Shown one piece after another: positions 1 through 27,165 of a stretch of DNA of 27,165 nucleotides. Made by a program: the position numbers and the translations under genes. Origin of the DNA: a virus; IMG/VR virus record IMGVR_UViG_3300045950_000104, positions 1-27,165 of that record; one strand, 5' to 3'. The notes under the pieces were generated by a model. That model ran no database searches and was not told the origin of the DNA. It saw only the letters and a program-made list of their open reading frames with translations. The stretch's first letter is position 1, and every line of letters starts with the position of its first letter.

Positions 1-79
1 TCGCCGCCGGGAGCGTCGAGATCTCGGAGGTCGCCGAGACGGTGGCGCCGTCCGCCTTGTTGTCGTAGCCGATGTGCAT
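1..79 (-). CDS. Phage tail-tip/structural protein, N-terminal fragment
   Basis: An ATG at 79 directly follows the TAG stop (80-82) of the upstream tail gene and opens a frame that runs off the left edge of the window. Only 26 residues are visible, beginning MHIGYDNKADGATVSA. I infer a virion protein of the tail-tip region from its place after the tape measure and the large tail protein. The fragment is too short to assign a domain. The stop-start junction without a gap suggests translational coupling with the preceding gene. Confidence 0.6.
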   Translation of the reverse strand, partial: MHIGYDNKADGATVSATSEISTLPAA

Positions 80-1744
80 CTACACGAGCACCCAGAGATC
101 GACCCACGCTCGCGTAATGCGCTGCGCGAGCACGCGGCCGTCGCGCCCTTCGGCAAGCCCGAAGCGCCGGTGCTTGAGCGTCACGATGTCGCCCAGCTCA
201 CGCGCAAGCCCCTCGGCGCTGACCTTGACGCGGAAGAATCGCCGCTGATCGCTCGACCAGAGAGCGAAGAGCCGCTGCCGCTCGGTGTCGGCGTCCGCGC
301 TCTGAGCGTAGAGGCTCTCGAGCTGCGCATACTCGCGCGCGAGCAGATGCCGGCTCTTGATCGAGGCATCCTCCTGCGCCGAGACGCGCACCGGCTCCGC
401 GGCGAACGTGCGGCGCGCGGCGCTCACCGAGGCCGCGAGATCGGTCTGCACCGTCCAGTTCCGCTGCCAGGCGACCGCGACGCGCCAGGCGATCGGCTCG
501 ATGCCGGCGGGGAGCGGCTCCTCCTCGATCTCCAGGATCTGCGACTCGTCGTAGGTCGCGACCGAGGCGCGGTTCGCAGCGGCGACGACCGCCACGCTGA
601 ACGCCGCGCGCCTGTTGAAGCCGCCGAAGGCGCCCACGCCGGCGAGCAGCTCGTCGACCAGCTCCGCGATCAAGCGGCTCTCGGTGCCGGTCCAGATCCC
701 GACCTCGGCGGGCGCATCGGAATTGAGGTTCACGAACGAGGCCGGGTCGATCTCGTCCGTCGTCAGGCCCGCGATTGCGAGCAGCCGCAGCACGATGTCG
801 CCGGTCTTGTCGACGTACCCGGCCCCGCTCGCATCCAGCAGCGCGTCGCAGGTCACCGTGCCGGCGGGCGTGGCGCCGAGCTTGAAGGTGCCCGCGGCGG
901 CGTCCACCTGGTACTGGCCGGCCGCGGGCGCGCCGGCCACCTTGGTGAGCGAAACGCCGCGATCGTAGGCGGCCGGCACGTCGGAGATCGCGCCGTCGTT
1001 CACCTGGTAGATGAGGTTCGTCGCGTCCACGAGCGGCGGCGCGAGGTTGTAGACGTGCCCCCAGCCGCGGGGCTTGGGCTTGCCCTTCAGGTCCGCGCCG
1101 CCCTCGAGGCCGCCCGTTCCCGTGTAGATCGCCGCGTGCACCGGCACTTGCAGCTTCGCGATGCCGTCCGAGAGCGCGAGCTGCATCTCGGCAAGCCCAG
1201 GGCGCGCGGTCTCGGTGACGCCGGCGAACACCGTGCCGAAATCGGAGCGCTTGTCGGTCGGCGCGCCGAGGAGCAGCTTCACGCGACGGCCATCGAGCGC
1301 ATAGTCGCGCCGCAGGTTGTCGAGCGCGCCGTCGGCGTTCGCGAGCGCGACGCTCGCGCTCGTGCGCGCGAGGCCGCCGATGCCGCCGCGCCCGGCGATC
1401 CGGCGCTCGACGCGGATCTCGCTCTTGAGCCTCCCGTCGTACCAGGTGTTCGCCGGGGCGTCGCTCGAGCGCGAGGTGTAGCCGTGCGAGGAATAGCGCC
1501 GCGTCTCCACGCCGCCGGTGACACCCGCATCTGCGTCCCCGAACCCAAGCTCGCCGAACGCCGCGTCGCCGAAGGCGCTCGAGCGCGCCCCCGAGGAGGC
1601 GAGCGAAAAGGCGTCCAGCTCCAGCAGCCAGCAGCGCTCCGCGGCGGGCTTCGCGATGAACGTCTCCCACGCCGCCGGGTCGAGCTGGATGCTCGACGCA
1701 TCGCCGAAGGGGAGCACGCCGAACGATTCGTCGCCGAACATCAT
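80..1744 (-). CDS. Phage tail structural protein, tail-tip region (554 aa)
   Basis: The gene starts at ATG 1744, four bases after the tape measure stop, with a second in-frame ATG immediately behind. The first 75 residues are rich in short FGD/FGE motifs (FGDESFG, PFGDAS, AFGDAAFGELGFGDA), a low-complexity pattern suggestive of a structural module. The rest is a globular protein without obvious membrane segments; the stretch around LLLGAPTDKRSDFGTVFAGV resembles tail proteins that follow the tape measure in siphovirus-like Mu relatives. In such phages this position usually encodes distal tail or baseplate hub components. The exact role is inferred from gene order; I recognise no catalytic motif. 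Confidence 0.75.
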   Translation of the reverse strand: MMFGDESFGVLPFGDASSIQLDPAAWETFIAKPAAERCWLLELDAFSLASSGARSSAFGDAAFGELGFGDADAGVTGGVETRRYSSHGYTSRSSDAPANTWYDGRLKSEIRVERRIAGRGGIGGLARTSASVALANADGALDNLRRDYALDGRRVKLLLGAPTDKRSDFGTVFAGVTETARPGLAEMQLALSDGIAKLQVPVHAAIYTGTGGLEGGADLKGKPKPRGWGHVYNLAPPLVDATNLIYQVNDGAISDVPAAYDRGVSLTKVAGAPAAGQYQVDAAAGTFKLGATPAGTVTCDALLDASGAGYVDKTGDIVLRLLAIAGLTTDEIDPASFVNLNSDAPAEVGIWTGTESRLIAELVDELLAGVGAFGGFNRRAAFSVAVVAAANRASVATYDESQILEIEEEPLPAGIEPIAWRVAVAWQRNWTVQTDLAASVSAARRTFAAEPVRVSAQEDASIKSRHLLAREYAQLESLYAQSADADTERQRLFALWSSDQRRFFRVKVSAEGLARELGDIVTLKHRRFGLAEGRDGRVLAQRITRAWVDLWVLV

Positions 1745-1748
1745 GGTG

Positions 1749-4700
1749 TCATGCCGCGAGCGCCGTCTGCAGGCGCTGGATCTCCGATTTCACCTGGGCG
1801 AGGCCCTCCACCAGTTGCTTCGTCTGGCTGCGGATCTCGGCGATCTGGTCGGCGGCCGCGTCCCGGATCGTCGCCGGTACGCTGGCGACGATGTCGGCCT
1901 CGATCTCGCGCTGGTGCGCGAGGAGGTCGTTCAGCATCCGGTTCCCCTCCCGGAAAAGCTCCGCGAACTGCGGCCCCGAAGCGAACACCTCACGCCCGAT
2001 GCCGAGCGCCGATTGCAGCAGCTCGGGGAAGGCCTGCACCGCGGCGAGATCGCCGCCAAGCGCCCGCGCGTAGCCCTCGCCGAGGAACGCGCGCGCCGCG
2101 GCGAAGCGCTCGAGCGGCGCTTGCGATTCGGCCGTGGCGAGGCTCATGCGCGCGGCCTCGAGCGAGGAGATCCCGAGCTGCTGCGGCAGGCCCCGCACCG
2201 TGCCGCGCAGCTGCGCCTCGATCTGCGTCTGCTGGCCCGCGAGCTGCGCCGAGGCCTGGGCGGCCTGCCCGATCGCGGTGCCGAGCGCGCGCCACTGGGC
2301 GATCTTCTCGGCGTCCGCGCCGGCGTCGGCCGCGGCAAGGAACGCGCCGCGCCAGTCTTCCAGCGTCTTCACCCCCGTGCCGAGCTCGCGGCCGAGCGTC
2401 TCGACGCTTTGCCCGAGCTGCACCAGCCCGACCTGCGCCATCGGGACGCCCGATCGCAGCACCCCAAGCTCCAGCTCGAATTGCTTCGCCTGCGCGATGA
2501 CCGGCTCGATGAACTGCCGGCCGATCTCCTCCGCCGTCGAATAGCCGCCCGTCGAGAGCGAACGCCCGAGGATCGGATCGAACACCGAGCGCGCCGCCGG
2601 GTGCAGCGCATTGAGACGGACGACGAGCTCGTCCAGGTAGCGCCGGTCCTCGGTAGTCCCCGGGTAGATCGCGTGCGGGCCGAGCTCCAGGCGCCCGCCC
2701 GCGCGACGCAGCGTGACGTAGGACGAGGCGTCCGGCGGCTTGCCCTCGTCGTCATCGCCGAAGAGGCCGAGGGCACCGAGCGCGAGCGCGCCGACGCCCA
2801 GCCAGGGCGCCACCGCTCCGAAGCCGCCGAGCGCCGCGGCCTCGAGGCCCGCACCCGCCACGCCTACCGTGCCCGACTCGATCAGCGCCGCGAGCTCGGC
2901 CGCCGGCATCGTCAGGCCAGTGCCGAGGCCGCCCAGGAAACCGACGCCGCCACCGCCGAAGAAGTTCGCCGCCGAGAGCGCGTTACTGGCGAGGTTTAAC
3001 CCGCCGCCGGCGTTCGCCACGCCCGGGAAAAGGCTGCCGGTGATGCCGCCGATCACGCTCGAGACCGCGCCGCCGACGAACTGCGCGACCGGCCGCACGA
3101 TCGGCTGGATGATCGGCGTGAGTACCGCTGTGTAGAACATCTCCTTCAGGCGGTTGAGGAAGTTGCGCGCTACCGACTCGCCACGTTCGAAGCCCGCGCG
3201 TAGCCCGCTCACGGTGGCGTCGGTGAGCGAGTGCTCGAGGTTGTCGGTAATCCGCTTCGCTTCCTGGAGCGCTTTCTTCTCCTGCTCAGCGACAACCGCG
3301 CGTTGCGCGCCCTCGTGGGTGTAGCGAGCGTTGTCCTCGAGCAGGCGCACGCGCTCCCGCAGCGCGGCGTTGTGGGCGTCGTCCTTGTCGCGCAACTCAT
3401 CGAGCGCCAGCGCCTCCTGTGCCGCCGCGAGCGCGGCTTCCGCACGCGCGGCCTTCACGCGGCCGAGTTCCGCGGTCGTGAGGCCGAGCTCCTGGTTGTG
3501 CTCGCGCAGCTTTTGATTCGTTTTTTCGAGCTGTTCGAGTTCCTTGAACTGGTGCTCGGCAGAGCGGTGGTAAGCCTGTGCCGCCTCCTTGGCGGCCTTC
3601 TCGAGCTTCTCTCGCTCGCGCACCTCTCTCTCGACAGCCGCCGCCGATGCAAACGCGGCGCGCGTAGCATCCATCTGCGCCGGCGTGACGTTTTTGACCA
3701 AGCCCTCGGCGTACAGGGCCTCGATTTCGGCGAGGCGCCGCTCCGCAGTGGTCAGCTTCTCAGTGCCCTCCAGGCGCGCCTCGTTCGCCGCCTGGAGCTG
3801 CGTCGCCTCCCTGATCAGCCGGTCGAAGTCCGAACCCTCTTTCCGCACCTTGGGTTCGCGCACCTCGAGCGACTTGAGCCCAGCCTCGTACTGGCGCCTG
3901 GCGGCCGCCTCGAACTCGGCCTTCTCGGTCGCGAGCTGCGCAAGCTGCCTCTGCTTTTCGGCGGGCTCGAGCGCTAGGCCCGCGACCTGCGTCATCCGTG
4001 CACCAAATGCCTCATCGAGCGCCTTCAGGCGCTGCTGATACTCCTCGAGCACCGTGGACGCGGTGCGCAGGCCCTTAGTAGCCTCCTCGATCGAGATACC
4101 AGGCCCGGGCGCGTTCGCCCACGCGAGCCGCGCGGCTTCTTCCTGGCGCGCTCTGATCGCGTTCTGCAGCCAGGCATAGCGCCAGCCCTCGGTCTCGCTC
4201 TCCGGGAAAATGCCCTGAGCGGGCAGCGCCGCAAGCCCGCGCTGGAACTGCCCGATCTCGGCACCGATCGCCTGGAGCCGCGTGCGCGCCAGCTGCGTCG
4301 GCGACGGGAGCGACTCGGCCGCCTCCTTGGCCTTCTTCGCGGCCTCCTCGGCGGCGCGCGCGCCATGCTCGGCGGCGGTGCCGAAGCCGAGCCATGCCGC
4401 GGTCGCCGTCCCGAGCATGGCAATGAGACCGATCGGCCCGCCGAACTTGCCGATCACGCCCGTGATCAGGCTGCTCACGCGCAGCTTGCGCTCTGCGACG
4501 CGTTCGAGTTCCTCGCCCAGCGTGGCGAGCGCTCCCGATGCGCGGCCGGTCTCCTGCGTTGCGGCCGCTTGGGTGGCTTGCCAGCGCAGCTCGCTCTCGA
4601 TCGTCTTGCCGAGGATTGTGTTGTAGGCGCCCTGGGTGCTCGTGATCTTGGCGACGTCTCGCCCGAGCTTGTCCACGTCGACGCCGGCCTGGCGGGCGCG

Positions 4701-4889
4701 CTCGATCAACGCGCGCAGGCTCTCGGACGCCTGGGTATGGCTGCGCGAGACCTCGCCGAGCGCACTCCCGGTCTTCTTCGCTTGCTCCTCGAGTCCCTTA
4801 AGCGCCTCGACGCCTTGCTTCGTTTCGCCGACGAGCCCCGAGCCATCCGCCTTGAGCCGGACCCCTACGTCGTAGTTCGCTTCAGGCAC
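1749..4889 (-). CDS. Tail length tape measure protein (1046 aa)
   Basis: This is the longest gene of the window. It starts at GTG 4889 and overlaps the end of the frameshifted chaperone reading frame by 8 bases. The protein is long and mostly helical, with coiled-coil stretches rich in A, E, Q, K and R (roughly residues 20-130 and 170-560), a hydrophobic segment at about 140-172 and a glycine/alanine-rich hydrophobic block at roughly 630-710 ending in GDDDEG. That layout, and its place after tail tube and chaperones, is typical of tape measure proteins, which set tail length and form the DNA ejection channel. With the usual rule of about 0.15 nm per residue, a tail of roughly 150-160 nm is expected. 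Confidence 0.93.
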   Translation of the reverse strand: MPEANYDVGVRLKADGSGLVGETKQGVEALKGLEEQAKKTGSALGEVSRSHTQASESLRALIERARQAGVDVDKLGRDVAKITSTQGAYNTILGKTIESELRWQATQAAATQETGRASGALATLGEELERVAERKLRVSSLITGVIGKFGGPIGLIAMLGTATAAWLGFGTAAEHGARAAEEAAKKAKEAAESLPSPTQLARTRLQAIGAEIGQFQRGLAALPAQGIFPESETEGWRYAWLQNAIRARQEEAARLAWANAPGPGISIEEATKGLRTASTVLEEYQQRLKALDEAFGARMTQVAGLALEPAEKQRQLAQLATEKAEFEAAARRQYEAGLKSLEVREPKVRKEGSDFDRLIREATQLQAANEARLEGTEKLTTAERRLAEIEALYAEGLVKNVTPAQMDATRAAFASAAAVEREVREREKLEKAAKEAAQAYHRSAEHQFKELEQLEKTNQKLREHNQELGLTTAELGRVKAARAEAALAAAQEALALDELRDKDDAHNAALRERVRLLEDNARYTHEGAQRAVVAEQEKKALQEAKRITDNLEHSLTDATVSGLRAGFERGESVARNFLNRLKEMFYTAVLTPIIQPIVRPVAQFVGGAVSSVIGGITGSLFPGVANAGGGLNLASNALSAANFFGGGGVGFLGGLGTGLTMPAAELAALIESGTVGVAGAGLEAAALGGFGAVAPWLGVGALALGALGLFGDDDEGKPPDASSYVTLRRAGGRLELGPHAIYPGTTEDRRYLDELVVRLNALHPAARSVFDPILGRSLSTGGYSTAEEIGRQFIEPVIAQAKQFELELGVLRSGVPMAQVGLVQLGQSVETLGRELGTGVKTLEDWRGAFLAAADAGADAEKIAQWRALGTAIGQAAQASAQLAGQQTQIEAQLRGTVRGLPQQLGISSLEAARMSLATAESQAPLERFAAARAFLGEGYARALGGDLAAVQAFPELLQSALGIGREVFASGPQFAELFREGNRMLNDLLAHQREIEADIVASVPATIRDAAADQIAEIRSQTKQLVEGLAQVKSEIQRLQTALAA

Positions 4890-5582
4890 GCGTCCTCGCG
4901 TTCAGTTCCTGCTTTGCCGCCAGCTCCATAACCCTGACCTTCTCGAAGAGTTCGCTGCGCTCGCGCCGCTTCACCCCGCGCATCCGCATCGCCGCCTCGA
5001 CGGCCGCGTAGTCGAGGCCGAGGTAGACGACACCGAAGCCCGCGGCGACGCGCCATTGCGTCGCCACGTCGCAGAAAAGGCGCACCGCCTCCACGTTCTC
5101 CGGCCACACCTCGAAGCGTTCCTCGTCCCCCGCTTCGTCAGCTTCCGCCGGCAGCTCGAGCCCGAAGCCGTCGAGATCCCGTTGCAGCTCGTCGTCATGC
5201 TCATCCTCGCCGCGCTCGGCCCGCCAGGTCGCGAACCAGCGCGCGGCCTCTACGAGTTTTTTCGTTCGGCCTTGCGCCCCTGGAAGGCCTCGTAATAGCC
5301 CTTCAAGAGGCCCACGCGGACGTAGCTGATCGAGAGGAGCTCGCGCTTCTTCTCGGGCGTGAACGGCACGTCGTCGGCGCCGTCCTCGGACTTGACGCGC
5401 TTCCACCCGGTCAGAACGTGCTCGAGCAGATCGCCGCCCGAGGTGACCAGCTCGTCGTGCTCCCCCTGATCGAGGATCTCGAATTCGGCGTCGAACACCT
5501 GGGCTTGAGTCTTCCCCTCGTCCATCGGGATCTGGACCGTCACCGGCCAGAGCACCGTTCGCTTCTTTGCGAGCTTGAACAC
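4882..5582 (-). CDS. Tail assembly chaperone, -1 frameshift fusion product (GT-like; DUF1799-type C-terminus)
   Basis: The -1 frame downstream of 5256 continues the chaperone frame and has no convincing start of its own. Slippage on A AAA AAC (5256-5262) joins residues 1-109 of the short chaperone to 124 residues beginning LVEAARWFATW, giving about 233 residues. The C-terminal part contains VATQWRVAAGFGVVYLGLDY followed by a short basic helix, matching my knowledge of DUF1799 proteins between tail tube and tape measure. In lambda the analogous G and G-T products bind the tape measure and recruit tail tube subunits. The frame ends at 4882, overlapping the tape measure start. The coordinates span both frames; a -1 shift occurs inside. 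Confidence 0.82.
5250..5582 (-). CDS. Tail assembly chaperone, short product (G-like, 110 aa)
   Basis: Translation starts at GTG 5582, chosen because GGAGGTGA lies seven bases upstream and no better start follows. The 110-residue product begins MFKLAKKRTVLWPV and ends in a basic tail GRKAERKNS just after the slippery site. It is the zero-frame product of a lambda G/GT-type pair: it sits between tail tube and tape measure, has the usual size, and its 3' end carries an in-register slippery heptamer. The role in tail assembly is inferred from this arrangement; the protein is not expected in the mature virion. Its ribosome site lies directly behind a terminator hairpin, so expression may depend on read-through. 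Confidence 0.85.
   Translation of the reverse strand: MFKLAKKRTVLWPVTVQIPMDEGKTQAQVFDAEFEILDQGEHDELVTSGGDLLEHVLTGWKRVKSEDGADDVPFTPEKKRELLSISYVRVGLLKGYYEAFQGRKAERKNS
5256..5262 (-). promoter_or_regulatory. Programmed -1 ribosomal frameshift site A AAA AAC
   Basis: On the minus strand the zero frame reads CGA AAA AAC TCG TAG, so the heptamer A AAA AAC is in the X XXY YYZ register needed for tandem -1 slippage. The zero-frame stop TAG lies one codon further on. The -1 frame is open for another 124 codons up to the tape measure start. A AAA AAC is a well-known slippery sequence, and tail chaperone genes are the standard phage location for it. Confidence 0.85.
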
Positions 5583-5595
5583 CTGTCTCACCTCC

Positions 5596-5630
5596 AAAAA
5601 AAGACGGGCAGCTTCTAAGGCTTGCCCGTC
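5596..5630 (-). terminator. Rho-independent terminator after the tail tube gene
   Basis: On the minus strand a perfect 8-bp stem (GACGGGCA pairing with TGCCCGTC, at 5623-5630 and 5603-5610) closes a 12-base loop and is followed by seven T residues (5602-5596). It lies about 100 bases behind the tail tube stop and just ahead of the chaperone ribosome site. It probably lowers transcription of downstream tail genes relative to the abundant tail tube gene. Confidence 0.85.
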
Positions 5631-5725
5631 GCGAAGCCCCGCCGTCGGCTTTGTTCTTGCTGTAGGTGCCGGTGCTCCGCACACGGGCGGCGGACCCGCG
5701 CGCGGAGGTTCCTTCTGCTACCGCG

Positions 5726-6658
5726 CTACTTCGTCGTGATGGACCACTCGTCGTTGCCCGCGCTTGAGGGCTGCAGGATCATGGCGAGCGACTTCATCGA
5801 GAGCATGTCCTCCGCGCCGATCGCCGGGCGCGTCAGCTGCACGTTCGCCGCGTCGAACACCACCTGGTTGGTCGCGGGGCCGTGCGTGATCGCAAGCGCC
5901 CCGAGCGTCTCGTTCTTGACGATCGTGTACCAGTCCTTGGTCGCGATCAGCTCGTCCTCCAGCCGCACCTGCCCGGTCGATTCGCGGTCGATCCAGCGGA
6001 TCGCCTCGCTGTTCGGCAGGTTGCGGTACACGAGGTTGTTGCCGAGCGTGACGCTCAGGTCGCCAAACTTGCCGGCGAAGCCATGCAGCGTCATCGGCGT
6101 GGTGTTGGCGTTGTTGACCGGCACGGGCTTCTTGAACGCGCTGAGCGTCGGCGCGGGCACCGCCTGGTCGAGCGGCCCGACGTACAAGCCCAGGAACCGG
6201 AACGCGTAGAACGGCGCCCGGTTGCGCGGCCAGTTGAGCGTGACATCGCCCAGGTTGCCGAGCACCTTGTGCAGCCGCCCGTCGAGCCAGAAGTACATCG
6301 AGCCGGAGCTGCCCGCACCCGGGTGCACCGGGGCGTACACGACCTTGACCGTGGCGGTGATCGTCTGCGAGCAGCCGCAGCACTTGAGGAGCGGGCCGTA
6401 GGCCGGGGCGACGTCCACCGTGCCGCTCCCCGCCATCTCGACCTCGAACGTCGTCTCCACGTGCTGGCCGGCGACAAGTTCGCCCAGGTGCCCCGAGTAA
6501 CCGGCGTCGAAGCTGCGCTTGTCGTAGAGCGCCTCGAGCGGCCGGATGCCGAAGTTGCGGACAAGCACCGCGTTCGCGGCCGCCGTCGGCCCCGCGTCGG
6601 TGCCGTACGTCGTCTCTTCCTTGAAGGCGACGACCTTGCGTCTCCAGCGCAGCGGCAT
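5726..6658 (-). CDS. Major tail tube protein (310 aa)
   Basis: The ATG at 6658 lies two bases after the preceding stop. The protein opens MPLRWRRKVVAFKEETTYGTD, and the motif KEETTYGTD near the N-terminus is typical of phage tail tube subunits. A CCGC cluster occurs near residue 94. Position between terminator/connector genes and the chaperone pair, together with a strong transcription terminator directly behind it, fits an abundant structural protein. No tail sheath gene precedes it, so the tail is expected to be non-contractile. Specific assignment rests on the N-terminal motif and gene order rather than on any catalytic residue. Confidence 0.85.
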   Translation of the reverse strand: MPLRWRRKVVAFKEETTYGTDAGPTAAANAVLVRNFGIRPLEALYDKRSFDAGYSGHLGELVAGQHVETTFEVEMAGSGTVDVAPAYGPLLKCCGCSQTITATVKVVYAPVHPGAGSSGSMYFWLDGRLHKVLGNLGDVTLNWPRNRAPFYAFRFLGLYVGPLDQAVPAPTLSAFKKPVPVNNANTTPMTLHGFAGKFGDLSVTLGNNLVYRNLPNSEAIRWIDRESTGQVRLEDELIATKDWYTIVKNETLGALAITHGPATNQVVFDAANVQLTRPAIGAEDMLSMKSLAMILQPSSAGNDEWSITTK

Positions 6659-6660
6659 CG

Positions 6661-6933
6661 TCAGACCCCTTTCCTAGTGCCCTTGGGCTCGGCCGCCGGC
6701 GCCGGGGCCGGCGCGGGCGTGGAGGCCTCGGCGGACGCCCAGGGCGCCGGGGCCGGCGCCGGCAGCGCGGGCTGTGGGTTCCCAGCGGGCTTTTCCTCGA
6801 TCGGCTTGCCCTGCGCGTCGCGCGGGCGATCACCCTCCGGGTGCGGCTTCGTCGCCTCCTCGACCCGGCGGCGTTCGCCCGTCGCCTTGTCCACCTCGTA
6901 GGTCCCGCCCTCGCCGTGGTGCTTGTCCGTCAT
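6661..6933 (-). CDS. Small Pro/Ala-rich phage protein (90 aa)
   Basis: ATG 6933 overlaps the previous stop (ATGA). The N-terminal half is highly charged (MTDKHHGEGGTYEVDKATGE), and the C-terminal half is a low-complexity run of A, P and E such as PAPAPAPWASAEASTPAPAP, expected to be disordered. The gene belongs to the tail operon between a terminator-like protein and the tail tube gene. I do not recognise a family. The coupled start and stop positions support it being translated. Confidence 0.7.
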   Translation of the reverse strand: MTDKHHGEGGTYEVDKATGERRRVEEATKPHPEGDRPRDAQGKPIEEKPAGNPQPALPAPAPAPWASAEASTPAPAPAPAAEPKGTRKGV

Positions 6934-7355
6934 GTCTTCCTCACGTAGTAGGCCGTCACGAATTCATCCAGCCACCACAGCACCCGATCGCGCAGGCGCA
7001 GCAGCCGCCCGCCCCCGTACTCGCACGGGTCGCGATCGGCGTCCGGCGCCCAGCCGAGGAGCGCCGTAATCACCGAATCGCGTAGCGGCGCAAGCTCGGT
7101 CTGCGCCTTCGCGCCGCTCGCGTCGCGCAGGTTCTGCACCGCGAGCGCCACGCCGAACCGGGAGACGACGCGCTGCGAGACGGCGTTCTCCAGCGTGTTC
7201 GCCTGTGCGGCATCGCGGAGAGGAATCACGAACGCCGCCGGCTCGATCTTGAGTGCCGCGAGTGCCTCCTCGAAGTCCGCCGCGCCTCCCACCTTCTTGA
7301 GCGCAGTGACCTGCGCGTCCAGACGCGCGATGATCGGATCGAGAGAAAGGTCCAT
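6930..7355 (-). CDS. Tail terminator-like protein (141 aa)
   Basis: The protein begins MDLSLDPIIARLDAQVTALK and includes GGAADFEEALAAL and PAAFVIPLRDAAQANTLEN, followed by RFGVALAVQNLRDASG, a pattern I associate with Gp37/tail-terminator-like proteins of Mu-type siphophages. Such proteins cap the tail tube and join it to the head. The size (141 residues) and position after the gp36-like connector agree. It overlaps the next gene by ATGA and starts three bases after the preceding stop. Function is inferred from family pattern and order. Confidence 0.75.
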   Translation of the reverse strand: MDLSLDPIIARLDAQVTALKKVGGAADFEEALAALKIEPAAFVIPLRDAAQANTLENAVSQRVVSRFGVALAVQNLRDASGAKAQTELAPLRDSVITALLGWAPDADRDPCEYGGGRLLRLRDRVLWWLDEFVTAYYVRKT

Positions 7356-7358
7356 TCA

Positions 7359-7808
7359 TCAGAGGACGTAGTCGTCGAGCGTGCCCTCGGTGCCCTTGGA
7401 GGGGCGTCCGACCTGGAAGACGCGGTCGCCCGCGTCGTGCGTCGGGAGATCCACCTGAGCAGGCTCCTGATTGGCGGCATCCACACCGATCGACACCTTG
7501 CCCGCGCCGACGTCCTTCAGGTACGCGACGGCGTCCTTGTAGCGCTGCGTGACGATCTCGGTGGCGCGGTCCTCGTACAGGAAATAGCGCGCGATGTCGC
7601 ACGCCAGGCGCTTCAGGATGAGCGGCGGCGAGGCGAGCGGGACGGTGTAGCGCACGGCGAGGTAGCCGTTGATCTCGTCGTCTGCGTCCTGGAGCGCCTT
7701 GCCGAGCACCGCGGTGTCGATCGTCGTGCCGTTCGTGCGGTCGGTGAGTTCGGCAAGCTCGGCCTGGCCGAAGCGATCCACCAGGTCCTGCTGGACGGCG
7801 TAGGTCAT
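7359..7808 (-). CDS. Mu gp36-like head-tail connector protein (DUF1320, 149 aa)
   Basis: The sequence MTYAVQQDLVDRFGQAELAEL followed by DADDEINGYLAVRYTVPL and LKRLACDIARYFLYEDRATE matches the DUF1320/Mu gp36 family, small helical proteins encoded directly after the capsid gene and thought to act as head-tail connectors. The segment AVAYLKDVGAGKVSIGVD is also characteristic. ATG 7808 follows the small 55-codon gene by 27 bases. It is the expected neighbour of the capsid and tail terminator genes. Confidence 0.88.
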   Translation of the reverse strand: MTYAVQQDLVDRFGQAELAELTDRTNGTTIDTAVLGKALQDADDEINGYLAVRYTVPLASPPLILKRLACDIARYFLYEDRATEIVTQRYKDAVAYLKDVGAGKVSIGVDAANQEPAQVDLPTHDAGDRVFQVGRPSKGTEGTLDDYVL

Positions 7809-7835
7809 CGGCGGTGCGCGCGGCGGCGGGCGGTG

Positions 7836-8003
7836 TTACTTCTTGCCGCCGCGCTCCTCGTCGGGCTTGGGCTCCGGCGCCTTGACCGTGTGGCCGACGA
7901 GGGAAGCCGCCTCGTCGTCCTCCAGCTCCACCCGCTTGCCGGGCGCGTAGTCCTTCCCGTTGTGGCGCAGCGGCGAGATCACTTCGTAGACTTTCCGGGC
8001 CAT
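7836..8003 (-). CDS. Small phage head-region protein (55 aa)
   Basis: A short frame from ATG 8003 to TAA 7836 encodes 55 residues beginning MARKVYEVISPLRHNGKDYA and ending in a lysine-rich tail. Its ribosome site AAGGAGG overlaps the capsid stop codon and lies five bases before the ATG, which supports the call. The sequence (PLRHNGKDYAPGKRVELEDDEAASLV) looks like the small SH3-like proteins often found between capsid and gp36-like genes. A structural role is possible; I know no demonstrated function. Confidence 0.78.
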   Translation of the reverse strand: MARKVYEVISPLRHNGKDYAPGKRVELEDDEAASLVGHTVKAPEPKPDEERGGKK

Positions 8004-8013
8004 CGATGCCTCC

Positions 8014-9057
8014 TTACGCGACCGCGTTCTTGATGTGGTAGCCGAGGTCGTTGGCGGTGATGACCTCTTTCACCGACTCGCCCGCGCGCACGCGCTGGCC
8101 GCCCCTGAGCCCGATCTTCGAATCGGCCATCGAGCCCGCCACGCGCGTGCCGAAGCGCGCCGTGAACGCGAAGGTGATGCCGCGGCGATTGGTCGCGGTC
8201 TTGTCGCGGCGGAAGAGCGTCACGTGCTTGCCCCACACCCGCGCGAGCGACACCGCCTGTCCCTTCTTCGCGGTGTTCACCCAGGTCTGGCCGACCAGGA
8301 TCTCCTCGAGCTCGAAGAGCTCGGCGACGTCGCGCTTGCGCGCGATCCCGGCGTCGGTGTTGTCGCCGTAGGTCGCCTTGACGATCTTCGGGTGCTGGAT
8401 GAGCTTCGTCCAGACGGCGCGGCCGATCACCATCACGTTGGGCCGCATGACGCAGGCATCGAGCCCGGTGAGGATGTCGCTGATCGGGTTGGAGTTGGTA
8501 AAGTCGCTCCACTGGGAGGTGCCCGAGAGCGTCACCTTGTTGGCCGCCGCGTACTGCGTGTCGTCGAACACCAGGTCGGCGACGCGCTTCTCGCGATCGA
8601 GAAGCACCAGGTTCGTCACTCCCTCGACCGCAGCCCCGAGCGGGTCATGCCCCGGGGGCGCCGTGTCGATATCGTCCTGCGGCACCGGGTCGTCGAGGCC
8701 GAAGTCCTCGGCGGTGGCCTCGGTCTCGGTCGCGGAGAACTCCACCTCATTCGGCTGGCTCTTCCGGCCCACGCGGGTATCGGGGAGCGTGAAGCCTTCG
8801 GCGAGCTTGTACTTCAGGTACCGGAAGAGCTTCGACCCCACCGGCACGTAGGGCGCCACGCCGTCGGCGATGAACTCCTCGTTGCGGTAGGCGATCGCGA
8901 TCGCGGTGTACTCGGGCGAGTACGGGAAGGGCGCGACGGCGAGCAGGACGAACGGCGCGAGGCCGAACGCGGTATCCGGCGTCCAGCCGAGCCAGACCGC
9001 GGTGAGAAGGATCAGCGCGGCAAGAAGCCGCGGCGCGTAGGAGCGGAAATTCTTCAT
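8014..9057 (-). CDS. Major capsid protein with hydrophobic N-terminal extension (347 aa)
   Basis: ATG 9057 is preceded by AGGAGAG at good spacing. From about residue 48 (SPEYTAIAIAYRNEEFIADG) the protein resembles major capsid proteins of transposable siphophages, including VGRKSQPNEVEFSATETEA and YGLDDPVPQDDID motifs near residues 97-130. The first roughly 45 residues form hydrophobic helices (LLAALILLTAVWLGW, LAPFVLLAVAPF) that look like a membrane anchor or signal sequence. The valine at the natural capsid start is GTC, not a start codon, so the extension appears to be translated. It may be removed by the protease encoded upstream. Order protease-scaffold, cement, capsid supports the call. 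Confidence 0.88.
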   Translation of the reverse strand: MKNFRSYAPRLLAALILLTAVWLGWTPDTAFGLAPFVLLAVAPFPYSPEYTAIAIAYRNEEFIADGVAPYVPVGSKLFRYLKYKLAEGFTLPDTRVGRKSQPNEVEFSATETEATAEDFGLDDPVPQDDIDTAPPGHDPLGAAVEGVTNLVLLDREKRVADLVFDDTQYAAANKVTLSGTSQWSDFTNSNPISDILTGLDACVMRPNVMVIGRAVWTKLIQHPKIVKATYGDNTDAGIARKRDVAELFELEEILVGQTWVNTAKKGQAVSLARVWGKHVTLFRRDKTATNRRGITFAFTARFGTRVAGSMADSKIGLRGGQRVRAGESVKEVITANDLGYHIKNAVA

Positions 9058-9071
9058 CAGTGCTCTCCTGG

Positions 9072-9443
9072 TTAGCCCTGGATTCGGCCGGGCGCGATCA
9101 GCGCGACGAAGATGTCGCCGGAGGCTGCATTCACGAGCGCCCGCCCGATCACGTTGTTGTTGACACCCGCCGCAGGCGCCGCGGCGACGGCCTTGCCGTT
9201 CGCGTCCGTGGTCAGCCAGTCGCCCCGGGTGATCGCGCCGCCCGCCTCGATCTCGGCGATACCGGCGTGGATGATGTCGGCGCGCTCGTTGATTGCGGCG
9301 GCCACCTCGTTAGTGACGCCGATCAGCGCGTCGCCGACGGCGGCGGCGAGCACCACTTGGTTGTCGGCGGTGCCAGGCTTGACGATGCGGTAGGCGGCGA
9401 GCGCCGCCTCGGCCTTGTAGTTCTTGGTGAGGATGGGGTTCAC
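9072..9443 (-). CDS. Capsid cement/decoration protein (DUF2190-like, 123 aa)
   Basis: Translation starts at GTG 9443, overlapping the protease stop (GTGA), with GGAGGT five bases upstream. The protein is rich in small residues and beta-strand patterns (VVLAAAVGDALIGVTNEVAA, GDWLTTDANGKAVAAAPAAG, NVIGRALVNAASGDIFVALIAPG), which matches DUF2190-type capsid cement proteins that bind on the outer surface of heads and stabilise them. Its position between protease-scaffold and major capsid is the usual one. No catalytic function is expected. Confidence 0.83.
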   Translation of the reverse strand: MNPILTKNYKAEAALAAYRIVKPGTADNQVVLAAAVGDALIGVTNEVAAAINERADIIHAGIAEIEAGGAITRGDWLTTDANGKAVAAAPAAGVNNNVIGRALVNAASGDIFVALIAPGRIQG

Positions 9444-9934
9444 TGGCTACCTCCGGTGACATGTTTGACGGCCTGCGAGACAGAGACGACGCGGCCAGCT
9501 TTGCGCTCGGCCTCCTTGAATTCGACCGCGGCTTTCGCGATCGCCTCGGCGCCCTCCGGCGCGGCCGCGCCGTCGGGCCGCGCGCGCTCCTGAAAGTCCA
9601 CGACCTTCGGCTGCGCCTTGAGGTACTCGCGCAGCCACTCCGCGGCGGGCTTCTTCACCGCCTTGTCGCCCTCGCCGAACTCGACCGTGCCCTCCGAGGG
9701 CAGCGACGCCATGAAGGCGACCAACCCCTCGCGGTGCGCGGGGAGCACGCGTCCTTCCTTCACCTGTTCATCGACGAACGCGCCGCAGGCGGCGAGATTG
9801 CGCGCGCGCGCGGCCGCGGCCTCCTCGGCCTTGAGCCGCTTCTCGCGCTCGGCGAACTCGGCGCGCTCGCGCTCGAGCTTTTCCTGGTCGGCTTTCAGCT
9901 GCGCCTGGCGGCGATCGAGTTCTTGCTTGTCCAC
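9440..9934 (-). CDS. Nested in-frame scaffold protein (Mu Z-like, 164 aa)
   Basis: Inside the protease gene, in the same frame, GTG 9934 (VDKQELDRRQ) is preceded by AAGGAG with eight bases of spacing. Translation from it would give the coiled-coil C-terminal part alone. In phage Mu, and in lambda C/Nu3, the scaffold is made in this way from an internal start of the protease gene. The internal start falls at the beginning of the coiled coil. The ribosome site is seen in the sequence; actual use of it is inferred from Mu. Confidence 0.7.
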   Translation of the reverse strand: MDKQELDRRQAQLKADQEKLERERAEFAEREKRLKAEEAAAARARNLAACGAFVDEQVKEGRVLPAHREGLVAFMASLPSEGTVEFGEGDKAVKKPAAEWLREYLKAQPKVVDFQERARPDGAAAPEGAEAIAKAAVEFKEAERKAGRVVSVSQAVKHVTGGSQ

Positions 9935-10549
9935 GTCGTCGGCTCCTTGGGAGTGTTCCGAGTAGGAGGGCGCGGGCTCGTCTTTCTGCGCCGCGCTCAC
10001 CTGGAGGTTTTCGATCTCGTACTCTGGAATGACCGCGTCGGCCTTTTCCTGGCCGGCCTGGTCGATGATCCAGTTCTTGATGCGCCGGAAGAGCCCGGCG
10101 ATCGTCATGCCCGTCCAGTCGGTGAACTCGACGACGCCTTGGCCCGCATCGGCAAAGGACGCGGCCTTCAGACCGCGCACGGCGGGCGGCTGCGCGCCGA
10201 GAAAACCGATGTGCCGCAGGTAGAGCGCGCCCGGTTTCGGGTTCTCCGGCGCGTCCGGCAAATAGAACGAGGCGCTCACCTTCTTGAAGCGCCCGGCCTG
10301 CACCATCTCGGCGAACTGCGGCTCGACCTGGTGCGGCTCCGCGTTGAGCGTGCTGCCGCCGAAGTCGAGGGACTTCACCCAGCCGTAGGCGGGCTCGTTG
10401 TCCTTCGGGTGCCCGATCACGATCGGCGCCTCGTGCAGCGCCGGATCGTAGGCGGCGGCGCAGGCCGCGAGCTGCTCCGGCGTGAACGTGAGAGAGCGGC
10501 CGTCCTTCGCGGTATGCCGGCCGGGCTTGAAGATCTCCAGGCGCTTCAC
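9440..10549 (-). CDS. Head maturation protease with C-terminal scaffold region (Mu I-like, 369 aa)
   Basis: The start is GTG 10549 (VKRLEIFKPGRHT), which agrees with family N-termini; a longer upstream frame would run through the promoter block. Residues 1-150 match Mu gpI-type proteases (FKPGRHTAKDGRSLTFT, APIVIGHPKDNEPAYGWV, YLRHIGFLGAQPPAVRGL). A linker follows, then from about residue 206 a strongly charged coiled coil (KQELDRRQAQLKADQEKLER) and a C-terminal tail that act as the scaffold region. The protease is expected to cleave the scaffold and perhaps the capsid N-terminus during head maturation. No clear Shine-Dalgarno site precedes the GTG, which is close to the putative late promoter. 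Confidence 0.88.
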   Translation of the reverse strand: MKRLEIFKPGRHTAKDGRSLTFTPEQLAACAAAYDPALHEAPIVIGHPKDNEPAYGWVKSLDFGGSTLNAEPHQVEPQFAEMVQAGRFKKVSASFYLPDAPENPKPGALYLRHIGFLGAQPPAVRGLKAASFADAGQGVVEFTDWTGMTIAGLFRRIKNWIIDQAGQEKADAVIPEYEIENLQVSAAQKDEPAPSYSEHSQGADDVDKQELDRRQAQLKADQEKLERERAEFAEREKRLKAEEAAAARARNLAACGAFVDEQVKEGRVLPAHREGLVAFMASLPSEGTVEFGEGDKAVKKPAAEWLREYLKAQPKVVDFQERARPDGAAAPEGAEAIAKAAVEFKEAERKAGRVVSVSQAVKHVTGGSQ

Positions 10550-10551
10550 GG

Positions 10552-10612
10552 CGCGCGAGCCTAGCCGCGCCCCGAGTGCAAGTCCGCTAACCTGTGTGCT
10601 AGAAGTTGCGCA
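10552..10612 (-). promoter_or_regulatory. Putative late promoter block, head operon (PI-like)
   Basis: Minus-strand region ahead of the protease gene. Its core (10579-10612) is identical at 26 of 34 positions to 20243-20276 upstream of the lysis operon, including TTCTAGCAC and GCGGACTTG. The similarity continues towards the gene through GGCG and CTAG blocks. A TAGGCT hexamer (10563-10558) could be a -10 box, placing the transcript start at or next to the GTG. There is no TTGACA-like -35, as expected for a Mor/C-activated promoter. Confidence 0.65.
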
Positions 10613-10659
10613 CGCCAACGCCCGCCCGAGCGTGTTAAGACCGCGCTAGGATCTGGTTT

Positions 10660-10989
10660 ATGCGCAGCGCCGCCGCTCTGCTCTTCGCCCTAGCCTGGTT
10701 GCCCGGGATCGCCAGCGCGCAGGAAAGGTGCCGCGCGATCGACGGCGACACGATCCGCTGTGGTAAGGAGCGGGTCAGGCTGCAAGGAATCTACGCACCC
10801 GAGCTGCGCGAGCCCGGCGGCCGCGAGGCGCGCGAGCGGCTGCAACGGCGGCTGGAATCAGGCGAGGTGCGAATCGAGCGCCGTGCCCGCGACCGCTACG
10901 GCCGCACCGTCGGCGATGTCTACGTCGGCGGCGCGAGGATCACGCAGCGCGACGTCGGCCGCCGCGGCGGAAAGGGCGCGCGGCGCTAG
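10660..10989 (+). CDS. Secreted thermonuclease-like (SNase family) nuclease (109 aa)
   Basis: This plus-strand gene runs against the surrounding operon. The protein has a clear signal peptide (MRSAAALLFALAWLPGIASA, probable cleavage before QE). IDGDTIR (27-33), VRLQGIYAPEL (39-49) and DRYGRTVGDVYV (78-89) match staphylococcal-nuclease-like domains; R40, E48 and R82 align with catalytic R35, E43 and R87 of SNase by motif. At 109 residues it is a short member of the family. It would cleave DNA or RNA in the periplasm or outside the cell. An AGGA lies eight bases before the ATG. It lies head-to-head with the late head promoter and tail-to-tail with the G-like gene, like an accessory cargo gene. 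Confidence 0.85.
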   Translation: MRSAAALLFALAWLPGIASAQERCRAIDGDTIRCGKERVRLQGIYAPELREPGGREARERLQRRLESGEVRIERRARDRYGRTVGDVYVGGARITQRDVGRRGGKGARR

Positions 10990-11018
10990 GCAGAGGCAGC
11001 AAGGCCCTGCCGGTGCGA

Positions 11019-11495
11019 TCACCCGCCGCTCCGTGCCGCCCGGTCGATCGCCTCGACAATCGCGCCGATCGCGTCTTCGGCCCACTCCTCCGGCGGCTGC
11101 ACGTACTCGCTGATCGGAAAGAACGGTCGCGCGGGGATGCGGACATTGCGCGCGCGGCCCGCGCGGAAGGTGCCGAACTGATGCACCGCCGCGATCGAGC
11201 CGCCGTCCGGAAGCTGCCCGTAGTTCGTCCCGACCTCGAGCATGTCGCCCTCGACGCGGTAGTCGATCGAGTTCATCAGGTGCCCGGTGTCGCGCAGCGG
11301 CTGCCCGATGCGGTACTTGAGCGGCTCCCAGGGTTCGCCCCACGGGTCGGTGCTCGTCTGGAACGATAGCTGCACCTTCGTCTTCCACTGCCGGCCGATC
11401 TCCTCGAGCACCGGCCCCTGGTCCTCGCCCAGGGCGGCCAGGTGCTCGAGCGCCCGCAGGAGCCCGCTGTCGTAGAACTCGACCGGATCGCTCAT
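11019..11495 (-). CDS. Phage virion morphogenesis protein (Mu G-like, 158 aa)
   Basis: The protein has the hallmarks of the Mu gpG/P2 gpS virion morphogenesis family: VLEEIGRQWKTKVQLSFQTSTDPWGEPWEPL, then LRDTGHLMNSIDYRV, then AAVHQFGTFRAG and PARPFFPISE. Such proteins are needed for joining heads and tails or for tail completion. In Mu, G follows F, and here the same order holds with a small zinc-ribbon gene between. ATG 11495 is preceded by a 113-base non-coding stretch. The C-terminal helix (AIGAIVEAIDRAARSG) is typical. Confidence 0.88.
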   Translation of the reverse strand: MSDPVEFYDSGLLRALEHLAALGEDQGPVLEEIGRQWKTKVQLSFQTSTDPWGEPWEPLKYRIGQPLRDTGHLMNSIDYRVEGDMLEVGTNYGQLPDGGSIAAVHQFGTFRAGRARNVRIPARPFFPISEYVQPPEEWAEDAIGAIVEAIDRAARSGG

Positions 11496-11608
11496 GAGGG
11501 TGCTATGCTAGCGGGCAGCGGGTGACGACCGGAAATTTCGGCGTCCGGGCGCGTGGTCCCGGCAACGGGGCGATGCATGGAGGGACAGCCGGCCTCCCAC
11601 CCGCTTCA

Positions 11609-11797
11609 TCACGCGACGCGAGGCGGCAGCGTCGCAGAAATCTCCCGCCACTGCTTCTCGGTGAACCATGTCCGCGCGCCGCACTCAGAGCACCGGACAT
11701 GCATAATGGGCGCAGGACTCATCTGCCGGTTCACTCGAAAGTCCGGCACGCCGCCTTGGCCGCTGTTCGGAATCCAATAGTGTGCGCACTCATTCAT
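11609..11797 (-). CDS. Small CxxC protein between F- and G-like genes (62 aa)
   Basis: ATG 11797 overlaps the stop of the F-like gene by ATGA. The 62 residues include an N-terminal CAHYW and a CSEC pair at 36-39 (HVRCSECGARTWFTEKQWREI), a pattern that could hold one zinc ion. The function is unknown to me. Its place inside the head morphogenesis operon and tight coupling to the F-like gene support translation. A DNA-binding or assembly role is possible, but nothing in the sequence decides it. Confidence 0.75.
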   Translation of the reverse strand: MNECAHYWIPNSGQGGVPDFRVNRQMSPAPIMHVRCSECGARTWFTEKQWREISATLPPRVA

Positions 11798-13086
11798 GGT
11801 TTGCCTCTGATCAGGATGTATTGCCCGCCCTTGATGCCCGCCGCGATGTCGGCCGCGGCGATCTTTTGCGCACCGCGCACCGCATTGAGCATGCGCCGCT
11901 CCTTGCGTACGAAGAACTGCGGCTCGACAGCGATGCGCACGGTGCGCGGGTCCGTGAGCGCAGGCCACACGTAAAGCAAGTTCTCGCGCTGCATGTCGTA
12001 GAGCACGAGCGGTTCGCCGACCAGGTTCCCGGGCAGCGCCTTCCATTCCTCGATCGTGAGCGCGTCGCCCTTCGCTTCGTGGCGGGCCGCCTTGAGGCCC
12101 ACCAGCAGCCGATCCTCGACAGCGATCTCGGCGCTCGCCGGCAGTTGCCCGCGCGCGGCGAGATACGCGATCTCCTCGCGGCCGGCAGCGCCGGCGATCG
12201 CCCAGCGCCGCTCCGCCTTGCCGCGCGCGATCACCTCGTCTACCCAGCGGGAGAACCGTGCCGCGAGCGCCGCATCGAGCACGCCCGCGACGGCGGCCCA
12301 CGCGGCGGCGCCGAGATCCGCGGGCGAATCGGCCACCTTTTCGAGCACGAGCTGCGCGAGCGCCTCGCGCCGGCTTGCGCCCGGCGCGTAGCCCCAACCC
12401 GGATCGACGCCGACCGGCACGCGGAACACTTCCCCGGTGCGCGGGTTCACCCACTCGCGCTCGGGCGAGGGCGGGGCCTCGTCCGGGCCGCTCTTGCCCA
12501 GGCGCTCGAGGTCGCGCTGAGAGAGCTGGATCACGGTGCAGCGGCAGTTCCAGCCGTTCGGCGGCGTGTGCGTCTCCCACCAGGGGTGGTCCCAGCGCAG
12601 CACGGTGCCGTGCCAGAGGCGATGCATCGGGCGCGTGCGCTCGTCCAGAATCGCGCTGTACATCACGTACGGCGCGCGCGCGGCGGTCGCCTCGATCCGC
12701 GCCCAGTGCCCGGCGGCGTAGCTCGTGCGCAGGTTCGTGTCGTAGATGATGCGCAGGCGCCGCGGGCTGCCGAGCTGCACCTCGCGCTCTTCGCCCGTCA
12801 AGGGGTCGCGCATCGTCTGCACGCCCCACCAGCCGCGGCGCTGGAGCTCGGGGCGCAGCTCCTCGGTAAAGCGCTTGAGCGTCCAGCCCTCGGCCTCGGC
12901 GCGCTCGACGGCGCTGCGCACGTCGGCGAGCAGATCCAGGTCCATCATCTTCGCCACCGTGAACGCCTGATCGTGCTCCTCGTGCAGCATGTCGCGCCAG
13001 TCGAAAGAGACCTGCAGGCCCTTGGCGCGGAAGAATTCGAGCGCCTTTTCGGGGGGGAGGTCGAAGCGAAAGCGGGCGCCGGGCAT
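11794..13086 (-). CDS. Mu F-like head morphogenesis protein with extra C-terminal domain (430 aa)
   Basis: The N-terminal half is of the Mu gpF/SPP1 gp7 type minor head protein: RIIYDTNLRTSYAAGHWARI (112-131), then HRLWHGTVLRWDHPWWETHTPPN and GWNCRCTVIQLS (155-189) with the paired cysteines and histidines of the family. Minor head proteins of this kind associate with the portal and enter the head. Residues of about 310-430 form an additional domain (TIEEWKALPGNLVGEPLVLYD, LLYVWPALTDPRTVRIAV, GGQYILIRGKP) resembling the PBECR-type (Barnase/EndoU/ColicinE5/RelE-like) domains reported at the end of phage head proteins; this second assignment is tentative. It starts one base after the previous stop and overlaps the next gene. 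Confidence 0.87.
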   Translation of the reverse strand: MPGARFRFDLPPEKALEFFRAKGLQVSFDWRDMLHEEHDQAFTVAKMMDLDLLADVRSAVERAEAEGWTLKRFTEELRPELQRRGWWGVQTMRDPLTGEEREVQLGSPRRLRIIYDTNLRTSYAAGHWARIEATAARAPYVMYSAILDERTRPMHRLWHGTVLRWDHPWWETHTPPNGWNCRCTVIQLSQRDLERLGKSGPDEAPPSPEREWVNPRTGEVFRVPVGVDPGWGYAPGASRREALAQLVLEKVADSPADLGAAAWAAVAGVLDAALAARFSRWVDEVIARGKAERRWAIAGAAGREEIAYLAARGQLPASAEIAVEDRLLVGLKAARHEAKGDALTIEEWKALPGNLVGEPLVLYDMQRENLLYVWPALTDPRTVRIAVEPQFFVRKERRMLNAVRGAQKIAAADIAAGIKGGQYILIRGKP

Positions 13087-13087
13087 A

Positions 13088-13414
13088 TCAGTGCGCCGCG
13101 GACGCGGGACTCCCGAGCCGTCGCGCCTCCTCGAGGATTCGATCCATCACCGCGTCGCCCAGGCGGCAGCAGATAGGCTGCTCGCCCTGCATGGCACGGT
13201 TGAGCGCCTCCGGGCTTTGGTCCGTCAGCTCGGTCACCGACGGCGACGCGAGAAACTCCTCCATCAGCCGCAGCGACGCATAGACGCCGTTCGGCACGAT
13301 CCCCTCCACCGGCCCGCGGTACGGCGCCCAGTGCCGCTCGCACCACTGGTCATTGTGCCGGTGCTCGGGAGGGAGCTTCTTGCGCCCGGTCAGGCGGTCC
13401 GCGATCTTGCCCAT
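13088..13414 (-). CDS. Conserved phage protein between portal and F-like gene (108 aa)
   Basis: ATG 13414 starts a protein with DQWCERHWAPYRGP near residue 23 and ICCRLGDAVMDRILEEA towards the end, plus helical LRLMEEFL. The cysteine/histidine pattern is reminiscent of small proteins seen next to phage portal genes, but I cannot name a family. It ends one base before the F-like gene, so the two are co-translated. It is the first gene after a roughly 200-base non-coding gap. Confidence 0.72.
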   Translation of the reverse strand: MGKIADRLTGRKKLPPEHRHNDQWCERHWAPYRGPVEGIVPNGVYASLRLMEEFLASPSVTELTDQSPEALNRAMQGEQPICCRLGDAVMDRILEEARRLGSPASAAH

Positions 13415-13616
13415 TCAGCGTGCGTCAGTACCGTGTTGCGCCGCGACAGGCCGAAAACCGGCCAGCGGCCGGGGCAGGACTGCCTCAGAACATGCTCGGG
13501 AAGGGGTTTTAAGGCCATTTAATTTTTGCGCAGCGCGCCCCGCCAATAGGGGGATAGCCACCGGCCCCGCAAAACCGCCCAAATCGCGCCGTCGCCGCGC
13601 CACATGGTTTGCAAAA
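13415..13616 (-). other. Non-coding gap between portal and the next head gene
   Basis: About 200 bases with no convincing gene. It contains a hairpin with a short T-run (listed separately) and an AT-rich patch at 13505-13530 (AAAAATTAAATGGCC on the minus strand), unusual in this GC-rich genome. Two short minus-strand frames exist, a 28-codon Trp/Arg-rich one (about 13523-13603) and a 42-codon one (13390-13518). Neither has a good ribosome site and neither is called. No match to the late promoter block was seen. Confidence 0.6.
13454..13472 (-). terminator. Possible weak terminator hairpin
   Basis: On the minus strand CCGGCC-GCT-GGCCGG (13472-13458) forms a perfect 6-bp stem with a three-base loop, followed by TTTT (13457-13454). 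It lies between portal and the next head gene. The T-run is short, so termination would be partial at best. Confidence 0.4.
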
Positions 13617-15152
13617 TCAGCCCTCGGCGGGCGTCCGGCCGAGCAGCTGCGCGGCGAAGCCCGCCCGCTCGAGCGAGCGCACGAGTTCGGCGCGCGGGGC
13701 GCCTGCCGCCAGCTCAGCCAGGCGCTCGCGCAGCGTCGCAAGGTCCCCGCTCGACTCGGCGAAGGCGATGAGCTCGGCCACGCGCGGCCCGAGCAGCCGC
13801 TGCCAGTCGCGGGCGAGGTCGTCCGCGGCCGCGGCGATCTCCTCCTGGTTGGCGATCTCGCGCGTTCGTTCTCCCTCGGCGAACTCCGCACCGCGCTCGG
13901 GGCGCGCCGAACGATCGTTCGGCGCCGCCGGGCGCGCCGCGCGCCGCCGCCAGCGCCCACCATAGGTCTCATTCAGATAGGACAGGTCCTCGGGCTCGTA
14001 GCCCATCTCGTGCAGCGCCTGGTCCACCTTGGAGCGCCGCTCTAGATCCTCGGGCTCGTCGAAGGAGCGGTACACGATCGGAGGGCGCGCGTCGGGCAGG
14101 TTGTACTCGACGATCCAGCGCACGAGCGTCGCATTCAGGGTGTCCGAGAGCATGTCTGCGTCGGCTTTCGCGATCTCCAGGCGCACCTCGTTCTGTCGCT
14201 CGGCGACCCCGGAGCCCAGGCCCGTCGCCTTGGGCGAGGTGGTGATGGTCTCTCCCAGCACGCATACCGAGATCTGCTCGTCCATGTAGCGGGCGAGCTT
14301 CTCGTAGGTGTCGATCGAGCCGGCGCGCTTCGCCTCGAGCAGCTCCACCAGCATGCCGTCCGGAATCACGATCTGCGATTCGTTCGCGATCGCCTTCAGC
14401 GCCTCGAGCAGCTTGTCGCGTTCGGTCTTGCCGGCCCCGCCGGGATACTTGCCGACCGCGGTCGGCGAGCCGAACTTGTCGGCGAAGACCAGCCAAAAAC
14501 CGATGTCCTGGCGCTTGAAGTACACCGGCCAGAAGAGCCGGTGACCCAGCCCCAGGCCGTAGGGGCTGCCGTCCTTCGCGCCGAAGCTGTGCACGACGAA
14601 CTTGCGCTCGGGCAGCGCCTCGCCCTGGGTGATGCTCTCGCGGGTGAGGAGCCGCAGCCGCAGCTCCTCGTCGAAGACGAAGCGGCGCTGGTCGCGCGGG
14701 ATGATGCGCGCCGCGACGATCTCGGCGCCGCGCGCCTCCCACATCACCTCGCCGACCGCGAAGCCCTTGAGCGTGGCGTCGAGAAAGTTCGCCGTCGCCT
14801 GGTCGAACCCGGTGATGAGCTGCTGCTCGGTATCGCGCGCCTTGCCCAGGCCCTGCAGCTGGCGGCGCACGAGTTCCGCGGCCTCCTGGTCGATCGCGTC
14901 GTCCGAGGCCGCGTCCACCTGCCAGGGCCGCGCGACGACCGCGAGCTTGCGCTTTTGCAGCACCGCGTAGGCGTGTGCGTCGCGCTCGATCTCGTCGTAG
15001 ATCTTGAGCCCCTTGCCGCGGCCGCGCGTGCGCAAGGTGTCGTCCAGGTTCTCGAGCACGCCGCCGTAGGTCCAGCGGTGGATGTCGCGCTGGATGGTGG
15101 CGATCTCCATCGGCTCGAGCTTCGGCTTGATGCGCGGCTTGACCTCGGCCAT
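13617..15152 (-). CDS. Portal protein (DUF935, Mu gp29-like, 511 aa)
   Basis: The protein contains the typical DUF935 sequence: YDEIERDAHAYAVLQKRKLAV (about 52-72), FLDATLKGFAVGEVMWE, PRDQRRFVFDEE, SPYGLGLGHRLFWPVYFK, and FADKFGSPTAVGKYP. The family forms the twelve-subunit portal ring at the head vertex through which DNA is packaged. It follows the terminase gene by seven bases, as in Mu (gp28, gp29). The C-terminal region after about residue 410 is less conserved and rich in arginine and glutamate. Length is normal for the family. Confidence 0.93.
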   Translation of the reverse strand: MAEVKPRIKPKLEPMEIATIQRDIHRWTYGGVLENLDDTLRTRGRGKGLKIYDEIERDAHAYAVLQKRKLAVVARPWQVDAASDDAIDQEAAELVRRQLQGLGKARDTEQQLITGFDQATANFLDATLKGFAVGEVMWEARGAEIVAARIIPRDQRRFVFDEELRLRLLTRESITQGEALPERKFVVHSFGAKDGSPYGLGLGHRLFWPVYFKRQDIGFWLVFADKFGSPTAVGKYPGGAGKTERDKLLEALKAIANESQIVIPDGMLVELLEAKRAGSIDTYEKLARYMDEQISVCVLGETITTSPKATGLGSGVAERQNEVRLEIAKADADMLSDTLNATLVRWIVEYNLPDARPPIVYRSFDEPEDLERRSKVDQALHEMGYEPEDLSYLNETYGGRWRRRAARPAAPNDRSARPERGAEFAEGERTREIANQEEIAAAADDLARDWQRLLGPRVAELIAFAESSGDLATLRERLAELAAGAPRAELVRSLERAGFAAQLLGRTPAEG

Positions 15153-15159
15153 CGGCGCC

Positions 15160-16776
15160 TCACTCCATCAGGTAGTCGGCGAGCTGGCGGCTTTCGCGCT
15201 CGACACCAGCCGACTCGTACTCGATCGGCGCGGACTTGTTCAGGCTCGCGTAGTGCGCGAGCGCGAGCGCGATCGCCGCGTCGCCGTGCCGGAAAAGCTC
15301 CGGGTCCTTCAAGTCCGCGCGCTCGACCGCCGGCACCATCGGGATGCCGTCCACGTCATCGATCGCGCGCAGATCCTGCTCGACGTTGGCGTCGCGCGGC
15401 AGGTCGATCGTCGCGTCCTCGAAGGTCTGCACGAACTTCGGCATCCAGAGCTGGTACCAGGCGCGGTTGAGCACCACCTGGTGCACGCGGTTGGCGCCGA
15501 ACTTGTCCGCGGTGTACTCGGCGAGCACGGCGCCGGCGCCGGTGGCATCGATCGCGCCGCCGCGCCACTTGGGCAGCCCCGCGACGAGCGCCCACAGGAT
15601 GTGCTCCTGCTGCCGCGTGGGTACGTTCTGCAGCTCCACAAGGAACGGGACGATGCGCCGGAGCGTCGCGCCGATCGTCACGGGCGCGATCACGGAGAAG
15701 TTGCGATGCCGCGCGTAGTCCATGCCGAAGACGTGCTCGAGGTCCGCGGGCAGCCGCTCGAGCACGGGCGCCAGCTCGCGCGCAATCCAGTCCTTCGCCC
15801 AGTCGATCCGCTCGCGCTCGGGCAGCGCGGCGAAGTCATCATCCAGGGTGAGGCGCAACACCGGCCGCTCCTCGCGCATCGCGCGCTCGATCCACACGCC
15901 CGGGATGCACACGCCGCCGCCGTCGCGCGGCACGGCGTCCAGCTCCTCGCGCATCGCGGCCCGCCTCGGGCCGTAGGCGGCGCGGATGCCCTGGTACCAC
16001 GCGGCCTTCGCCTCCGGCCTCGGCGTCCAACCCTTCACGAGGCATACGCGCTCGTACAGGCCGTTCGCGACCGCGTCGTCGAAAGTGACGGTGAACACCC
16101 TGGCGTCGGCGCCGTAGAGGCCGTTTTCGATGTCGCGCACAAGCTGGTTGAAGGGGTTTTTCTTTCCGTTGTGGGTGGAGATCACCCGGATCGCGCCGCC
16201 CCAGATGAGGAGCGCGGTCGCCGCATCGAGCACGGCCTGGACGTCGAGGTGAAACGCCGCCTCGTCGATCACCACGATTCCCTGGAGCCCCCGGATGTTG
16301 GCCGGTCGCGAGGAAAGCGCCGCGGCCTGGAACCCCGAAGCGAAGCGGATGCGCCAGGCGGTGATGTGTTTTGAGTTGCCGCGCTCGTCCTGGTCCTCGA
16401 AGAGGTACTCCTCGATCGCGGAGACGCCCTGGCCCTGCGCCTGGGCGATCACGCGGGCGAGCCGCGCGCAGTAGCCGACGAACTCCAGCCCCTTCTCGCG
16501 CTTGTCGGCGACGTAGTAGACGTTGTCGCCGCCCGCGGCGCGGGCGGAGCCCGCGATGATGGTGTCGTCGAGCGCCTCGGCGAATGTGATGCCGGTGCGC
16601 CGGCCCTTCACGGCGACTTTCAGCCGCGCGCGGATCGCGACCCACTCGGCCTGGTGACGCATGAGCACGCCCTCGGCGAGCGGGTTGAAGTCCGCGCGGA
16701 TCTCGCGCACCGAGGGCGGCAGCTCCTCCCATTCAACGATGCGGACGGTGTCGGCGCGCGCGGGCAGGGCGTTCAC
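15160..16776 (-). CDS. Terminase large subunit (Mu gp28-like, 538 aa)
   Basis: The start is GTG 16776 (VNALPARADT), with GGAGG six bases upstream and a GTGA overlap with the preceding small gene; a longer frame exists but lacks support. The ATPase has a Walker A-like KGRRTGIT (57-64) and Walker B IVVIDEAAF (about 167-175) with the catalytic DE. The nuclease half shows the RNase H-like acidic positions in FGMDYARHRNFS, AIDATGAG and RHGDAAIALAL. The enzyme powers DNA packaging and cuts the packaged genome at headful length. The residue run LIWGGAIRVISTHNGKKNPF is also typical for terminase motors. Confidence 0.93.
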   Translation of the reverse strand: MNALPARADTVRIVEWEELPPSVREIRADFNPLAEGVLMRHQAEWVAIRARLKVAVKGRRTGITFAEALDDTIIAGSARAAGGDNVYYVADKREKGLEFVGYCARLARVIAQAQGQGVSAIEEYLFEDQDERGNSKHITAWRIRFASGFQAAALSSRPANIRGLQGIVVIDEAAFHLDVQAVLDAATALLIWGGAIRVISTHNGKKNPFNQLVRDIENGLYGADARVFTVTFDDAVANGLYERVCLVKGWTPRPEAKAAWYQGIRAAYGPRRAAMREELDAVPRDGGGVCIPGVWIERAMREERPVLRLTLDDDFAALPERERIDWAKDWIARELAPVLERLPADLEHVFGMDYARHRNFSVIAPVTIGATLRRIVPFLVELQNVPTRQQEHILWALVAGLPKWRGGAIDATGAGAVLAEYTADKFGANRVHQVVLNRAWYQLWMPKFVQTFEDATIDLPRDANVEQDLRAIDDVDGIPMVPAVERADLKDPELFRHGDAAIALALAHYASLNKSAPIEYESAGVERESRQLADYLME

Positions 16777-16907
16777 TCGCGGCCTCCAAACAGAAAGGCG
16801 AACCACGCACGCGCCGAGCGCCAGTACCACTCGAGCCACGCGCCGGCAAGCTCGGCGACGAGCTGCCGGCGGCGCCGTTCGGCGAGGCGGATGACCGTTG
16901 CGCTCAT
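16773..16907 (-). CDS. Tiny amphipathic protein before terminase (44 aa)
   Basis: ATG 16907 overlaps the previous gene's stop (ATGA), and its TGA overlaps the terminase GTG (GTGA), so it is embedded in a translational chain. The protein has an arginine-rich first half (MSATVIRLAERRRRQLVAEL) and an aromatic C-terminal helix (WLEWYWRSARAWFAFLFGG), suggesting membrane or protein contact. I do not recognise it. The exact fit between neighbours makes translation likely; the role is unknown. Confidence 0.65.
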   Translation of the reverse strand: MSATVIRLAERRRRQLVAELAGAWLEWYWRSARAWFAFLFGGRE

Positions 16908-17116
16908 GCGCGGTAGCCCCAGTCCTTGAGTTTCACGGAGTCGTGAAACCCGCACCCCATCGGGCACTCGACGCTCGGCGTCACGGTGCCGTCGGCGCCG
17001 ATCTCGTGATTGAGTTCCGCGTCGTACCCGCAGCCAGGGCAGGTGAGACGAGCCGAGCCGCCGCCACGCACTGGCCGCCAGGTCCCTTTACCTGTGCCTT
17101 TCGGGATCTCGATCAT
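16904..17116 (-). CDS. Small zinc-ribbon protein (70 aa)
   Basis: The protein carries two cysteine pairs, CPGCGY and CPMGCGFHDS, about 25 residues apart, a probable zinc ribbon. It begins MIEIPKGTGKGTWRPVRG. ATG 17116 overlaps the last base of the Acb2-like stop (TGATG), and the gene ends in an ATGA overlap with the next. Function unknown; zinc ribbons of this size in phages may bind nucleic acid or host proteins. The spacing of CxxC and CxxxC pairs is seen directly in the sequence. Confidence 0.77.
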   Translation of the reverse strand: MIEIPKGTGKGTWRPVRGGGSARLTCPGCGYDAELNHEIGADGTVTPSVECPMGCGFHDSVKLKDWGYRA

Positions 17117-17343
17117 CAGCAGAACCCCTGCGGCTTGGCGATGGCGCGGATGAGCGACATCATTCCCCTTTGCAGGTCCGTGCGCGCGATCGCGAGCCAG
17201 CGCTTGTCGATGCCGGGGTTCGCCTCCAGTAGATCGAGCAGCGCGCCCAGCTCGTTTCCGTTGCTCTTGATCTCGTTGATCAGTGCGATTTCGCCTTCCG
17301 ACAGGTCGCGGTAGCCGGCAATGAGGCGGTGCTGGTTCTCCAT
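17116..17343 (-). CDS. acb2: Anti-CBASS cyclic-oligonucleotide sponge, Acb2 family (75 aa)
   Basis: Starting at ATG 17343 with GGAGG seven bases upstream, the gene encodes 75 residues, MENQHRLIAGYRDLSEGEIALINEIK..., ending WLAIARTDLQRGMMSLIRAI. This pattern (HR.I.GYRDLS..EI.L.N.IK...G.ELG.L and D.RWL.I..T.LQ.G.M.L.RA.A.P) is what I know from Acb2/T4 Vs.4 proteins, small helical hexamers that bind cGAMP and cyclic trinucleotides and so block CBASS effectors. Y11 and K26, reported to contact the ligand in PaMx33 Acb2 (from memory), are at the same positions here. It sits between the gp27-like gene and terminase. Family assignment is confident; activity is inferred. Confidence 0.85.
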   Translation of the reverse strand: MENQHRLIAGYRDLSEGEIALINEIKSNGNELGALLDLLEANPGIDKRWLAIARTDLQRGMMSLIRAIAKPQGFC

Positions 17344-17359
17344 CGGTTTGCCTCCGGCG

Positions 17360-17899
17360 TTATTGCGCGATGCCGAGCACTTTCTTGCGCCAGAACTCGG
17401 CCTGCTCGGCGGACATCCCTTGCGCCTTCGCCAGCTCGCCCACGACGGCGGCCGCCTGCTCGGCCAGCTCTGCGCGGATCGCGCGGCGCGCCTCCGCGCC
17501 GATCTTAGTGCTCGAGGCGATGTCGCGCAGCGCGCGCGCAAGGAGCATTACTTCCTTGCCCTTCACGTCTTCTTGCTCGGCGAGGGACGACGAGACGCGG
17601 AAGGCGAGGCTCGTGAGCACCTGGCGCGTAAGCTGCGCGACGTCGCCCGTCTCGGGGAGCGCTTCCGCCCAGACCTTCGCCAGGTGCTGCGCCTGGCGGT
17701 AGTGCTCCATCTCCTCGCGCGCGCCCTTCACGTAACGGCCGACGGACGAGCGCGAGGCCTCGGCGCCCAGGGACCGAATGAGCGCGACGATCTCGTCGAT
17801 GGTGGCGCGGCCCTCGCGGATCGCCCGGTCGACGACCTCGCGCACGCGCGGGTCGAGCCGCGCGATCGTGCTCTGGCGGTTCGTCTTGGCGGCGCTCAC
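17360..17899 (-). CDS. Mu gp27-like protein (DUF3486, 179 aa)
   Basis: The start is GTG 17899, one base after the preceding stop. The N-terminal part RQSTIARLDPRVREVVDRAI, followed by IVALIRSLGAEASRSSVGRYV, is a helix-turn-helix-like region characteristic of DUF3486, the Mu gp27 family, which I take to be a small-terminase-like DNA-binding packaging partner. The C-terminal half is helical (EVMLLARALRDIASSTKIGAEARRAIR). Gene order gp25-gp26-gp27-terminase-portal is the same as in Mu, with only the Acb2-like and two tiny genes inserted. The small terminase role is inference. Confidence 0.88.
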   Translation of the reverse strand: MSAAKTNRQSTIARLDPRVREVVDRAIREGRATIDEIVALIRSLGAEASRSSVGRYVKGAREEMEHYRQAQHLAKVWAEALPETGDVAQLTRQVLTSLAFRVSSSLAEQEDVKGKEVMLLARALRDIASSTKIGAEARRAIRAELAEQAAAVVGELAKAQGMSAEQAEFWRKKVLGIAQ

Positions 17900-17900
17900 T

Positions 17901-18197
17901 TCATTCCCCCGGCCGCGGGCGCCGGACCCCGGGGTGTTGCGTGCGCCCCTGGGCGACGTCCAGGCCCCGGCCGGTGAGTCTCGGCACCTGAACGTCGGCC
18001 ACGGCGTCAAGTTCCACGAGACCAGCTTCCTCGAGCCAGGCGAGATCGGCGCGCAGCCGATCGCCGCTCACCGCGTGCCCGAGCCGCTCGAGCGCCTCTT
18101 GCAGCAGGTATTCGTGCGCCTTGTATTCGTTGGAATCGGAGAGCAGCCGCAGGATCGTGAGCCGGCGGTCTTCCTCGCGCAGTTTCGCGTAGCTCAT
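17901..18197 (-). CDS. Mu gp26-like winged-helix protein (98 aa)
   Basis: ATG 18197 overlaps the stop of the gp25-like gene by ATGA. The protein (MSYAKLREEDRRLTILRLLSD, then YLLQEALERLGHAVSGDRLRADLAWLEEAGLVEL) reads like a winged helix: helices, a recognition helix with GDRLRADLAWL, and a beta wing in DVQVPRLTGRGLDVAQG. This matches gp26-type proteins of Mu relatives, often annotated as ArsR-like. Whether it regulates transcription or helps packaging is unknown. Size and order match Mu. Confidence 0.8.
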   Translation of the reverse strand: MSYAKLREEDRRLTILRLLSDSNEYKAHEYLLQEALERLGHAVSGDRLRADLAWLEEAGLVELDAVADVQVPRLTGRGLDVAQGRTQHPGVRRPRPGE

Positions 18198-18499
18198 TTG
18201 CTCTGGTTGAGCAGGTACTCGCTGATCATGGAGAGCTGCTTCGAGATCTGCGTGAGTTCCCCGATCACCCGCTCGACGGCGGCGCGCGTTTCGTTCATCT
18301 CGGTCCAGAGCTTGGACAGATCGTCGTGATCGGGCATCTTGGTGACCCGCGCCTCGATCGCGGAGAGCCGCTCGGCGTGATCGGCGACCGCGGCCCGGGT
18401 CTCGTCGTTGCGCTGCGCGAGCCAGCTCCAGGCGCCGACCGCAGCGAGCAACACGAACTGCGCGACGTCGACCCAGACTTTCAGAGCGTCGTAATCCAT
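18194..18499 (-). CDS. Mu gp25-like protein (DUF2730, 101 aa)
   Basis: The protein has an N-terminal membrane segment (VWVDVAQFVLLAAVGAWSWLA, about 9-29) followed by a long coiled coil (AERLSAIEARVTK, LSKLWTEMNETRAAVERVIGELTQI). This one-anchor plus coiled-coil layout is that of DUF2730, Mu gp25. It could be anchored in the inner membrane with the coiled coil outside or inside. Because no separate spanin is visible in the lysis region, a link to lysis is conceivable, but that is speculation. It begins three bases after the zinc-finger gene's stop. Confidence 0.83.
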   Translation of the reverse strand: MDYDALKVWVDVAQFVLLAAVGAWSWLAQRNDETRAAVADHAERLSAIEARVTKMPDHDDLSKLWTEMNETRAAVERVIGELTQISKQLSMISEYLLNQSK

Positions 18500-18502
18500 C
18501 GT

Positions 18503-18718
18503 TTACCTCTTGTCGTTCACGCGTTCGGCCTCGGCCTGGCACTCGACGCAGCGCGTCGCGCTCGGCAGCGCGCGTCGGCGAGCGGCCGGGATCTCCTCGC
18601 CGCAGTCGGCACAAATCCCGGAACCTGGCTCCCCCAGCGCCGCGGCACGGGCCTGCGCACGCAGCCGGTCTGCGAGATAGGCCGCCTCGCGCTCCTGCGC
18701 ATGGTCCGCTTCGTCCAT
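18503..18718 (-). CDS. TraR/DksA-type zinc finger protein (71 aa)
   Basis: ATG 18718 overlaps the holin stop by one base (TGATG); an upstream GTG at 18721 is the alternative. The protein has a helical N-terminus (MDEADHAQEREAAYLADRL) and a C4 zinc finger CADC...CVEC with GICADCGEEIPAARRRALPSATRC, the DksA/TraR signature. Such small phage proteins can bind in the RNA polymerase secondary channel as F-plasmid TraR does and change host or phage promoter activity. Here the acidic N-terminal start resembles TraR. The role at late promoters is inferred. Confidence 0.87.
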   Translation of the reverse strand: MDEADHAQEREAAYLADRLRAQARAAALGEPGSGICADCGEEIPAARRRALPSATRCVECQAEAERVNDKR

Positions 18719-19131
18719 CACTTACCGGGCGCGCCCTTCCACGCCGCGACCGCCTTCTCCGTCGAGCGCCCGATCACGTAGCCGCCGACGCCGATGTTCA
18801 TCAGCGTCCAGAGATGATCCGGCAGCTCGAGCACCGGCGCCGTCCCGGCCCCGAAGAGCGCGTTCACGTAGGGCGCGAGCAGGTAGTTGTTCGCGACGAT
18901 CGCGACGATGGTGAGCATCAGCAGCGGCCGCCAGTTACGCTGCATCCAGGATTGCCCCTGGGCCTCGGCCAGGATGATGTTCACCGCGCCCTGGAGCTCG
19001 GCGTGCGACTGCTGGAGTACGGCGAGTGTGACCTCGGCCTTGAGCTTCTCGGCCTGGTCCTTGTCCGGCACCGCCTTGTCGATCACGCGGCCGATGAGGC
19101 TCGAGATCGCGGGAATGAGCACTTGCAGCAT
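18718..19131 (-). CDS. Holin candidate, 3TM family (137 aa)
   Basis: ATG 19131 is preceded by AAAGGAG at eight bases. The sequence starts MLQVLIPAISSLIGRVIDKAV, then a charged amphipathic stretch (DKDQAEKLKAEVTLAVLQQSHAEL), then WMQRNWRPLLMLTIVAIVANNYLL and HLWTLMNIGVGGYVIGRSTEKAV. This is the layout of phage three-transmembrane holins (PF11351-like), which collapse the membrane at a set time and release endolysin. It lies in the lysis cassette between the AlgH-like and TraR-like genes. It ends in GAPGK. Confidence 0.85.
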   Translation of the reverse strand: MLQVLIPAISSLIGRVIDKAVPDKDQAEKLKAEVTLAVLQQSHAELQGAVNIILAEAQGQSWMQRNWRPLLMLTIVAIVANNYLLAPYVNALFGAGTAPVLELPDHLWTLMNIGVGGYVIGRSTEKAVAAWKGAPGK

Positions 19132-19157
19132 CGTTCGTTCTCCTTTCAGAGGCGCAT

Positions 19158-19781
19158 TCAGCGCGCCCTCGCTTCGATCCGCCAGCGCGCGCCGCCCGGG
19201 CGCGCACCCGCGCGACGCATCACTTGGTCGTAGAGGCCGCTCGTGTCGGCGAGGAAAAGCTCCGCCGCGTCCACGCTCGCGAGCGCGAGCGAGCCGTTGC
19301 GGATCTGCTCGGCGAGCAGACCAGGAGCCCAGCCCACCAGGCCCATGTAGTAGCGCGCCTCGTTCGGCGTCGTCTCGATGATGCGGTCAATCGCGGCCTC
19401 GGTGCCGACGAGCCAGACGCCGGGCATCAGCTCGAGCGAGCCTTGCGCCGGCACCGGCGCGACGCGCGCGATCGCAAACAGTACGTCGCGCGAAGCGGCG
19501 CCGCCCCAGTACACCTGGTCGCGCACCTCGCGAGACGGCACGTGCTCCGGGAAGAGCATGGCGAGCCGGATCTGCATCGGGCGGTTGAGCACGACGCCGA
19601 CGTGCCCGCCGCGCGGCAGCGGCGCGACCACCATGACGGCGCGCTGATAGAGCCGGCCGTCGAGCTTCGGCGTGGCGGCAACGAACACCGCGCCCGCGTC
19701 GATATCGGGCGCGGCGGGCTGCTGAGCGATCGAGGGCACGATGACGAAAAGGAGCAGCGCGCAGGCGAAGGCGCGTCTCAT
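19158..19781 (-). CDS. Exported YqgE/AlgH-like (DUF179) protein in the lysis cassette (207 aa)
   Basis: ATG 19781 overlaps the DUF5675 stop (ATGA). An N-terminal signal peptide (MRRAFACALLLFVIVPSIAQ) leads into a DUF179-like domain: TPKLDGRLYQRAVMVVAPL, GGHVGVVLNRP (58-68), VYWGG (90-94), and YYMGLVGWAPGLLAEQIRNG (144-163), which is the conserved GWxPGxLxxE pattern. Bacterial YqgE/AlgH proteins are cytoplasmic and poorly understood; the exported version here is unusual. In this position phages normally carry endolysin, spanin or regulators, so a periplasmic lysis role is possible. The family match is by motif; the function is unknown. Confidence 0.8.
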   Translation of the reverse strand: MRRAFACALLLFVIVPSIAQQPAAPDIDAGAVFVAATPKLDGRLYQRAVMVVAPLPRGGHVGVVLNRPMQIRLAMLFPEHVPSREVRDQVYWGGAASRDVLFAIARVAPVPAQGSLELMPGVWLVGTEAAIDRIIETTPNEARYYMGLVGWAPGLLAEQIRNGSLALASVDAAELFLADTSGLYDQVMRRAGARPGGARWRIEARAR

Positions 19782-20212
19782 GAGGACCTCCGGGTGAACG
19801 CCTCGATGATGTCGAGGCGGAATTCGTCCACATGCCGCAGGAGCGAGAGGAACTCGTCGAACCCCTGCTGGCTCGCGGTAATGCCTGGCCTGCCGAGCAC
19901 AGGGTTGAAGGACTCGCCGACCAGGATGCAGCCGTGCGTATCGTCTTCGAGGTTGCCGCGGTGGAACAGGATCTCGGAGCGGCCGGGCACATCCATCACC
20001 TGGAAGGTGTCGCCAAAGCGCGGGCTGTCCTTGTAGCCGTAGTCCGGCGAGCGCCGGCAGCGCAGCGCGCGGTATGCGCCCGCCGGAATGCAGGACTCAC
20101 CACGCCGGTTATCGCGCCAGGGGCGCTCGAGCGTGACCGCGAACGGCGTGCCTCCGTGAATCAGCACGCCGTAGGTGGCGATTCCGTTGTTGGCGACTCG
20201 GACGAGGACCAT
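19778..20212 (-). CDS. DUF5675 protein, possible peptidoglycan-acting lysis enzyme (144 aa)
   Basis: This is the first gene behind the putative lysis promoter. The sequence GVLIHGGTPFAVTLERPWRDNRR, GESCIPAGAYRALRC, then VMDVPGRSEILFHRGNLEDDTHGCILVG matches DUF5675. The conserved H (FHRGN) and C (HGCILVG) recall the L,D-transpeptidase arrangement, which suggests a cell wall target; I know of no firm biochemical proof. It lacks a signal peptide and could be released by the holin. ATG 20212 has no clear ribosome site and lies close to the putative transcript start. It is coupled by ATGA to the AlgH-like gene. Confidence 0.8.
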   Translation of the reverse strand: MVLVRVANNGIATYGVLIHGGTPFAVTLERPWRDNRRGESCIPAGAYRALRCRRSPDYGYKDSPRFGDTFQVMDVPGRSEILFHRGNLEDDTHGCILVGESFNPVLGRPGITASQQGFDEFLSLLRHVDEFRLDIIEAFTRRSS

Positions 20213-20214
20213 CG

Positions 20215-20276
20215 CCCGGCGAGACTAGGCGCGCCTCGCGCCCAAGTCCGCAAACGCAGGTGCTAGAAAATGCGCT
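20215..20276 (-). promoter_or_regulatory. Putative late promoter block, lysis operon (Plys-like)
   Basis: The non-coding stretch between the Mor-like gene and the DUF5675 gene. Its core (20243-20276) shares 26 of 34 bases with 10579-10612, and the shared pattern continues as GGCGCG and CTAG blocks towards the start codon. The distance from core to start codon is 30 bases here and 29 at the other copy. TAGTCT (20227-20222) may be the -10 box. In Mu, late promoters require the activator C; here the Mor-like protein encoded directly upstream is the natural candidate. Confidence 0.68.
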
Positions 20277-20281
20277 GGCTT

Positions 20282-20605
20282 CTAGGCGTCCGGGGCGTCG
20301 CGCGCGGCCACGATGATGCGCTTCAGGGTCGAGAGCGAGATCCCGTACTCCCGGCACAGTTCGACGGCATTCAAGCCGTTGAACCTGGCGACGATCGCCT
20401 TGTTGCGCTCGATGAGCTGGGCCTGGCTCATCATCGGCACGTAGAGGTACTGCCCGCCCCAGTCGAGCCGCAGCTGCGCGACGCACGCATCGGCGACCTC
20501 GGCCGCGACGCCGGCGTCGATCCGGCGCTCGAGGAGCTGGGTCTCGACGATGCTGCGGAGCGATTCGAGCAGCTCGGGGTACTTGGGCCTGGATGGGGCG
20601 TTCAT
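20282..20605 (-). CDS. mor: Mor/C-family transcription activator (107 aa)
   Basis: Starting at ATG 20605, the protein has the Mor/C layout: an N-terminal helical dimerisation part (YPELLESLRSIVETQLLERR, ADACVAQLRLDWGGQYLYVP) and a helix-turn-helix (NKAIVARFNGLNAVELCREYG, then ISLSTLKRIIVAARD). The WGGQYLYVP motif is diagnostic of the family, which in Mu activates middle (Mor) and late (C) genes. Its place at the end of the early block and just before the lysis promoter argues that it switches on late transcription. Its start overlaps the stop of an 11-codon mini frame. Only one Mor/C protein is seen in this window. Confidence 0.9.
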   Translation of the reverse strand: MNAPSRPKYPELLESLRSIVETQLLERRIDAGVAAEVADACVAQLRLDWGGQYLYVPMMSQAQLIERNKAIVARFNGLNAVELCREYGISLSTLKRIIVAARDAPDA

Positions 20606-20637
20606 GGCATAGGCGGAACAACGTGATCGCAGGGCAT
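20602..20637 (-). CDS. Eleven-codon leader frame before mor
   Basis: ATG 20637 overlaps the upstream stop (TGATG), and the frame MPCDHVVPPMP ends in TGA that overlaps the mor ATG (ATGA). A ribosome ending the 43-codon gene could restart here and then again at mor. The peptide itself probably has no function; the arrangement may tune activator translation. It could also be chance. Confidence 0.35.
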   Translation of the reverse strand: MPCDHVVPPMP

Positions 20638-20768
20638 CAGCGCTCCTCTCGCCTCGTGGCGACGCCAAAGCCCACGACGAGGCCCGTGAGCACGTAGATA
20701 GCGGAGTTGATGTCCCAAGCGGCCAAGCCGATGAAATAAATGACGAAGAAGACAAGGAAGAGCTTCAT
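20637..20768 (-). CDS. Small single-span membrane protein (43 aa)
   Basis: A frame missed by size cut-offs: ATG 20768 overlaps the gemA stop by ATGA and TGA lies at 20637. The 43 residues begin MKLFLVFFVIYFIGLAAW and are largely hydrophobic (LFLVFFVIYFIGLAAW, AIYVLTGLVVGFGVA) ending RREER, so one or two membrane helices. Small membrane proteins next to gemA-like genes are common in Mu relatives. Role unknown. Tight coupling supports real expression. Confidence 0.72.
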   Translation of the reverse strand: MKLFLVFFVIYFIGLAAWDINSAIYVLTGLVVGFGVATRREER

Positions 20769-21262
20769 CGCGCTCTGCCTTCGCGACGGCGCCGGTCATA
20801 CTCCAACGCCGCGACCAGGCGTCGCAGCTGATCCGCCGTCGCCCACTCGAGCTGGTCCATGTGGAACATCCGCTTCGCCATCGCCCGGGCGTAGTTCCAG
20901 GGCCGCGCGGCGTCGGCGAGCAACGCCTCGAGCTTGTCCACGAGCGCCTGGCGATCGGCCGGCACCTGCGGCTTGCGGCCGTAGTCGCGCCCGGCTGCCG
21001 GGGCGCTGCGCCTGGGCCGCTTGAGGCCGCGTGCGCGCAAGAGCGCGTGCAGATGGTCGAGCACACGGTGCCGGCCGACGAAGTCGAGATGCCCGGCTGA
21101 TCTCTTGCCCTTACGCTCCGCGGCTGCGCCACCGACTGTGTAGAGCATCGAGTGGTACTCGCTGTCCGGGTTCTGGTCGCGCGTGTCCATGCCGAGCTGC
21201 GCGGCGAGGATGTGGATCGCGGCGAGCTCGCGGCGGCGGGTGTCTGGGGCGGCCATCACCAT
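20765..21262 (-). CDS. gemA: GemA-like (Mu gp16, DUF1018) protein (165 aa)
   Basis: The pattern RRRELAAIHILAAQLGMDTRD followed by SEYHSMLYTV, then HLDFVGRHRVLDHLHALL and the C-terminal YARAMAKRMFHMDQLEWATADQLRRLVAALE is the GemA/DUF1018 family. In Mu, GemA modulates host gene expression and DNA supercoiling, in concert with Mor; here gemA also lies just upstream of mor. Three possible starts lie close together (21262, 21259 and 21256). GGAGG lies four bases before the first and ten before the third, so the start is uncertain by two codons. It overlaps neighbours at both ends. Confidence 0.88.
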   Translation of the reverse strand: MVMAAPDTRRRELAAIHILAAQLGMDTRDQNPDSEYHSMLYTVGGAAAERKGKRSAGHLDFVGRHRVLDHLHALLRARGLKRPRRSAPAAGRDYGRKPQVPADRQALVDKLEALLADAARPWNYARAMAKRMFHMDQLEWATADQLRRLVAALEYDRRRREGRAR

Positions 21263-21714
21263 GCGTCCTCCATCGCCTCCTCGGGATCGATGTCGTCCGA
21301 CAGCGTGCCAGGGATGACGCGCAGCTCGTCAGCAGTCTCGAAGCACCAGATCGCGACATCGAGATCGCGACCGATGCCTGCGCACCAGCGGCAGCGCTTG
21401 GCGATGCGACCAGAGCAATGCCGGCACCGCTGCACGTAGCCCCACTCGATGCGACGCGAATCGCCGCCGCGCACGATGCGGAGGGGAAACAGTTCCCAGT
21501 CATGCTCCTCGAGCAGTTGGACCGGCACCTCCTCTGGCGGGGTCGGAGCCTGGCCCCAGGCACGCAGCCACGCGAGATCGAGCCTATCGAGCGCAGCGAG
21601 ATCGCCAGCATGCGCAGCGGCGAGGCTCTCCGGCGTGCCCGAAAGGCCCGCGAGCGGCTGAATGGGCGCGGCCTCGATCGACGGCACCTCGAGCGCGAAG
21701 GCCGGCCGTGTCAT
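21256..21714 (-). CDS. Phage protein with central zinc ribbon (152 aa)
   Basis: ATG 21714 overlaps the stop of the preceding 58-codon gene (ATGA). The protein is acidic at both ends and has CRHCSGRIAKRCRWC around residues 97-111, two CxxC pairs that likely bind zinc. The N-terminal part (LAWLRAWGQAPTPPEEVPVQLLEEHDWELFPL) looks globular. I know no function for it. It belongs to the coupled early block just before gemA. Confidence 0.77.
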   Translation of the reverse strand: MTRPAFALEVPSIEAAPIQPLAGLSGTPESLAAAHAGDLAALDRLDLAWLRAWGQAPTPPEEVPVQLLEEHDWELFPLRIVRGGDSRRIEWGYVQRCRHCSGRIAKRCRWCAGIGRDLDVAIWCFETADELRVIPGTLSDDIDPEEAMEDAW

Positions 21715-21887
21715 CGGTCAGCTCCGTCCATCTTCGCCTCGCGCGCCTCGGGGCTCGCGAGGAACTGCGCGATCGTCTGCACGTCGTCCGCGGCCTGCTC
21801 GGGCGTCGCGCCCTCGCGCAGGCGCCGCGCTTCCCAGGTGCTGAGCGCTGCGGCCAACATCTGCTCGTTGAAGACCCAGTAACGCAT
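21711..21887 (-). CDS. Small conserved phage protein (58 aa)
   Basis: ATG 21887 is preceded by AAAGGAGG at eight bases, the strongest ribosome site in the early block. The 58 residues MRYWVFNEQMLAAALSTWEARR... with FLASPEAREAKMDG resemble a small protein found widely in Mu-like and related phages, usually near gemA. No function is known to me. It starts four bases after the DUF1643 gene and overlaps the next gene by ATGA. Confidence 0.82.
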   Translation of the reverse strand: MRYWVFNEQMLAAALSTWEARRLREGATPEQAADDVQTIAQFLASPEAREAKMDGADR

Positions 21888-21891
21888 CGTT

Positions 21892-22482
21892 TCAGCCTCC
21901 TTTGTATTCGCGGACTCGCTGCCGCGCGAGATACAGCTCGAGCGGCGTGGTGTAGGCGATCCTCCCGGGGTGTCGCGGATAGCCGTCGGCGGTCGTGCCG
22001 AGGCACCGCGGGACGATGCCCGCCTGCCGCAGCCAGGCGAGCGCGACGAGATCCTGGTCGAGAAGCCCGCCGTGCGCTCCCCAGGCGCAGACGACGGGAC
22101 CACCCGAGTCATGCGCCGCGTGCGCCGCGCGCACGAAGTAGTCGCGGTTCTTCTGGTCGAGGAGCTGCTCGGGCGCCTTGTAGAGCGCGAGCGGGTCGGT
22201 CGAGATCCAGGGGAACAGGTTCACGACGAGAAGCCATCCGCAGCCCCAGATCTGCGCGAAGCCGATGCAGCGTGCGACGGTGTTGTCGTTGTGCACCGCG
22301 TCCGCGACCGAGGGGTTGAGCATCGCGAAGCAAGCAATCCGATTCCCGGAGCCGACGTGCCGGCAGAGGAGATAGCGGCGCTTGCCGCAGGCCGAGAACA
22401 CCGCGCCCGGCTCCATGCCCGGCGCCGCGCAGTTGACGTGCCGCGTCCGCTCGGCGTCGGCGGGGAAGAGGTCGAGAGTCAT
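21892..22482 (-). CDS. DUF1643 family protein (196 aa)
   Basis: ATG 22482 (MTLDLFPADAERTRH) was chosen because it overlaps the previous stop (ATGA). The DUF1643 core is clear: RYLLCRHVG, FAMLNPSVADAVHNDNTVARCIGFA (52-76), VVNLFPWISTDPLAL (86-100), and VVCAWGAHG. DUF1643 proteins occur in phages and bacteria; their biochemical role is not established. The N-terminal 17 residues are nearly duplicated in the 33-codon frame upstream (22802-22903), and this is part of a 48-bp repeat. Confidence 0.87.
   Translation of the reverse strand: MTLDLFPADAERTRHVNCAAPGMEPGAVFSACGKRRYLLCRHVGSGNRIACFAMLNPSVADAVHNDNTVARCIGFAQIWGCGWLLVVNLFPWISTDPLALYKAPEQLLDQKNRDYFVRAAHAAHDSGGPVVCAWGAHGGLLDQDLVALAWLRQAGIVPRCLGTTADGYPRHPGRIAYTTPLELYLARQRVREYKGG
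22427..22474. repeat. 48-bp direct repeat, copy A (in DUF1643 start)
   Basis: Identical to 22848-22895 at 45 of 48 bases, same orientation, about 420 bases apart. The copy encodes residues of the DUF1643 N-terminus (DLFPADAERTRHVNC). The three differences are a D/E change and two silent third-position changes in the shared frame. Confidence 0.92.
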
Positions 22483-22805
22483 TTCCTCCACTCCCGGCGC
22501 TTTGCGTTGAACGCGAGCAGCCGCCTCTTGAGTCCCGCGACGTGCCACGAGTTGCAGCGCCGCAGCGCGTCGGTGGTCGCGAGGGTCTCGAGCGCCTTGT
22601 CGAGGGTCAGCGCGGTCAACGTCGGCGGCTCGACCGTGCATGGCCGGGTCCACTCGATGATGGCCTCATAGGGTGCGTAGGCGACGAGTCGGCCTCCTTT
22701 GTCCGGCTCGGCCGTGAATAGCCTCACGCACGACTGCTCGCGCACAGCGTAGGTCGCGGTGTTGTAGGTCACAGCCAAGCCGCTCGCGAAGCGGATGGTG
22801 ATCAC
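22479..22805 (-). CDS. Small phage protein of unknown function (108 aa)
   Basis: The start is GTG 22805, supported by GGGAGGGGAG just upstream and by a GTGA overlap with the 33-codon frame. The protein begins as a beta-rich segment (VITIRFASGLAVTYNTATYAV) and ends in a basic helical tail (AGLKRRLLAFNAKRREWRK). The middle contains EAIIEWTRPCTVEPPTLTALTLDKAL. I recognise no family. It overlaps the DUF1643 ATG, so the three genes form a coupled set. Confidence 0.75.
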   Translation of the reverse strand: MITIRFASGLAVTYNTATYAVREQSCVRLFTAEPDKGGRLVAYAPYEAIIEWTRPCTVEPPTLTALTLDKALETLATTDALRRCNSWHVAGLKRRLLAFNAKRREWRK

Positions 22806-22903
22806 GACGCTCCCCTCCCTTCCAGCTCCGACAGCCGCCGCTCGACAGCGCAATTGACGTGCCGCGTGCGCTCGGCCTCGGCGGGGAAGAGGTCGGGGCT
22901 CAC
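22802..22903 (-). CDS. 33-codon frame with duplicated DUF1643 N-terminal peptide
   Basis: From GTG 22903 the frame VSPDLFPAEAERTRHVNCAV... ends at TGA 22802, overlapping the next GTG. It repeats the DUF1643 N-terminal peptide almost exactly and then differs (VERRLSELEGRGAS). A weak GGAG lies ten bases upstream. It could be a true small protein, a leader, or a remnant of a broken DUF1643-like gene. The plus-strand gene begins only 36 bases away, facing the other way. Confidence 0.45.
   Translation of the reverse strand: MSPDLFPAEAERTRHVNCAVERRLSELEGRGAS
22848..22895. repeat. 48-bp direct repeat, copy B
   Basis: Matches 22427-22474 at 45 of 48 bases. It lies in the 33-codon frame, next to the start of the plus-strand gene at 22940. 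Confidence 0.92.
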
Positions 22904-22939
22904 GGCGTAAAATCTCCGGCGCTCACGAGGAAAACGCGA

Positions 22940-23185
22940 ATGGCGCGGCAGATACGCACACCGGAACAGATCAGGGAGCTGGTCAGCACCCTCATTCAGG
23001 AGAGCCGCCGAGTTACAGAGGACAGGGCGGAGATCGGCGTGCCCATGCCGACGCGGACAGAGCCGGATGAGACAGGTTGCAACTGGATCATGCAGTTCTT
23101 TCGCGACGCTCGGGGCTATGAAGACGTGATCTACAACGCCCTGCGCACGATCCGGGCGCAGGTGAATCTCCCGGAAGACGAGTAG
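22940..23185 (+). CDS. Plus-strand accessory protein of unknown function (81 aa)
   Basis: ATG 22940 (MARQIRTPEQIRELVSTLIQE) has GAGGA eight bases upstream, and TAAAAT at 22908-22913 may be a -10 box, without a good -35. The protein is helical and acidic, with GCNWIMQFFRDARGYEDVIYNALRTIRAQVNL towards the end. Its coding sequence looks less GC-rich than its neighbours, and it runs against the early block, so it looks like a later-acquired accessory gene (moron). I recognise no family. A longer in-frame start upstream would cover the repeat copy and is not favoured. Confidence 0.7.
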   Translation: MARQIRTPEQIRELVSTLIQESRRVTEDRAEIGVPMPTRTEPDETGCNWIMQFFRDARGYEDVIYNALRTIRAQVNLPEDE

Positions 23186-23242
23186 ATTGTGGCGGTGCGT
23201 CACGGCTATCCCATCCCCTGCAGCTTGAGGTCCCGGGTTCAT

Positions 23243-23494
23243 TCACCACACCTTGCAGGCTGGAACATCTCGAACGATGCGGGCGCGGCTGTGCAGCCGA
23301 AGTGTCAGGTAGCCGTAGCGCCCGCCCGGGTGTCCGATCACATCGCCCTTGGTCGGATTCACCTGGCCGTGCATCAGGTAGCAGCGAACGGTTGACCCGC
23401 CGGGGAAAAGCCGCTTGAGCAAACTCTCCATCGCAGCCTCGGCCTTGGCGATGCGCTCCGCGCAGCGCTGGATTTTTTTGCCTCGATCGTTCAT
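23243..23494 (-). CDS. Small early protein (83 aa)
   Basis: ATG 23494 overlaps the preceding stop (ATGA). The N-terminus is a basic helix (MNDRGKKIQRCAERIAKAEAAMESLLKRL), and the C-terminal half looks beta-rich (STVRCYLMHGQVNPTKGDVIGHPGGRYGYLTLRLHSRARI). I recognise no family. Being the last gene before the plus-strand insertion, its 3' end may mark an end of the first early segment. The coupled start supports translation. Confidence 0.72.
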   Translation of the reverse strand: MNDRGKKIQRCAERIAKAEAAMESLLKRLFPGGSTVRCYLMHGQVNPTKGDVIGHPGGRYGYLTLRLHSRARIVRDVPACKVW

Positions 23495-24144
23495 CCGTCG
23501 GCGCTCCCGGGCGCTGGTGAGATGTCGACGTCCTCGCCGATGCCCGCACCTGATGTGTCGCGCTTGATTGCGCGATGCCAGTTGAACAACGCCGCCGCGC
23601 TGCTGACTGTGTGATGGAGCGCCTTATCGCGATCGCCGGTGATCGCGGCGCGCAGCGCCTTGCCGGCGAGATAGCCGACGAGCCAGAACCAGTGCTCGGC
23701 CGACTTCGACCGGTCGTGCGGCTCACCCCAGCGCTCCACCTGGTGCGCAGCCTCGAGTCGCACGCCCCGGAGGAAATCCTCGACCTCGGGCGAGTTGATC
23801 AGCTCGTTAAGGCGCTCGGCCTCGCACCGCGGGCAGGGAATGATGTGCCCTTGGTGCTCGAAGTAGCGGAAGCCGCACGTCTTGCATTCGCTGCCGATGA
23901 ACCAGAAGAGGCCGATCGGGCGCTCCGACTTCCCGAGGCGCAGCAACCAGTCGCGCATCGCCTGAGCGCATTGCCGCGCTTCCGCGACCTTGCCCGCATC
24001 CTCGCCCTCGAGCGCGCGCACATTCGCCCACGCCTCGACCAGCGACGGCGCCATGCCGTCACGTCCGAGGAGAATGAACATCGGCTCGTCGGGGTGCGCC
24101 GCCGCGTAGCAGTCGTAGGCGCCGGGATGGTTCTTGGTGCCCAT
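23491..24144 (-). CDS. Conserved phage protein with zinc knuckle and helical C-domain (217 aa)
   Basis: The protein has three parts. Residues 1-75 contain PMFILLGRDGMAPSLVEAWANVR and KVAEARQCAQAMRDWL, a pattern common in phage early regions. A CKTCGF...CPRC zinc knuckle follows (about 88-105). The C-terminal part reads EAAHQVERWGEPHDRSKSAEHWFWLVGYLAGKAL and GDRDKALHHTVSSAAALFNWH, a conserved phage helical segment reminiscent of all-alpha MazG-like folds, although I do not see the full catalytic EExxE motif. Function is therefore open. It starts two bases after the Gam-like gene. Confidence 0.78.
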   Translation of the reverse strand: MGTKNHPGAYDCYAAAHPDEPMFILLGRDGMAPSLVEAWANVRALEGEDAGKVAEARQCAQAMRDWLLRLGKSERPIGLFWFIGSECKTCGFRYFEHQGHIIPCPRCEAERLNELINSPEVEDFLRGVRLEAAHQVERWGEPHDRSKSAEHWFWLVGYLAGKALRAAITGDRDKALHHTVSSAAALFNWHRAIKRDTSGAGIGEDVDISPAPGSADG

Positions 24145-24146
24145 GT

Positions 24147-24668
24147 TCAGGCCTCCACTTCTTCCGCCTCGTCCTTGAGCAACGCCTCGACGAGCTTGTC
24201 GATCTCGCCCGAGGCGTCCTTGACGAACACCTCGTCGGAATCCGCGACCACGGTGATGCCGAGGCGCTTGAGGTCGGCCGCCGGGAGCTGCGCGAGCGCC
24301 TCCTTGACGGGCCTGTAACTGGCTTTCACGAGCACGTCGAACCGCTCCGGGTAGAGCTTGCGCACGAGCGCCACGACGCGTTCCGCGTCGTCGAACTCGA
24401 TGCGGCCCTTCGCCTTCTGCAAGCCGACGCGCACGCCGTGGAAGGTGACGGTGCGCGGCCGCTGGAACAGCTCCGCGCTCTCGGCGATCGCGCCGGAAAG
24501 CGCGGCCTTGGCGTCGCGGGCGCGCGCGACCAGGCGTTTGATCTCCGGGAGGTGCTGGCGCTGGAGCTTCTGCTTCGCCTCCTCGAGCGACGAGACGGCG
24601 TCGCTCAGCGCGCCGGCGGCTTCGGCGTAGCGCTTGGTGAGTGCTTCAATGTCTTTCAGGGTTGACAC
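24147..24668 (-). CDS. gam: Gam-like host-nuclease inhibitor / DNA end-binding protein (173 aa)
   Basis: The start is GTG 24668 with AGGAG seven bases upstream. The protein begins with a long coiled coil (DIEALTKRYAEAAGALSDAVSSLEEAKQKLQRQ) and continues with TVTFHGVRVGLQKAKGRIEF, then LVRKLYPERFDVLVKASYRPVK and LKRLGITVVADSDEVFV, which corresponds to the Mu Gam pattern (coiled coil, core, GITV... end). Mu Gam is a Ku-like protein that binds DNA ends and protects them from RecBCD. Position in the early block is as in Mu relatives. Sequence similarity to Mu Gam itself is only moderate. Confidence 0.8.
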   Translation of the reverse strand: MSTLKDIEALTKRYAEAAGALSDAVSSLEEAKQKLQRQHLPEIKRLVARARDAKAALSGAIAESAELFQRPRTVTFHGVRVGLQKAKGRIEFDDAERVVALVRKLYPERFDVLVKASYRPVKEALAQLPAADLKRLGITVVADSDEVFVKDASGEIDKLVEALLKDEAEEVEA

Positions 24669-24692
24669 GGTGATGCTCCTCTGCTGCTGCCG

Positions 24693-24932
24693 TCATCCGG
24701 GGCGGCGCGCCTCGCGGCGCGGCCGGGACGGACCCTTCTTTGGTAGACCGCCTGCCGGGCACCTGTGACCCAGCACAAGCAAACCCTCGATAACCTGGCC
24801 ACACGTTCCGCACCAGATCGTCGCGCCCCGCCAGCGACGAGCGTCCTCCTGTTCCCCGGGAGTGGTTCGCTCCACAACCGGCGCCTCCAACCGGAGCGAG
24901 CGAGTGGTAACAGCAACGGCACGTCGGTTCAC
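24693..24932 (-). CDS. Small CxxC protein (79 aa)
   Basis: The start is GTG 24932, overlapping the previous stop (GTGA) in a frame that continues 79 codons. The N-terminal part is basic (VNRRAVAVTTRSLRLEAPVV), then IWCGTCGQVIEGLLVLGHRC, which gives CxxC plus H and C as possible zinc ligands, and a basic tail (KKGPSRPRREARRP). I know no family. Its coupled start is the main reason to choose this frame over an overlapping one. Confidence 0.62.
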   Translation of the reverse strand: MNRRAVAVTTRSLRLEAPVVERTTPGEQEDARRWRGATIWCGTCGQVIEGLLVLGHRCPAGGLPKKGPSRPRREARRPG

Positions 24933-25282
24933 GTCGGCAGCCTCAGTTGCCCGCGCAGGTCCGGCAGGCTCACGCGTTTCATGCGTGCGATCTGCACGAG
25001 CGTGGTCATCGCGCGCTCGTAGAGGAAGAGGCAGGTGCGGTCCAGCTCCTCGGGCGTCGCGGCGAGGAAGTAGCCGGTGCTCGGGTGCGCGCACACGTGG
25101 TAGCCCTCGTTGCGAAGCTCGACGATCGCGTCGCGCAGCTCGCGCTCGGCCGCCGGGTCGCGCTCAGGCTCCCCCGTGATCTCGGTGACCAGGCGCTCGG
25201 CGGTGATGCCGCGCTCCTCGCCGATGTGCCGCCGCAGCGCGGCGAGCACGGCGTGCGCGGTGATGGCGGAGCGCTCGCTCAT
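24929..25282 (-). CDS. Conserved early phage protein, winged-helix-like (117 aa)
   Basis: ATG 25282 (MSERSAITAHAVLAALRRHIG) overlaps the upstream stop (ATGA). The protein contains EERGITAERLVTEITG, then LRDAIVELRNEGYHVCAHPSTGYFLAATPEELDRTCLFLYERAMTTL, a pattern widely seen in early genes of transposable phages. The first half reads as a winged helix with GYHVCAHPSTGYF as wing, suggesting DNA binding. The C-terminal part is helical. No demonstrated role is known to me. Confidence 0.8.
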   Translation of the reverse strand: MSERSAITAHAVLAALRRHIGEERGITAERLVTEITGEPERDPAAERELRDAIVELRNEGYHVCAHPSTGYFLAATPEELDRTCLFLYERAMTTLVQIARMKRVSLPDLRGQLRLPT

Positions 25283-26109
25283 ACTGTCCGGGCCGCTCCG
25301 AACGCGAGATCGATGAACCAGAACCGATCCACCTTGCGCAGGTCGACCAGTTGCGCGTGGCGCGCGATCCAGGCGCGCAGGTCGCGCCGCGCGATCCAGT
25401 GCATGTCGCCGCCCTGGGCGGCGACGCGCTGGGTGCCGCGGCGGCTCGCCGCGAGCCCTTCGCGCTCGATCCACCGGAGCACGGTCGTCGGGTCTACGCC
25501 CATGAGCCGGGCGAGTTGGCCGGCCGTGAAATGATCGGGATCGCGCAGGTCCAGGTCGAGCCGCTTTCGCTTGATCACGATCGCGGTTTCGCTGCGCGAG
25601 AAGCCGGACGCGCGAAACTTCCGCATGATCTCCCGAGGGACGTAGTGCGCAAGCCTACGGAGCAGCTCGATCTCGGCGGCGCTCCAGGCCGGCTCCTTGA
25701 AACGCGGATAGTTCAGCCCGAGCGCGAGGGCGCGCTTGCTTACCCACCAGCGCGGACGGCCGACGCGGGCGGCTAGCTCCTTCACGGCGTTCCGGTACGG
25801 CGGATCGAGAAAGACGCGCCGGATCTCGGCGTCGATCCAGGGCTCGATGTTGTAGCGCCGCGCAGCAGGGCGCTCGAACACGTGACGCACGCCCCGGAGC
25901 CCGAGCCGCTGAGCTCGCTCATAGACGGCATGGATCGAGCGTCCGAGGAGCTCGGCGCAGTGCGCCGGCCCGCCGGGCGAGCCGTAATGCTCGCGCAGCA
26001 CGCGTTCCTCATCCGTGCCCCAGAAGTAGCGATGCCGCCTGCGATCCCAGCGGACCCGCAGGATGTCGTCGCTCATCGCCGGGGCGTTCAAGCGATCCTC
26101 CAGCGTCAC
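25279..26109 (-). CDS. DNA-binding protein with repeated helix-turn-helix/SANT-like motifs (276 aa)
   Basis: The start is GTG 26109, overlapping the previous stop (GTGA). Three helix-rich units follow: GTDEERVLREHYGSPGGPAHCAELLGRSIHAVYERAQRLGLR (about 31-72), ELAARVGRPRWWVSKRALALGL, and WSAAEIELLRRLAHYVPREIMRKF; then FTAGQLARLMGVDPTTVLRWIEREGL (about 194-219), a MerR-like helix-turn-helix. These repeats fit a sequence-specific DNA-binding protein, perhaps an early regulator. No enzymatic motif is visible. Family name unknown to me. Confidence 0.8.
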   Translation of the reverse strand: MTLEDRLNAPAMSDDILRVRWDRRRHRYFWGTDEERVLREHYGSPGGPAHCAELLGRSIHAVYERAQRLGLRGVRHVFERPAARRYNIEPWIDAEIRRVFLDPPYRNAVKELAARVGRPRWWVSKRALALGLNYPRFKEPAWSAAEIELLRRLAHYVPREIMRKFRASGFSRSETAIVIKRKRLDLDLRDPDHFTAGQLARLMGVDPTTVLRWIEREGLAASRRGTQRVAAQGGDMHWIARRDLRAWIARHAQLVDLRKVDRFWFIDLAFGAARTV

Positions 26110-26549
26110 GCCCGTACCCCCGTGCGGTCGACGCGGCGAAGGAACTCGGCGAGGGTGCGCAGCTCGTCGCGGCTCAGCTCGCCTGCCTGCGCCTGGCCGA
26201 TGAGCAGCAGCGAGCGGTCGGCCGCGATCGCGGGGCGGAAGCCGTTGACCGCTGGTGGCGCGCTCGCGAACTGCATGGCCGGCAGCTCGCGGGCGCGGAT
26301 CTGCTTACGCCTGCGCATGCGCTTGCCCCCCCGGCTCGCCTTCTGCGCGGCCTTCGCGCCCGCCTTCTGGCCCGGAAGACCGTAGATCGTGCTGTGCGCA
26401 CCGCCGCCGAGCCGCACGAGCCGTCCGCGCGCCGCGAGCTGCGAGGTCGCGATCGAGAGCCAGCCGCACTTCACGTACTTGGCGCACTCGCGCGCGGTCA
26501 TCGGGCCGTGCGCTTTGTAGGCGGCGAGGATCTTGTCGGTTGTGCTCAT
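26106..26549 (-). CDS. Possible separate product from internal start (147 aa)
   Basis: Within the 288-codon gene, ATG 26549 (MSTTDKILAAYKAHGPMTA) is preceded by AAAGGAG at six bases, a better ribosome site than that of the full-length start. The product would hold only the second winged-helix part and the basic tail. The region between the two parts (TSGQVAASARTGTPGDNVTSRG) is low in structure. Either the gene is a fusion of two older genes or it makes two products. Confidence 0.5.
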   Translation of the reverse strand: MSTTDKILAAYKAHGPMTARECAKYVKCGWLSIATSQLAARGRLVRLGGGAHSTIYGLPGQKAGAKAAQKASRGGKRMRRRKQIRARELPAMQFASAPPAVNGFRPAIAADRSLLLIGQAQAGELSRDELRTLAEFLRRVDRTGVRA

Positions 26550-26972
26550 CTGCTTCTCCTTTCTCGGCACCTCGCGACCAGGTGCGTGATCGCCGGCGTT
26601 ACCGCGACTCGTCACGTTGTCGCCCGGCGTGCCGGTCCTCGCGGACGCGGCCACCTGGCCGGAGGTGAGTTCGGCCTTCGGCGGTCCCCATTCGCGCAGC
26701 CGCTCCTTGACTGGGTCCGGGCTCGGGCCGTGCTTCGTCGGCACGTATTCGCTGAGCTTCCCGCCGGCGGCGAGCGAGAGCCGGTATTCCGTGGTGCGGC
26801 CCTCCGGAGTTTCGACGGAGCAGGCGAGAAGGCGGCCCGCCTCGACCGCAGGGCGCAGCAACGTCTCCACGTTCACGGGCGTGCAATCGAACGCCTCGGC
26901 GATGGCGGGCGAGCGCAGCGCCCGGCGCTTGCCGATCAGCGCGATCGCCCGCTCGAGGAAGTCCTGGCTCAC
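26106..26972 (-). CDS. Two-domain winged-helix early protein (288 aa)
   Basis: GTG 26972 overlaps the previous stop (GTGA). The N-terminal domain (FLERAIALIGKRRALRSPAIAEAFDCTPVNVETLLRPAVEAGRL) and the middle domain (TDKILAAYKAHGPMTARECAKYVKCGWLSIATSQLAARGRLVRLG) each read as a winged helix of the type found in phage early regulators. They are joined by a disordered linker. A basic segment (GGKRMRRRKQIRAREL) and a C-terminal helix (LSRDELRTLAEFLRRVDR) follow. DNA binding is likely; target unknown. Confidence 0.8.
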   Translation of the reverse strand: MSQDFLERAIALIGKRRALRSPAIAEAFDCTPVNVETLLRPAVEAGRLLACSVETPEGRTTEYRLSLAAGGKLSEYVPTKHGPSPDPVKERLREWGPPKAELTSGQVAASARTGTPGDNVTSRGNAGDHAPGREVPRKEKQMSTTDKILAAYKAHGPMTARECAKYVKCGWLSIATSQLAARGRLVRLGGGAHSTIYGLPGQKAGAKAAQKASRGGKRMRRRKQIRARELPAMQFASAPPAVNGFRPAIAADRSLLLIGQAQAGELSRDELRTLAEFLRRVDRTGVRA

Positions 26973-27165
26973 CGGGTCGCCCTGGGATGGAACTCGGGAT
27001 CGCTGCGCGGGTGGGCGCGGTGTCGCAGCCGCTCGACCCAGCGCCCGTTCTCACAGCGCGCGCCGGCGCGCTCCATGTGCCGGATCGCGGCCTCAGCGAT
27101 GGTGAGGAGCACGGCCTCGTCGTGCCTGGTGTAGCCGTTGCGCGCGAGGTCGCAGGAGGAGACGG
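26969..27165 (-). CDS. Early phage protein, C-terminal fragment
   Basis: The frame enters from the right edge and ends at TGA 26969, overlapping the next GTG. The visible 64 residues contain LARNGYTRHDEAVLLTIAEAAIRHMERAG, followed by a basic tail (WVERLRHRAHPRSDPEFHP). The coupling with the next gene shows that this frame is the coding one. No family recognised from the fragment. Confidence 0.65.
   Translation of the reverse strand, partial: VSSCDLARNGYTRHDEAVLLTIAEAAIRHMERAGARCENGRWVERLRHRAHPRSDPEFHPRATR

Follow-up and report, generated by a model that had tools for sequence, protein, structure and literature searches.

An AlgH/YqgE-family (DUF179) protein with a predicted signal peptide in the lysis cassette of a Mu-like phage

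A fragment of a Mu-like phage encodes, among its lysis genes, a DUF179 (AlgH/YqgE-family) protein with a predicted signal peptide: a known family in a new use. We favor the reading, to which we give a probability of about 0.4, that this protein works in the periplasm as an accessory to the lysis cassette, has been adapted to phage use, is inherited together with the holin and probably tunes lysis. AlgH/YqgE proteins are widespread and their structures have been solved, and we found no established function for them; a phage that keeps only the exported form, in a defined lysis cassette, provides a simple assay for the role of the fold. It also suggests a way in which a host-derived envelope factor might come to join the lysis genes of a Mu-like phage that has no recognizable spanin.

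Results

A DUF179 protein with a predicted export signal lies between DUF5675 and a holin

The window (the whole stretch of DNA analyzed, 27 kb) is a fragment of a Mu-like phage whose genome is probably larger. Its minus strand carries, in order, GemA, a Mor/C-type activator, DUF5675, DUF179, a GTA-type 3TM holin, a DksA-like gene, DUF2730, gp27, the large terminase and the portal (Table 1). A first-pass annotation had placed a DUF179-like open reading frame between DUF5675 and a holin, and we confirmed both the neighbors and the exact boundaries of the frame. It opens with an ATG behind a good Shine-Dalgarno sequence (CGGAGG), and the DUF5675 frame overlaps this start by 4 bp. The PF02622 profile matches residues 38–192 over its full length (1–157 of 157; E = 2.5e-21; 76.7 bits against a cut-off of 27), the frame also matches solved AlgH/UPF0301 chains, and the GHVGVVLNRP and GWAPG motifs are present as in YqgE/AlgH. 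Its identity as a DUF179/AlgH protein is firm. No other Pfam family and no PHROG matched the frame, a tblastn search of 50,697 INPHARED phage records with the protein returned no match, and a plasmid search returned distant copies of chromosomal type only. The VarioGold paper, considered as a possible report of a phage DUF179 protein, concerns DUF1799 instead.

Table 1. Features of the lysis region in the window
Feature	Position	Strand	Evidence
Mor/C-type late transcription activator, directly upstream of the cassette	20282..20755	-	Pfam Mor 66 bits; phrog_532 late transcriptional activator
DUF5675, probable endolysin	19778..20212	-	Pfam PF18925 84 bits; slot swap with Amidase_2
Exported DUF179 (AlgH/YqgE-family) protein, 207 aa	19158..19781	-	Pfam PF02622; signal-peptide features; tree; dN/dS
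Predicted Sec-type signal peptide, residues 1–19 of the DUF179 protein	19725..19781	-	Rule-based features
GTA-type 3TM holin (GTA_holin_3TM)	18718..19131	-	Pfam PF11351 74 bits; phrog_3427 holin
DksA/TraR-like zinc-finger protein, downstream end of the conserved block	18503..18721	-	Pfam PF01258; phrog_54
DUF2730, releasin (Mu gp25) family lysis protein	18194..18499	-	Pfam PF10805 37.8 bits

The signal peptide proposed in the first-pass annotation is borne out by its features: the N-terminus (MRRAFACALLLFVIVPSIA before the predicted cleavage site, QQ after it) combines a positively charged n-region, a 16-residue uncharged core and an A-x-A-like site. These calls, for the phage protein and for the exported host proteins described below, come from rule-based scoring and are predictions only. 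The N-terminal hydrophobic segment is the single one in the protein, which has no lipobox and no second anchor.

The setting of the gene directly downstream of the Mor/C-type activator suggests that it is expressed late. This position bears on superinfection control, one of two envelope tasks suggested in the first-pass annotation, in which a periplasmic DUF179 protein would block incoming phage DNA or adsorption. Its exported location would suit such a role, for which we found no other positive evidence; its late place among the lysis genes does not, since exclusion genes are usually early or prophage-expressed, and we consider this reading very improbable.

The cassette also holds one more known lysis-gene family than first recognized, DUF2730. 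Its Mu member, gp25, is a releasin required to release the SAR endolysin of Mu, and among isolated phages the family is found only in transposable ones (PMC9239132). Compared with the lysis genes of Mu (gp22, SAR endolysin; gp23/gp23.1, spanin; gp25, releasin), the window likewise shows a Mu-like order around the Mor/C activator and a DUF2730 gene; it differs in having DUF5675 in the endolysin slot, DUF179 in the cassette, a holin (Mu has none) and no visible spanin pair.

DUF179 stays with the holin while the endolysin gene is exchanged

Two viral contigs from one metagenome, L002 and L003, encode DUF179 proteins 91–93% identical to the window copy. The DNA common to all three (93–94% identity; window 18533–19785) begins at the DUF179 start codon and spans the holin and the DksA gene. 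The gene upstream of DUF179 is DUF5675 in L002 and an Amidase_2 endolysin in L003 (5447–6004; Pfam 52 bits; phrog_822 amidase). Because the shared block excludes this upstream gene, the endolysin has been swapped while DUF179 and the holin stay together; and because the endolysin slot is exchanged beside the same DUF179 gene, DUF179 is not the endolysin replacement. The proposal that DUF179 stands in place of a usual lysis gene thus does not hold: either DUF5675 or Amidase_2 occupies the endolysin slot, the holin and DUF2730 are present, and the protein lacks spanin anchors. The protein was also rejected as an endolysin in its own right, as it contains no peptidoglycan-hydrolase domain, DUF179 being the sole domain matched. 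L002 differs from the window in having a 45-aa proline-rich open reading frame between its DUF5675 and DUF179 genes (~5782–5919).

DUF5675 itself is a family of unknown function that is common in Vibrio phages. Its exchange with Amidase_2 in one slot, together with its invariant residues (R78, H84, N87 and G94-C95-I96), suggests that it is an endolysin. Its H...GC pattern is, we presume, L,D-transpeptidase-like; a search of its profile against the PDB gave no significant match.

Across the window, L002 and L003, the DUF179 gene has a dN/dS of 0.18–0.35, which rules out a chance open reading frame, and in the mature part dN is 0.02–0.03 against a dS of 0.12–0.19. The gene is under purifying selection. 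The signal-peptide segment is the fastest-changing part of the gene, yet its hydrophobic form and overall pattern are preserved in both relatives.

The phage gene nests within an exported beta-proteobacterial clade

We found export signals at the N-terminus of about a third of 80 distant chromosomal DUF179 relatives, and in 11 of 13 genomes the exported copy was accompanied by a second DUF179 gene; cytosolic YqgE is joined in many bacteria by a paralogue that bears a signal peptide. The statement that bacterial YqgE/AlgH proteins are cytosolic, made in the first-pass annotation, is therefore incorrect for a large clade of exported members, which is overlooked when the family is taken to be cytosolic throughout. 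Exported members formed one side of a branch (84/95) in a first tree; in a second, larger tree (78 rows) four Nitrospirota members join the cytosolic rows with weak support, so that the exported form may have arisen more than once. The neighborhoods of the distant exported paralogues contain no conserved partner gene. In beta-proteobacteria the exported genes often form a tandem pair, and clpB adjoins them, in convergent orientation, in 11 of 14 loci examined (chromosomal loci L241–L249, L251 and L252; for example L244:8574–12477); because clpB is convergent and encodes a cytosolic protein, we give this neighbor no functional weight.

Before beta-proteobacterial members were added, the scores of the phage protein against exported and cytosolic HMMs were tied, and the first tree, built without these members, left it on a long branch of unresolved position. 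Its best host matches, reaching 45% identity, came from 399 genomes of the order to which a Rhodocyclaceae bacterium belongs, which from that record we take to be Burkholderiales in the broad GTDB sense. In the 78-row tree the window, L002 and L003 proteins form a 100/100 clade with a host clade, BurkA, and are nested inside it (98/84); identity between phage and host members is 33–45%, and every host protein in the clade has a signal peptide. Because it is nested within an exported host clade, the phage gene is well supported by sequence as a captured beta-proteobacterial gene that inherited its signal peptide, rather than a domain fused to one in the phage, as had first been supposed. Of 98 genomes of one host family, 70 contain close members of the exported clade. 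Neither these 98 genomes nor the 399 of the order yielded a prophage copy of the phage gene.

A second phage type carries DUF179 in a lysis-like cassette

A search with the combined phage and host alignment recovered a 9.3 kb viral contig from another metagenome, L267, whose DUF179 protein is 45% identical to the window copy and begins with a 27-residue hydrophobic segment, a likely signal anchor. L267 encodes a serine integrase, a DGR accessory protein (Avd), DUF5658, an 80-aa frame with an N-terminal TM segment, DUF179, a DUF6527-like protein (below the cut-off of that family), DUF5675 and a 2TM protein that is called holin-like from the layout (PHROG 6637, no known function); its 9.3 kb yielded no Mu gene. 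The Avd gene (114–512) and the integrase gene (5712–7241) flank the DUF179 lysis cassette. All four viral contigs with this type of DUF179 carry it in a lysis-like cassette; they represent two phage types and include two contigs from one metagenome. The best tree joins both phage forms (75/91, not decisive), and the simpler reading is a single phage lineage of DUF179 that would have passed between phages; two separate captures are possible.

Conserved residues changed after capture

The phage protein shares with cytosolic YqgE/AlgH (UPF0301; solved relatives include 2GZO and 2MUI) the full-length domain and both motifs, and differs in its signal peptide, its separate paralogous clade and the loss of P95, E159 and W165. 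The exported beta-proteobacterial proteins likewise have the signal peptide; unlike the phage copy, they are chromosomal, lie outside lysis cassettes and keep the family-invariant residues. A comparison of the three close phages with 75 non-phage relatives revealed three substitutions present in all three phages: P95A (proline in 75/75 relatives), E159Q (75/75) and W165L (74/75). Seven of ten family-invariant residues are kept in these phages (G62, N66, G93, G94, G147, W151 and L156). Neither phage form has kept W165 or W184, two tryptophans that are invariant across 29 host proteins; L267 retains P95, E155 and E159. Because the losses come with purifying selection, they suggest that the function of the protein was altered, rather than decayed, after capture.

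These changes could also mark a decoy, a dominant-negative form that competes with the exported DUF179 of the host for a partner and so weakens the envelope for lysis. Such a role would fit the change of three invariant or near-invariant sites under continued selection and the frequency of the host gene in the family surveyed; the retention of P95, E155 and E159 in L267 argues against it, and we regard it as decidedly unlikely.

DUF179 is an accessory gene, and spanin absence is not specific to its cassettes

The first-pass annotation held that absence from related phages would count against its proposal, and such absence was found in part: none of 67 loci related by their portal gene contains DUF179, the lysis region being covered in 24 of them. 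A weak DUF179 match in L185 proved to be the gp27 gene. DUF179 is thus accessory, not essential to the Mu-like group, and lysis does not need it, since the related loci lack it. The corresponding slots in related cassettes vary, with DUF5658 in L124 and Lipase_3 in L163. The latter gene (L163:3658–4299) lies just before the DksA position and may be a further gene of this variable slot that acts on the envelope.

Variable slots of this kind, along with the clear host origin of DUF179, favor a passenger (moron): the captured protein would keep its ancestral host role, for example in protecting or maintaining the envelope of infected or lysogenic cells, and would be in the cassette only incidentally. 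Against this stand the recurrence of DUF179 beside DUF5675 and a holin-like gene in the unrelated L267, the losses at P95, E159 and W165, which argue against an unchanged ancestral role, and the finding of no sigma-70-like promoter belonging to the gene itself. On balance we think a passenger rather unlikely.

No spanin-like lipoprotein is present in the cassettes of the window, L002 or L003, and no frame of the 27 kb window contains a convincing lipobox open reading frame. The first-pass annotation, too, saw no spanin pair. An outer-membrane-disrupting DUF179 that stands in for the missing spanin would be in keeping with this, and phages without spanins exist: about 13% of those surveyed have no recognizable one, including the Mu-like RcapMu (PMC6139136). 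The protein does not have the parts of a spanin, however, whether a lipobox lipoprotein with an inner-membrane partner or a lipobox with a C-terminal TM segment; a protein that is soluble in the periplasm, with neither a lipid anchor nor a TM segment at its C-terminus, does not suit that design. Moreover, 12 of the 24 scannable portal-related Mu-like cassettes are without a lipobox frame and also lack DUF179, so spanin absence is not specific to DUF179 cassettes, and a spanin may lie outside the window, the genome being partial. We judge a spanin substitute highly unlikely.

Discussion

An envelope-side role in lysis, the other task proposed at first, is supported because location, export signal, purifying selection, co-inheritance with the holin and recurrence in a second, unrelated phage all point to it. 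We propose that phages captured an exported chromosomal DUF179 paralogue of a beta-proteobacterium and retained it in lysis cassettes. The protein would be made late, exported by Sec to the periplasm and assist from there the module that contains the holin, being neither endolysin nor spanin. Its most likely action would be to tune when or how the envelope fails, formally in the manner of the T4 antiholin RI, or to brake envelope damage; it would probably delay lysis rather than help it. Counting against this reading, cassettes also acquire unrelated passenger genes, and the evidence comes from two phage types and four contigs.

Secreted lysis regulators have a precedent in the antiholin RI of T4, a protein with a cleavable signal peptide whose target is the holin (PMC8385771). 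The likeness, a signal-peptide-bearing periplasmic protein linked with a holin, here seen as predicted export and holin co-inheritance, is one of working only: no Pfam or PHROG match links the phage DUF179 protein to RI as a homologue. RI is also far smaller than the phage protein. A bolder form of the proposal, which we advance tentatively, is that DUF179 represents a new class of periplasmic lysis regulator: a domesticated host envelope protein serving as a timer coupled to holin or endolysin and exchanged among unrelated phages together with DUF5675 endolysins.

Multicopy yqgE of E. coli mitigated the effects of L-type single-gene lysis proteins, for which the authors favor indirect effects (PMC10229422). 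This may be a hint of envelope protection, though it comes from a cytosolic protein.

A DUF179 gene of the cytosolic type, without a signal peptide, is present in a 74 kb viral contig (L006:2652–3212), near a lipoprotein open reading frame (1560–1946) and, on the other strand, a DksA-like frame.

Follow-up and report, generated by a model that had tools for sequence, protein, structure and literature searches.

A probable pair of activator-dependent late promoters, with first-gene mRNAs predicted to be essentially leaderless, in a Mu-like siphophage

Two matching non-coding blocks in the window (the whole stretch of DNA analysed here, a complete IMG/VR record with a length of 27,165 bases) are best read as two late promoters of the sigma70 type that belong to a Mu-like siphophage. 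In the proposed mechanism, a Mor/C-family activator would be produced at the end of the early operon, its dimer would bind at about -51 to -36, and host RNA polymerase would thereby be able to initiate at promoters that carry a -10 only (TAGTCT and TAGGCT). These promoters would drive a DUF5675-AlgH-like-holin operon and a protease/scaffold/capsid operon. Transcription is predicted to start 2-3 nt before the start codon in the window and on the start codon in many relatives, and the first gene of each operon would be translated from an essentially leaderless mRNA. We consider this mechanism, taken as a whole, very probable on comparative grounds. An earlier note on this DNA had already suggested late promoters, and that suggestion gains support from the pairs found in relatives, the Mor/C spacing, the Mor-family gene and the gene sets shared with Mu.

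The earlier note had described two minus-strand stretches that match at 26 of 34 positions. Both were found, with TTCTAGCAC-N8-GCGGACTTG exact at 20268-20243 and 10604-10579, and the 30- and 29-base distances given to the start codons (ATG, 20212-20210; GTG, 10549-10547) are correct. The "further matching blocks" mentioned beside them are also real and follow the first blocks in perfect register without a gap, such that copies A and B constitute one ungapped 57-bp block with 44/57 identical positions (Table 1) and a full kept pattern of TTCTAGCAC-N8-GCGGACTTG-N14-CTAGnCTCGC. The original observation is confirmed, and it is larger than described. The 26/34 identity exists, but by itself it is unremarkable and not significant, as 3-9 such pairs occur per random Markov-1 genome of equal composition; significance comes from length, register and position. 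In 20 Markov-1 random genomes, the best 57-bp pair reached 37-40/57 in each, against 44/57 in the window. No further window site matched TTCTAGCAC-N8-GCGGACTTG with up to three mismatches (shuffles averaged 0.01 matches), and a profile built from the two copies, which scored 64.8 and 63.8, revealed no third copy in the window, the next site scoring 7.2. The strongest same-strand repeat of the window, and the sole 57-bp pair to beat copies A and B, is a coding repeat at 22425-22481 and 22846-22902 (minus strand; 50/57 identical; LFPADAERTRHVNCA) in two neighbouring early ORFs.

Table 1. Positions of the shared block, its proposed elements and the adjoining genes in the window.
Feature	Position	Strand	Evidence or remark
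Shared 57-bp block, copy A (lysis side), proposed late promoter	20219..20275	-	44/57 vs 10555-10611
Shared 57-bp block, copy B (side of the head protease), proposed late promoter	10555..10611	-	44/57 vs 20219-20275
TTCTAGCAC-N8-GCGGACTTG, copy A, proposed Mor-like activator region, about -53 to -28	20243..20268	-	exact match
TTCTAGCAC-N8-GCGGACTTG, copy B	10579..10604	-	exact match
Proposed activator dyad -51..-36, CTAGC-N6-GTTTG (weak, 3/5 pairs)	20251..20266	-	sequence and Mu Pm position
Proposed activator dyad -51..-36, CTAGC-N6-GTTAG (4/5 pairs)	10587..10602	-	sequence and Mu Pm position
-10-like hexamer TAGTCT, copy A	20222..20227	-	predicted +1 20215, leader ~3 nt
-10-like hexamer TAGGCT, copy B	10558..10563	-	predicted +1 10551, leader ~2 nt
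Mor/C-family activator gene	20282..20755 (start codon provisional)	-	PF08765 E 3.3e-18
DUF5675 gene, first in lysis-side operon	19778..20212	-	PF18925 E 8e-24
Head maturation protease (Mu I-like), GTG start	9440..10549	-	homologues 50% identical, residues 3-342

The stop codon of the Mor-family gene and the ATG of the DUF5675 gene (20212) are separated by a 69-base gap, and copy A occupies most of it. The earlier note was right to place a Mor-like gene directly upstream of one copy (PF08765, E 3e-18), since the gene ends at 20282, six bases ahead of the block. Matches to its product in the PDB by phmmer were Mu Mor (1rr7) and Mu C (9l0x, 9vw8), and a search of genome contigs with the same protein returned two distant matches, one in a Planctomycetota bin and one in a Fusobacteriales bin. 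The lysis-side operon continues from DUF5675 to an AlgH-like gene and then a three-helix holin; the AlgH-like gene (DUF179) was located at 19158-19781 (-). Copy B lies upstream of the GTG of the protease gene (10549), whose homologues include the proteases of B3, RcapMu and KS10, and its other side is bounded by a divergent SNase gene. The latter (10660-10989, plus strand; PF00565, E 5.6e-9) has a signal-peptide-like start. It lies between the genes for the Mu G-like protein and the protease, which read from the other strand, and looks like a cargo (moron) gene. The gene sets behind the two copies are those of Mu Plys and PI, as had been claimed (PMC4461284).

A feature that the earlier note missed is that each promoter reaches its start codon, leaving nearly no space for a leader or a Shine-Dalgarno sequence. 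The -10-like hexamers are separated from the start codons by 9 nt (TAGTCT) and 8 nt (TAGGCT), compared with 6-7 nt in relatives, and the +1 positions of Table 1 were placed by the relatives' ruler described below. Both copies read CGGACT at -35 to -30, a 3/6 match that is no consensus -35. On the lysis side, the TAG within the -10 hexamer is an in-frame stop codon, so an upstream start of the DUF5675 gene is ruled out, and at neither window site did we find an alternative ATG, GTG or TTG downstream of the block and ahead of where the conserved protein begins. Pairing with the anti-Shine-Dalgarno sequence is weak at the two starts (-2.5 and -3.8 kcal/mol), which have no Shine-Dalgarno sequence; genes of the window that bear one reach about -6 kcal/mol or lower, and several other window genes are also weak. 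A leaderless start in the window, with a predicted leader of 2-3 nt, is probable. The region of TTCTAGCAC-N8-GCGGACTTG was positioned from the -10 and the relatives, and both proposed dyads fall inside the conserved block. A plain dyad scan of the window showed no strong palindrome at the expected centre, where the palindrome score was unremarkable and the half-site pairs were not above background. Since the symmetry is weak (3/5 and 4/5), the placement of the dyads is taken over from relatives. Elsewhere in the window, at 11495-11520 (-), the Mu G-like gene has TAGCAT 9 nt ahead of its ATG and no Shine-Dalgarno sequence, and this may possibly be a further near-leaderless promoter; neither the shared block nor a dyad at the right distance was found there.

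The exact motif occurred in no IMG/VR contig, and the related loci compared at that stage contained nothing closer than 4 mismatches; matches with 4-5 mismatches in these loci resembled chance and were set aside. Since the exact motif is absent from relatives, the comparison was moved to pairs within the same genome. The earlier note had named the block's absence from close relatives as a refuting outcome; its sequence is indeed absent from them, but its architecture is conserved at the same two places. For each related record, the region upstream of the protease gene was compared with the rest of the record, and many of the phages had their best match in another short gap, mostly just past the Mor gene or before the lysis genes. 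Such matches were 24/24 in G001, 22/23 in G002, 39/52 in G013, 35/47 in G015, 50/73 in G003, 27/30 in YPCBV-1, 25/29 in Bhz63, 24/28 in SHP3, 48/60 in G022 (with a third copy at 44/56) and 44/51 in RcapMu, where the match includes a terminator-like hairpin. This RcapMu hairpin (CCCCCGGACCTGTGTCCGGGGGTTTTG; L144) is identical in both copies, at 11475-11525 directly past the Mor-like gene and upstream of 19968 before the protease gene. In phage B3 (L143), three copies of TTTTCG-N6-CGAAAA, at 11565, at 26817 and upstream of the protease gene at 19857, precede the holin region, the tape measure gene and the protease gene, and are likely late-activator sites. Third block copies before other genes were also seen at 11613-11668 in L126 (G022), at 10000-10064 in L132 (G007) and on the minus strand at 10529-10549 in L119 (G018); these would mark extra late operons.

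We also performed a formal pair test, in which the 200 bp after the Mor gene were compared with the 180 bp before the protease gene, against a null of ~190 random segment pairs per record. The window, G022, RcapMu, G001, YPCBV-1, G002 and G028 scored above every random pair, and L162 and G012 had one exceedance each. No post-Mor/pre-protease match was detected by this test in L153, L164, G017, G010 or B3, and the test is not applicable to the many relatives where the Mor gene directly precedes the protease gene. Mu, used as a positive control, scored 10.5 with a null maximum of 14.0, so the known Mu match would fail this test alone. The results indicate that phage-specific pairs connect the post-Mor and pre-protease places in Mu-like phages, including RcapMu and YPCBV-1.

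The position of promoter elements was measured across relatives in a sample chosen against hand-picking, namely 55 non-redundant genes for the protease together with 12 sets of other genes from the same loci as controls. The pattern nAnnnT was present exactly 6-7 nt before the candidate start in 38/55 protease genes (7.3 expected). Among controls, it was found at this distance in 2/39 MuF, 2/47 gp36, 0/9 gpG, 1/13 GemA and 1/11 DUF2190 genes, the remaining control sets comprising one to three loci each. Portal genes of the relatives showed some excess, with 7/19 cases versus 2.2 expected. In the 41 protease promoters with the hexamer, palindromy peaked exactly 31 bp upstream of nAnnnT (z 6.9), with a mean of 4.51/8 at this offset versus an average of 2.04 over 49 offsets. 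When 33 hand-picked promoters were anchored on the start codon, palindromy peaked at centres 43 and 44 nt upstream, because the palindrome lies 31 bp upstream of the -10. The Mor dyad of Mu Pm extends from -51 to -36, centred at -43.5 (PMC4287176). With a -10 that begins at -12 and a dyad 31 bp upstream of it, the centre falls at -43.5 and +1, which follows the hexamer after six more bases, falls on the start codon. The spacing of the putative -10 and dyad in relatives is that of Mor/C promoters. Since dyad and -10 agree, the relatives' late mRNAs should begin on or beside the first codon, and that they are leaderless is a strong prediction. Among the closest Mor relatives, L103, L105, L005 and L150 all have nAnnnT 6-7 nt before an ATG shortly past the Mor stop codon; in the first three, TTCCCCA- or TTCCTCA-type blocks lie a few bases from that stop and are followed by CAACAT or TAGCAT, 6-7 nt ahead of the ATG. 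L003 and L004 have no gap after the Mor gene, and L008 and YPCBV-1 have clear leaders with ribosome sites, their upstream regions ending in ...GGGAGGCCGCNATG.

Among 30 related records, PF08765 matched once in 26, twice in one and not at all in three; a single activator is therefore likely in most relatives. Across 37 phages, similarity of the dyad region correlated with Mor similarity (r 0.65), and the partial Mantel correlation between site and Mor, given the protease, was 0.36 (0/2000 permutations). The site-protease correlation given Mor was 0.22 (p 0.006), so common descent contributes and shared ancestry is not fully removed. Site divergence follows Mor divergence beyond protease divergence.

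The promoters that C activates in Mu are Plys, PI, PP and Pmom; a 10-bp match is common to Plys and PI (PMC4461284). Our own comparison within Mu gave TCCCGCACCT as the best stretch in common, with 10 exact bases that lie 60 nt upstream of the lys start and 52 nt upstream of the I start; both starts are preceded by Shine-Dalgarno-like sequences. The window resembles this system in the two gene sets served (lysis and I protease/head), in its non-consensus -35, in the position of a Mor/C-family activator gene immediately ahead of the lysis promoter and in a sequence element common to the promoters of one phage (44/57 in the window). However, the window match spans 57 bp and that of Mu 10 bp, the window -10 lies so close to the start codon (8-9 nt) that a Shine-Dalgarno sequence has no room, and most relatives have one Mor/C gene per record whereas Mu uses Mor and then C. 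With Mu Pm, the window shares the -10 hexamer and the lack of a -35; the Pm dyad at -51 to -36, centred at -43.5 (PMC4287176), has a clear equivalent across the 41 relatives, whereas its putative counterpart in the window is weak. Mor of Mu serves the middle promoter, and C the late promoters (PMC4287176), whereas here we propose that the Mor-like protein would act directly on the late operons. The window promoters thus appear Mu-like in logic and positions, but are predicted to be practically without a leader. In leaderless mRNAs of bacteria and phages, e.g., lambda cI, the start codon is at or beside +1 and there is no ribosome site; those known from phages encode mainly regulators, whereas the mRNAs considered here, with predicted start points, are of lysis and head operons. 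Searches of the open literature for work on late promoters, and on leaderless late mRNA, of Mu-like phages gave no directly relevant paper.

Other explanations were considered. The blocks could be activator-dependent late promoters in which the CTAG hexamer is not the -10, with starts further downstream or +1 further upstream, and with ordinary leaders. The gaps of 8-9 nt in the window, against 6-7 nt in relatives, would suit this alternative, as would the clear leaders and ribosome sites (...GGGAGGCCGCNATG) of L008 and YPCBV-1. We judge it unlikely, considering that the window offers no other ATG, GTG or TTG between block and conserved protein start, that the lysis gene meets an in-frame stop in the TAG of the hexamer, that the block ends only 29-30 nt from the start codons, and that the relatives' ruler places the elements otherwise. 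It is much less probable still that the blocks are operators through which a repressor or another phage regulator silences late genes. Repeated operator-like sites before two operons would appear similar, and no repressor gene was identified in the record; yet in relatives the dyad takes the position of Mor activator sites, ahead of a -10 lacking a good -35, site divergence follows Mor, and Mor adjoins a site in many relatives.

The match could also have arisen by recent duplication or mobile insertion and have no regulatory role, for example together with the SNase cargo gene that stands beside copy B (10660-10989, other strand). However, copy A has no cargo gene, conservation ends at the start codons, and equivalent pairs with other sequences occupy the same two places in relatives, so that this origin seems very improbable. 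Chance similarity of GC-rich DNA would suffice for 26/34, which arises 3-9 times per random genome, but not for 44/57 where the random maximum is 37-40, nor for two copies that both sit in short gaps just before start codons; we give it almost no credence. Activator-dependent late promoters with essentially leaderless mRNAs remain our preferred explanation.

More broadly, it is fairly likely that a large group of Mu-like phages begins late transcription exactly on the first codon of the leading lysis or head gene, with leaderless lysis and capsid mRNAs, under one fast-evolving Mor-type activator whose target sites differ widely. The Mu C/Mor late-promoter scheme, known from a single coliphage, would thereby be widened to a broad range of transposable phages. 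The ruler sets the dyad 31 bp upstream of the -10 and the -10 6-7 nt before the start codon, and would let both late promoters and the sites of their activators be read from sequence alone. The pairings of each Mor protein with its site would be a natural set for studying the co-divergence of activators and their targets. Should the start points be confirmed, operons essential for the virion and for lysis would be translated without leaders late in infection, which would bear on how ribosomes select leaderless mRNA.
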